A stretch of 64,000 bases of DNA from Enchytraeus crypticus. Lineage: Eukaryota; Annelida; Clitellata; Enchytraeida; Enchytraeidae. Positions 1 to 64,000 of the stretch are shown here, in pieces. Below the pieces are notes generated by a model. It made no database searches. It saw only the letters and a program-made list of their open reading frames with translations, and had not been told where the DNA came from. A program made the translations under genes and the position numbers. Location: assembly GCA_905160935.1 (NCBI GenBank), contig CAJHZI010000425.1:986001-1050000 (forward strand), in the 5' to 3' direction. How positions within the stretch are numbered: position 1 is the stretch's first letter; the number at the start of each line of letters is the position of its first letter.

Positions 1-2400
1 GCCTAATAAAGAAAGCACTACCCACCAGTGTGTCAATCCAATCTCAATTAATAGGCTTCAATTGCTAAATTTAATTAAACTTTCAGAAGAGAATCTGCTT
101 CTTATTCAGAAGAGAATATAGCTTCTGACGCGATTTGTCGTTGCTTTCATCAGTTCAAGGTTAACAGCCTTTACAAACATTCATTGAACGTTTATGTTAC
201 TAAAATTTGCCTCATATTTTCCTGATATACTTTCACCAGTAAGAGCAACCAACGCTCGCGTGTAATTAAACCGAACCTCTATAATACAAATTAAATTAGT
301 CGGTCAGTTCTAGCAACTGTTTATGGGATTGGAGACAAACTAATAAAATAGGATATAAAATTCTATTTTACTAGTTTGTCTCCAATCGCACTTTACTTAC
401 TTATCTCCAAACTTCGTTGCCGTGACAAAGTTTCGTAGGTTATTGACACAGGAGCGTATCATCTTTAATCTACACAACTCCATCACCGCCAATTAGCGGA
501 ATCCTCTGGAGACCATTGTGGAAAAGATTTTATCGCGGAATTGGCGCAAGGAAGTCAATGACACATGCGTCGAAAGATCTGATTAATTGGAGATCGTATT
601 TTTTACTGAAAAGATAAATGAGTCTGTTGGAAATACTAAATTTCAAGGTTTTTCTCTTGCTGAAGCGAGTAACGGAAATGCCGTGGGGATTTCAACGAAC
701 CATTTTTAAAGTCTTCTTGTTAGAAGATTCGTTTTGTAAGGGCAAAAGGCGGAGGCTGACGAATAAAAGAACTAAGTTCTTGTGGAAAACTAAACGCTGA
801 GATATTGCCTGCGATCAAATATGTTGCTGGAATGTTGAAATTTGAAGCAAAAAGGGAAGAAGAGAAAAGCGAAAGAAATATTTCACAACAGAGCAGGGTA
901 TAATAGGAAAATAGGAAAAATAGGAAATCAATTTTGAAAATGAGAATAATCATAAGTAAAATACGACAATTAATATGAGCACACGACAACTAAATAATAT
1001 AATAGCTCTACTTTTACTTCTCAAATATCTCTCTAAGTGAACAAGAGACATGGCGTATAGCCTTTCACAAGAATTCGATACTCAACTTTCTTATTAATCA
1101 ACATATGCGAAAATGTTATTAAGTGATCCAGCATCTTTTGTCTCAATCTGGCTCTACATGTAGATGTCTACTTGCGTCTTTCACTTGATCTAACTAGTCG
1201 TAGTGTAATATTTTATAATTCTTTCTGGATAATTAAGAATCATCAAGGTCCTAATGGTCTCAAAAAACAACATTATCAAGAGTTAAGGTCCAATGGTTGA
1301 TTGCATTGTAAGAGTCATCATTTAAAATATCTCCTAGTGATTTCGTTTTATATAGATAACCCCACCCCCTTGTGGTGGTTCACTAATATCTCTCACTCTC
1401 TCTCTCTCTCTCTTTTAGTGCACTGCCCACTGGCAGGTCCATGGTGCATTTCACCCCACCCCCACTTGTGATGGTTCGTATTAGTTCTCAGCATATGGCA
1501 GACACACATTCGCCGTGGGAATCCAATTTCTTCATTATGAATAAGAGATAAAGCCTCAAACACTCTACGATAAATTCTCTACTGCTTTACGCTTGAGGGC
1601 AATCATCGTACATGACAAATAACTTACTCGCTCAAATACAAGCTATCTAATTTTTAATATTTTATCATGTTTAATGGAGTATATCATGCAAACGCATCTC
1701 TGTACTATACAACAATTACTTTCAGTAAAATTAGCGATATACATTGTATAGTATAAAATAGAATAAAATAATAAGAAGAATTACAAAACTAAATAAAAAT
1801 CCTCTTTACTCTGGCTAATATTATCAATATAAATTAGCAGTACTATAATAGTAAACTCATATGGAATTCACTATTATTTGTTGATTAATTACTATGCAGT
1901 ACTATTTTGACGAAGGAGTCAACATAAGAAATAAAATTTGTATATAATTAGAAATAGATTTAAAATTAACATCTAGTACAAATAAGAGTAATCACATATG
2001 TACATACAGATGTAAATTTAAAATTAAAATTAAAATTATTCTTCTTATTCCCATTTTTAGCCTCACTTCTACGTCTTATAATATTTCATCAAGTTCTAGC
2101 TGTAGGTTTGTTAATTTATTCAAGTGGTAACAGAGAAAGACTGTAAGTTATGTAATTTCAGTAAGGGTCTTGCACATATTGCAAAATATAAAAGAGGTAA
2201 TTTACATGTATATGAAAATATGATATGATCCCATCATATGATATATATATCTCGCTATTTGGTAGTATACTGTATATCTCTAGATTTTATATAGGGAGAT
2301 ATATTATGATATTTTATGTTTTCAAATTATATGAAATTGCTAAGCACGAATATCAGTGCATGGGTTAAGCCTGCAGTATGACATGTTAGGTGTTCAACTG
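1..2400. other. AT-rich non-coding sequence upstream of ANKFN1
   Basis: No exon, SINE or element recognised except the fragment near 1388-1450 and two related C-rich motifs (CACCCCC near 1360 and 1460). Open frames here are short and look like chance. Confidence 0.5.
1388..1450 (-). mobile_element. (TC)n tract joined to a retrotransposon 3' tail fragment
   Basis: A CT run followed by TTTTAGTGCACTGCCCACTG and GGTCCATGG, the same as the tail of the RTE-like fragment at 56240. Probably a heavily 5'-truncated insertion with a microsatellite tail. Confidence 0.4.
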
Positions 2401-2479
2401 TAGATGAGTGAATACAGGGTTCAATTCCTGTTTTCATACCATCGCTGATACGCTTTCGAGACAAGAAACTAGCGTAAAA

Positions 2480-2677
2480 CTATCTTTTCGGCATTACCAA
2501 TTGGCTGAGAAAATATCCTGCCGGTAGTTTTAGAGTCACTCGGCCACTTGCATGTCTGCAACGTAACTCTTCTCCACGAGAAATTGTTTGTAATTTCCGG
2601 TCTGGAAGCGTAGTGACAAATAATCGACCAGCGGCTAAACAAAATACAACCGAATTGTTCCAGGAACCAGCAGCCAT
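2480..2677 (-). CDS. Small hypothetical ORF, 65 residues
   Basis: ATG at 2677 (MAAGSWNNSVVFCLAAGRLF) to TAG. The stretch is GC-richer than its surroundings and holds no SINE. No family recognised. It may be a fragment of an old retrocopy. Confidence 0.15.
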   Translation of the reverse strand: MAAGSWNNSVVFCLAAGRLFVTTLPDRKLQTISRGEELRCRHASGRVTLKLPAGYFLSQLVMPKR

Positions 2678-2990
2678 AGCTCTGCTCCTAGCTAAATGTG
2701 GCTAAATTATTTCCGACAAAATCTCTATTTAGTGGCTAATGAAATATAGATGAACCAAATGATATAAGTATGCCGTAACCTATATTTGAAAAAAGTAATA
2801 GTAGACCAAAGGGGTAGACCAAATCTTTAATTCCTTTTGTAATTCTTTAGCTGCTTCAAAAGTCAGGAGCAAACAAGCCTAGTATTAAATACAACAAATT
2901 ATTCAGGTAAATAGAAATCTTCCTCTTCTTACGAATATCTTTAATAATTTCTGAAAGATTTGCTCATAATTATGAGTTTGAGATTGCATT

Positions 2991-3130
2991 AAAGCTGGTA
3001 AAGCTATGGTTAACATCATCTTCCTCACTCGAAAGTGATGTCAGTGACGGGAGAGCTCAAGATTTGAACCCGCACATACTGATCCGCGGTCGAGTATCTT
3101 ATCGACTTCGTCACTGGCTCCAGCCAGTGG
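2991..3130 (-). mobile_element. SINE-A copy, near full length
   Basis: Minus-strand head GAGCCAGTGACGAAGTCG (A-box region), B box GGTTCAAATC, core GTGAGGAA and end TTTACCAGCTTT. tRNA-derived by its internal RNA polymerase III promoter boxes. Confidence 0.75.
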
Positions 3131-3264
3131 TGAAGAGCTGCCAATATAAAGCATGAGTAAAGCCTCAATGAATTGGATATTTCATCTCATTTTCTCTCTC
3201 TCTCTCTCTCTCTCTCTCAATATTCTATTGTAACGAGATTGAGATGGTTTATTGGCCGTTGTAG

Positions 3265-3411
3265 TAGCTCGAGGTGGGACCTGGCACGAGGGAGGCTGAC
3301 TCGATGGTCTCGCCGCAGATCGAGCATCAAGGATCGCTCGACGGGGGGAGCGGGGGCCCCCGGGGAGCAGAGACGAGCCGCCCCCCGACAACGCTCAATG
3401 AGCCTGGATGC
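3265..3411 (+). CDS. ANKFN1: ANKFN1 exon (first visible), basic Arg/Ser-rich
   Basis: A GC-rich island in AT-rich surroundings, ending in the donor GC|GTGAGT in phase 2, which matches the next exon. The readable peptide is basic (LTRWSRRRSSIKDR) and ends SMSLDA. The acceptor could be the TAG before 3265 or the one before 3268. A (TC)n run about 45 bases upstream may serve as the pyrimidine tract. This N-terminal part is poorly conserved, so the exon rests on phase, composition and position. Confidence 0.6.
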
Positions 3412-6400
3412 GTGAGTAGCAGAAGTAATAGATACCGAGGGCTGGAAAAATGTCATAATTAATTCACTAAATCAATAAATAAATCAGATTGTTGATCAAT
3501 TATTTCAATTAGTCAATATAGCAATCAATAGGCTATCACTCGTTATTCAACTTATTATGATTTAACGTCCTGTTCCACGTCTTGATAAAGACGAGCAGGG
3601 GCGGATCCAGGAATCTTTTAAGGGGGGGCCGAAAATATTTTTTGAGAGTGTACACATTTTTTGCTTACGCCACGCCTTCTTCGGGGTATGTGACGAAACT
3701 AGAAAAAATGCTGTGGGGGGGTAAATTTTTCACTACTTCGCTCGGCTCACAGAGCGAGTGTATTCCCGTATCTTACCCCCCCCCCCCAGTCTACCCGTAC
3801 TAAAGTCTGGGGAAAACCTAAAATTCCTAAAATCCTACATTTGTTGTGGACAAAAGCAGGTTAATATTTTCACCTTCGAAGAAACTCAGCGGATCTGGGC
3901 GAATTGCAAAAATGACCTAATTTTGGCGGTATGGGCCCCTCCTAGCCGTGGCTGTTTGCACCACTGCTCCGGGATAGAGTTCACATTTTTTACTCAAACC
4001 CTTTTCTCCTCTTATACGTTGGTTTATGTGAAAATTAAGAGGTAGTGAAACGGTCAACCTTTTTTGGCCCCCCCATCCATACAGGCCTCCTAGTGTGCAA
4101 ATATATAGGACCCTAGTGGGGTCCACATTTGAAAAAATTCGAACAATAGTAGAACTAAGTTCCCTCTCTACCCCCCCCCCCCCCCAACCACTGCCCTTAC
4201 AAACATATTTATACATACAAATTATCATAGAAACAATGAAAATATAGTTTACCTTTCTTCGACGGACCTAGGGGGGGCCCGGGCCCCCTGGGCCCCCCCT
4301 GGATCCGCCACTGAAGACGATATATTTTATAAAGTTGGAGAAATCGATAATAATATAATAATTTAAGGTTCTCAAGAACAGCACTTATAAACTTAAAACT
4401 TCAAATTTGGTACAGATTTCTTAAGCTAGGTTCAAATACAGTAACATATGACAATAAGGAATTCATGTAACCATAAAATAAAGACTACCTTGATTTCATT
4501 TGATTCCTCAGAACGTTTTAGATAAATAGCGTTAAAAACTAGACATTATTTCGGAGAAATAAAGACCATGCATATATTTGTGCTACTCATAAATGATTCG
4601 TACAGGGCTGAGGAACTCTGGACTTCCACTAAGGACGCTATGGAGCTGCTGCATCCATCAGGATCTGCGTCCACGAGTCCCAGTCTTAGAGAACAGGTCG
4701 CCAAGGCCAACAGGATCCTTCGACGTTCGCATCGCTTGGGAGGTCTGTTCATGTTCTAGCGTTATTACACAGATCTGTTACTTTAAATTTACGAACAACT
4801 AACTATAATTATTATTCAACATTGCACGTGGTTTTAACGTCGTCTTTTCGCTGCTGAAGATAATGTTTGAGACATCTAAAGCTGATTAGATAACCACGTA
4901 AAGATTTGAAGTCCAAGACACATTTTAATTAGAAAAGACCGAAGAAAAAAGACGTTCTTAAACTATGAAAATTCGTTAATTTTATAGTATTTCAAGAGAA
5001 AATATTTGCGTTTTACACGAGATCATGGACGGTGTTTGAACAGCTCAAGCAAAATTGATTTATTTTATATATTCCGACTACACAAACAATATAACATATG
5101 CAATATAAAATTATCAACTGCTCAGTTTTAGCAGTCAAGTTATTCAATGAAATAGAATTGTATAATTTCGGTTTTGTTTTGTTTCAATTGGACTGCATAT
5201 TTTTATTTTTTATTTGAAAGGATCTTTATACAAGAATAGAAAGAACAATATTACCGGTGATGTATCAGGGAGCAAAGATAAACAGAAGCGCTCATCTGAC
5301 ATTATGCAAGGTTTGGTTTTAATGATGTTTGGCTATTAGAAAATCTGTTTTTGACGTTTAATAATTTGTGTAAGATTTTTAAAAATTTGTATTGAAGTTG
5401 GCGATTTTCAAAATAGTTATATTACTATGACCTGACATATGGTTAGTAAGCTGTTAATATAATGGCCTTTTTAACTTTATACCTGAGAATTTTTGATCTC
5501 ATGGCGTTTTTACAATTTAGAACCGTATACCAGTTTTTCGCATAGAATGCCTGTTCAGAGATAATAATAAAATGGCACTGCACTAAACAGACAAATGTGA
5601 TACCCAGATCTTTTTCTCCGAAATGAAGAAATTTTAAACCTTAGCGAAAAATTGAAGAAAATATTAAATGTTTAGAGGAAAACAAAAACATCATGAAACA
5701 AAAGGCATCGGTCGTTGAACAGGAGTTGGCATATGGAGAGCACTCTTAAGTAGACTAGGTACTAATTGACGAATAGACTTAGACTTAAAAGACTTAGACT
5801 TAAGATACTTAGACGAGATAATAGACTTTGACTTAATAGACTTCGACTTAGTGGACTTAGACTTAGTAGCATTAAACTTAATAGATTTAGACGAGATAAT
5901 AGACTTTGACTTAATTTATATACTTTGACTTAATAGACTTCGACCTAATAGGCAGAGACGAGATAATAGACTGCGACTCAATAGACTTAGACTTTATAGA
6001 CTAAAAATTGATTACAACATTTAGATAGATACAAATTTTGCTCATACAGCAAAAACATCAATCTTGGCATCATCCATGCTTTCTCAGGAAGGAGAACGTA
6101 GATCATGGAAAGTGCGATTCAGTCGTATTATATAGGATTGTAGGTGTATAGATGAGGTGTAATATCTCAGTCCGAATAAATAATAACAATGGCTTACTTA
6201 CCGAATCCGTAACTAGTTAATCATCCTGGGCTCTATCATATATACTACGAACATTTGCATGCAATGTATGTTTTGATTTTGATATTCGTAATATTAGAAA
6301 TTTTCATAGACGACAGTAGCGCTCTAATCATGCTGCTGTTGTTGTTTGTTTAGTGTTCGATGTTCTCATAAACAATTACTGTAGAGTAGTGATGTTGCTG

Positions 6401-9400
6401 TAGCGCTGTTCGAAGCCGTTGAAGATGGAGATTTGGTTAGAGTGCAGGATATGCTCACAGAGGCAGATTGGAATGACCTGGATATAAACAGGTGTGTGTG
6501 CGCACGTATGTATGGTTGTATGCGTGTATGTGTGTGTGTGCATGTCTGTATGGTGGCATGCGTGTATGTGTGTGCACGTATGTATAGTGGTATGTGTGTA
6601 GGCCTATGTGTGTGTGTCAAAGACGCATCTTCTAAAAATATAGAACGCCATTACAAGCCGATCTACTGAAGCTATCTGCAGAAAAATAAATTGTGCTGAA
6701 GAGAACTTATGTTTTAATTACACGGTGCCAGTCAGATGTTCTGTATCTAAGGTTTTCCATAGGCATTTGTAATGAGCTCCCATATGAAACTAAGTGGAAA
6801 ATTAAATTGTGATACAATTTTATTTGATCATAGCCTACCTACTAGCTTTTAGTGTATAAAGCTGGTAAAGCTAATGCTAACCTCAGTTTCCTCACTCGAA
6901 AGCGATGTCAGTGACGGGAGAGCCCAGGAATACTGCCATCAATGGATGCACTTTAAATAAAGAATTTAAACACCGTCTAATCTTTCCTAGACCATAATAA
7001 ATGTGAGAGATTTATATCATTATAGTCCAATATTGTCCCACATTTTATTGTATTTTCACAATTCACATAGAATTTATGTGCGGTAGCTTTATGTGAATTT
7101 GTATTGCAGTGTTAACTCTGACGACTTGACATGTCTTGATACGGCCATGCTCACAAACCACGCCCACATTGCTCGTCTGCTCATCCTTCACGGAGCTCAA
7201 GAAAACCGAAAACGTGGGTGTTAAACTTTCACTTTTCTGTTTTCCGAAGGGTCATGCATTTTTAATCATTACTTCAAAGCTTTCTGACTTTACGTAAGGA
7301 TCGTTTGTTGTTGTAGCGGCCTTTTTTTCTCTAACAAGTCTCTAATAATTTATACATCATTATACAGAAAAGGAAAGAAGAAATGACAGGAGCAGCATGT
7401 GAATTATTGATGTAAGCGCAATTACATTACAGTAGAAACACTAGCGCAATATTAAAGCAATAGAACGTGATCCGCAGCTGAGATCTGTTAAGGAGTTAGA
7501 TTTCCCAACAAGTTAAGCAGAATGCATAAATTTGCTTAAGTCCGACACCAGAAAATTCTGAGTCAGGTGTAATAATATTTGACGGTTTAGTAGTACTATT
7601 CATCTTTCTAAAGATTATGTCATATTCATAGCCGACTTTTCTGATATTGGTAGTAATTTGAAAATATGCTTATTATAAAGTATCTGCAATTAAAGATATT
7701 ACATGAGATACTCTACATGTATGTATTTAAAATAATAATACTTCTCCTGTTCAACTTGACATTCAGTAGTTTACGGACAAATGGTATTGCTTCATTGCGC
7801 TCATGTCCTTTATGAAGTAGGCTAACAAGAGAGTGTAGCACATTACTAGAGCGTGAGACTCTGAATCGTTGGAATTAGACTCAAATCCATGTACTTGATT
7901 CCATGTTCAATGTACTTGTATGTCGTATGTGTATGCTCTATATTGGTGCGTATATTTGTTGTATGTATAGTCTATGTTGTTATGTATTTTTAAATGTTGT
8001 AAGCTCTATGTGGTTGTATGCATTTGAATTCCGTATGTATGTTTAATGTTGTTGCGTGTATTTAAATGCTATATCTATACTCTCTGTTATTGTATGTATT
8101 TGGATGCTGTATTTATACTCTCTGTTGTTGCATATATTTGGATGCTGTATGTATAATCTATATTCCTGCATTTATTTGAATGTTGTATAGATAGTCAATG
8201 TTGCTGCATAAGAATGTTGTATATAGGCTCTATATTGTTGCATCATTGCATGTATTTGAATTTTGATTATATAGTCTATATTGTTGGAGTACTTGTATGT
8301 TGATGTACGTTCTATGTTATTGTTGTTGTTGTACACACAGTACAAGAGTCAGTGGGACAGATGGTGAGGCACGTTGAGGGACTGTACGGAGAGGCGGCGC
8401 TGAGAGTCTCGGAGCTGAGACTGGCCCTCAGCTCATCTACTTCCTCGAGCAACAACCAGTCCAGTCTGCTGAAGGTTAAATTAACCCTAAGTAATTTAAT
8501 AAAAATCTTAAATCTGCATTTATATATTGTTATCAGATTCCAGTTATTTTATTGTTTGATGGCAACAACCAATCCAGTCTGAAGAAGGTTAAATTAGCTA
8601 AACTTAGTTTCATAAAAATCTTAAATCTGCATTTATATATTGTTTATATTAGTCAGATTCTATCTGTATGAAGTCTTTTATCTTTATGATTTTGCCTGAT
8701 GATCTCAATGAAATAGAAGGTTAATATCCAGAGAAATAAAGAACTTTCATAGCTTATTATTTATTGAGGGCATATTAACAAACAATATCAATGATGCAAC
8801 ACTGAAATTTGAACAAATGAACATGCAGTTAATCCCAGGTCCAAAAGCATTTCGAAAATGTATTCTATCATCAACTCTATACGATCCGATAACTTTAAAT
8901 TAATTGTTACTTTTTCGACAACTTCGAAATAAATCAACTGTTTTACATTATACTTATGTGCAATTAAATGACTAAAGATAGCAAAACCTACATTTAATGG
9001 ATCTATCCTGCGGGAATCAAAATGTAAAGTATTATAAAAAATATGACCTAGTAAATGCATGTAAAGGCTGGTAAAGCTAATGTTAACGTCAGTTTCCTCA
9101 CTAGAAAGCGATGTCAGTGACGGGCGTGCCCAGTATTTGATCCCCGCATATGCATGTACAGATCCGCATTGAATATCTTACCGATATCGCCACTGGCTCC
9201 AGCCAGTGAACAGTTATTTCTTCTGGTGCTAAATGCAATACGTTATTTACTGTTTAACCACCAACATCTATCTGCAATATCTAATATATAAATATCTGCA
9301 ATAAATAATAAGATGAGGTAAAGAAATGTCGAAATTTTTCTACGAAAAAAAATACTTCAACCGCTGACTGATGCCGTATATCACAAGTCATTTAATGTGC

Positions 9401-12400
9401 TACTTTATTTTGCAGGAAAATGAGAAATCTTTGATTCATTGGCAGCTGAGGAAAAATTTGTTCAGTCAGATGAAATCTGTTCTCGTCTCTTCAAGTAATA
9501 TAACTATCTGCTTTCTTATTACCCGATACCTTAAACCTGTTTTCTTACGGCCTGCTTTATAAAAGTGCGCTTTCTTACTGCCTACTTTCATACTGCCTGC
9601 TTTCTTACTGCCTGCTCGATAACTCGGCGCTTTTCTATTTATCTAATTAATTTTTGCAAAATTGAGTCTGCAATTTGAGTTGAGATTATTAATTTTAGCC
9701 AGAGAGAAACTTTGAAATTAATTAATTAATTTTAACCAAATCAGTGCGCTTAGTTTGCTATTTGTTCTAGTTGAATTTTAACTACTTCTGTCATTTAGAA
9801 TACTTCCTTGTTTTATATTATCTACGTTTAGTGTATACGTATTTTATTTTGATATTTTTCTAAACATTATATTTAGAAAAAAATATTTATAAATATTTGA
9901 CTTGACATACTGATCATATTACTGATTGTATAACTATGGTATTCAGTAATATTCATAATTTTAGCAAACTATGTTTCATAAATAATTAATATTTAATAAA
10001 TAATTTTTTGTGGGATACGGTCTTTAAGAGAGGTATGAAAATTAGGGGATTAATTGGTGCTAAGGTATGGGATAGAGAGATGTGGAGAAGGTCTCTTATT
10101 ATCCCGACCCAATCTAAACTAGGTTTTAAGGGAAGATGATGATGGTGATTTAATAACCTGGAGCCAGTGGTGATGTCTATAAGACATTCGACCGCGGATC
10201 ATTATGTGCGGGGTTCAAACCCTGGGCTCGCCCGTCACTGCCATCGCTTTCGAGTGAGGAAGCTGACGTTAACATTAGCTTTTTATCAGCTTTAATAAAT
10301 AATGTATGCTGTTTATATGACAATACTGATGTCGTACAGTTTTTGAAATCTCATTGTTTCTCTTTTCTAAGATCCACCCAAAGAACCTGAGAGTGTAATT
10401 CTGAACGTCTCGGGTGAGAGTTCAATCACCATCACATTCCTCGAATCAGCTGATACATCTCATGGCCTAGCCACACACTACAGGGGTAAGGCTAACAATT
10501 TATACGTGAACATTTTCAGATTAATTTAAGTGCCACAAAATGATAACCAGCGGAGCTTAGCTTTTTTACAAAACAGAAATTGTTAGTCATTGTCCATCAC
10601 ATTGTGGATGATTTATCTGTTTCAATTTCCATCTTTCCATTTCTCTCTCTTTCTCTATTCCTATTTCTCCCTGTCTATATCTCTCTCTTTCTCTCTCTCT
10701 GTCTCTCTCTCTCTTCCACTTTCTCTCTTTCTATTTAATCTCTTGCAATTTCGCTTCTAATTTCAGTTGAGTGGAGTAAGACGGAAACATTCGAGACCTT
10801 ATATGGTTGTAAGATTGTGGATGAGCCGGATTTTGAAACGACTACAAACGAGAGATTTGGCTACCGGATCTACATAACGAATCTGTCCCAGGGAGAACTC
10901 TACTACATCCGGTTGTCAGCAGGAAACTTCAGCGGATACAGTAAAAGAGTCCCAAGCTCTCCACCTTGCGGGAGACCTTCAAGTATGGGACACAAGTTTA
11001 CATCTATCAACGATCAGTCAATCAATCATCGAGTAGTTAATCAATCAATCAATAATAATTTAACGTCCGGTTCCTCGCCATGAGGCAATGACAGGAACGT
11101 GATTAACGGCCATATAAAGCTAGAAGCTAACGTTGACGTCAGTTTCCTGACTCGTAAGCGACGATAGTGACGGGCGAGCCTACGATTTGAACCCCGCACA
11201 TACTGATCCGCGGTCGAGTACCTTAACGACGTCGTCACTGACTCCAGCCAGTATATAGTTATACAGTAACATTATTATCTGTAACTATAATAAAGTAACT
11301 ATAATAAATGACTTTTTTCACTTTTGCAAAATTTGACTCGATTTTGCACAGTTTGGCGGAACCAGTTTTTATATATCAACGATCAGTGGATCAACCACAG
11401 AGTATTTACTGGCTTTTACAATTATGGCTTTATGTACACAATTGTCTGAATTATGTAACTATAATAAAAAGTTACATTTCATTTTTGCAAAATTTGACTC
11501 GATTTGCAGCAATGGTGATATATCGTTATTCGATTCACAACAAATTATTTAGTAAATGAAACTAAAAACAAATTTGCTAAAAATTGTGCAAAATCCAGTC
11601 TAAATATCAGCAATTAAAGCTGTCGCTAAGTCATCACGCCAATGCACACTAAAATGGAATATATGCAGTCTATATAAAAAATTGTTCATGGGCTTGAAAG
11701 TTTTGAAGTAATTTTATAAATTTTATATACAGATTTCTTTCTATGTTACTGCACTTTGGATCGAGAATTCGCTATGTTAAAACCAGTCAACTTTATAGGA
11801 GTTACATGTATAACAGATCCTTCATGGATTTTGTATATAGGCCTACATATGTAGTAATCTGTCATCTTCCTCGAGCCCATGCTTAAAGAAATACTATAGA
11901 GTAAAATGCTTTGATTAAGTCATAACATTTTTATCCTGTTTCATCATGCCATTCATATGCTTAATGTTTAATGTTTAATTGAGTATATCATGCAAAGGAA
12001 TCTCTATACTTAACAACAGTTACAGTAAAACGTGCAATATTCAATAAAACGCACACAGTAAAAATCACTAAAAAACCAAATAACTATCATACGTAACGTA
12101 GCTTAAATATTGGAATCTGATAAATTTATTAGTGAGTAGAATTTAAATGGAATGATCTAGCTAAACTATGTGTCGTAAGACTCTTCTTAAAGCTATCAGG
12201 CTTATCAGAGTGTCTGTTTCTTATGCGCCATTACGTTTCACAGATTGGAGAGAACAGAGCGGAATGAAGCCGCGCTGCGATGGAAAGATTCAGCTTATGG
12301 ATCAGCTCTTTCAAGACTTGAAGGACTTAAGACTCCCTGATGCTGCAGAAATTAAAGGTATGATGAAAGTTAATAAATTAATTATAAAATAACTCCTTTG

Positions 12401-15400
12401 CAAATTAACATGATTGAATTTCTTTACTGCACACACTGCTTGATCGATGGCTGATTAAAAAACTGAACTAATGTGAATTCTCAGTTGCTAATTGTCCTCC
12501 TCTTACTTCGCCTTCAGTTATTTTTTTATTTCTATATTTCGTACCTGTTTTAGATGAAACGGTATGTAATACAATCCCGGTTCCGGGCCGGAAACTGACG
12601 GTTAAGAAGAGTCTAAAATACATTTTTTCTACTTCTCCCAAAAAATTTCAACGGACAGTGAAAAGGTATGCCTATGTCAGTTGCATTTTGTAATTAATTA
12701 CTTAGTTATACTTTGATATTGCTGAACATTTATTGTCATGTTTTAGAAAGGTTTTTATCTTGACTTGTAATTCAAATACCCATAGTGAGTGGAAATATTT
12801 TCATGGCGGTTGAAAGCGCATGATTAATGCATTCTTTCTGAAATAATTTAAAATTTAACGGAGACTATGTATTTCTGATAATTGAGCGGTTGTCAGTTAT
12901 ATTTTTCATTTTTTTCATCTCACTGATTCTACAGACATGTATGGTTATATAGCTGTTTGCATAAGTGCTCGATTTAGTCTTGGACAAGTGTAGCCCTCCA
13001 ATCATGCTGTTGTTGCTCTTATGAAATATATTAGTTTATTTCTGGATGTCGTAATGTATTGTCCGGTGTACATGTATATCTGGGTAATATATTTCAATTT
13101 TTTTCGAGTGCATATAATGACGCTAGGATTGCAGCGCTGTATTCGGGCTGTTTTGTGTATTACAGGGGTATATGGGTTCTCTGATACATTATAAGAGTGC
13201 TCATTTGGGTGCTCTCAATATGGTAGAGTTGTGTATCTGGATACTCTGATATATTATATAGGACTATGCAGCTGAGAGTTTTGCTATATTTTATTATATA
13301 CTGTCGGTGTATATATCTTGGTGCTCTGCTATATAATAGAGATGTGTACCCGGATGCTCTATTGTTTTAGGCGTCTATATGTGTATATGGCTGCTCTAAT
13401 GTTTTAGAGGTGTATATGGGTGCTCGAATGCTTTAGGGGTGTATATAGGTGCTCTAATGTTTTAGGGGTGTATATAGGTGCTCTAATGTTTTAGGGGTGT
13501 ATATGGGTTCTCTAATGTTTTAGGGGTGTATATAGGTGCTCTAATGTTTTAGGGGTGTATATGGGTGCTCTAATGATTTAGGGGTGTATATAGGTGCTCT
13601 AATGGTTTAGGGGTGTATATGGGTGCTCTAATGATTTAGGGGTGTATATGGCTGCTCTAGTGTTTTAGGGGTGTATATGGGTGCTCTAATGTTTTAGGGG
13701 TGTATATATGGCTGCTCTAATTTGCTGTGGAGATCGTATACTTGTCACACACGAGGATACCATTCCAGTTGTAGAAGTCCACGAGGAGTTCTCGTCCAGT
13801 TCAATTCTCAGTGATTACTACTGGCTGATCAAGGTTCGAATCTTGCCAAACCTGATCAGTCTCATCTCATGTATTTGAAAATATTCGAAAGTTTCTATAC
13901 TAAATCTTCGCAATAATTATCAATATTAACAGCTTAATAATAATGCCTGAAGGAATAATATTATAATTAAATATAACAATAATAATAGTAACATCATTCC
14001 TGATGTCAGTCTAGAAGCGGAGGCAGAAGTTAAACCTATATAAACGCTAATAATTATTATTTAGTAGAATTATAAAAATAAATAAATATTCTTTTAATAT
14101 TGTGTTTCCAATTATAGGTCTCTTATAATTGATTGCTCTCAGATTCGATCAGTAAATTAAATAAACGGGCAAAAACCAATTACTATAACTATTACTAAGT
14201 ATAACTAGTGTAACTAATTTACGGGGGTATACAATCTAACGTGTAAGCCCGATAGTAAGTATTACAATTAATCATATCTCTACGTGTGTGACGTCATTCG
14301 ATACGTCATGCTGTATAGAAAAGTATTTTCGTATTAACAGATAGCGTGCACGTGGAAGGATGTCAAATCCTTGAGGACTGATCTCGAGAAGAGTTCCAGT
14401 TCCGGTTCAATGCAGTTCAGATACAGACTCCTGCAGGCTTTATCTCTACTCCAGGTACTACTATATCTCTACTCCAGGTACTAATCTATCTCTACTCCAG
14501 GTACTAATCTGTCTCTACTCCAGGTACTAATATGTCTCTACTCCAGGTACTAATATGTCTCTACTCCAGGAGATTAAATTTATTTCGAGATTAATTTGTA
14601 AGAAGGCATTCTTACATGTATAATTAAACCATGAGTTTAATCATAATTCTATTATTAAAATCATAATACTATTATTAAAATCATAATACTATTATTAAAA
14701 TCATAATACTATTATTAAAATCATAATAATATTATTAAAATCATAATACTATTATTAAAATCATTATGATAAATCATAATACTAAGATTTTGTTTTAGAC
14801 GGCGGTTGGTGTGCAAGATTTGGGTCAGTTTTATCACAAGCCGATCAGAGACAACGCTGGGGCCATTGTTCTCACTACCGTAAAATGTGTTAAGACCACC
14901 AAACACATTTCTCTCGGGCAGTTCATGCGGTGGATGCCGTTGAGTAAGGTCTGCAGAAGATCTGCGGAGACCAACTCAGGATGCGAACCCACGGCACTGG
15001 ATATGCTTCTTGAATCCACTCAGGTTGGTCTAAATGCGTCAACTGGTGAAGCATTTATTTGCTGTTTTATTCGTGTAATTAATTTAACGCATTTATAAAG
15101 GCTTATTATGAAGTCTTCCGCTTGTCATTTTAACACCGTAACATAAAGTGTCTAAATTGTAACATAATAACACAGATGTATAGTACAGTGAGTCAGAAAA
15201 CATTTGAATCGCTGTTAAAGGCATTGAATGCAAAAGTAAACCTATTTAATCAATTTTTATTAACAATATTTAAATAAAATAACACCGTTTCTTTAACTTT
15301 GCTCAAATATCAACTGTATGTAGGTTCTATACCATGTATGTGGTTTATGGACACTTAAAAATACTCTTGCCTACTCTTTCTTGTATTATATGCTTCATAA

Positions 15401-16240
15401 ATTAATTATTGTATTAGATACGTTAGCATAATTATATGTATGATATACCAATAGATCATCATCACCTTCCTTTAAATCCCAATTTAACTAGGGCCGAGAT
15501 ACGAATAGACCTTCTCCATTCTTCTCTGTTCCACACCATGTCATCATTCAATCGACATTTTTCATGTCCTTCTTAATCGTCGCATCCCACGTCAGTTGTG
15601 GTCTACCTCTCTCTAGCTTAACGTACAGCAAAACTCTCTTTACTATATCCACATCTGCCTTTCTCACAATATGCCCATATCATCCCAATCTCGACTGAGC
15701 CAATCTATGCCTAATCTCTTCAACATTCAAATTCATCATAATTTATTCATTATCCATTTTTTATTTATTTATGTTATATTAATAACTATTAATAATTAGT
15801 ATTAATAGATAAACATTTTTAAATGTGAACTGTGTTAAATGTACAGGATTTAATAGACTACCACAAGACGAGCAGCAAGCCTATAGAAAGAGGCCTGTAC
15901 TTGGGCTACCTAAAGCTCTATAGCTCTATGGAGCTCATTCAGATTATGACTCCGCAGAAAATCTCCAATGTTCTGCCTCACATAAAAATCAGGGATTGCT
16001 CCAATGTTACGAGGTCAGTTCCTTAGTCAAGTTTTCTTGCTTTTGAAAGTGTTGAAGTTATATCATGATACATGTATATATTTTGATATTTTCAAATTTC
16101 TCTAGCTCGCTCTCTCCATCTTTCTCTCTGAATCTCTGTTTTCTCTTTCTTTTTTCTTTCGCTCTTTCTCTTCGCCTATCTCTTAGTATTGCCTAGTGGC
16201 AAATCCATGGCACATAGCTAGTACACAATTCCATTCAACA

Positions 16241-16315
<75 letters not shown>

Positions 16316-19300
16316 GTTCAATATGCTTATATTTTATATATATATATATATACCGGAAATATAATAACCATTTCAAGTTTTGAATGTTTTTTGTCAATGT
16401 TCAGATTAGAATCTTATTAATTCATAATTAATTTTAAATATTCACTTGCATTTTTTATTCTCGACAAAACACAAGAAAATCAATATGCTTATATTTTATA
16501 CCTGGTCTGTTGTTTCAACATAATGCGCTTTGTAGGCCTGTTTGATTAACAAAAGCCAATTTTATACCATTTTACAGAGAAGAATGGCAATGGCTTAAGA
16601 ATTTGAACGATAGCAAGAATTTAACAGAAAAACCGTCACAAGCTCAAATTAATTTTCAACTTGACATTGCATCGGCATGCGTCAAACTACTCAACGACCT
16701 GGGTATGTACATTCTTGTAGAGGATATTGTTTTAAATAAAATGATAGGATGTATATTGGACTATTCAATGGCCCGGATATTATACTGGAATTTAATCAAT
16801 CTAAATATTGACATACTATTCTTAAAAGTGATTGCTAAATGACTTTAATTTCTGATAAACTAAAATGGTCTTAGTCAATGATATAGGACTGTTTGCTTTA
16901 TACTTTTACAAACCTACAAATTAAACACAACTAATATTCAGTAATTAGTTAAATGATAATTAATAAATATTTTATATTACAGGAGAATCAGATTTTGATA
17001 GTCACAGACTCTATGATATGGAGGTGATAGAAATAAGTTCAGAAGTTTCTTTCATATTGATATTGCCAAGAGTTCACAGTGTTTGCGCATTGCCCGGCCA
17101 AACTGAGCAGGCTAATCTGGGCTGCAAGATGCTTCCAGTTCAAGTCTTCGAAATGAGTGAGTCACGTAGAAGTTCTTATCTTATTTACTTTCAATAAAGT
17201 AGAATAGGACAGTTCTTGAACTGTTTCGATGTGTTATCTATTTATATATGTACGGAGCATAAGTCAGCTCCTTCGGGCTTTGTGTTTTTGAACTTTATCA
17301 ATATCTTGTGTATGGATGCAAGGCGACTCAACTGAAATGATTCAGATTGTAATTTTCTATTGTAGGCTAATTAAATTTCAATCCATGAAAATTAGTAACA
17401 GTTCCATGAAACCACTTTAAATTTTAGTAGGATGTTGGTAATGATTAAACTATGCTTGGAGTCAGTGGCGATGTCTGTAAGATATTCAACCAAGGATCAG
17501 TAGGTGCGGGGATCCAATCCTGGGCTCGCCCGTCATTGACATCGCTTTCGAGTGAGGAAACTGAAGTTAACATTAGCTTTTTAAATAAGTTAATCAAAGA
17601 ATTGAACTAAAAACTAAATTACTGTATTTCAGTTCACATGAGAACGTATCAGTATGACTTCATCAGTCGCTACTCCAGACTCTCCTCTCTGCTAGAGATA
17701 GACATTCACTTGGCTCATCAACATCAGAGACAGGTAAGTCTTTAGAACTAATGGAACGCCATGATCTTAATGAATTATAGATTTCCTACGTGACTCGTTA
17801 TGCCGGGACCGTATTGTGCTCGGTTGATGGCATAACAAACCAATGGTGATCGACATGTACAGTGTATAAAGACTACTAAATTGTTATTACTATAACTTTT
17901 TTACTAAATTACTAAATTATATTTACTAAATTATATTTACTAATTATATTTACTAAATTATATTTACTAAATTATATTTACTAAATTATATTTACTAAAT
18001 TATATTTACTAAATTATATTTACTAAATTATATTTACTAAATTAAAAAAGACTAAATAATAAATAGGCATTAGTTGAATACAGTAATATGAACCCAAGTC
18101 AAAGTACACATTTTCTCAATTTAATGCAAAAATGCTCAAATAAGCGTTGATAATGACGCAGCCGTTGTGGTGGGTGAAAAGACAATTTAATGCCATGTCT
18201 CTGTTTCCGTTACAAATCCTCTTGTTGACGTTTTTAAAGCCAACAAACTTCTGAAAACCCTTTATATAAAAAAACTTTGTCCAACTTATTAATAACTTAT
18301 CTAACTATTTGACTGAGCTATTCCTGCTCTCGCGAGTGATGTGTATGCTTCTATAACATCTACTGTGTTTAAAAAGCTAATGTTAACGTCAATTTCCTCA
18401 CACGAAAGATATGTCAGTGGCGGGCGAGCCTAGGATTTGAACCCCGCTCATACTGATTCGCGGTCGAATATCTTACCGACATCGCCACTAGCTCCAGCCA
18501 GTGGCGATATTTACTTCTTGGTTATCATCTTAAGATGACAAAGCATTTTTAATTTTTTCATTGGAAAGGCATTCTCGACGGAAGAGATGGACTCTGCTCG
18601 GCGCAGGCTGGATCAGCTGACGATCTTCCAGCAGCGACTGGACGACATATGGAGGTCCGTCAGGTGGACTATGGATATCATCACGTACGCCAGAGACAGA
18701 AATCTCAGGGGCGGAATCCCCCTCAGAGAACTCGGTCAAAATTCCGGTCAACTCCCCAGCAACATCTTCAATAATAACATCTGCAAAGCTCCGCGGCGGC
18801 TAATCAATGACTCAGCAGAAAATAGAACAAAAGAATTCGAGAATGATCTTCTGGAAAAGGAAAATTTCTCAGGATTTTGTAGAAACAGGAGTAAGAACGA
18901 AAATAAAATGATAAAGGTCTATATAGATAGCGAAATACTTCCGACTGTTGCGATAAAACAAGAAAACGAAAGTGATTTCACAAACGGTCATAGAACGCTA
19001 GATTATAAGGTAAGTAACGTATCGGATAACCCGTTAGATACTTGCACAACAAGAAGGTGCGAGAATAAATCTGAAAGTGATAAAGTATATGAACGTGAAC
19101 TCGATGTTTTAACCGGATCTCTGATCAAAGTAAAAAATAAACAACACGACAGCAGAAACGGAGTAGTAGATTGTGGAGGTAGTTCAGACTACAACAAAGA
19201 ACATCTGCAGGAATTTCAAAGTAACAAATTTCAAGATTTTCACAAATCTAAATGTCAATGTTCGTCTCCAAATCACGCATTAGAAATATCCGGTCACCTT

Positions 19301-19558
19301 CTGCATCAAAATGCAACCGCTGCTGATGTAATACAAATTGTGCATGAAATGCTATTTCCAGAAACATCTAATTCTTTGTCATCTAAACTTAGCGGAGGAG
19401 TAATAAGAGTCGACGATCTTTGTCTCTTGGATGGAGATAGAAAGCGGTTAGAAAATAGTGTAACTGTTGACATGATTTCCAATAGTGAATTAATACTGCA
19501 ATTGGTTCCGCCGTTAAAACGAGAAAGGTTCCACGGCACTGAAGATTATCAGTCTTAA
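3265..19558 (+). CDS. ANKFN1: ANKFN1 / Wide awake (Nmf9) homologue, 18 visible exons, 5' incomplete
   Basis: Spliced exons: 3265-3411, 4606-4742, 6404-6491, 7110-7213, 8341-8474, 9415-9494, 10372-10485, 10767-10982, 12244-12357, 12554-12665, 13698-13833, 14341-14454, 14799-15023, 15847-16013, 16578-16702, 16983-17156, 17633-17733, 18569-19558. Every junction has GT/AG borders and matching phase, giving about 1,090 codons to the stop. Seen in order: ankyrin-type segments (ALFEAVEDGDLVRVQDML, then LDTAMLTNHAHIARLLILHG), a fibronectin III domain beginning PPKEPESV, a long conserved middle region, WRSVRWTMDIITYARDR, and a C-terminal segment that may be the Ras-association-like domain of this family. 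From family knowledge: Drosophila Wide awake/Banderuola acts in clock-driven sleep and in asymmetric division, and mouse Ankfn1 (Nmf9) in neurological function; it is a cytoplasmic adaptor without known enzyme activity. The first visible exon has no in-frame ATG, so upstream exons are missing or unrecognised. Confidence 0.88.
3596..4313. mobile_element. Non-autonomous hAT-like DNA transposon (MITE)
   Basis: Ends are CAGGGGCGGATCCAGG and its inverse CCTGGATCCGCCACTG, followed inward by G-rich and C-rich runs. Flanks are 8-base direct repeats, AAGACGAG (3588-3595) and AAGACGAT (4314-4321), as expected for hAT target-site duplication. The 718-base interior shows no transposase. It sits in or beside a fragment of the SINE-C family. 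Confidence 0.75.
4606..4742 (+). CDS. ANKFN1: ANKFN1 exon before the ankyrin repeats
   Basis: Acceptor TACAG and donor G|GTCTGT. It enters in phase 2 and leaves in phase 1. The peptide begins AEELWTSTKDAMELL and ends ANRILRRSHRLG, an amphipathic lead-in to the ankyrin segment. Confidence 0.75.
5765..6000 (+). repeat. Degenerate GACTTAGACTTAATA tandem repeat
   Basis: Overlapping 6-, 12- and 24-base versions of AGACTTAGACTTAATAGACT in an ANKFN1 intron. Units vary widely, so this is an old array. Confidence 0.7.
6404..6491 (+). CDS. ANKFN1: ANKFN1 ankyrin exon 1
   Basis: Encodes ALFEAVEDGDLVRVQDML and then a loop ending DLDIN. The A-L-F-x-A-V-x-x-G-D-L pattern is the first helix of an ankyrin repeat. 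The donor AG|GTGTGT opens straight into a GT-rich microsatellite (6492-6620). Confidence 0.85.
6492..6622 (+). repeat. GT-rich degenerate microsatellite at an ANKFN1 donor
   Basis: Variants of GTGTGTGTGCACGTATGTAT begin exactly at the donor AG|GTGTGTG of the exon ending 6491. Confidence 0.75.
6858..6929 (-). mobile_element. SINE-A copy, 5' truncated
   Basis: Only the core (CACTCGAAAGCGATGTCAGT) and the 3' end remain. The tRNA-like head is missing. Confidence 0.65.
7110..7213 (+). CDS. ANKFN1: ANKFN1 ankyrin exon 2
   Basis: Encodes LDTAMLTNHAHIARLLILHG, a canonical ankyrin helix pair, and ends GAQENRK. Acceptor GCAG, donor C|GTGGGT. Confidence 0.88.
7900..8330 (+). repeat. Degenerate tandem repeat of about 40 bases
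   Basis: Repeated GTATGTATTTGAATGTTGTA plus TAGTCTATGTTGTTG variants, about ten copies. It ends just before the acceptor at 8340. Confidence 0.65.
8341..8474 (+). CDS. ANKFN1: ANKFN1 exon after the ankyrin repeats
   Basis: Encodes a helical segment (VGQMVRHVEGLYGEAALRV) followed by a serine-rich stretch ending SSLLK. Acceptor CACACAG, donor AAG|GTTAAA, phase 0. The exon end and donor are copied again 113 bases downstream (see findings). Confidence 0.8.
8448..8660 (+). repeat. Tandem duplication of an ANKFN1 exon end with its donor
   Basis: AACAACCAGTCCAGTCTGCT plus GAAG|GTTAAATTA at 8451-8483 is repeated as AACAACCAATCCAGTCTGAA plus GAAG|GTTAAATTA, with the donor at 8588. The following ATAAAAATCTTAAATCTGCA stretch is repeated too. 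Offset is 113 bases. Confidence 0.85.
9062..9208 (-). mobile_element. SINE-A copy, full length
   Basis: Complete, with head, diverged B box and CTGGTAAAGCTAATGTTAAC end on the + strand. Confidence 0.75.
9415..9494 (+). CDS. ANKFN1: ANKFN1 linker exon
   Basis: Encodes ENEKSLIHWQLRKNLFSQMK and a few more residues. Acceptor TTGCAG, donor TCAA|GTAATA. It continues the helical segment before the fibronectin III domain. Confidence 0.82.
10013..10146 (+). mobile_element. Retrotransposon 3' end fragment
   Basis: Encodes KVWDREMWRRSLIIPTQSKL followed by GFKGR and a stop, then GATGATGATGG. It is the same C-terminus and 3' tail as at 15474-15735 and 40837-40925. A SINE starts about 15 bases downstream. 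Confidence 0.55.
10161..10294 (+). mobile_element. SINE-A copy, full length
   Basis: Begins GAGCCAGTGGTGATGTC, has GGGGTTCAAACCCTGG as B box, and ends near CAGCTTTAAT. It lies just downstream of a retrotransposon 3' end (10013-10146). Confidence 0.78.
10372..10485 (+). CDS. ANKFN1: ANKFN1 fibronectin III exon, first half
   Basis: Begins (N)PPKEPESVILNVSG and ends LATHYR. This is the A-to-C strand part of a fibronectin type III domain. The donor GGG|GTAAGG in phase 1 gives YRVEW at the join with the next exon, a typical FN3 C-strand. Confidence 0.9.
10767..10982 (+). CDS. ANKFN1: ANKFN1 fibronectin III exon, second half
   Basis: Encodes EWSKTETFETLYGCKIV and, near the end of the domain, ELYYIRLSAGNFSGYSK. 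The Y-x-x-R-L-S-A-x-N pattern is the F strand of a fibronectin III fold. The exon ends VPSSPPCGRPS. Confidence 0.92.
11036..11096 (-). mobile_element. SINE-C fragment (AATC-tailed)
   Basis: AATCAATCAATC run, then ATTTAACGTCCGGTTCCTCG and CATGAGGCAATGACAGG. The same order of parts occurs at 20040 and 53829. Confidence 0.6.
11114..11252 (-). mobile_element. SINE-A copy, full length, next to a SINE-C copy
   Basis: Diverged but complete: head at 11252, B box GGTTCAAATC on the minus strand, core and 3' end. A SINE-C fragment lies immediately to the left. Confidence 0.72.
12244..12357 (+). CDS. ANKFN1: ANKFN1 exon after FN3
   Basis: Encodes WREQSGMKPRCDGKIQLMDQ and ends DAAEIK. Acceptor TTTCACAG, donor G|GTATGA, phase 1 in and out. 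Confidence 0.85.
12554..12665 (+). CDS. ANKFN1: ANKFN1 exon with the VPGRKLTVKKSLKYIF segment
   Basis: Encodes TVCNTIPVPGRKLTVKKSLK followed by a basic segment ending KKFQRTVKR. It belongs to the ANKFN1-specific conserved region. Donor AG|GTATGC, phase 2. Confidence 0.88.
13030..13370 (+). repeat. Degenerate outer part of the acceptor minisatellite
   Basis: Loose variants of GGTGTATATGGGTGCTCTA with longer spacers precede the regular 29-base array. They suggest an older, decayed array edge. Confidence 0.5.
13371..13718 (+). repeat. 29-base minisatellite that copies a splice acceptor and exon start
   Basis: One 37-base unit, then ten 29-base units of GGGTGTATATNGGTGCTCTA plus ATGTTTTAG. Each ends in an AG acceptor. 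The last copy is the real acceptor (13697) and first bases of the ANKFN1 exon. Confidence 0.9.
13698..13833 (+). CDS. ANKFN1: ANKFN1 exon whose acceptor lies in a minisatellite
   Basis: Encodes GVYMAALICCGDRILVTHED and ends SDYYWLIK. Joined to the previous AG it reads RGVYMAAL, as expected for the family. The acceptor TTTTAG|G and the first 20 or so exon bases are the last copy of a 29-base tandem repeat. Donor AAG|GTTCGA. Confidence 0.88.
14341..14454 (+). CDS. ANKFN1: ANKFN1 exon whose donor is copied in tandem
   Basis: Encodes IACTWKDVKSLRTDLEKSSS and ends FRYRLLQALSLLQ. The donor CCAG|GTACTA at 14455 is followed by four more copies of the same donor at exact 23-base steps. Confidence 0.85.
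14440..14572 (+). repeat. 23-base minisatellite that copies a splice donor
   Basis: TCTCTACTCCAG|GTACTAAT units, with donors at 14455, 14478, 14501, 14524 and 14547. A sixth, terminal copy has lost the GT. The first copy is the real exon end. Confidence 0.92.
14636..14790 (+). repeat. 20-base AT-rich tandem repeat
   Basis: About seven copies of AAAATCATAATACTATTATT, ending just before the acceptor at 14798. Confidence 0.85.
14799..15023 (+). CDS. ANKFN1: ANKFN1 conserved middle exon
   Basis: Encodes VGVQDLGQFYHKPIRDN, VLTTVKCVKTTKH and SGCEPTALDMLLESTQ. It is the longest exon of the conserved region, with phase 0 at both ends. The upstream intron holds a 20-base AT-rich repeat right up to the branch region. 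Confidence 0.9.
15474..15735 (-). mobile_element. Degraded retrotransposon 3' end (RTE-like tail family)
   Basis: The minus strand reads YGHIVRKADVDIVKRVLL, LERGRPQLTWDATIKKDM and ends with the LNWDLRK tail. The terminal nucleotides (AACTGGGATTTAAGG type) match the tails near 10115, 40837 and 61900. Several stops: a dead fragment. Confidence 0.6.
15847..16013 (+). CDS. ANKFN1: ANKFN1 conserved exon (GLYLGYLKLYSS)
   Basis: Encodes IERGLYLGYLKLYSSMELI and ends IKIRDCSNVT. Acceptor GTACAG, donor AG|GTCAGT. The join to the next exon gives SNVTREEWQWL, a family signature. Confidence 0.9.
16090..16225 (-). mobile_element. Pyrimidine-rich tract joined to a diverged retrotransposon tail
   Basis: A TCTCTT-rich run, then TCTTAGTATTGCCTAGTGGC and AATCCATGG, a diverged version of the tails at 1422 and 56240. 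Confidence 0.3.
16242..16355. repeat. (AT)n microsatellite
   Basis: Two TA runs (16246-16308 and 16336-16352) in an ANKFN1 intron. Confidence 0.9.
16578..16702 (+). CDS. ANKFN1: ANKFN1 conserved exon (EEWQWL)
   Basis: Encodes EEWQWLKNLNDSKN and ends SACVKLLNDLG. Acceptor TTTACAG, donor G|GTATGT. Confidence 0.88.
16983..17156 (+). CDS. ANKFN1: ANKFN1 conserved exon (HRLYDMEVIEIS)
   Basis: Encodes SDFDSHRLYDMEVIEISSE, then hydrophobic VSFILILPRV, and ends KMLPVQVFEM. Acceptor ATTACAG, donor A|GTGAGT. Confidence 0.88.
17457..17584 (+). mobile_element. SINE-A copy in ANKFN1 intron
   Basis: GGAGTCAGTGGCGATGTC head, mutated B box, intact GAGTGAGGAAACTGA core. It ends about 48 bases before the acceptor of the exon at 17633. 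Confidence 0.72.
17633..17733 (+). CDS. ANKFN1: ANKFN1 exon (RTYQYDFISRYSRLS)
   Basis: Encodes HMRTYQYDFISRYSRLSSLL and ends DIHLAHQHQRQ. Acceptor ATTTCAG, donor CAG|GTAAGT, phase 0. Confidence 0.88.
17890..18045 (+). repeat. 14-base tandem repeat (TTATATTTACTAAA)
   Basis: About eleven near-identical units in the last ANKFN1 intron. Confidence 0.88.
18371..18503 (-). mobile_element. SINE-A copy in the last ANKFN1 intron
   Basis: Full length, minus strand, ending CTCCAGCCAGTGG at 18503, about 65 bases before the terminal exon. Confidence 0.72.
18569..19558 (+). CDS. ANKFN1: ANKFN1 terminal exon
   Basis: Opens AFSTEEMDSARRRLDQL and WRSVRWTMDIITYARDR, the strongest family match in the window. 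A low-complexity, acidic, Asn/Ser-rich stretch of about 170 residues follows. The last 80 residues are hydrophobic and ordered (SGHLLHQNATAADVIQIVHE, SELILQLV), in the position of the Ras-association-like domain of the family. It ends in TAA. No clear AATAAA was located just downstream. Confidence 0.9.
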   Translation, partial: AFSTEEMDSARRRLDQLTIFQQRLDDIWRSVRWTMDIITYARDRNLRGGIPLRELGQNSGQLPSNIFNNNICKAPRRLINDSAENRTKEFENDLLEKENFSGFCRNRSKNENKMIKVYIDSEILPTVAIKQENESDFTNGHRTLDYKVSNVSDNPLDTCTTRRCENKSESDKVYERELDVLTGSLIKVKNKQHDSRNGVVDCGGSSDYNKEHLQEFQSNKFQDFHKSKCQCSSPNHALEISGHLLHQNATAADVIQIVHEMLFPETSNSLSSKLSGGVIRVDDLCLLDGDRKRLENSVTVDMISNSELILQLVPPLKRERFHGTEDYQS

Positions 19559-19651
19559 AATCTCCATGAAGACTGGTTGTTTAACAATCTACTAATCTGA
19601 GTGAAGGGCGTGGATCTCTTTATGTCTTAAATTAATGAAATGGATGTATTT

Positions 19652-19712
19652 TATGGCGACGTCCCTGACATTATCCTTGTATGAGGAAACGGACGTTAAA
19701 CATTTATTATTA
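19652..19712 (+). mobile_element. SINE-C-like fragment (TTA-tailed)
   Basis: GCGACGTCCCTGACATTATC, TTGTATGAGGAAACGGACG and TTAAAC, then ATTATTATT. It lies 95 bases after the ANKFN1 stop, so it may be transcribed in that 3' UTR. Confidence 0.5.
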
Positions 19713-20038
19713 TTAAAACCGTTTTGAAATAGCATTTTATATTTATAACATTGTAAGTTTAGCTTGGTTTAAAGATAAGGCTTCCGAAGAAGTTTCTCAT
19801 CATTTTATTTTCATGACATCGTAAGTTTAACTTGGCTTAAAAATACGGCTTCTGAAGTAGTTTCTCATTGCTATCCGTAGATCCTGTTTAGTTAAATGGT
19901 CGCAACACAAAAGATTATAGTTTTTTACTCCAAACTAATCGTGGACCTCAGTTTGCGTAAGTGAATCGTTCAGTTCAATGGAGACAAAGAAGAATTATTA
20001 GGTAGAAATTATTAGCCAGTTTCATCGATTCAGTTTCA

Positions 20039-20136
20039 TCCAACCAACCAACCAACCAACCAATCAATCAATCAATAAGATTTTGACGTCTGATTACTCG
20101 CCATAGGGCAATGTCAGAGACGTCTAGGCCATCAGT
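20039..20136 (-). mobile_element. SINE-C fragment (AACC/AATC-tailed)
   Basis: CCAACCAACC and AATCAATCAAT run, then TTTTGACGTCTGATTACTCG and GGCAATGTCAGAGACGTC. Confidence 0.6.
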
Positions 20137-20230
20137 TTACTAGGACAGCTTTACAAGAGACTTATAATGAAACTGGAGAGAGATTTATCTTGAAGATCTT
20201 CCGCTGCCACTCTAGGTCTGCCTGCCACTC

Positions 20231-21290
20231 ATACAGGTAGTCCTATGTATCATACAGGCCTATGTATCATACAGGCAGGCCTATGTATCATACAGGCTGG
20301 CCTATGTATCATACAGGTAGTCCTGTGTATCATACAGGTCTATGTATCATACAGGCAGGCCTATGTATCATACAGGCCTATGTATCATACAGGTAGTCCT
20401 ATGTGTCATACAGGCCGGCCTATGTATCATACAGGCCTATGTATCATACAGGCAGGCCTATGTATCATACAGGCCTATGTATCATACAGGCAGGCCTATG
20501 TATTATACAGGCGGCCTATGTATCATACAGGTAGTCCTATGTATCATACAGGTCTATGTATCATACAGGTAGTCCTATGTATCATACAGGTCTATGTATC
20601 ATACAGGCCGGCCTATGTGTCATACAGGTAGGCCTATGTATCATACAGGCTGGCCTATGTATCATACAGGCAGGCTTATATATCATACAGGCCTATGTAT
20701 CATACAGGCTGGCCTATGTATTATACAGGCGGCCTATGTATCATACAGGTCTATGTATCATACAGGTAGTCCTATATATCATACAGGCCTATGTATCATA
20801 CAGGCCGGCCTATGTGTCATACAGGTAGGCCTATGTATCATACAGGCTGGCCTATGTATCATACAGGCAGGCTTATGTATCATACAGGCCTATGTATCAT
20901 ACAGGCTGACCTATGTATCATACAGGCAGGCCTATGTATCATACAGGCCTATGTATCATACAGGCAGGTCTATGTATTATACAGGCGGCCTATGTATCAT
21001 ACAGGCCTATGTATCATACAGGCAGGTCTATGTATTATACAGGCGGCCTATGTATCATACAGGTAGTCCTATGTATCATACAGGTCTATGTATCATACAG
21101 GTAGTCCTATATATCATACAGGCCTATGTATCATACAGGCAGGCCTATGTATCATACAGGCCTATGTATCATACAGGCAGGCCTATGTATCATACAGGCC
21201 TATGTATCATACAGGCAGGCCTATGTATTATACAGGCGGCCTATGTATCATACAGGTAGTCCTATGTATCATACAGGTATATGCATCCAC
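20231..21290. repeat. Composite minisatellite of CTATGTATCATACAGG units
   Basis: More than 50 copies of a 16-base core CTATGTATCATACAGG with alternating short linkers (C, CAGGC, TAGTC, CTGGC, CCGGC, CGGC), giving steps of roughly 17 to 20 bases and higher-order blocks. It is open in several frames only because the unit lacks stops. Confidence 0.93.
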
Positions 21291-21738
21291 TTGAAGATGA
21301 TTTACATGTGTCATGACCCCCATGTAGCGCTCAGTCTAGAAGAGTCTAAAAGATTACTGGCGATCAATATCATGATACTTCATTAACCTTTCCATCGAAT
21401 GTTATCATTTTAATGATATTCATGTATGCATTTTAAATTCTTTTAAACTGTTTTGGACAGCGTCAAATTTAAAGGATTAAATATTGAATGAGTTATGAAG
21501 AAGCAGTTAAAGGTTTCGTTATTTAAACGTTACATCACACTGAAGTGATAGCGCCAATATTGTCAGCAGTATCTTCAATTTTCGAATATTAGAAAGGAAA
21601 TTAATTCTAGTGCATAATAGATTCTTCACAAGAGACGACTATTTCAAATAAAACAAGTTTAATACAATCAATTCGTAGCAATATGCATCAGGATACAGAC
21701 AATATGTTAGGTAACAAGTATAAGACACAAATAGCAAT

Positions 21739-22080
21739 TCCACCATGATAGATTAATAACATCTCTATGATGATAGATTAATAACATCTCTACGATGATA
21801 GATTAATAACATCTCTATGATGATAGATTAATAACATCTCTATGATGATAGATTAATAACATCTCCATGATGATATATTAATAGTACCTCTATGATGATA
21901 TATTAATAGTACCTCTATGATGATATATTAATAGTACCTCTATGATGATATATTAATAGTACCTCTATGATGATATATTAATAATACCTCTATGATGATA
22001 TATTAATAGTACCTCTATGATGATATATTAATAGTACCTCTATGATGATATATTAATAGTACCTCTATGATGATATATTG
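21739..22080. repeat. 25-base minisatellite with two subfamilies
   Basis: Units TGATGATAGATTAATAACAT plus CTCTA on the left switch to TGATGATATATTAATAGTAC plus CTCTA on the right; about 13 copies. Confidence 0.88.
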
Positions 22081-23817
22081 AAAGTATCTTTGAAGGTGAA
22101 CTAAAGCAGCATTATGATTATTATTATCTCTTAACTCAGCGACAAAGTTGCTTAATTTAAATACTGTATATGCATAGATACGTACTAAAAGTTCTTTCGT
22201 AAGACTAAAACATCCCAATGTCTCACATTAATTAAAAACAACATTGAAACAACTCTCGGTTTCAAGCACTTTGCCTAAATATAGTAACTAATGATTGTGT
22301 ATAAACAGTACAATTATATTACACAAAGAATTAAATACATTAGTTTCAAACACTTAGAGCAGCTAGAGTAAGGAAATTATAATCTGTACTTCGAAATGAT
22401 CTCGAATTTGTGACCATTTAAAACGAATAAAACTGACCACGGCTACACAGCGGGAGTAATTTTCTTTACATTTTTAGAATCTCGTTCATTGATGATCATA
22501 TCTTTCATTAACATCTCTAATTTCTGAATTGATTTAGTCCCAGTATTTAAGAATTACTAGATCCTATACTGAACTCCAAAAATAGACGTATTGTGGTAGA
22601 ATGTCTTGTTCTCTACTACCCACGTTGGTTAACATTTATAAACATGTGCAGTCGTAGTCGTAACTTTTCTCAACACGAAAGAAAATAGATTTAATTATTT
22701 TCCTGCCACTTGTGGGGATGTTAATCGAGAATGCAGCCTACAAATCAAGACTTATGACAGCGTAGACTACGCTACAACTTCGCTAATCACTACGCAGAAT
22801 TACTGTACAACAGAAAATGAGAAAATCAAAAACAGCGAAACGTCCGTTACAGAGAATTGTATACAGTACATGGAAAATAATTATGAAATATCAAGTCTAC
22901 TGAATAAGTTCAACACGGCACAAAATTGTTCCTACATAATAAACTTAAATCATACATTAGTATGAAGCGAAATTATGTACAACGTTAGCTGGCCATTTAT
23001 TGCACTATTTCAAATTCGTTTTCCGCAACCTCCGAGCTCTTATAAACCGATAGCCCGATATGTCAGAGCCATAACCCTTGTAGCCTATTCCACGTTACGC
23101 CGACACGTTAAGCATGAATCAGCATGCGGCCAGCCTGATGTCGTCGCATGTAGACAAAATCAACGCTAAACTCGCATTAAAATGTCACCGTGATCAGTCT
23201 CTCAATATCGCGGCATCGTAACCATTGATTAACCAAACGATTCGATAATTGGAAAACATCGGATAAATATTACCAATCGATTAAAATCTGTTAATCATTC
23301 CATGAGGAGGGGGGGGGGCTACAGGCAAATACAACAGAACGTTCCAGAACGTTCCAGAACTGAACAACGTCGCCTGGCAATGGAAAGCATTAAAACGATC
23401 AATTGTTAGGTTATAACGGCAAAAGACAAATCGATACAAAATAACGAAGCAAAAATATAGACAACACAAACGATGTTACACATTGCATGTCGTTTCATCA
23501 CTAGATTAGTAAATATCATCGGCTACACGGGATATAGTCAAGAACAGAATAAGTAAATCGTACGTATACAAAGAATAATACACTATATTAGTGAGGCGAT
23601 AGAATTATGGGTTAAAACAGATTTCTAACGTGTTCAGAAAATTGTATAGATGAATTCACGCATAGTCTGTAAATAAACTCTAATGTAATACTAGAAATTA
23701 CATAAGTAAAGTAATCAACCAATAAATTCACCTATAAATTAAATTAACTGCGCAATAAATTCAACTGAGTAATATTATTTCAGATAAAATTAAAAATGTT
23801 CATTTCTGCAACCCGTT

Positions 23818-23997
23818 CCAGAGAGAGATAGAGCGAGAGAGATAGAGAGAGGAGAGAGAGCGAGATACAGAGAGAGAGAGGGAGGGAGAGAGAGAGGGAG
23901 GGGAGAGAGAGAGGAGAGAGAGAGCGAGAGAGAGAGAGAGGGAGGGAGAGAGAGAGGAGAGAGAGAGCGAGAGAGAGCGAGAGAGAGCGAGAGAAAT
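23818..23997. repeat. GA-rich simple repeat
   Basis: GAGAGAGAGAGGGAGG variants; on the minus strand an artificial Ser/Leu-rich frame. Confidence 0.92.
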
Positions 23998-24288
23998 TCA
24001 ATGGCAGAGAAAGAATTACCGATCTGACATCAATTTAATTCCAGCAAAATTCAAGAATTTTCTAAGTACCTGGTCACTGAAGGTTTTTTGCATTTTTCCT
24101 TACATAAGCCTGTCTACTTACCACAGCAGTCCACAAGACATAATCAAATCTACTGCAGATTTAATATAAATAAATAATAATATAAAGATTAAATATAAAT
24201 TAAATAGAAAAACTATTATTGCTTATTTCATTTACCTTCAGTCAAAGCCATTACGTCAACTTACACACAAGCGATCTTATCTGCTTAT

Positions 24289-24348
24289 TTAATGACGTCC
24301 CTGACATTATCCTTGTATGAGGAAAAGAACGTTAAACCGTTGTTGTTT
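24289..24348 (+). mobile_element. SINE-C-like fragment (TTG-tailed)
   Basis: ATGACGTCCCTGACATTATC and TTGTATGAGGAAAAGAACG, then TTGTTGTTTTT. Almost the same as 19652-19712. It is the only SINE-related piece I see between 22 and 37.9 kb. Confidence 0.5.
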
Positions 24349-26494
24349 TTATTTTTGTATTACTTTAAACAGATATCAGCGACTATATTTCTAATTCTAG
24401 TCTTACCACAGCTAAACTACTACGATAAAAAATTGTCTGATTTTTAAAGATAGAAAATTGCATTATACGGATGACTATACCTGTATAGTCAGTAGCAGAC
24501 TTACCTGACCAAGAGGTCAGTCAGGTAAGTCAGGTAAGAATCTCAGTGAGAGAAAATAAACGTGAAACTTCGCTTTACAGTAACATCAAATATAAGTTCT
24601 ACTCAAAATATGACAAAAAAGAGTGACATTCTGTCATGTGCAGCATTAGCAAGACGCAAGTATAAGAATTAAAGTGCTTCACATACGATCGTTTATATCC
24701 AATGACCAAAATCTCACATAACCAGACCATAAAGCAAGTCATGGCAGAAGAAAACATCCCGCTCTGTTATCTATTACTATCAATCATCAGCGCGACGGTT
24801 ACTTGTCTAGACTGTGAATTATTAGTCCACAAATCTTAAGTTATTGTTAATTCCACCTGAAAATTTCACTCCTCTGATTCTTACAGAGGTGGAATTACAC
24901 TTAAAATAAATTCAGAATAATTAAAATACTACATGAATTCAGTTACGACAGAGAAACGAATTCACATTTTTGATATGAATTCGAGACGAATTAAAATATT
25001 AAACGAATTCACATAGTAGCTGAATTCAAATACTAATAACAGCAATGAATACAACAAGCATATCAGTAGAAAGTAACAATATGAGCAATGGTAGTAGTAC
25101 AGAATTTAAAATATCATGTAAACTAGGATAGTTGAAAGAAGCAGAGATTTATAGGTGAAACATTAAGTATATAAAGTTTTGTCAGCCACACAAGCGGATA
25201 TATAAAATGAAGTCTAATTAAAATGGCTCGACTACAACAGTCAACTGCTATCAGAGTTGAAATATAATGCGTTATTATGCCTTCCACTGCACGGTTACAA
25301 TAGGATCTATCTTGTAAAATAACTTAACGCATAGATCAGGAAAAATAAAAAAAGATATCTAAAGATTTGTAAAGGTACATTTTTCATCAGTAATATAGTG
25401 AAATAGGCTGCTGATAATATTAAACTCTATTTAACGGTGTAGAACAGACAATTGAAAACCTTAACATATTTTGCAAAGTAATGATGGATATTTGTTAGTA
25501 ATTTCAATACAATACTTTCCTGGGACAGTTTCAAGGTATTTTAATAACATCTCTATATTAAATGAGATGATGCACTACAGAACCATTAAATACAAAACAG
25601 TGAAAATACCAAGTGCCATGGATATAAATGGCACCTTCGGAGATGTAATACACCTATATGCTTACTTGACAACCTGCAGATATAGGTATATAAAGGTGAC
25701 AATTCTTCCTAAAGCAAACACAGATCTACACTGAAATAGATTTATAAATTTATCATTCAAACAAAAAAGTGATAAAATTGCATAATATTTAAAAGTACAC
25801 ACAGATCAGTACAATATCTACGTAAGATAGAGCTACACTAAATACTTCTTATAACAAACACGATACAGACTTAAAATAAATAACTTGTTAAGAATGCTAA
25901 TTTGTTTGAAATACTGTTAGTGATACATAAATACAAAAGTTAGATACACCAAGCACCCGCTGATTTTACAAATGAGTCGTTTGAGAAGTTTGTTACACAA
26001 TTCAACACAAGTGAAGATACTTAAATGGAATAACGTGAAGCAATAGTATCACTCCAACGAGCGTAGTAATGAACCGTGGAAACAATTAAAATTAATCCCT
26101 GGAAAAATCATCACACAAAACTGGGACAATTAATCAAATATGCTTTAGAAAGCCGCTTGGCGATAGAATGATCGCTACTCATCTGATTTTTAGCTATTAG
26201 AGATAATTGAGAGCTTAGAAAATAGATTACATATCCCTAAGAAATCTAGAGGAGAGCAACAACAGAAATGGAGGCTTGTAAATTAATGCTTACTAATTAA
26301 AATCTTAGCTTCAAAAGATTTTTGAAAATTTGATTTGGTCATCATTGAAAAATGCGCCAAGGCCAAACGAGTTAGACTTACAGCAGGAAAAGAATTTGAA
26401 GCAAAATCGGATTTCTATGATAGCACTGTTTAGATTGAGTTACAAAATACTTAACTTACTATTCAGTCAAGTCTATCGTCAATCAAAAACACGC

Positions 26495-26496
<2 letters not shown>

Positions 26497-26555
<59 letters not shown>

Positions 26556-26610
26556 TATATACACATATTATATATATATATATATTTATATACACATATA
26601 TACATACTAT
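26497..26610. repeat. (AT)n microsatellite
   Basis: TA runs interrupted by CATA and TATTTATATACACA. Confidence 0.9.
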
Positions 26611-27374
26611 AATGATTTTTTTTTAAATTTGTATTCATTGCAAAAATGCTTAGGGAATAGATATACCAGTCGAATGCAGTAGTAAGTTTTGAACTTGCAG
26701 CAAATAAGGTGATGCTTCAAATATCAGCTTATATATATCGGCGATTACATATAAATTCTTTTTAAGATCCTACACCTTCTTTTCCATATTAATAAATAAC
26801 TTATCAGTCTACATGCCTGCATATTAATCAATGCAAAGGTTTGTGTCTAAAGTACAAGAACTACACATAGTATTGCGATTGAAATACACACATACAATTG
26901 GCTACAGCAAAAACTTTTGATGTCACAACATCTTCACTTGAAAATCAGTACAGTTAACACTAGAAGAAGCAAGGCAGCTCTATGAAATGAATAAAAAGTA
27001 TAAATTTTTACGATGAAAATACCAGTTGTGATATGTACAAGAATGCAAACAAGTTACCATGGCAAAACAGATAATATATGAATTACATTGTACAGGCGCT
27101 GTTAATAATAGTAACGATTCTGTATCATAACAAAATTAACTCTATTTACTATTCCCACAGCAACAGTGATCGACATCTGAGCTTAACGTCAAGCATTCTA
27201 TACTGTAAACCGAATGATCGAATAAGGTAACAAAGATTACTGTTACATGCATTGTGATATACTAAAAACATACAAGTAGTCAAATTACAGTCAACTTGTC
27301 ACTTCGTCGGTGACCCAAAGGATAAGTCGTATGATAAAGGGTTTTTGAATTCACCCACTCTAGCGGTGAAATTC

Positions 27375-27515
27375 ATTTACGATGCTTCTTGTGTCTACTT
27401 AGTAGTCGCACGCAGTTATCTTTGTCTATCTCAGTAGTCGCATGCAGTAATCTTTACTTATCCTAAGTGACACATGCAGTTATTTTATCTTATAAGTCAC
27501 ATGCAGTTCACAGGA
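27375..27515 (-). repeat. Imperfect repeat of about 33 bases with GCATG motifs
   Basis: Four copies of a unit reading, on the minus strand, AACTGCATGTGAC and variants (TTACTGCATGCGAC, AACTGCGTGCGAC) separated by AGATAAAG-like spacers. Confidence 0.55.
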
Positions 27516-28481
27516 GTAATTGTTTGTTTTGAATCAATTAGCGCTGTCATTTTAAAACCACACGAATATACCAACAGGGAATAGAAATGCAGAAGAGGCT
27601 TAGATAAGTATACAACATGGTATCTATAGGCATAAAAACTTATAAATCTATAATTTTTATATGAATACAAAGAAAGAAAGAATTACAGATTAAGTGACCT
27701 GTCAGGGGTTGTACGTGAACATACACACGTCGACAGCATATGCATAGATACTGGATATCTACATATTCCCTTACACATCAGGCTAATTACAAAAAAACAT
27801 AGATGTGGACACACAAATTAAAACAAGAGAACTGTATCGTAGGGGACTGTCTAAATACATCTCAAACAACAACCACTTCGGCACACTGATCTGTCAAATG
27901 TGACAATAATTTAGGTCAGTTTCAAACAGGAGGCTTCTATTAGAGGCCTTTGTTTTTGAAACATACAGAGTCAGCACAACTTAGCTACAGTTAGATATAG
28001 TTTACAGTTAGGTATATATTTAAATAACTAGAATACATTTCTGAATACATGGGAACTATTTGCAAAAATTACCCTTTAATGATTGATTATATTATAGTCT
28101 ACAGATCTTAATTTATTGTATATCGATGATGTAGCTTTTAAAAACCATACTTTCCACGTATTTAAAATAGTACTTATATTTCTATAACAGCATTCCATAC
28201 TGTAACTTATAGCATTCCAATAGTATCTGCTGCACAAATATATATTGTGAGAAGTCATTTAGTTTATATCACCACAGAACATTTTCTAGGCTTAATTATA
28301 CAATGAAAAAATATAGCAAAATCAGTCGCTGGATAGTATTAATGGATAAGTAATGGCCAAAATGAAGAGTTTAGAAACAAAATGGCTACAATACGTTCGT
28401 CACACATCTATCTTCTTCCAATTATCATCATTTAAAATTATCCTCATTCAGCAAGTATGCTTCGATACCATTGTAAAAACG

Positions 28482-28662
28482 AAATAATTAAAAACTAAAC
28501 TCGCTAGAAACAGATCTTGGAAGTTTTGACAATTTGGTTTATATCTGTTTTAACAGTTAAAGCTTTACTTAAAAAATTCAAAACTAAACTCGCTAGAAAC
28601 AGATCTTGGAAGTTTTGACCGTTTGTTTCATAGCTGTTTTAACAATTAAAGCTTTACTAAGT
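28482..28662. repeat. Tandem duplication of about 89 bases
   Basis: CTCGCTAGAAACAGATCTTG plus GAAGTTTTGAC and following sequence occurs at 28499 and again at 28588, with few differences. Confidence 0.85.
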
Positions 28663-31600
28663 TTAGGTTTTGATTCTGAGCAATTCTGTGGACATTTACG
28701 CACAGCCACTTATAAATAACGAGGAGGAGTAGTGAAGAGAGATTTACAGACAGAAGCTGCAATAATTAAAGATAGAACACGACTTGCACTAAGAACAATA
28801 ATACTGAGGTGAGAAACTGTGCAGCTCTGTGCTTGTGTCAGCTAGTGCGCACAGACTGGACTGCTACAAAAACGATCCGAATTAAAATTTGCCCAAGCTA
28901 CAGCCATGTTTAGCCTCGATTCTTCATCTAAAAAATTAATTACATCAGTAACAACTGAGCAATGAATGCGAATCCTACACAAGCTACGTTTTATTTGAGT
29001 ATGTGCATAAATAAAGCTATAGAGCCATGTTTAAAGTCCGTTTCACATCGCACCATCTGTATATTACATACTTTCCATGATAGTCCAGTCTAGAATTGAA
29101 TCAAGGGTTTCCCGCTTATCAGACAGGTAAGTGTGCTATGAATTCGACCAGATAACTGGTAGAAGCAGTACATACATACAGTAAATGCATCTAAAGATAA
29201 TAGAAAACTACAATAACTACAAAACTTAAAAAGAATTTCGTCAAGTATTTCTAGGCGTAATCTACTTCAAAACGTTAGCTACTTATATTGGGCCAAATTC
29301 AACAAGTGTAACGTATTTATATAGCACCGTAACGCTGCATCGTGTTTTCACTATAATAACTACTTGAACCAAAGACTGAAATCTGAAATTTTGTATACAT
29401 GCAAAATACTAATTAAATGTTTACAAAACTCCTTCATAGGACAATTCACTGCAGTGATCAGCAAACGTAATGCAATGAAATTCTACAAACAAAAAAGCTA
29501 AAAATGAAGTACAGAGAATGAAAATATACATTGGAATGCTATACCAACTGTGATCAGAAAGTTAAATGAAATCTATACCTATAATGCATGCGTCATGAAC
29601 GTATAATGTATATGGATATATACTAATTCAAAATAATCAAAGGTGAAAGCAGTAGAAAAAATACAACAGCAACATGTTATGCCCAATGCTTTAAATATCA
29701 CAATGGTATATAATTATATAGAGTGAGAATATACATGTATATGTATATATGTATAAGGTGTATAGTATTATATGCAGAAGTACACATGATTAAGGTCTAC
29801 AAAAGATTTCTCAACAAAAAATCCTTAAACTACAGGTTTGATAGTAAGTTAGTAGCTAATGAATGCTAAATTTAATCCACTAAGTTTATGAGACAACACA
29901 CAAAGTAGCACAAAATGCTGAATAAGAGAACAAAGTAACACGCACAACTGATACTACTACGCAGTAACTAAAAATATCTCAACAGGTCCTTGTTCAACAT
30001 TAAATAATACAAATGATAGATAACACAGACCCACAGACTGAGGAAAGTCAAATATTAATAAATAATACAATGCTACTGAAATATCAACAAAGCTACTTTA
30101 TTGATCACAATATTCTTGAGTCTAGCTGTACACAGACGCAATTTAACACTAAAGAGATTGTTGATCTAAAGCTTAGAATTAAAAGAATTAATGTAAAAGC
30201 AAACTGCCTACTGACGCCTAAATGAGTCTGTCAAGTAAGTACCTTGGTCTTATTGTCATCACCTCTACGCAGAAGAAGGATTACTCAGAAATCTCAGAGA
30301 AACAATTACACATCAGCAGAAATCGCCTTCTACTAAATCACAAAAGCGTCAAAATTTTCTTTCCATGAAAACTTCGCTAACAGACTGTTCAAAATGTACT
30401 ACTATCATAACTAGAATGGCTCAAATGGGTTGGTATTATTACAGCTACAAACTACATCGATAAGCGATCTCTCAGATATCTATTCGTGAAGAGTCAAAGA
30501 GCTGATTTTTAACTTTTGAGAATACCACCTAACACTTTACAGAAAATCCAGCACAAGTGCAAAAAATCATAAGACAACCACTACAAATAACCTGGGGGCA
30601 GTCAACTCCAGCTTTAAATAGTATAGTTTTAAAAATATAAAGAGAATTTCATTCCCACTTAGTCTACACGACATATTCTATATGCTATGTAAAGAAAAAG
30701 GGCTTAGATAAAATATATACTATAAGCAACAACGAGCTACTAAAAATTAACTTTTAAAACATAGAATTAATTCTGGTAATGATAACTAGCAAACCACATT
30801 GATCGATGTAGCCTACTCAACATAAAAATATACTTTTCAACAAAAGAAACTTCTTGCCCGATCAAAATTAAATAAAAACTGACACATACACAAAGAAGTC
30901 ACAAAATAAAACTTTTTTTAGCATTGATATCGTCGAGTCTAAAGTCTATACCGGGTACTTAATTTATTTATCAATGGCTCTCTTACTAAATTGTTGGTGA
31001 CATCCTTAAAAATGTTAATTTATAGCAACTAGTAAAATCTAATAGAAGAGTTTATAAAAAATTTTGCAACGTGATCCTAACTAATAATTTTACTAGACTG
31101 ACATGCTTGTCAGTACACTAAAATCTAATTTTTAACGTATAGTTTTACAGCTTAAAAATTATTATCTATTTCTGACAGGTTGGTATCTTGTCGCAACTAT
31201 AAATTTAGATAGAACCTACAAAAATCCAAAGGATATAATTTTTGTACAGAACATATAACCTACACATCTCTATATAATGGCGTAAAGCATTTAATAAATG
31301 CCTTTACATTAATGCGGTTATCAAAAGCACATGCATTTTCACGAGAACAGAGTAATTTTAAACGTAATTGACATATGGACAGCTAAATCGGTATGATCAC
31401 CTTGTTACCCGGTAGCATGAATCACATCATATTCAAAAACACAAAACATTTACAACCATATAAAATACAGCACATTGCAGTCTGACGTTACAACACAGGT
31501 GGAATTTTCACAAAATTAATGCATATGCCTGTACTGATTGCAAACAGAAAATAACTCAACCAGAATAATGAAGATACAGTGTCGTCTTTAAAGATGAAAG

Positions 31601-31817
31601 AGGAAAATACAGGCTGTTGATGCAGTCCTTCAAATATGAAATTTTTGAGGGTATCTTAATAATTCTCTATCACGTTTACATTAGAAGACAGTTTCTTTAA
31701 ATATATTCAATAAAACCAATGTAATATTATAAATTTTTATTTATAAAAGGAGTTCTAGATAAAGGAAATGCGCGAATAAGAAAGAATTTAAATTAATTGT
31801 TAGCCCCATCATTTAAT

Positions 31818-32026
31818 TATCTGTGATATTAGTCTAGTCTATGATTATTCTAGTCAAATTATCTAGTCTATGATTATTCTAGTCAAATTATCTAGTCTAT
31901 GATTATTCTAGTCAAATTATCTAGTCTATGATTATTCTAGTCAAATTATCTAGTCTATGATTATTCTAGTCAAATTATCTAGTCTATGATTATTCTAGTC
32001 AAATTATCTAGTCTATGATTATCTGC
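31818..32026. repeat. 29-base minisatellite
   Basis: Seven near-perfect copies of ATCTAGTCTATGATTATTCT plus AGTCAAATT. Confidence 0.92.
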
Positions 32027-32504
32027 ATTGCCGAAACAATTTTTCGTAAAAAAGAGAATTCTCACTGCATTGTGCTGCACTGTCCAACCAGATTACACAG
32101 ATATCATCCAAATGAATTCCGAGTAAACAAGCGCAACCAAAAATTAATCAACAAATCTAAAAATGATAAATCAATGTAAAGGTAACAGGTTAAGTTAGAT
32201 TCAAGTATTACATGGAGAACGTTAGTGTAGGAACAGACAACGATGATATACAAACAGAATCTAAATCATAATTATGAACACCAGCCTGTAATATGACTAC
32301 CGTGCTTGAGTAACCCCTCATAAACTAGGGCCAAAGATTCTCCATTCAAAATAGCTAACGGAATGCTATTTGATAGAGTTACTAAAGCCACAAGTATCTT
32401 TTCTATCCCTCAAAGAAATTAACATTCTTATAATTCTAGACCTCATGTTCAGTAGCAGTAGGTAACCTGATAGTTAAACCTAAGTGATTTATTAGCAGAC
32501 ATAC

Positions 32505-32513
32505 ATGTGTATG

Positions 32514-32582
<69 letters not shown>

Positions 32583-32583
32583 A

Positions 32584-32667
<84 letters not shown>

Positions 32668-32728
32668 TATATAGAGTATATACATATAAATATATACGTA
32701 TACATATATATGTATACATATATATGTA

Positions 32729-32788
<60 letters not shown>

Positions 32789-32831
32789 GTATATATGTAT
32801 GTATATATATCATAATATATATATAGTATAG

Positions 32832-32900
<69 letters not shown>
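32505..32900. repeat. Large (AT)n / GTAT microsatellite block
   Basis: About 390 bases of TA and GTAT/ACAT repeats. The minus-strand frames here (Tyr-Ile runs) are artefacts. Confidence 0.93.
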
Positions 32901-35900
32901 ACATGCACGCATATGCATAATATAACAATTAGAATAATTATAAATGTAGCACAGGAATCATGGCATCTAGGATAGTCACAGCAAGAATGCAGGCAGAGTA
33001 TTGAGCTTGAAATGCACACAAATTACACACAACAACAAAAAATTGCTTTTCTAAAGCCTTGTACAATTATGCTGATCCGAGTCTAAATAGCCAAAACTAA
33101 CAGAGACACAGCGGCCACACATAGCGCCACAGTGTAGCAGATAACAGTGCAGTGGTAAGCATGCAAGCACCACACACTGACTTACAGGCTGACACATACA
33201 AATAATTGTATCTCTTACGCAAATACACAAATACAAAACAACCACACAAGCTCATAGATAAGCGAACCATGGCCAGTTATTATAAATAGCTACAGAAATA
33301 ATTGCACAAGATACGTTGCAATTGATTATAGAAACATTAGCCTAAAAAACAGAATTTCGATAATTACTCCAGAGTAAACGTAGAAAGTTTATTTATGCTG
33401 CGGTCACAACAACACAACAACAATAAAGAAAATATGAAGATCACAGAAGGTATCAGAATATGATTTCTAAATGACACAGATTGTAATATCACGCTATCAG
33501 CAACGTTACATTGCATCAACGATTTCAATCTGTTTCTACACAAATAACACGTGTTCATGCTATTAAATGCCATTAACAAACAGGTTCTATTCCACCGATA
33601 ATTCCGTAAATACAGCATTTGCTAGTATTGATGTAATCCTTGGTAATGCGAGTGAAGTAATGCAGAAATATTTACGTACGAGACGTGACTATGATTTAAT
33701 AGTCCGCATCATTTTAATGCTCATAATTTTAACAGTTATAATTATAATTAATTTACAATTACACTGAACCACTATAATAAAAATACTGTCAATTGTAAGA
33801 TCACATTATTCTGTCTCAAAAAGGTCTGAGACCAAAATTCTTCTCTAATATTAATCAACTTGTAGGCCTACGAACAGTAAAATGCACTTTTTATTTTACA
33901 ATACTAAATTCTGTGTCCATCAAATTTCTACATTGAAAATGATTTTCCTTAATTTCTTTCTAAAAGGGCAATAAGAAAATACTTGAAAGAAATTAAACTA
34001 ATGATCTGTTTAAATGACTATAGTTCAAATATGGCATTACAACGTCAGTATTGGACTCAGGAATTATAAGCTTTACAAACTATCACTATTAATCTAAATG
34101 CAACTACCGGCTGTCAAGAAATACAACAGATGACTTAATTGACTACGGATAATATTATGCAATAAACACTACCAATTGGGTGCTTTCAACATTTGGAAAA
34201 GTGAAACTTCAGTAGTAAATGCGAGTTATACAGTTATCATTGCTTACGGTCTTATAAATATGCATATGTGAGATCTCTATTAAACACAATCAAGATGCCG
34301 TTAACAAACGAACAGCAAATCCTAGCATAGACACACCAAGCCATATTTCAATTATACAAATTAATTACAAAATACCTGGATGATCATAGACTATAATCTC
34401 TAAATAGTGAAACTAAATTTAGAAGCACCTGTAAATGATAAAAAACAGTAGCCATACATGACTTCATATATTTCAAACCTAAATTCAAATCACAACGACG
34501 TCTTAGTAAGACTTACTGAATGATAAAGACAAAAAGCACTTTCTTTTATAGTACCGGAGGCTAAAAATAAAATCACAGAGCAAACTAAAAGAAGAGAAAC
34601 AGTTTCTGTGTCTTTCACAAAACTACAACAGAATTGTTCTTCTAACAAAACTTAAAATGAAACTTAATCAGTTATTGTTTTCATATTATAGTAAAACCCT
34701 TTATAAGCATTCGCCTCATCGATAAAGCAATTCAAATGGCAGATTCAGTGCCAATAATAGGACTTTCTGATTGCACTTGAGATTCTCTAATACTTATAGA
34801 GCTTGAAAACAATCAATCTGTTGATAGGATCCTTCATGATCCGTCTGTCAAATTACAAGTCTATATATTACAATCAGTATACTAATATGGTTAAGTATTT
34901 AGGTATATGCTACAAGCCGCTATCATTATTAGGCATGCCAATTGCCCCTATCGGCTGATTCTACACTCTAAAGATCAAAATTCTTCAAAATAAGCCTCTA
35001 ACGGCCAGAATACCGGCCCAAAAATCTCCACAATACACTGAAAAACACTCGTCGCTCTTTTGAGCACCTAGATAATGTTGAATTAAATTAAAAATTAAAA
35101 AAATTAAGATTAGACTGCTTTGATTCTAGTGCTACTGTTTTATCAAAAGACACTCTCACTTACAGTAAAATCCATGATTGCCTATGAGTTAGCATACTGC
35201 ATTGTAGTGAAACGATAGCTTCAACAATACATACACACAATTATACACGTAAATCACAATTTTAATGGTAATGACACATTTTTGCATATAAAGAAATGTG
35301 TCCTTAATTATGCAATTAGAAAATCAATAATAAACAAATTTATTGCAATGTACTATACGGCCAAGGCGCAAGCAAAATGCAAGCACTCAACCCATTTAGA
35401 TACATCCATAAGGCAGTTCTAAATATTACTAGCAATACAGTATCAGCACAATCTGCTGAAAGGCAGTCAACTGTTATTAATACATCAGCGAATACTAGCG
35501 ATAATGACTACATAGATTGTGACTCTATCAGCCTTCCACGACACATGTGTATATTACACATCAAAACTAGCAGAAACACATCCAGCCACACATAAAGACA
35601 CGTAATAGATGTCTATATGAGAGTAGGTAATTCAATTGTTTTATAAGCATCTCCTATTACATGTATCTCTTACGACAGGTATCGTAATGTAACTAGTCAA
35701 AAAATATACTTTCATGTGTATATCACACAGTGAAAGTATTTCAATATATGCTAAACACCATAGCATTTTCATTAGTAAATAACATGGTACACTTGTATAT
35801 TATATGTAATGTTACAGTTTACACAGTGTCGCTCTTATTTATATAATCATACTTTTAAAAATCACATTTTCTCCACATAAAATAGTACTCCATAGTACTG

Positions 35901-35944
35901 CTTATATTACTGTATGTATGTATGTACATCCTTGTATGCACATA

Positions 35945-36092
35945 AACATGCATGCACTCATACATTTGATGTAAAAGCCAGACCACACATCAGGAGTTCA
36001 ATCACTTAATGTATGAGTACATGCACATAAACATGCATGTACTCATACATTTGATGTATAAGCCAGACCAAACATCAGGAGTTCAATACTCC
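35945..36092. repeat. Tandem duplication of about 85 bases
   Basis: CACTCATACATTTGATGTAA plus AAGCCAGACCA and ATCAGGAGTTCAAT at 35955 recurs at 36040. Confidence 0.8.
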
Positions 36093-36887
36093 ACTAAATA
36101 TGCCACTGATATCATCATTGGAAGGAGAAATGGACTTTCAACTCCCAGGAATATATCACAAATCAACCTACTACATTGCGATAAAAAGTCAACAATGAAA
36201 ACTGAGAAGATTTGCTAGAATATCCACAGCAAGCTCTGGCGAGCATTTAACTACACAGTTTGAGCATATATGAAATATTACATTAACATTAATGTTTCAA
36301 GTAAAAAAGTAATCAAACTTACGAGAATTAACTGCAGACATTTACACTTGTAAATGCGCCTAAACACAACTACTCAATTACAATTAGGGTTAAACATCAG
36401 TTTCATCATCAGATAAGGATATTGGGGACGTCTAACTAATACACTAATATACTAGGATACACAGGCGATGTACATGCATATGAGTGTATAATTTAAATAC
36501 AGATATCTTAGAAAATATTTCAGTGAATTAGCATAAAGCATTAAAGTTAAATACCTCAAAAAATGTTACAAAAACTCAAATGCTGTAATTCTGAGAATCA
36601 TGAAAGCACAAAAGTCAATACGATATCATTGATACAAATATATTCACGCTTCACAGACATAAACTTTATTTCGCAAAATGAACTGTAGGTGCACCTTCGT
36701 TCATTACTACATTAAAAGATTAAAACATGAAACAATTGCATAATTACGTTCCAGACTAGGATTTCTAAATCCTTTCTGAAAAGATATTGTTTTGCAAGAA
36801 ACTAGACGATCATATTATTAAAGTAGGTTTATACGAAGATCAGGATTAAAAATCAAGATTTCAAATTATGATATCAATATTACTATG

Positions 36888-36888
<1 letters not shown>

Positions 36889-36950
<62 letters not shown>

Positions 36951-37040
36951 ATATAAATATATATACATATATGTATACATACTGCATGTATATATTATAT
37001 ACATATTATATACATATTATCTATATATTATACATGTATA
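36889..37040. repeat. (AT)n microsatellite
   Basis: A TA run to about 36942, then irregular ATATACAT sequence. Confidence 0.9.
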
Positions 37041-37899
37041 GAAATTACTTTAAAATTTAATTCAAATTCCATAATTTATATTTATTTGCTCTCATACTGT
37101 AAAATTGTGTGTGTGTATGTGTGTGTGTCATGATGGTTCACTAAAAAGAACTTAAAGCAAATGGCAAGAGAGATACATGTATAACACTTTCATATCTGAT
37201 CAACAGTGATGACTGAGACGTATTGAACATTGTTACACGACCATGACGAAATGATCTAAGCAAACGAGCCTGCAAAATTAAACGATGCATTATACTCACA
37301 CAACCAAAAAATACCAGAAATAGTACAGGATTACTTAGAATAACTCATAAACTAGAGATAGCGCAGTATATGATAACAATATAATGCTCGAAAAGACCTA
37401 AGATAAGCAATGACTAAAACGATCTCTATGTCAGTCTGTACATCATTAGATTTAGACATGACGATGGAAAAGATAAATACGCACAAACTATATACAGTGA
37501 ACGATAGGAGAGACTGAATACCATCATCATGCAAGTCGTCGGTCGCATTTGCAATAATGCTAGTGTTATTCCAGTGATATCCACGATATTGTAAATCTCA
37601 ACTCTGATTAAACATTACTACTATCAGCCGATCAACTTGTTCCTCTATCTAGCTTTCTCTATCGATTTCTCAAAACCGAAGCATTTCATCCGGTGCAAGA
37701 CTTTCTTCACTGCTCAGCCGAAGAACAGCGTCTGCTTGCCCCACTTTCAGGCTAACGGTGTGAGAGGTTGTTAGACTCTGTACAGACTATCTCCATCACT
37801 ACAGACCTTGCAGAGGAGATGAGAGAGTTGGAAGAGAGAGAGAGATGGAGAGACTTGACTGAAGAAGCAGCAAGTGTCTCGGAGATTACCACAATGCGT

Positions 37900-37931
37900 T
37901 CACATTGCGCCATCGTTGTTGTTCCACACAT
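37900..37931 (-). CDS. TNRC6: Candidate terminal exon of the GW182-like gene
   Basis: Acceptor ATGTTAG after a T-rich stretch. In the phase left by exon 4 it reads NVWNNNDGAM and stop. The Trp and the phase match favour it, but it is short, so it is inferred. An unseen exon with an RRM further left would be the alternative. Confidence 0.4.
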
Positions 37932-40900
37932 CTAACATATTGATATAAAAAAGCTTGTGAGTAACAGTACTACCAATTAAAATATTTATTAAAAAGCTCA
38001 GGCTAAGCTAATGTTAGCGTCAGTTTCCTCACTAGAAAACGATATCAGTGAACGAATAATAGACAATTCAAATCAACAACATGAAATTAACAATTCAGTC
38101 ACCAATAACGACTTAAAATCAATATTTTTTTAGCAGTAATCTCTAAAGCCATTTTAACGTCTATCTTCTTATCACATGGGTCAAACCGTCAGAGACGGTC
38201 CGTAGTTGATATGATATCAATAATCGACTGAGCTCATTTGTTAAATTTATCAGACTAGAATAAGGCATTCGTTAAATTAATCACAATTTAGAAATTAATA
38301 AACCAACGATTGACAGTCAGCTAATGACCAGTTAGACTAATTTAATTTTTCCTAGTAGGCAAAAGCATACATATATTAGGCAATTAGGCAAAAACTGACA
38401 TCTCATAATCTGTTTCCAATAAAAATCAATAAACTTACTCCAAAAGACTACGATAATATGCACTGTGTTCTTGCACAAGTCAATCGGCAGACAGTGTAGT
38501 TATCAACATTCAACAGTTAGGTAATTTAGGCTATAAACTACTGAAATCTGTGAAGAGTAAAGATCACTGTTATTACTAATGGCTATCACTTATAGATATA
38601 CCATACAGCATAGCGGGAAGTAATTCATAGGTCTCATTTGGAGTCAAAAGCCTAATACTGATCAAAAACGACACGAGGAACACACTACTAACAACAATAT
38701 TTAATATTAAAATCCAACATACAGTCCGGTTACTCTAAGCAACGTCCACTTATAAAAGAACAGCTTAAAACTTGGTAATGATTTTCAGAAGATCTTGACT
38801 TACTTGATCCAAAAGTCTCATGTCCAGTAGTGGCTGACGATCCAGTGTTCCAGACAGAACCGCCCGAGCCCAGCTGTCCTGCGGCAGAGTTCCACATCGA
38901 GGAGTCACCACCGAGACCAGGTGGTAGCCCAGGCGGCTGACGACCTGCGGAAGCTTGCGCCCACTGGAACTTTGATGACTCAGAGCTGGGAAGAGTCTGA
39001 GGGAGGCCCCAAGCATCACACCCTGGTAATCCCATCCCAACTGAATTCAGAGCATCCTGCTGGTCACCAGGAGAAGGAACACCGAAGGCACTTTGGTTGA
39101 TACCCGGCATGTTCCCCCACGGTAGATTCCCAGAATTCATAGGATTTCTAGCAGCATTGTTCATCATGAAGTTAGAGGGTGGGTTTAAGGTGGAAGCCAG
39201 ATGATTACCAACATTGCCTCCTCCGCCTAATCCGCTGCTTGCAGCAGCCTGCTGGGCAGCTAGCATAGTCATCAGATCATTCACCTCTTGAGTTCCCTTC
39301 AGCTTCTGCAGCAGCTGCATAAGCACCTGATTATTCTGACTTCCTCCGCCAGAAAGATCCGTCTTATCCAAAAATTTCTTCAAGGCATTCTGCATGTTGC
39401 CTGTCCCGGCAGACACACCCATGCCAGGCATCCCTCCAGATACACCGCCAGCCATCGGTCGACCCATGCTGCTGTTCCTTCCTCCGCTTGCAATGCCGCC
39501 TGCGCTTCCGTATCCTAAATCAGCTCCCAAGGACGGAGCGCTGGGCTGCTGACATTTCTCAATCTGCTGCTTAATGGCTGCTATACGCACATTCAACTGC
39601 TCCAGCTGATGCGCCTTCTGCTGTATCGACATATTTGGATTCTGCTGGATTTGAGATCTCAGCTGCAGCAGAGGCTGAAGCTCCGACTGCAAGGCTAGAA
39701 TTGCCTGATTGCCATAGTTGGGATCCACTGCGGGCGGCTGTCTGGCAGACTGGAATGTGCTCCCCACGCTCGGCTGAAATTTGTTTGCCACCCCCAGTCC
39801 ACCCATCATTCCACCCTGGCGATTTATCTGACCAGGCTGGAGAGAGTTTGGCAGACCTCCTCCGAGAGAAAGAGACGAGAAATTCTGGAGAGAAGCGATG
39901 TCGGCGGAGGGAGATAAGTCAGTCTTACCCCGCAGCATGCGACCGCGATGGGGTTCAGATCCCGTGGGTTGTTGCGATCCTCTTATAATCTCTATAATCC
40001 ATGAATCCATGTTAATCCATCAAGTAATGATAAATCAATAAGTCAATCATTATTAATTTACTGTAAGCATACGAAAAGGAAATATCAATGTACACTCAGC
40101 CTATAGGGATATGCCACAAAAACTAATTTTAAATTTGGTTCAAAAAAAGAGTTTATTACTTAAATTGCATGAACAGTAACTTTAAAAAAGGGAAGCAGTA
40201 GTTGACAATATGAATATATAAAGAGCTTTTATTGCTTTCCCTTAATTAGTCACAGTTGAATTGATTAATATCTAATTAAATTTCACTTGAATTAAGAGCA
40301 TATTATTTCATATTTCAAAGTTATATAACTACAGGGTAAAGGAATTTTCTGCCCTCACTAACTCTTTTGGTTCTTTCCTATTACTAAGAAAATTATTGTA
40401 AAAATTTGAATATAACGAATAAACTTGACCAGGTGAAATTAGAATAGATGAAGTCGCACTCAGTTACCTGCTAGTTTATCGTTATTGTTTCTCTGAATGC
40501 TTCTAATGGCATCCTCTTTCTGAAAACAATTAAATATAGGATACATTTTAAATGCACCATTAAATATATCAAGAAGAGAAGTTATAGAAGAGAAGTTCTG
40601 GCTAGAGCCAGTGGTGAAGTCGGTAAGACACTCGACTGCGGATCAGTGTGTACGGGTTTCAAATCCTGGGCTCGCCCGTCACTGACATCGCTTTCGAGTG
40701 AGGAAACTGACGTTAACACTAGCTTTACCAGCTTTTAAACTGGGATTAAAGGGAAGAAGATGATGATGATGAAATATATAAAAAAACACAAAGGAATCCA
40801 GATTAATGTACACAAACCACACTATAAAATCTAAGTCAACATCATCATCATCTTCCCTTAAATCCCAGTTTAACCAAGGTCGGGTTACGAATTGACTTTC

Positions 40901-43425
40901 TCCAGTCCTCACTGTCCCACAAATATCAAATGCAAGTAAACATACACAAACTTTCAAAGATAACATTTAATTAAAGTAATAAATTTAAGCAAAATCTATT
41001 TCAAGCTATCTCTAGACTCTGAACTGCAATCTTGAGATTAAAATAAAACGACTAGGTTGAAATAAAAATCACAAAGTTTCAAGAAGTAACTATTCCTATC
41101 ACACCACCTAAACCGATTCAATCAACATATTTACATACAGTTTATTGATTTTAATGCACATTAAATAAACACTTTTGTTGAAAAGTTCTGCAAGGATCAC
41201 ATGATCATTTCCATTTAACTCATCATGCTAGGTTCATAAGCTAATCACAAGACTTGATAACATGCACAATAATGTTCCTTTAAATCAATCCTGGTTAAAT
41301 ATTAACAGTGAGAACGTTTTATAATTCACTAGACTACGATAGTAGAACAATTACAGAAAGTAAAATTTAAATCAAAAGTTAAATTTCAATGCAAACTATT
41401 AGTCAAAAACTTACTCGAACACCCAGCTCAATGAGTTGATGCAGTAGATTTACGTCAGTGGCAGACAATTGACCTCCCAATCCATCACTCTTCAACATCA
41501 CACAAAAACAATCAATTATCAATAGTTAACATTCAATACAATACATGCAAACACGGCATCATAAATGTTCTTAAAATGTTCTTAGATTCCCGGTCGCGCT
41601 GATCTGAGAGTAAAATCTCGGACATTCACTGGACTGGTTACACGGAAAACGGACAAAATTGCCTAACAGATTTAACATGTGGTTTTAAAAGTGATAGATA
41701 TCAACGTAGTAGATCATTTTGCTATAATGCGTATTTACTTTTACTTTTTAAGTTGCTAATGTTCTTAGGTTGATAATGTTCTTAGGTTGATAATGTTCTT
41801 AGGTTGGTAATGTTCTTAGGTTGGTAATGTTCTTAGGTTGATAATGTTCTTAGGCTGATAATGTTCTTAGGTTGATAATGTTCTTTAGTTGATAATGTTC
41901 TTAGGTTGATAATGTTCTAGGTTGATAATGTTCTGGGGTTCATAACTTTCATAGGAATATATTGAAATTCACTCTACATATATTTCTAATGTAATGCAGT
42001 ATATTAAATGCAAACAATTTCAATAACATAACTTGTGCTATCTAATACACTTTCTAAACAACTTTTTCATAAAGTGTCACAATTGGACTGGACTTACAAA
42101 CTTTTTACTTTTTAAGACTTTGCTGTTAATCTTTGACATAAAAATAAGAAATAGTTCACCTGTGCGTTCTGCTGTGTAGGCAGTTGCCCCCACATCCCAA
42201 TGGTAGCATCGGATGATCGGTTAGTAGATGGAAGATCCCAGTGACCGATCCTACCCAATGGATCAGTTCCAGCCTTATCATTGTTCCATGACATTCCAAA
42301 AGATCCAGTATCTGGCAATGGCATATTAGGAGGCGGAAATCTTATAGGACCAGACAATCCAAGAGGCCCGGCCAGCGATGGATCCTTCAGCAAAGCCTCG
42401 TTTAAAGAATTGAATCCCTGGACTCCAGTATTAGAAAATCCTCTCTGAAGTTCTGGTATCGATGAATTTCCCTGCCAACCCAACCGATTCACAGGCGCTG
42501 AATTAGGAGGCGGGTCAGGAACACCCCAAGTTCCAATTGTGCCGTCAACTCCAAACTCATTCTGAGATGGTCCACCATTCCAATACAAGCCGGTATCCTT
42601 CGGAGGTTGGTTCCAATACAGTCCATCAACAGGTGGCTGTTGAGCGACAGTAGGTTTAGGTGGTTCAACTGGAGCAGGTACCTCTAGCGGTTCGGTTATC
42701 TGCCACGGTACATCCTGTCGGACGGGACGCTTGCCCCATCCGTCGTTGCTATTGATCAACTTAACTATGAGATCCTCCTTATTGTGCTGCGACACCTCAG
42801 CCCCATCTGGCTGACTCCTCTCATCGTTCTTATCCACCGACACTTGACGATGAATGGGTAGAATCTGAGAACCATCAGTTGCGATTGAATCGTTCTTTCC
42901 ATCGCTGCTTGAAACAGAATTTGCAGTGGATGAACTGCGCCGGAGATGTCCAGGACCTATGGGTTCCACCGGTGGACGCTGAACTCCGTCAGAGCTTCTA
43001 TTCTCCTCCTTATTGCCCTCTCCACCATTGTCCAACTTAAGATCACTACCCTTCAACCAGTCGTTCCCTGACGAACCATTGGTAGAATTTTCAAATAATC
43101 CGCCCCACTGCTCAGTCATTATCGGACCAAATCCGCCAGCCGGATGAAAATCTGATTTACCCCAAACATCGTGAGTTTTCCACGTAGCTTGACCTTCACC
43201 TGCTATCTTCTGCCACATGCTACTAATACTGTTACCTCCAGAACCACCTGACAGTCCCCATGATCCTGAATCTTCCCACCCCAAGTGATTGGTCCCATTA
43301 CCAGCTTGATCTAGATTCCATCCAGTCTGAGCAGGATCTAATTTTGAGTCCAACTCAGAATTATGATTTTGCCCAGAAGCTTCCAACGAGCTGTTGGAAG
43401 CCTCGGCAACTTTAGCTCCATCCAT
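37900..43425 (-). CDS. TNRC6: GW182/TNRC6 (Gawky)-like protein, five exons
   Basis: Spliced on the minus strand from 43425-42160, 41489-41415, 40519-40468, 39991-38804 and 37931-37900. This is 2,613 bases, or 870 codons plus stop, with all phases matching. Known role of the family: scaffold of the microRNA silencing complex in P-bodies, binding Argonaute through Trp-Gly motifs and recruiting CCR4-NOT and PABP. Seen: about 20 isolated tryptophans in Gly/Ser/Asn-rich sequence (GWGKRP, LYWNQPP, TWGVP, AWGLP), a UBA-like helical segment LLHQLIELGVR plus KEDAIRSIQRNNNDKLAE, a Gln-rich coiled segment (residues about 510-580), and PPGLPPGL followed by W motifs near the C-terminus. Odd: the RRM usual in insect and vertebrate members is not found, and the last exon encodes only about ten residues. 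An RRM-less GW protein, as in nematode AIN-1, is the alternative. The long AT-rich region to its left may be 3' UTR. Confidence 0.75.
37992..38053 (-). mobile_element. SINE-A 3' fragment
   Basis: GCTAATGTTAGCGTCAGTTT and the core. It lies in the intron before the candidate last exon of the GW182-like gene. Confidence 0.55.
38804..39991 (-). CDS. TNRC6: GW182-like exon 4 (Gln-rich and C-terminal W motifs)
   Basis: Acceptor ATTATAG at 39992, donor A|GTAAGT at 38803. It encodes ASLQNFSSLSLGGG, a Gln-rich helix (LQSELQPLLQLRSQIQQNP), a second helix (NQVLMQLLQKLKG), and a Gly/Ser/Pro-rich tail with WGNMPG, AWGLP, PPGLPPGL, MWNSA and VWNTG. Confidence 0.78.
40468..40519 (-). CDS. TNRC6: GW182-like exon 3 (UBA-like helices 2-3)
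   Basis: A 52-base exon encoding KEDAIRSIQRNNNDKLA. Acceptor TTTTCAG, donor G|GTAACT, phase 1. It completes the UBA-like segment. Confidence 0.72.
40614..40775 (+). mobile_element. SINE-A copy with a LINE-like 3' tail
   Basis: Full head, B box and core, then AGCTTTTAAACTGGGATTA and GGGAAGAAGATGATGATG, the same tail as the retrotransposon fragments at 10013, 15474 and 40837. Confidence 0.75.
40837..40925 (-). mobile_element. Retrotransposon 3' tail fragment
   Basis: A CATCATCATC run, then CTTCCCTTAAATCCCAGTTT, then a stretch matching the 15474-15735 fragment. It faces the SINE at 40614-40775, whose own 3' end carries the same tail in the opposite orientation. Confidence 0.55.
41415..41489 (-). 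CDS. TNRC6: GW182-like exon 2 (UBA-like helix 1)
   Basis: A 75-base exon encoding SDGLGGQLSATDVNLLHQL and ending IELGVR, phase 0 both sides, donor CGA|GTAAGT. The short helix pattern fits the first helix of a UBA domain. Confidence 0.72.
41585..41737 (+). mobile_element. SINE-B copy, 5' truncated
   Basis: Matches the body and 3' end of 51766-52054 in opposite orientation: CTGAGAGTAAAATCTCGGAC, ACATTCACTGGACTGG, ATTTAACATGTGG, ending CTATAATGCG. The tRNA-like head is cut within TCGCGCTGATC. Confidence 0.72.
41752..41945. repeat. 17-base minisatellite in GW182-like intron 1
   Basis: About 11 copies of TTCTTAGGTTGATAATG between exons 1 and 2 of the minus-strand gene. Confidence 0.88.
42160..43425 (-). 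CDS. TNRC6: GW182-like exon 1 (N-terminal GW-rich)
   Basis: Starts at ATG (43425) with MDGAKVAEASNSS; 422 codons. It carries most of the GW/WG/W-x motifs expected for Argonaute binding (LGWEDSGSWGL, QWGGLF, DGWGKRP, MWGQLP). The donor CAG|GTGAAC ends the exon at 42160; the open frame runs about 48 bases further into the intron by chance. Confidence 0.78.
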
Positions 43426-45088
43426 AGCAGCAAACGTTCTAAACTTTTAATTTAGGGGCGAATCAATATTTTTTCACAAGGGCAATTTCAGTGATCGTTT
43501 AAATTCTCAAGAAAAATGTTTTTAAAAAACTGACCGACACAGATCTAGTGCCCAAAATACGATCATAAATGCTGGAAGTAAGTAGAAATAAGTCCTTATG
43601 CAAAACTAACCACAAAACTTCTCTACTATGACACGGTGATTACTTCATACAACGTTCGGGTACATCATCCACTTGACTTGAAGAATGTTAACGTCAGCCA
43701 CGGTTGTTAGGGAAGTAGCTTCGCAATAACTTTTACTTTCGCTTTATACTTGCACGGAGATTAATTACACATTTAATCCAGAATTGACGAAGTAAATTCA
43801 CGTTGCTTCTTCACGTACAAAAGTAAATCAAATACCAAAGAAAAATGATGCAAATATCAAATTTTGAGCTTCAATCCTCCTCAGCAAATCGATTAATTTC
43901 CGCAAAGAGGTCAAAATAACTAGCACGCCCACAGCGATTTCCAGAATAGGTTCTCCGTGAACGAAGGCGATACAGTTCTAATCAATCAGCCGTTCGGTCT
44001 AATCGGGGAATACGATGAAAGTTTTTCGTCTGATTATCTAAATATTAGGATATCAGACAAATCCGTAAAATATTCTCTAATATTCCACCACAAACAATAA
44101 CATATCAGCCATTAAATGTTCTGCACATCTCACCGCGTGAAAGCAAATTAATTCATCGTGTTCCAGTGTTGCCATATATCCTAAATTTTGTACAATCAAT
44201 CTAAAAAATTCAACTGTAAATCAGCTCGACCACCGCAACTCAAAAACTCAATAAATATTATATTTCAAAGATCTAACCTTTCGAAATCTGAAGTTAAGTT
44301 GAAATAGTATTACTAATTTGTTATTAGTTGTATTTTTCTGTATGTACAATGTTGTTTCTTTAATTAGATTAATCTTATATTTGCAATCTAAACTTTGAAA
44401 CGCACAGTCTTAAATGCTTTCCTGAAGTATTGAAAAATTTCGTTGCTTGCTACTACAATTAGTTATTGTCCATTAGTCATTTTAAAATTAGACTAGACTA
44501 CGGGAAACACCAAAATGGTTCGATTCAGAGAACAATCCTGCATAAAAGTCATTAAGTCGCCGTTCACGTGGCGACGCTACAGCTGATAGTCGTTTGATTC
44601 AAAACAATGCATTGAACATAAATGATAAATACAGGAAAAATTATAAAATGTTCCATAAATTGGCATTTATATTGGCATTTACCCCGTATAAGCTTATGTT
44701 TCCATACGGTTGCATAGCATTTTACCATTTCCTATCTTCTAGTAATAAAACAATACATTGAAAACATTTTTGTGCTTTAAAATCAAACTGCAAGGATCGA
44801 CAACGAAAAAACAGCATTAAATTTTGTTTGTCAACAAACTACGTCCGTTGTGAGTGTGACCATTAGTTGGTTATAGTAGCCAAACTAAATCCATTACAAT
44901 ATATTTTATCCCTTAACACTACATATTAAATACCTAAGTTTTAAGATTAATAACAACAATATTAATGCTACAGTCATCAATGACTACATCGAGCACTATT
45001 GAGACAAAATCAAGCCGGCAAGCAAAAAAGAAGGTCCAAAAACGGTGCAAATTCTAAAATCCAGAAATTCAGTCCAAAGTCAAGGGAG
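43426..45088. other. Upstream region of the GW182-like gene
   Basis: No coding exon recognised. It should hold the promoter and any 5' UTR exon; a minus-strand AAGTTTAG just upstream of the start could be an acceptor for a non-coding first exon. No TATA box can be assigned with confidence. Confidence 0.3.
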
Positions 45089-45905
45089 TTAAAGAAAAGG
45101 TGGTTTAAGCGCAGGTCGCTGCTCATGGACACTGGATGGAAAAGAGAGATGGAAAAGATAGGTCTTCAACTGCTTATGGAACTGCTCATATGAAAGCAAA
45201 GGCTGATGTGATTCAAATGAAGATTTCCGAAGATTGGATGGAAGAGAATTCCAGATCTGAGGTGCGGCATGCTGGAAAGAACGATTAGATAGCTTAGAGC
45301 GTGAAGGTATACTAGGTCTCACAAGAGTAATTAACTTAGAAGACCGAGTAACAGCAGGCTGCATCACTTTAATCAAGTGAGATATACAAGTTTGTCCAGG
45401 GATGGTGATGGACTTATAGGTTAACGAAGCTGTTTTGTAAATGATACGCTCTTTATTCTTTAGCCAGTGCAGACTTCAAAATAGGCGTAACATGTGAGTA
45501 CTTGGAACTACAAAAAATTGCTCGCGCAAGAGAATTCTGAACAAACTGCAACCGATCAATCTCACAGCCAGGGAGATTTAAAAACAGGGAATTGCAGTAG
45601 TCCAACTTCGATTGCACAAGAGCAGCACCAATTGTAGCAGCTGTCTCACGTGACAAATATGGACGTATTCGACGAAGATCACGGATATGGAAGAAACATG
45701 CTTGTGAAGTTTTAGTTATGTGTTCGTGGAAGGTTAGGTGTTTATCAAGGATAACACCGAGATTTCTCACAGAAGAAACAGGTGATATTTTAATATCCGA
45801 AGATAACGAAAGAGTTTTCCCATTCAGCTTCAGAATCTGTTGAGGTGTCCCGACCAACAAGAATTCAGTCTTAGATTGATTATTCTTTTTTCTATACAAA
45901 TATTT
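45089..45905 (-). mobile_element. Non-LTR retrotransposon 3' fragment (L2/CR1 type)
   Basis: Encodes the end of a reverse transcriptase ORF: SVRNLGVILDKHLTFHEHI, CFFHIRDLRRIRPYLS, ALVQSKLDYCNSLFLNLP, RLQFVQNSLARAI. After a break near 45377-45453, in another frame, come AAPQIWNSLPSNLRKS and FHKQLKTYLFHLSF. These are classic L2/CR1 C-terminal signatures. The polymerase core is missing (5' truncation). Confidence 0.8.
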
Positions 45906-48063
45906 AAATGCAGCAGTGCGGGGCGTTAGCTAGTTAGTGACGCTATATAATGGCAATTATCCTAATGAGAATATGTTTATATCGACAATAATAAAATAAC
46001 AATTCAGAATGATGATTCTATTGGTAAAATAAGACATACTTTGAAGGTATTTTAACCTAAGTAGATTATGGAAAGTTGATCCTAAGACCAACGGCGATTT
46101 TAATTTATATTTTTCTACTTTCGGACTCTTTAATGGTTAATCCGTAGTTTCTGTTTTTCTGTTCGTTAGTTTTTTTTTTCATTTCTTGTTCTGTTCTTAC
46201 TGCCATTCATTTTGGTGAATAAAAGGTCATATTTATAATTCATTATTTATAATTGAATACGTCCATATTACGGTTAAATGCAATTAATATCTCGGAGAAC
46301 TTTAAAATATAACTTTAAAGTATTATGCATTTTATTAAAAAGATTCCCAACGTAAGCGAAGAGTTTGAACAAGCACGTAATTGTTCCCATACCGTGTACG
46401 ATATGCAAAACTGCATGAAGAAGTCAAGGTTCCGAAATTTGAAGGCCACTGTATGGGAGAATGCGATGAGAACGGCAGAACTGCAACGTCAACTTCAGGC
46501 CGTATCTAGGATATTATATTAGTCGGGTTGTGTCTCCGAGCCAAGTGAAATATTTGCCATTTTAGCGGTTAGTCATACCGCTGCTTATACAATGCACACC
46601 CTCTTGTTTATCCATAGTTATATACAGAAAATCAAAATTAAATATCTGGGCCATCATTTTGTAAAGGATATAAGTTTCTTCCGGAGCATAAATTAAATCA
46701 GACACACTATAAATTGTTGATAGTTAATTTTTGAAAGTGGCTAGGACAACTTAATTTGAAGAAAATGTTTATGCTTCAGAATAATTATTATGACGATTTT
46801 TCCCACTATGAAAATAGCAATGCAAACATTTTGTGTTGTACTATAAGGTATATAAAATACTCCTATGAAGATATGATTCATAAAAAAAATTTTTGCGTCA
46901 ATTTCAAATCCTATAAATGTTGTGAAGGGTTTTTCAGGAAGCCGTGTAGAGAACTAAATTAATAAAAATAAAAATGTACAGGAAGATTAGCCAATTGGAA
47001 AAGTGTTTACATAAGGAGCTTGATTTCCGTGAGAAAGCATTATTCTCTACATGAACATTATGCTCTAAATATGACAAAAGACTAGTACTAGTCTAGCTTA
47101 TCATCACTCCTGGCATATAAGCATTTCAACAAATCCCATACACCATAGCATTCAAAATATTACTATGAAGTTCAATAGCCGTGCAGTTAGCGCAGCCCAT
47201 TTAATTTAGCCCGTGATATGAACCCGCGTTAATTCTAAACGATATAAAGTTAGAATTGTATAAAAATATGTCACCTTGTGAGCCACCAATGAAGAATTTT
47301 AACTGTAAGCCTAAATTTACTGCTTGCATTAAACGATTTAAAGTAAGCATGATCGATTTTCTGCGGAAAATGCAGAACCATTTTAATTAAGCAGGGCTAA
47401 TAATTATCTCAATGCTAAAAATTTAGACGAACTATTGTTTGTCAAGCATAATTATACTTATACATTTATACTTATAAATTTTCAAGTATAATTATACATT
47501 TAGTTAATGACACTTTACTTAGAAATCAAGTTACGACCCATATAAATGACAAACGCATGCGGATCATTAGGAAATTTAAGTTCTGATCCTTAACTGGCGC
47601 AAAGCTTGAAGTTTATTAGAACCAAAGTAAAAAAGTAAAAAATATAAGACAAATCACAGCACACAGACATATCATGCAAACATCATATCCATGAACAAAT
47701 AAATAGATGCATTAGACACCTAAATCTCAAGTCAAAAAACTAACATCTTATTCAATGAATCCTGTGGCCATCAGAGAGGGCACAAGGTGCTTTATCTAGC
47801 TGACCACCACAGGAAATCAGTCCGAGAAATGATATTGGTAGTTTAAAACTACATGTCTGCAGACTAGCAAAAATATGAAGTATAACAGCAAAAATTGCAA
47901 ACAGCAAATAACCTACACACTAGTAAGATTACTAAAATTAGAAAATATGAACATACGAAAAATGAATTTGCAATCATAGCAAAATGGCTAACTATTCCGC
48001 CAAGAGCGGACAGGAGACACTGTTACGAATGTATAAGAAAACTTTTGTAATATCGTTTGAATA
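45906..48063. other. Non-coding stretch between two retrotransposon relics
   Basis: AT-rich. Apart from the 65-residue frame at 46325-46522 I see no gene, SINE or tandem array. Confidence 0.4.
46325..46522 (+). CDS. Small hypothetical ORF, 65 residues
   Basis: ATG to TAG, encoding MHFIKKIPNVSEEFEQARN and a basic amphipathic helix RNLKATVWENAMRTAELQRQ. Composition is more coding-like than its AT-rich neighbours. No family recognised and no splice context. It could be a chance frame. Confidence 0.2.
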   Translation: MHFIKKIPNVSEEFEQARNCSHTVYDMQNCMKKSRFRNLKATVWENAMRTAELQRQLQAVSRILY

Positions 48064-50757
48064 AAATATATGACTTTAAGTTACGAATTTCAACTGAATA
48101 GAGTTCCATATACAGCAACATTCAAAGACATTTGTCAAGTAGTTTGCATGATTCGTAGAAGAGAGATAACAAGTTAATGAAAGCCTGGTATGATACCCAC
48201 TATTTGATAGGTTTGATGTAATCATATCTCTGATAATCTTAGGCATCGAGCCTTCAGAGAAAATACACCTATATATCAAGTTGGCGGAGAGAAACTTATA
48301 TAATTGATATATCGGTAGAGTATTGTAATTTGCGCAAAGTAGTTTAGTCTTGCACAGCTTATCTTGAAATTGTAGAATTCTCAGAGCTCTGTTGTTCGCT
48401 ATGTGTAGAGGATGTAGGGCCTTATTCGTGTTTTTCCCGTACACTATTAAACCATAAGATATTCTATTGTATACAAGAGAGAAATGCAAGTTTTTACGGC
48501 AATTTATCGGAATGTAATCTCTGCGTTTATATAACATACCACATACACTATTTTGCTGGTAACTGATTTAATGTGTTCGGTAAAAGTTAATTTTTCATCG
48601 ATAAGAACACCTAAAAACTTAATTACCTTTACTCTTGATAGGGATTTTCCATCAACTGTAATTGAAAGATTGTTTTCTGATATATAGGTCTCGCAAAATT
48701 CAGTAGAAAAAAATATCATAAAGACCGATTAAGAATAATTAATAGTTAGCCTATTACTTTTTCACCAATCACTAATTAGCATGCATTCAATGTTAGCTTT
48801 ATTAAACAGATCTGATAGATTTTTGGCACAAACAAAAGAATTAGAATCGTCTGCAAAAAGTTTGAGACATCCTGTGCTCGAGGCATGTTGAATGTCATTT
48901 ATATATACTAAAAGCAAGAGAGGACCTAGTATAGAGCCTTGCGGGACACCTACATTAACTGGTAACACAGAGGAGCATATATCATCTATAACTGTGTATT
49001 GAAATCGGCCCGAAAGGTAAGATTTGAACCAAGTATGTGTAAGACCCCGCACACCATAATGCCATAATTTATCTAACAATATACTGTGATTGACCGTATC
49101 GAACGCTTTTGTCAAATCAAAAAATAAGCCCATAATAAAGTTTTTATGTCCTTTTTCATTGCGTATCATGTTGGTACAGCTAAAAAGTGCGTCGACAGTG
49201 GAGTGGCCAGATCTAAAGCCAAATTGATTTTCATACCAGATGTCATTCTTATTAAAAAAATTAGAAATTCTTTCATACATAATTTTCTCAAATATTTTGC
49301 TTAAGTTGCTTAAAAGTGAGATCGGTCTATAATTTTCTTTATTGTCCAGACTTTTTTATGATTGGGATACATTTTTATGTATTGGGATAACTTTAGATAC
49401 TTTGAAATTGGTTGGAAAGTGACCTACCTTGAAGGTTAGGTTAATAATATGGCTTGAAGGTGCTGAGATGAACTGTGCAGATAATTTTAGAATCTTGGTG
49501 TTTAAATTATCAGAACCAGCTGCAGAGGTGTTCTTAAGCGATCTAATGGTGTTGTAAACCTCGCTTGTGGAGACAGGTTTCATAAAAAATGAAGGAGATA
49601 TACTGCTATTAAGATATTTTTTGTAACTGTGATTTACACCGGCAATTTTTGAAGCTAAGTTCCTGCCTACGCTAGAAAAATAATTGTTAAAAACGTTAAC
49701 CATTTCTGCCTTGTCCCTGGTGATGCCGCCATCTGTTGCTAGTGTTTTAATACAGGAATTACTGGAATTGCGTTTATAGGAGCAAATGGAATTTAGTGTT
49801 TTCCAAATACTTTTTATAGAATTCATTTTATCATTAAGTAAATCATGATAAAAAGACACTCGGTGGTGGCGCAACCTCTTATCAAGCTTATTCCGATATG
49901 CTTTATAAACCATTTCGTCATTTTTGTCCTTGGATTGTTTAAATTTGTAGAATAGATTGTTCTTAATTTTTATACAGTTTTTAAGCTCCTTTGTAATCCA
50001 AGGCTTATCCTTTAGTTTCTTACGGGAGCATTTGATCAAGGGAAAATTGACCTCTGCCGTATCGGTTAGTGTTTTGATTAAGAACGTCATAGATTTATCA
50101 ACATCTTCAGAATTGTAAATGAGGGACCAGTCTAAGTTTTGCAACTGATAGGCAAATTTTTCTATATTTTTTCCGCTATAAATACGAATAAACGGTCTAT
50201 CACAGTATTTTATTTGCTTACGTCTCGATGTAATTATTAATAAGTTAGCATAGTGATCGGTAATATCAGTCATAACAGTGAGAGACTTTACAATCATTAC
50301 TGTCACTACAGCCTAGTGTAGTAAATACATGATCAATTAAGCTCGACGAATTGCTAGTGCATCTCGTAGGTATAATACTGAACGGTGTAAAGTGCAAGTT
50401 AACAAGGTTATTGACATACCAACAATCCTATCGCTATCATAATTGAGCAAATTCAAGTTCATATCACCAACAATAAAGCTATTACTCACAGGTTTATATA
50501 TAACTAAGAATTCAAAGAATAAATCAATAAATTCCCTAGTAGGCTGGCTGGGATGCCTATAGAAGCAATAAAAACGTATTTTACCATAATTGTTGGCCAT
50601 TACATCAACGACGATAAACTCAGCAGCATTATTAAAAAAAATTGTATCTTTCGAAGAGGCAATAAAATTATATGAGAATTTATTCAGGATAAAAATTGTA
50701 ACTCCTCCATTTTTTATCCAGAATAAATTCTCATATAATTTTATTGCCAAAGCTTAT
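48064..50757 (-). mobile_element. Non-LTR retrotransposon (CR1/Jockey group), 5' truncated and frameshifted
   Basis: Minus-strand fragments cover an APE-type endonuclease end (IRFYCFYRHPSQP, FIVGDMNLNLLNYD, near 50400-50600) and a nearly complete reverse transcriptase: NYRPISLLSNLSKIFEKIM, QFGFRSGHSTVDAL, FDLTKAFDTVNHSILLDKLW, VPQGSILGPLL, LFADDSN (the FADD catalytic box, near 48830) and the thumb region down to 48076. The reading is broken near 50310-50330, 49340-49350, 48740 and 48510-48540. The 5' end stops in a fold-back at 50658-50748. Clade is by eye only. Confidence 0.8.
50658..50748. repeat. Inverted repeat (fold-back) at the retrotransposon 5' end
   Basis: Arms GGCAATAAAATTATATGAGA plus ATTTATTCAGGATAAAAA (50658-50695) and its inverse (50711-50748) match over about 38 bases with one mismatch, separated by 15 bases. 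Confidence 0.9.
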
Positions 50758-50933
50758 CAGGACCTCGATCGTCTATAGGTCTGCATTAGTTGAAACATAT
50801 ATCATTATAGTAGTCTACATATATCATTTGTGTTTGCACGAATCTAAGTTTAATCATCTTGGATGAGGCAGTCTGATGTGCAATTTACTTGAGTAACGCT
50901 ATTTACTTCCCATTTTGAAGATGGACGCTTTAT

Positions 50934-51000
50934 AATAATAATAACAATGTCAAAGGATTAACGTCCATTTCCTCATCCAGGGATGATGTCAGGTACGTCC
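50934..51000 (-). mobile_element. SINE-C-like fragment
   Basis: AGGATTAACGTCCATTTCCT, then GATGATGTCAGGTACGTCC. It lacks the AATC tail and has AATAATAATAAC instead. Confidence 0.5.
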
Positions 51001-51519
51001 CCACAGCACACATCACTACAGATCAATTCACTTAAACCAATCTGCAAAAGAAATGTGCTGAGGATATGTAGTCTGAAGGCTCGGCATGGATGAAGCTTTT
51101 TGCACACAATCCTCTAAATTTCGATCTACTTCATATTTACTGTCTTTGTGAGTCTTTCAGATTTTGTCAGCAGCAGCAGCTTAAACTATTAGCCTAATGA
51201 TTTATGGTAGGCCTAAAGTTAATTAAAGGCTAACTGTGCATTTTATCAATCCTTTGCATTTTTGATAATAAGCTAATAAACTGAACGCTGTTGCCCGCTG
51301 AGTAAAAAAATGCATCCATCCTGTGTCCGATTCTTGGATAGCATCTGAGCAATATTTAGTTTTTTAAAGTATTAATTATCGTATGTGGTATATATCTGTG
51401 GCTGTTTGACTATTTACATGTATATCCAATAGGCCCTATATCATAATTCAGGCGTTCAGGAGTTAATTAAAGAGCAGTTAAATAACAAACAGCGTAGGTA
51501 TAAATTAAACATTCTCCGT

Positions 51520-51664
51520 TCACTCAATGTATGCGTAATCCTGCAGATTAGGATTATGAGGTTGTTCTGATCCAGATGGATTAGGCGGCGAGTTGATCGG
51601 TTGATAAGCGTGATTATCAACTCTAATCGTCTGATAAGCCCTGTCGTTGTCTGGGATGTCAGTG
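51520..51664 (-). CDS. Four-pass membrane protein terminal exon, copy 1 (Tyr-rich tail)
   Basis: Acceptor ATTTAG, phase 2 in, stop TGA at 51520-51522. It encodes TDIPDNDRAYQTIRVDNHAY and ends LQDYAYIE. The copy at 62963-63107 differs by three silent changes only, which supports real coding. Confidence 0.7.
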
Positions 51665-54600
51665 CTAAATTATAACAATGAAACAGGTTTGGTTATCTTA
51701 TTAATGCGACTGCTTAGCCTTGAGGAATTTCAACAATATTATGTTCAGCTAAACTATCTGATGTAATAATAACACGCATTATAGTGAAATGATCAACTAC
51801 ATGTAGGTTGATATCTATCACTTTTAATACCACATGTTAAATCCGTTAGGCAATTTTGTCCGTTTTCCGTGTAGCCAGTCCAGTGAATGTCAGAGATTTT
51901 GCTCTCAGATTAGCGCGGCTGGGATTCGAACCCACGAGAGTTCAATTCACCTTAGGATCTATCATTTATAACTTTATGACGTTATCTACGCCTCTCACCA
52001 TTGCGCTATTGAGACATTCAGTTTTAAATTTAAGTCTTCAATTTGTTTGATGTAGATATAAGAGATAACAAAAACACTTTTTTTGTTTTGAGTGGACATA
52101 TTTTGGTTCTGTTTTGATATTTGGGCCTTCAAGATTTAACAAGTTCACAATGTCATGCTAGAATTGCATCGAGAAACAACCGTAGGCCCTATATGTGGTG
52201 TACCATTTTTAATCAAGATTGATCAGAGATATGATAACTAATAATTACACGTAATTATACTACACTTACATATAAATGTATTATAATTGTACATTATTTT
52301 ACATAATTCCACAATAATGAAGATAAAATTACAAGCGTATACACAAAAAATAAGCGTATAGGCCTACAAAATAGGTATAGGTCATGTCATGTGCTCATCC
52401 TGGGGCTGGTTCCAGCCAAAGATTTCTAGATATAGGTACTGTACTTAAATTGCTCAAAATTCTACAATATTAAGAAATGGTTTGACAGATTGCGGGGTGG
52501 CTTAACAATTACAATGATAGAATTTTGATGCATCTAAGTGTAGCGGGGAACTTACGCTCCATGTCGTGTATAATTATATTTGTTATTATATAATCATGTA
52601 TAATATAATTAGGTGTAAGTATAGTATAATTATGTAAAGATAGTATTTCCCATATCTCTGTCAATCTTGATAATGTACATCACTATGTCGTGTACAACAG
52701 AGGCGCATGTGAAGTTAATGTGAATGTGGAGCTTAATGCTTCAGATTCACATTAACCTCGAATAGAACTGAAGTAAGAATGATTCCATTGTTCAGGTCTG
52801 CCTTCCTAACTTCCTAAGGTCTTGGGATCAATTCCCTGTAGAAATAAATCAGAGAGTAAAATCTCGGACATTAACAATACGGGGTAGGTCAAATAGAATA
52901 GAGTCAGTGTAAGACTCCTTTTTCGTTGACTTGAAGAGAAACCGTTCAAGCTTCTTACCTTGACGTTAGACTCACATTTTAAAAAATGAACAGGGAACAA
53001 GTATAAGTTACTACATCATGGTTACGTACGATTTTAAGTCTTGAATTCGATTGTTGTCCAGTCTGTAGGTTGCACAGAAGCTCAGGGCAACAATAATCAC
53101 AGAGACAACACCTCCTAGAACCCCAATGATGATCAAAAGTATATCGATTCCTGCATCTATACTGTAAGCCTGTTATTAATACAAGAAATTCGGCGAAAAT
53201 ACTCATCTGTGTTTCTCAAAATTTAATAGAAATATATAGGCCGAATGATTTAATTCTATTGATCTTAAATTGAAAACTTTAAAATTTACTAGAATAGAAA
53301 GGAATTTAAGACTACAAATATAAAGGTAGTCGAAATTAACAAATCGACTAGGCATTATATTAAAAAAAAATATAGGTATCATATTGGCCCTATTAATGTT
53401 TAAAGGATTTCTGATTTCTGTATCTCTGTATGACTCAGTAGGCCTGTGTATTTCTGTATATATTCGTCTGCTGTGTAATGTTCGTATATGGTATAATAGA
53501 AGATGATGATGATAATGATCATACATACGTATATCACATTGCCAATGAAGAAGTTTAACAAAGTACGTCAGCCCGTGGTGATAACCTGAACCAGATACGT
53601 CACCAGCAGATGAAGTTTCTAGGATATATTAAGCGGAAAAGAGATGTCGAAAATACCACAGAGACAGAAGAAATGGACGGCAAACAAGTCAGTAGCCTAA
53701 ATGGTATTACACTACTACTACTCAGTATTACTGTTTACATGTAGCCTAGTAATAGTAGCAGTAGGCGTTTACTGCGCAACTATATTCCAAACTACTCCCA
53801 ACTCGTACTTTTTATAATTTCTAATCAATTATTCAGTCAATCAATCAATAAGGATTTAACGTCCGGTTCCTCGCCATAAGACAACGTCAGGGACGTCTCT
53901 TGCAGACTCCTCACAAACAGGCGTCAAATCACCACACATAATATATCAAGTTCTAGATCAAAATATCATTCATCGAATACAAGACCCTATTGACTAACAA
54001 AATAAATTAATTTACTTAACCAGCAGGAGTCCAATTCATTGTTATTTGACGTTAAGGCTTGATTTCGGTTAACCCATAGATTTACAGATGATCTTCTTAT
54101 TATACTGACAGCTCCCAATGATCCAAATATGCTCAGGATGACCAACGTTTTATCCTAAAGTACAGAGAATATTGGCATATCCCATTTTATTTTTACACGA
54201 AAATATGTAGGCTTACTATAATGTGCGAGTTTCTTCATTTCTTCCCTTTAGGCTTACTATAATTTTAGGCAAAATGAAGCCAAAGAATTTCCGTTTTTCG
54301 TAAGAGTGAAATTAAGAGTGTGCTGAGAAAGGCAGATAATTAGCCTTCGACACCATTCAAATAATTTATTTGAAGCTAATATTTTATCTTTTATCGATAT
54401 TTTTACGATATTTCTTATTGTCTATTTTTAAGTCTCTAATTGTCAACGACAATTGTTAATTCCAATGATCACAACACAATATTGTCGAATAGGCATATTG
54501 GATTTCTATACTAGTAAAATGTTAAAATGAAAATTTTATTTAAAAAAGGTTAACGCAAGTTTAATGATTCAGAGACTAATCTATCAAATGTACATGTATG

Positions 54601-56796
54601 AGACTGCAAAAGGATGCGAATTACAAATTACTTATATCTTAGTATCCAAATTACAAGGAGGATAATAAGTTACATGTAAGAATACTCTGCTATTGAAACA
54701 ATGTGCTGAATACAGCTGTTAGACTGTACAAATTAATGATGGGCTCAATGTTTGTGATGCCACTTGGAAATAATTTATGAAATGCAACGTCAGCTCGATC
54801 TGTCAACTATAGCTTCATGTACGTATAGAAACTTTTTGGTGATAGGTCTATACTGTGGTGTTAGAGTTATAATTATAATTATTAGAAAAGGTAATAATTA
54901 GTAATCATAATTATTAATGACTCCATGTGCTACATTTGAAACATTTTTCTGCTCTTAACGAAATAAATATTTTAGGAAATTGAGAAATAGAGAGTAATCA
55001 TAATAAAAGCCTAATTCACTAAAATTATCCGTATTTTATATCTCTAATAAATAGTTTAGCTACATGGTCTAAACACAAATTTGTGTATGGCCCATAGTAT
55101 ACTTGCAGCAGCTCGTGAAATCGACTTTTCTTTGGTGAAGCTGATCATTCCAGTCGCAGCGAACTGTACAGAAACATAGTATATAGTCAATGTATAATAA
55201 TATTATATATTTAGTATATAGTAAATTAGTTATTACATACATATATGCACAGTAGGCCTATATATGTATAAGCATTAGCAGTATACAGGGTGAGTAAAAA
55301 ATGATAACACCTGCAAAAAATGTGAATATCTCAGGCTATTGTTAATATTTTCAAAGCAAACTTTTACCAATTACTAAAGGACTAATTTTTGATAGGGTGG
55401 CCAAATTTCATCCATTTTAATCTATGGATTGGCCAGATATACAAGTTTCAGCAGTGCAACCCTCAATTTGTTACCTAAAAATGGCGTTTGCTACAAAGGT
55501 AAGGGCAAATTGCACTTCATTGGCGAGAAGGAAAAGGTGAACCCTCAGTATTAAGTCAATACTTTACTTTCCGAGCTGCTTGATGATTGCAATGCTCTTC
55601 AACCAAATGGTTTAATCTTTCAGCGGGATTATTCTCCGGCTGATGCATCTCGTCATGCACAGGAATGGATCAGCGAGAGAAACCTGTATTTCCTCACGAA
55701 GAGTGAATGTCCTCCAAACTCTCCCGATCAAAATCCTCTGGATTACCATGTCTGGGGAACCATGCTGCATCTCTATCAGAAACACCAGTCGAAGCCTGCA
55801 AAGAAGGCAGAACTGCAGGAAGTGCCACCTACCATCAATTCGGGAGAGACTGCCCCAAACTGGAATCAACAAGGCTGTCCTAGCGTTCCGAAAGTTGCTG
55901 CAGTCCTGAAAAGCAACTGGGGGAAAGCATATCGAATAGTCAGCAATGCTAGCAGATACAACTGGTTCTTTCTGAACCACCACCACGACCCTTTTCAGAG
56001 CTAAAATATAAATAAAATAAAATGGAATTTTTATTTCCAGTACGTTAAAAAATGGGGGTTGCTCTGCTGAAACTTTCATAATTGGTCAATCTATGTACCA
56101 GAATTGATGAAAATTGGCCACCCTATCAGAATTTAGTCCTTCAGTATTTGGTAAAAGTTTGATTTGAAAATATTAACAATAGCCTGAGATATTCAAACCT
56201 TTTGCAGGTGTTATCTTTTTTTTACTCACCCTGTATATTTCTCTTAGTGCACTGCCTACTGGCTGGTCCATGGTACATAACGCCTCCACTCTTCTCTATC
56301 TTCCGCCTTCCTCTTCATTTCCACATATGAGTGGGTCTTTAAATCACCTAACATACCTAATCTCGGCCTGCCCCAGCCTCTTTTTCCTTCCATTCTACCT
56401 TCTATGACCTCTTTTAATATTCCTTCCCCCCTTAGAATGTGTCCTATCCATCTCTTCTTCCTATTTCTTAATACATTTATCAACTGTCTATCTTTGCCAA
56501 CTCTCTCCAGGACTTCCTCATTTGTAACCTTTTGAATCCAGCTAATCCTCTCCATTCTTCTCCAAATCTACATTTTCAACGCCTCCGGTTTCCTAATATC
56601 TTCCTTCCTTAAGGTCCATGTTTCATATCCATAAAATAGCATGGTCCAAACCAGAGTTTTCACTATCTTTATCTTTTTGTCTTTCTTTAGACTTTTTGTT
56701 AATAGTTCATTTCTACTATAATATTTTTACTATTTTTATAATTTTTGCTATTTTTACTTTATTTTACTATAATATAATATAATATTTTCTATTCTT

Positions 56797-56855
<59 letters not shown>

Positions 56856-57507
56856 AATGTCTTAATAAACTACGCAATAGGAAAAATGAATTGAGTGCAC
56901 AATGAATATGCGAACGGTGCTTGCAAGATAATTAGATATAATGCTACACTGAATTCTATACTCAGAAATACAGAAAAAAACTGAAAAATAAAAGAATATG
57001 TGGGCCTAAGCTATATGCGCCATCAGAGTCAGCCCTTTGTTCTTAACGGCCATGTAAAGTGAAAGAATGGAAAACTCCTTTCCATTTTAAATAGAGTAGC
57101 CTTTACTGATAATTTTTATGCGCTTCTGTTAGGCACATCCGTTGTTCATTTAACAAATGAATAATGGCGTGGGTGTCCCTTGAATGTGGATCCTGTGCTA
57201 GGTAAGGGGTCTTCATTTCGCTAATGCTACCCCTGGTCTAGTGGACTTGGGATTAAGAGCTACACCGAATAGCTACTTATTATTCAGCTAGCTATTGACA
57301 TTTACATTTCCCTATATTGCGCAACCGATTTTGATATTATGCGAACCAATATCAAACGAATATTGTATTCAGGATTAATGATATTCTTAATGATATTACT
57401 GCATTAGATATTAATTTGATTGACTATTTTTACTTTATTTTACTATAATATAATAAAAAAATAACTTAATAATTTACTATAATATAATAGAAATATATAA
57501 TATTATA

Positions 57508-57602
<95 letters not shown>

Positions 57603-58049
57603 GACATTACTACATTAGATATTGATTTGATTGGTGAGATGTTATTTGAGCATGTCGGCAAAGGGTGTGTACGACATTTATACGCTTACCAGAGCGGCCG
57701 GTATCCAAATCCAACTGTTTTGGTTCTCTGAACAACTTGAGGAATCCTTAGTGCATGCAGCCATTGCAGAAGCGATGTCCAGAATTCCGCACGTTCCGCC
57801 CGAGACAAGCAACGACATGCCCAATGCAATCCTAACAGTCACTGGAAATTTCTCTAATTTTTGGGTTTTCTGATGAGAATCCGATGATGGTTGAGTTGCA
57901 TGGTATAGAGTAGCAGAACTATAAATGGCTGGAGGAGCGGCAGACACATTTAATGCATTTTCATAGAGTGTAGGATCTGTCGGATGAGTGGATTCGTTAT
58001 ACTCACTGAGAGGCAGGCCTGGATGATCACTACTGTCTAAGCTTTCCAT
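51520..58049 (-). CDS. CD20/MS4A-like four-pass membrane protein (copy 1), at least five exons
   Basis: Exons on the minus strand: 58049-57690, 55163-55103, 54154-54021, 53161-53030 and 51664-51520. Together they encode a cytoplasmic N-terminus, four hydrophobic segments and a Tyr-rich tail: TM1 VRIALGMSLLVSGGTCGILD, TM2 WIWIPAALFAATGMISF, TM3 TLVILSIFGSLGAVSII, TM4 ILLIIIGVLGGVVSVIIVAL. A short TM1-TM2 loop with cysteines, a basic TM2-TM3 loop (TKEKSISRAA) and a short TM3-TM4 loop with cysteines fit the CD20/MS4A plan, whose members act in receptor complexes and calcium signalling. The tail has AYQTI, AYQPI and DYAYIE. Phases agree at every join except exon 2 to exon 3 (phase 1 into phase 0), so one border is wrong or a micro-exon is missed. 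Family identity is tentative; a four-pass protein is likely. Confidence 0.55.
51766..52054 (-). mobile_element. SINE-B copy, tRNA-derived, with target-site duplication
   Basis: The minus strand carries an A-box-like stretch (AGCGCAATGGTGAGAGGCG) and a B box (GTGGGTTCGAATCCC), then a body shared with 41585-41737. TGATGTA flanks it (51759-51765 and 52048-52054). The paralogous sequence near 63204-63210 has a single TGATGTA and no insertion. Confidence 0.8.
52805..52875 (+). mobile_element. Diverged SINE-B fragment
   Basis: AGAGTAAAATCTCGGACATT is identical to the SINE-B body, preceded by a B-box-like GGGATCAATTCCC. Only this piece is recognisable. Confidence 0.4.
53030..53161 (-). CDS. Four-pass membrane protein exon 4 (TM4)
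   Basis: Acceptor TTACAG, donor TC|GTACGT, phase 2 in and out. It encodes a clear membrane segment (DILLIIIGVLGGVVSVIIVA) followed by CATYRLDNNRIQDLK. Confidence 0.62.
53828..53905 (-). mobile_element. SINE-C fragment (AATC-tailed)
   Basis: CAGTCAATCAATCAATAAGG, then ATTTAACGTCCGGTTCCTCG and CAACGTCAGGGACGTC. Confidence 0.6.
54021..54154 (-). CDS. Four-pass membrane protein exon 3 (TM3)
   Basis: Acceptor CTTTAG. It encodes DKTLVILSIFGSLGAVSII, then a polar loop RRSSVNLWVNRNQ ending DSC. The donor CTG|GTTAAG is weak but leaves phase 2, as exon 4 needs. Confidence 0.45.
55103..55163 (-). CDS. Four-pass membrane protein exon 2 (TM2 end, inner loop)
   Basis: Acceptor TGTACAG, phase 0 from exon 1, encoding FAATGMISFTKEKSISRAA. 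The donor GCAA|GTATAC is the best candidate but leaves phase 1, which exon 3 does not accept. Confidence 0.45.
55286..56233 (+). mobile_element. Tc1/mariner-like element with long inverted ends and a partial transposase (relic)
   Basis: Flanked by TA. The ends CAGGGTGAGTAAAAAA are imperfect inverted repeats of about 190 bases. The interior (about 55480-56003) encodes the C-terminal half of a transposase: GKGKLHFIGEKEKVN, LIFQRDYSPADAS and CPPNSPDQNPLDYHVWG. The second acidic catalytic residue (QRD) and a third (NPLDY) are visible, with 37 residues between them, pointing to a DD37D-type member. The N-terminal DNA-binding region and first catalytic residue are absent and an in-frame stop lies near 55553, so it is a dead internal-deletion copy. 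Confidence 0.8.
56245..56700 (-). mobile_element. RTE-like retrotransposon C-terminal fragment
   Basis: The minus strand encodes LFYGYETWTLRKEDIRKPEA, then WIGHILRGEGILKEVIEGRM, GWGRPRL and KAEDREEWRRYVPWTSQ. An internal stop lies near 56568. The fragment abuts the mariner element ending at 56233. Its 3' tail (AGTGCACTGCC on the + strand) recurs near 1422 and, diverged, near 16185. Confidence 0.7.
56797..56862. repeat. (AT)n microsatellite
   Basis: TA run with one CAT interruption. Confidence 0.9.
57505..57602. repeat. (AT)n microsatellite next to membrane-protein exon 1
   Basis: TA runs with GTATA and CATA interruptions, about 90 bases from the donor of the exon ending at 57690. Confidence 0.9.
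57690..58049 (-). CDS. Four-pass membrane protein exon 1 (N-tail, TM1, start of TM2)
   Basis: ATG at 58049, then a 70-residue Ser/Thr/Tyr-rich cytoplasmic region (PTLYENALNVS, AIYSSATLYHA), TM1, a loop with two cysteines (ACTKDSSSCS) and SWIWIPAAL. Donor CTG|GTAAGC, phase 0. Confidence 0.65.
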
Positions 58050-58499
58050 ATCCTTCCTGTTTTGTGCAGCTCAGGAGAACTAAGTCAAGAATATTCTATA
58101 TTTCAAATTATTTTATTTTAAATACAAATTTTTCATACAATTGGAGTAGAACCTGTTATTTGCCATAGTTATTTTAATATATATAAATATTTTTATTTAA
58201 GCGAAAGCTGCTTGAAAGTGCCTGTCTGATCTCGATTCAGAAGTCCCTGAACTGCGACTTTGATGTTAGTTTCAAATTTAGAATAAGGTTATTAGACAAC
58301 GTGTATATTTAATTCAATTCTAAAATACTTAATTTCTACAAACCTCTAGCACTTATGCAATTACAGGTTTTAGTTTTTAAATATATCGTTATACAAAAAG
58401 GCGGCGATTACTAATAATCATAGAGTGAAATATCCGAATAAAATGGAGGAAAATAACCTAAACTACAAATCATGTATAGACGCATACACTGTACGTACA

Positions 58500-58663
58500 G
58501 GTGTATATAATATATTCTACATATACTGTATATTTATATCTATATATATACATGTATACATATATGTACACATATATATACATATACTTATATATACATG
58601 TATATATATATGTTTATATATATACATGTATATATATACATGTACATATATATTATATATATA

Positions 58664-58698
<35 letters not shown>

Positions 58699-58700
58699 TC
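58500..58700. repeat. TATACATG / (AT)n microsatellite
   Basis: Irregular TATATACATGTATA units grading into a pure TA run. Confidence 0.88.
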
Positions 58701-58944
58701 GTCAGCTTTATCAGAACTAAGACAAAGAATACTCTATATTTTCAATTGATGTGTTACCCTGGTGTAATAGCCATGTACTATAACGCAGAAGATAATGTAT
58801 TACCCTGGTATATTATCCTATCATGCGTCCTATCATGTATATATATGTTGCATGTATATACATGTATATACATACAATGTATATACAGCAAATATATATT
58901 TATATATGTATATACCTGTATATAAGAGGTACATACTATATTCT

Positions 58945-59455
58945 CTCCGTGTACGTATTTAAGCATGTAAATGTATATTATTGACTGCCAGTACTGTTTA
59001 CAGAAACCACACGATAAAGCTGACGTTTTCTAGGATGTTGCTAAGCCAAAATATGAATTCAGGATGCAACCAAACATTTACAAAAGTTGTACTTTTACAA
59101 TGTACATTGCACTTACAAAATGTACAGATCCGTCATGTTGCCAGGGTCTCTTCGTTATTCAAACTCAAAATAACAGACAGACAGTAGTTCTATTTGTTCT
59201 ATTTTATTTGTTTACGTATTTAAGCATGTAAATGTACTGTATATTACAGACTATTAGTACTGCAGTGTAGAGAAACCACACGATAAAGCTAAAGTTTTCT
59301 AGGATGTTAATGAGCCAACATATGAAATCAGGATGCAACCAACATTAAGTTGTACCTTTACATTGCGCTAACAAAATGTACAGATCCGTCATGTTGGTGG
59401 GGTCGCGTCATTATTAAAACTCAAAACAAGCAACTGATAGTAGAACTATTTGTTC
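58945..59455. repeat. Tandem duplication of about 260 bases
   Basis: TACGTATTTAAGCATGTAAA and the following CACACGATAAAGCT, TTTTCTAGGATGTT and TACAGATCCGTCATGTTG blocks occur in the same order at 58951-59190 and 59212-59450. Confidence 0.85.
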
Positions 59456-60045
59456 TCTAGGTTCCGCAATTTGTACTCGTACATTTTAGTGGGCCTAAGT
59501 AAATAGTATCAAACTCTAGTAAAGCCAATGTAACGCTGGTTCGCTGGTTCGGCCATTTTGTCTATTCAGCATGAATTATACCTCAATAATTATGGTTCAA
59601 TTTTGGTCAATTTGGGCTGCAAATCCCCTGATTTAAGCTCTTTCCATTTGGTATAAATTTTATTGCATATTCAAGTGCTCCAGTAATCTGGCTGTAAAAT
59701 GGGATCCGCCACCTTATCATTCTAGCCAAATGTCTATACCAAACTTGCGGTGCTTAATTTGTACTACTGTGTGCTGCATATCCCGAAAGTTGAACGGTTA
59801 TCAATCTATACTTGTAGTGTAGAGTACTGGAGACCTACCAAAGTTTTGCAGTACCAACAAATCTAGCCGTCAAATCTGCTGAAAAGCTCTAGACAGATTA
59901 CACTCTGTAAACATAGTAATTTTTTCACAAGGGCCTTATCCACACTTTAATGTAGCTTAGAAAAACAACTTCAGAGGTAGTTTCTCGTTGCCTTCCTTAG
60001 TCCTTGCACAGCCGACTCTTTCCTATTTTTTGTATTCTGTTTTAG

Positions 60046-60395
60046 AAATTAATAATTCACAGCCAGTGAATCTTCGATTCCACAGAAAGTCGATTAAGCC
60101 TAAACTTCATATCCATTATAGGAAGGTCCCCGGATTGCTGGTTAAGTATGTACAGTCTGAGATGGAGGGAGGAGCACTGTGGCCTTGTCACCGATCTGAC
60201 AAAATTTCGTCAATGGACGCATCGGCAAAAGGGGAGACCTTTAGCCGATGGCGTTTTGAAACTGCCTTGCTTCCATCGCATAGGCAAAGAAGGGTGAGGG
60301 CGCGATTTGAGAAGCACGAAGAATTCCAAGATCACCCTTGCTCACCAGTAGACTGGCTTGCTGCCACTGCGAATCTGACAAATCTGCGTTGCTAG
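60046..60395 (+). CDS. Candidate terminal exon of an unrecognised gene
   Basis: The acceptor TCTGTTTTAG precedes a 350-base open stretch with balanced composition, ending in TAG. It encodes about 116 residues, including KPKLHIHYRKVPGLLVKYVQ, FSRWRFETALLPSHRQRR and SPVDWLAATANL. It is basic and has no membrane segment, signal peptide or motif I know. No upstream + strand exon was recognised. It could be a real 3' exon, an exon stranded by the local duplication, or a decayed retrocopy. Confidence 0.35.
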
Positions 60396-60482
60396 TGTTA
60401 TTATTATTATTATTATTAGGCCTATTATTATTTTTTAAGGTTGTTGTTTTTATTATTATCATTTTTAGGCCTATAATTATCT

Positions 60483-60515
<33 letters not shown>

Positions 60516-60530
60516 TAGGCTACTACTATT
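60396..60530. repeat. (ATT)n microsatellite
   Basis: Runs of TTATTATTATTATT with TAGGCCTA interruptions, directly after the stop of the candidate exon 60046-60395. Confidence 0.88.
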
Positions 60531-60595
60531 ATTATTCTGGATTCTATGAAAATATGCACGAATACGGTTTATTATTATATATACATGTATATACA

Positions 60596-61580
60596 GACTG
60601 CGTCAGAAAAAAACTGATCCCCTACAGAAAATTTTCTATAACTTTTGTATCTGATGTCTCTTTATCATGTAAATTTAAACACTTATTCATGGTCCAATTG
60701 TACACATATACTGAAAAAGTGATGGAAATATATGCACCACATTTCGAGTTACAGACCTTTACAGATGCTCCATGCCCCAACCTTTTGTAGATTTCTTACA
60801 TAAACTTTTCTATAACTTTGGTATCTGATGTCTCCTTATCACATAAATTGAAGCGATTATTTGTGGTCCAATTATACATATATGCTGAAAAATTTATGGA
60901 AATATATGTACCACATTTCGAGTTACAGATCAATTTGCGCCATACCCCTACCTCTTATAGATTCTCTAAGCAGTTTATCACTATAAGTCAATATAAGTTG
61001 CGGATACAAATACTCCATGAGCAAGGTAACGGGATAATACTCCATGAGCAAGGTAACGGGATGAAAAGAATAAAGCAAGCCTATCCTCTGACAGGATGGT
61101 CCTTGTCAACTATTTAAAGCATTTGTCGGAAGATTGCAGAGAGAGAAAGCAACTGATAGAAAGGCAGGCTGTGGCTGGCCCAAAAGTACCAGAATTCCTG
61201 CTATTATTGCTGCTGTTGAGGAACTAATTGGTTTTCAGGAAGGAGAGTCTGGAACAAGTCGCAATACACGCCAGATATCTCAACTACTAGGGGTTTCTGC
61301 CGCATCAGTTCGCATGATTGCTACTACCAAAACAAAGAATTAATGAAGGGTTCTAATCAGGAGTATTCGGTGACAAACTGCTTGAAGAACCTAAAAGAGG
61401 TAGGGGCATGACGCAACAAGATCTCTAACTCGAATTGTGGTAATTTATTTCCATGAATTTTTCTGCATATGTGTAGAATTGGATCATGTACTATCGCAAA
61501 ACGTTTCATGATAAAGAGACATCAGATACCAAAGTTATAGAAACATTTCTGTAGGGGGTCAAGTTTTTTTTGACGCAGTC
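60596..61580 (+). mobile_element. Tc1/mariner-like element keeping only the DNA-binding domain
   Basis: Inverted ends begin GACTGCGTCA and extend about 190 bases. The left arm is present twice (about 60625-60780 and 60803-60960). The interior encodes the N-terminal helix-turn-helix of a transposase: KAGCGWPKSTRIPAIIAAVE, then GTSRNTRQISQLLGVSAAS. The catalytic domain is deleted. A 24-base unit (ATACTCCATGAGCAAGG plus 7 bases) is repeated twice near 61013-61060. Confidence 0.75.
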
Positions 61581-61581
61581 A

Positions 61582-61582
61582 T

Positions 61583-61629
<47 letters not shown>

Positions 61630-61665
61630 GTATATATATATATTTATTTATTTTTATTTATTTAT
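61582..61665. repeat. (AT)n / (TTTA)n microsatellite
   Basis: TA run followed by TTTATTTATTT, flanking the mariner-like relic. Confidence 0.9.
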
Positions 61666-61885
61666 TTTTCCACTTGGGCAAACAACACACATTCATTTCA
61701 TTTCAATACACATATCTTTTAATCTGATGTCAAACTAATTGTCTGAGTTCTCTTTAACTCATTGAAAGACTTAATATTAAAATGTCTTACATTTCTTCTG
61801 TTTATTACTCTGAGTAATTATGAACCCAATAATATTAAATTAACTCTCTCATATTCATCTATTAGGTCAACAAATGTTTAGTCAT

Positions 61886-61930
61886 CATCATCATCTTCAC
61901 TTGAATCTCAATTTAACAAGGGACAGGGTT
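61886..61930 (-). mobile_element. Retrotransposon 3' tail fragment (short)
   Basis: CATCATCATCATCTTC followed by a diverged form of the CTTAAATCCCAGTTTAAC tail. Only the last 45 bases remain. Confidence 0.4.
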
Positions 61931-62187
61931 AGAAAATTTTGAATGAATTTCTATAGCTTAGGCGTTCATCAATCTATTGCCATTTCTGAAGTTAGTTTCG
62001 ATCTTAGTGCTTTGTCACCTATTATGACACGTGCAGACCACGGTTGTTCTATTCTTCAGCAATACAGCTTCAACACTGGTAACCTACATATATGTAGTCA
62101 TATGGTGAAAATGCCACAGTGATTATTGTAGCGGCACATTTTGGTCAATACTTAAAGAGCCACTCTACATGTATATATCTACATGTA

Positions 62188-62790
62188 CAGGGTGAGTAAA
62201 GAAAATAATTACACCTGCAAAAAGTTTGAATATCTCACGCTATTGTTAATATTTTCCAATAATACTTTTACCAATTACTAAAGGACTAATTTCTGATGGG
62301 GTAGTTAATTTTCATCTATTTTGGTATATAGATGGGCCAGTTATGCAAGTTTCTGCAGAGCAACCCTCCATTTTTAAAGTAATATAAATATAAATTATAT
62401 TTAATTTTATCTTTATTTTGGCCCTGAAAAGGGCCGTTGTAGTGGTTCAGAAAGAACCAGTTGTATCTGCTAGCATCACTGCCTATTCGATATGCTTTCC
62501 TCCCGCTGCTACGCAGGACTGGAGTCGCTTTCGGAACGCTAGGACAGCCTTGTTGATTCCAGCTTGGGGCACTTCTTCCCAGATCGATTGTAGCACTTCC
62601 TGGAGCCAGTGTCGAAGTCGGTAAGATACTCGACCGCGGATCAGATGGTGCGGGGTTCAAATTCTGGGCTCGCCCGTCACTGACATCGCTTTCGAGTGAG
62701 GAAACTGACGTTAACCTTAGTTTTACCAGCTTTTTTTACTTCCTGCAATTCTGTCTGATTTTTAGGCTTCGGTCCTTGAATAACATCTGA
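62188..62790 (-). mobile_element. Second copy of the long-TIR mariner-like element, truncated and interrupted by a SINE
   Basis: Begins CAGGGTGAGTAAAGAAAA with the same long end as the element at 55286, then the transposase C-terminus on the minus strand (SWNQQGCPSVPKATPVL, ASRYNWFFLNHY). The frame is cut at 62602 by a SINE and resumes at 62746. The other end is missing. The right limit is approximate. Confidence 0.72.
62603..62737 (+). mobile_element. SINE-A copy, exact ends defined by a target-site duplication
   Basis: Starts GAGCCAGTGTCGAAGTC and ends CCAGCTTTTTTT. It is flanked by ACTTCCTG at 62595-62602 and 62738-62745 and splits the mariner-like transposase relic. It defines a unit of about 135 bases. 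Confidence 0.85.
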
Positions 62791-62962
62791 GTAATATTTT
62801 CATTTTAATAGTTTTTTAAAGTATTATTTAACATGTGGTGTACATGTATATTTGTGGCTGTTTGATTCTTTATATGTCATATATCATAATTCAGGCGTTC
62901 AGGAGTTAATTAAAGAGCAGTTAAATAACAAACAACGTAGGTATAAATTAAACATTCTCCGT

Positions 62963-63107
62963 TCACTCAATGTATGCGTAATCCTGCAGATTAGGATTAT
63001 GAGGTTGTTCTGATCCAGATGGATTAGGCGGCGAGTTGATCGGTTGATAAGCGTGATTGTCAACTCTGATAGTCTGATAAGCCCTGTCGTTGTCTGGGAT
63101 GTCAGTG
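62963..63107 (-). CDS. Four-pass membrane protein terminal exon, copy 2 (paralogue, 5' off window)
   Basis: The same 48-residue tail plus stop as the exon at 51520-51664, with identical predicted protein. The acceptor ATTTAG is kept. Flanking intron and 3' sequence are also duplicated. The matching TM4 exon would lie beyond base 64000. Confidence 0.65.
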
Positions 63108-63842
63108 CTAAATTATAACAATTAAACATAATTTTAGTGATCTTATTAATGCGATTGCTTAGCCATGAGAAAAGTCAACAATTTTATGTTCAGCTAAATT
63201 ATCTGATGTAGGTATAAGAGATATCAAAAGCTCTCTGTGTTTTAAGTGGACATGTTTGGTTTTGTTTGTATATTTCGACTCTCAAGAGCCAACAAGTTCA
63301 CATGCCGGAATTGTATCGAGACATAACCGTATATGTGGTGTGCTATTTTTAATTAAGATTGATCAGAGATATGAGAAATACTAATTACACTTAATTATAC
63401 TACACTTTCAAATAATATTTTTATCATTATAAATAATTTTACATAATTACTCAACAATGAAGATAAAATAATAAGCGTATACACAAAAAATAAGCGCCTA
63501 GAGTATAGGCCATGTCATGTCATGTGCTTATCCAGGGGCTGGTTCCAACCAAAGATTTCTAGGTAGGCCTATAGGTACTATACTTAAATTGCTCAAAATT
63601 CTACAATATTAAGAAATGGTTTGACAGATTGCGGGGTAGCTTAAAATTGCAAAGATAGAATTTTGAAGCATCTAAAGTGTAGTGGGGCCTTACGCACCGT
63701 GTCGTATATAATTATATTTAGTATTATATAAGCGTGTATAATATAATTAGGTGTAAGTAAATGTATAGTATAATTATGTATAGTTAGTATTTTCCATGTC
63801 TCGATCAATCTTGATCATGTACATCACTATGTCGTGTAAATT

Positions 63843-63952
63843 AAAGCTGGTAAAGATAATGTTAACGTCAGTTTCCTCACTCGAAAGCGATGTCAGTGAC
63901 GGGAGAGCCCAGGATTTGAACCTCACACATACTGATCCGCGGTCGGTGTATA
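63843..63952 (-). mobile_element. SINE-A copy, 5' truncated
   Basis: 3' end, core and B box are present; the sequence stops at CGCGGTCGG. It is inserted in the duplicated flank of the membrane-protein paralogue and is absent from the corresponding place near 52690. Confidence 0.7.
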
Positions 63953-64000
63953 CCAGAGGCATATGGGAAGATAATGTGAATATGGAGCTAATTAATGCTC

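Follow-up and report, generated by a model that had tools for sequence, protein, structure and literature searches.

The ANKFN1 Homologue and Its Exon-End Array

The window, by which we mean the whole analysed stretch of 64,000 nucleotides, carries on its forward strand a gene whose model was built from open frames and splice signals. The model comprises 16 exons from 6385 to 19558, with 15 of 15 introns running from GT to AG, consistent phases, and a product of 1003 residues followed by a stop codon, free of internal stops; more exons lie upstream and were left unjoined. In hand-joined pieces of the gene, a fibronectin type III domain scores above the Pfam cut-off, and ankyrin repeats give a weak match. 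Exon 15847-16013 encodes GLYLGYLK, a peptide which the cited portion of PMC4488434 describes as nearly invariant in animal Nmf9/ANKFN1 proteins, and on this ground the gene is, as judged from its sequence, a homologue of Nmf9/ANKFN1. The sequence-only reading of this DNA had already assigned the exon under study to ANKFN1 and had ended it at 14454, and both assignments hold: the peptide supports the first, and the phase-0 join to the following exon, within a model that has no internal stop, supports the second. Neither Pfam nor PDB yielded a match, at E up to 1, for a 158-residue stretch around this junction; the join from 14454 to 14799 accordingly rests on phase, splice signals and the open frame. 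The features discussed here are collected in Table 1.

Table 1. Features of the ANKFN1 homologue, of the rest of the window and of the myosin loci (positions are those of the window unless a locus is named; a slash marks a splice junction).
Feature	Position	Strand	Remarks
Preceding exon	13698..13833	+	Acceptor is the last copy of the 29-base array
Acceptor-spanning array of the preceding exon, 29-base unit	13381..13721	+	TRF; sequence different from that of the 23-base array
ANKFN1-homologue exon	14341..14454	+	Open, phase 0 at both ends, 38 codons; copy 1 takes in its final 16 bases (14439-14454)
23-base tandem array over the exon-intron junction	14439..14570	+	TRF; five full copies and a partial sixth
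Copy 1	14439..14461	+	Donor 1 at 14454/14455; the only one of the five donors to keep the frame into 14799
Copy 2	14462..14484	+	Donor 2 at 14477/14478; +23, frameshift, stop at codon 36 counted from the normal exon end
Copy 3	14485..14507	+	Donor 3 at 14500/14501; +46, in-frame TAA at codon 10 counted from the normal exon end
Copy 4	14508..14530	+	Donor 4 at 14523/14524; +69, TAA shared with donor 3
Copy 5	14531..14553	+	Donor 5 at 14546/14547; +92, TAA shared with donor 3
Copy 6, partial	14554..14570	+	CTACTCCAG then GAGATT, no donor
Intron, 344 bases	14455..14798	+	GT-AG, phase 0; contains the 20-base AT-rich array (AATCATAATACTATTATTAA) at 14639-14764
Next exon (TAVGVQDLGQFYHK...)	14799..15023	+	Phase 0, part of the 16-exon model
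Short interspersed repeat (GGTTCAAACCC-like)	about 3000-3130, 9060-9220, 10150-10280, 17470-17580, 18370-18510	both orientations	Identified by eye
Donor array	L054		70-base unit
Donor array	L055		27 to 31-base unit
Donor array	L067		41-base unit; six copies of AAAG/GTATTTTA, the real one included
Donor array	L075		44-base unit
Acceptor array	L065		54-base unit
Acceptor array	L069		83-base unit
Acceptor array	L066, 466-1099	gene on reverse strand of locus	53-base unit, 11.6 copies, upstream; TGATCGATAG/AATCACGATGAAAGG repeated

The exon end lies within a tandem array in which five identical copies of TCTCTACTCCAG/GTACTA follow each other at steps of exactly 23 bases. In each of them CTACTCCAG ends at the last base before the donor listed in Table 1, and GTACTA stands directly after it. 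The recurrence of the donor at this spacing, and the identity of the copies around the junction, had been proposed from the letters alone; the same four further GT positions were recovered, TRF agrees, and the invariant block common to the five copies, at 18 bases, is longer than had been said. TRF reports the array at 14441-14570 with a period of 23, 5.7 copies, 96% matches, no indels and a score of 218, values that rule out a chance origin. When the register is drawn so that a unit consists of 16 exonic and 7 intronic bases, the pairwise differences among copies 1-5 amount to 1-3 of the 23 positions and are confined to unit positions 2, 4 and 23. A partial copy 6, absent from the sequence-only reading, has CTACTCCAG ending at 14569 and continuing into GAGATT, and hence shows CAG/GA where the five units show CAG/GT; four of the five extra copies carry a GT, and the sixth does not. 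The genome assembly that was searched (524 Mb, 802 contigs) contains one full-length match to the locus. The possibility that the 23-base array is copied elsewhere was rejected, as the other listed hits fall only at query positions 313-490 (window 14612-14789), on or around the 20-base AT-rich array, in a search which skips simple repeats and so does not prove absence elsewhere.

Consequences of the Extra Donors

Translation across each of the five possible junctions separates the first donor from the others. The product of donor 1 reads on into TAVGVQDLGQ. Donor 2 adds 23 bases and shifts the frame, as had been suspected, and its product stops after 35 further residues, while donors 3, 4 and 5 all read VLLYLYSRY and then stop; the product of donor 4 stops in spite of the fact that 69 is a multiple of three. 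All four extra donors thus bring a premature stop, and the protein can come only from donor 1. The strength of the sites makes no such distinction, since scoring of each copy gives the five donors the same value. The donor at 14454 is weak, ranking third lowest among the 17 of the gene on a matrix with a prior of human frequencies; of the 899 GTs in this gene, 54 do at least as well. It is therefore not obviously dominant.

Neighbouring Repeats

The preceding exon has a comparable structure at its acceptor. The sequence-only reading had regarded the donor array as a parallel, built from another sequence, to this acceptor array, and the 29-base unit is indeed present over the acceptor of the preceding exon. 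Upstream of the real site lie 11 copies of the acceptor context with an AG, the outermost of them just outside the TRF row. Elsewhere in the gene, a 38-base GT-rich array (6492-6600) begins precisely where exon 6385-6491 has its donor and includes no exonic sequence, and the 20-base AT-rich array lies in the same intron as the 23-base array. Also recognized by eye was a short interspersed repeat, present in both orientations, that carries a tRNA-like B-box motif.

Two further features lie on the minus strand of the window. The segment 48765-49355 encodes a retroelement reverse transcriptase domain (PF00078, E 3.7e-27), and nearby open frames look like part of the same element. At about 38.7-43.5 kb, two long open frames resemble, by eye, a TNRC6/GW182 homologue; they gave no Pfam match at E up to 0.001.

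Tandem Arrays in the Genome and at Exon Ends

Tandem repeats are dense in this genome. Minisatellites, taken as arrays with a period of at least 10 and at least 2.5 copies, make up 8.4% of 80 kb (37 arrays, with a range of 0.4-24% per 10 kb) in eight 10-kb samples placed at round coordinates on contigs with earlier hits, and hence not at random. The G+C content of the same 80-kb sample is 34.9%, and that of Branchiostoma is higher, which speaks weakly against a lancelet host. Searches for the GFP, mollusc-haemocyanin and arthropod-cuticle families gave no match, either here or in the control genomes, and so carry little information on the host. In the ANKFN1 gene, eight arrays (merged TRF rows with a period of at least 14, minus dinucleotide runs and one two-copy row) cover 9.4% of the sequence, and two of them overlap one junction each of the 32 present. 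The proposal that two such arrays in one gene exceed chance was rejected: random placement of eight arrays gives a mean of 2.5 that overlap a junction, against 2 observed, and placement limited to arrays covering at most 30 exonic bases gives a mean of 0.67, with a probability of 0.14 for two or more. A preference of arrays for donors was likewise rejected. Across the whole genome, closely spaced triplets of consensus donors were found at 408 and 348 places on the two strands (756), and the mirrored control at 374 and 431 (805), these being counts of places, of which one array gives many. As the mirrored control is as frequent as the donor triplets, tandem arrays do not favour donors.

A census of exon ends covered one gene family, myosin, in addition to the ANKFN1 gene, and counted an array with a period of at least 7 that covers an exon end. 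Of the 60 ends given by the best 30 among 81 myosin-head matches, 5 lie in arrays, and of the 26 ends from 13 of the other 51 matches, those inside the examined loci, 2 do. This makes seven boundary arrays at the 86 ends of 43 exon matches, junctions that were read by eye from the ends of exon matches, and some of the 86 may be domain ends. Five flagged cases were left uncounted on context (L053, L061, the 61568 exon in L051, the 390389 exon in L066 and the 411005 exon in L071). Pooled with the ANKFN1 gene (2 of 32), 9 of 118 exon ends lie in arrays (95% interval 3.5-14.0%). Around the myosin exons, arrays cover 11.1% of 72,582 distinct flanking bases, in which some unlisted exons are included, and 0.8% of 6,525 exon-interior bases. 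The rate at junctions is in keeping with that of the flanks (the probability of 9 or fewer is 0.14) and far higher than that of exon interior. In the part of the genome that was sampled, arrays over a boundary are common. The view that the pair of arrays in the ANKFN1 gene is exceptional is not supported, given that exon ends lie in arrays at about the rate expected from the density of minisatellites, and that the kind is known from lancelets.

The nine boundary arrays share a common layout, with less than one unit in the exon and the remainder in the intron. Their extra copies mostly retain the splice dinucleotide: 39 of the 43 copies in or next to the nine arrays keep GT or AG (17 of 20 in donor arrays), a count that takes the intron side only and contexts at least 70% alike, that misses shifted copies such as those in L066, and that drops 4 of 47 listed copies lying far from the arrays. 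Over all 47 listed copies, identity to the real site is 0.88 at the splice dinucleotide and 0.87 elsewhere. The retention of the dinucleotide in 39 of 43 copies gives no sign of selection breaking spare sites. In a muscle-myosin exon of L055 (820-1010), the donor of copy 2 (GTAAGT) looks stronger than the real donor (GTAATT). The best matches of a 57-residue muscle-myosin exon are 2ec6 and 2os8, followed by five muscle-myosin heads (1dfk to 1qvi), with Myosin-7 entries among the matches; the seven top ones are scallop entries, which does not decide what the host is.

Probable Origin and Function of the Array

The array at 14454 is a textbook mirage, the name given to a minisatellite that lies over an exon-intron boundary. 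The three defining features that can be examined here are all present, namely a head-to-tail repeat of minisatellite size, a unit that spans the boundary, and splice signals in the copies. Very probably the exon-proximal donor at 14454 is the one used, with donors 2-5 passive and rarely if ever chosen. The array would have arisen by tandem duplication of a 23-base segment straddling the boundary, 16 bases from the exon and 7 from the intron, followed by expansion into the intron. Splicing would then use the exon-proximal donor, the sole one of the five to preserve the protein, and any use of donors 2-5 would yield a premature stop and probably lead to nonsense-mediated decay. A genome that makes minisatellites at high density may be expected to accumulate such arrays at splice boundaries, and selection would leave them uncleared provided that the join from the innermost copy stays in frame. 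We infer the use of donor 1, the near-neutrality of the extra copies, the decay of misspliced RNA and the order of these events from the arrangement described above; the remaining array beyond donor 1 is most likely a tolerated intronic repeat.

The composition of the unit allows a different reading, in which the extra donors do no harm even when they are used. Each unit contains a donor, a branch-point-like TACTAAT and the acceptor-like TCTCTACTCCAG, so that its AG/GT sites might be dual-specific or recursive. Residues left by a wrong donor could then be removed as nested introns of 46, 69 or 92 bases, and such whole-unit excision would shrink the array to one copy in the RNA, making the donor error-tolerant, with the same correct mRNA whichever site was chosen first. 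Four of the five linkers contain TACTAAT, the first has TACTACT instead, and the branch-like A lies 16 bases before the point where the following CAG ends. The AGs of the array are preceded by 12-13 pyrimidines in 17 positions, compared with 7-15 for the 17 acceptors of the gene, and they score from -0.07 to 1.28, inside the range of the real acceptors (-4.96 to 6.33, leave-one-out). The exon end at 14454 has the best acceptor score among the 10 exon ends that finish in AG (0.97, the next being 0.71), and dual-specific AGGT sites are described as enriched in human tandem-repeat genes in the cited part of PMC10809524. These signals are, however, widespread in the gene: 152 of its 875 AGs score as high as the lowest internal copy, and of 3000 random 50-base windows taken from it, 293 contain a match to six of the seven positions of TACTAAC. 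The nested introns would also be shorter than the shortest intron of the model, which has 196 bases, and if donor 1 were joined to the AG at 14569, no donor would remain and translation would run into a stop. Moreover, the other four donor arrays, inspected by eye and unscored, have no comparable pyrimidine tract, so that nested excision cannot explain the general tolerance of such arrays. We consider this reading very unlikely; if true, it would mean that repeats of such composition are buffered against expansion and could seed new introns.

Even less likely, in our judgement, is a working splicing switch, in which several donors would be used in regulated proportions and the frame-breaking ones would lower the output of ANKFN1 via nonsense-mediated decay. 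In its favour, the five donors share 18 identical bases and the same score, and all four extra donors lead to premature stops. Donor strength also matters in the mouse gene, where the nmf9 mutation hits the U1 binding site and causes exon skipping, as reported in the cited portion of PMC4488434. Against this stand the boundary arrays of the myosin genes, which are of other sequence and similarly frequent, and which leave the ANKFN1 array unmarked as selected.

An assembly artefact, with too many or too few units in the assembled array and a different true copy number, is the least likely of all, for although a lancelet mirage was seemingly misassembled in a genome draft (PMC3087553, in the part cited), variants at three unit positions tell the copies here apart, the array extends over no more than about 130 bases, similar arrays occur at unrelated loci, and another copy number would leave its kind unchanged.

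The mirage with passive extra donors thus stands as the preferred interpretation, and its frequency is the useful part of the result: the share of exon ends inside arrays comes near that of flanking bases and is roughly tenfold that of exon interior. If normal mRNAs are confirmed for these genes, the genome would offer many natural experiments in the choice of splicing among near-identical competing sites, the array of L055 included.

Comparison with Known Systems

Mirages have been described in lancelets, and the cited passages of PMC3087553 and PMC3902484 present them as minisatellite-like tandem duplications of intron-exon boundaries, on the 5' or the 3' side, in Adh, the globins BflGb6 and BflGb9, troponin C and PGBD5. 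The Adh case is that of Canestro 2002, here cited via PMC3087553. According to the same passages (PMC3087553, PMC3902484), unit lengths range from 10-72 bases (Adh3) to about 160 bases (globins), many copies keep AG or GT, copy number can vary, and regular splicing and the mRNA are reported to be unharmed. The ANKFN1 array resembles them, as far as these passages go, in consisting of minisatellite-like copies of a boundary, most of which carry the splice signal. It differs in belonging to another gene and perhaps to another animal, as the G+C content and the GFP-family search weakly hint, and also in the kind of evidence, since the effect on mRNA and the variation in copy number were tested in lancelets, while the present array is read from its sequence.

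Other repeats with multiple splice sites are less close. The dual-specific AGGT sites of human UBC, in the part of PMC10809524 cited here, likewise form a regular AG/GT array in which each site is in principle usable both ways; the UBC units are coding ubiquitin monomers spliced in ladders, whereas the ANKFN1 unit has 23 bases, is not a multiple of three, is intronic past copy 1, and is known as DNA. The [D] stwintrons of Lipomyces, as presented in the relevant section of PMC7138796, share the duplication of an existing intron's donor, which is there proposed as one step, and differ from the ANKFN1 array in that the latter shows only the donor duplication itself, has five copies and duplicates exonic sequence too. 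Internal tandem repeats at human exon-intron boundaries, described in the cited portion of PMC2812944, are also minisatellite expansions, with 30-base units and four repeats on average; they were chosen for variable repeats between recent paralogues and are supported by transcripts, unlike the ANKFN1 array. An earthworm paper, in the part cited (PMC12783039), deals with minisatellites within an intron, and not with copies of a boundary. In the parts of the open-access literature cited here, boundary-copying arrays were noticed only for lancelets and human genes. The boundary-copying repeat at 14454 is therefore, with respect to these sources, of a kind already described in lancelets, and if its host is not a lancelet, mirages would extend beyond that group.
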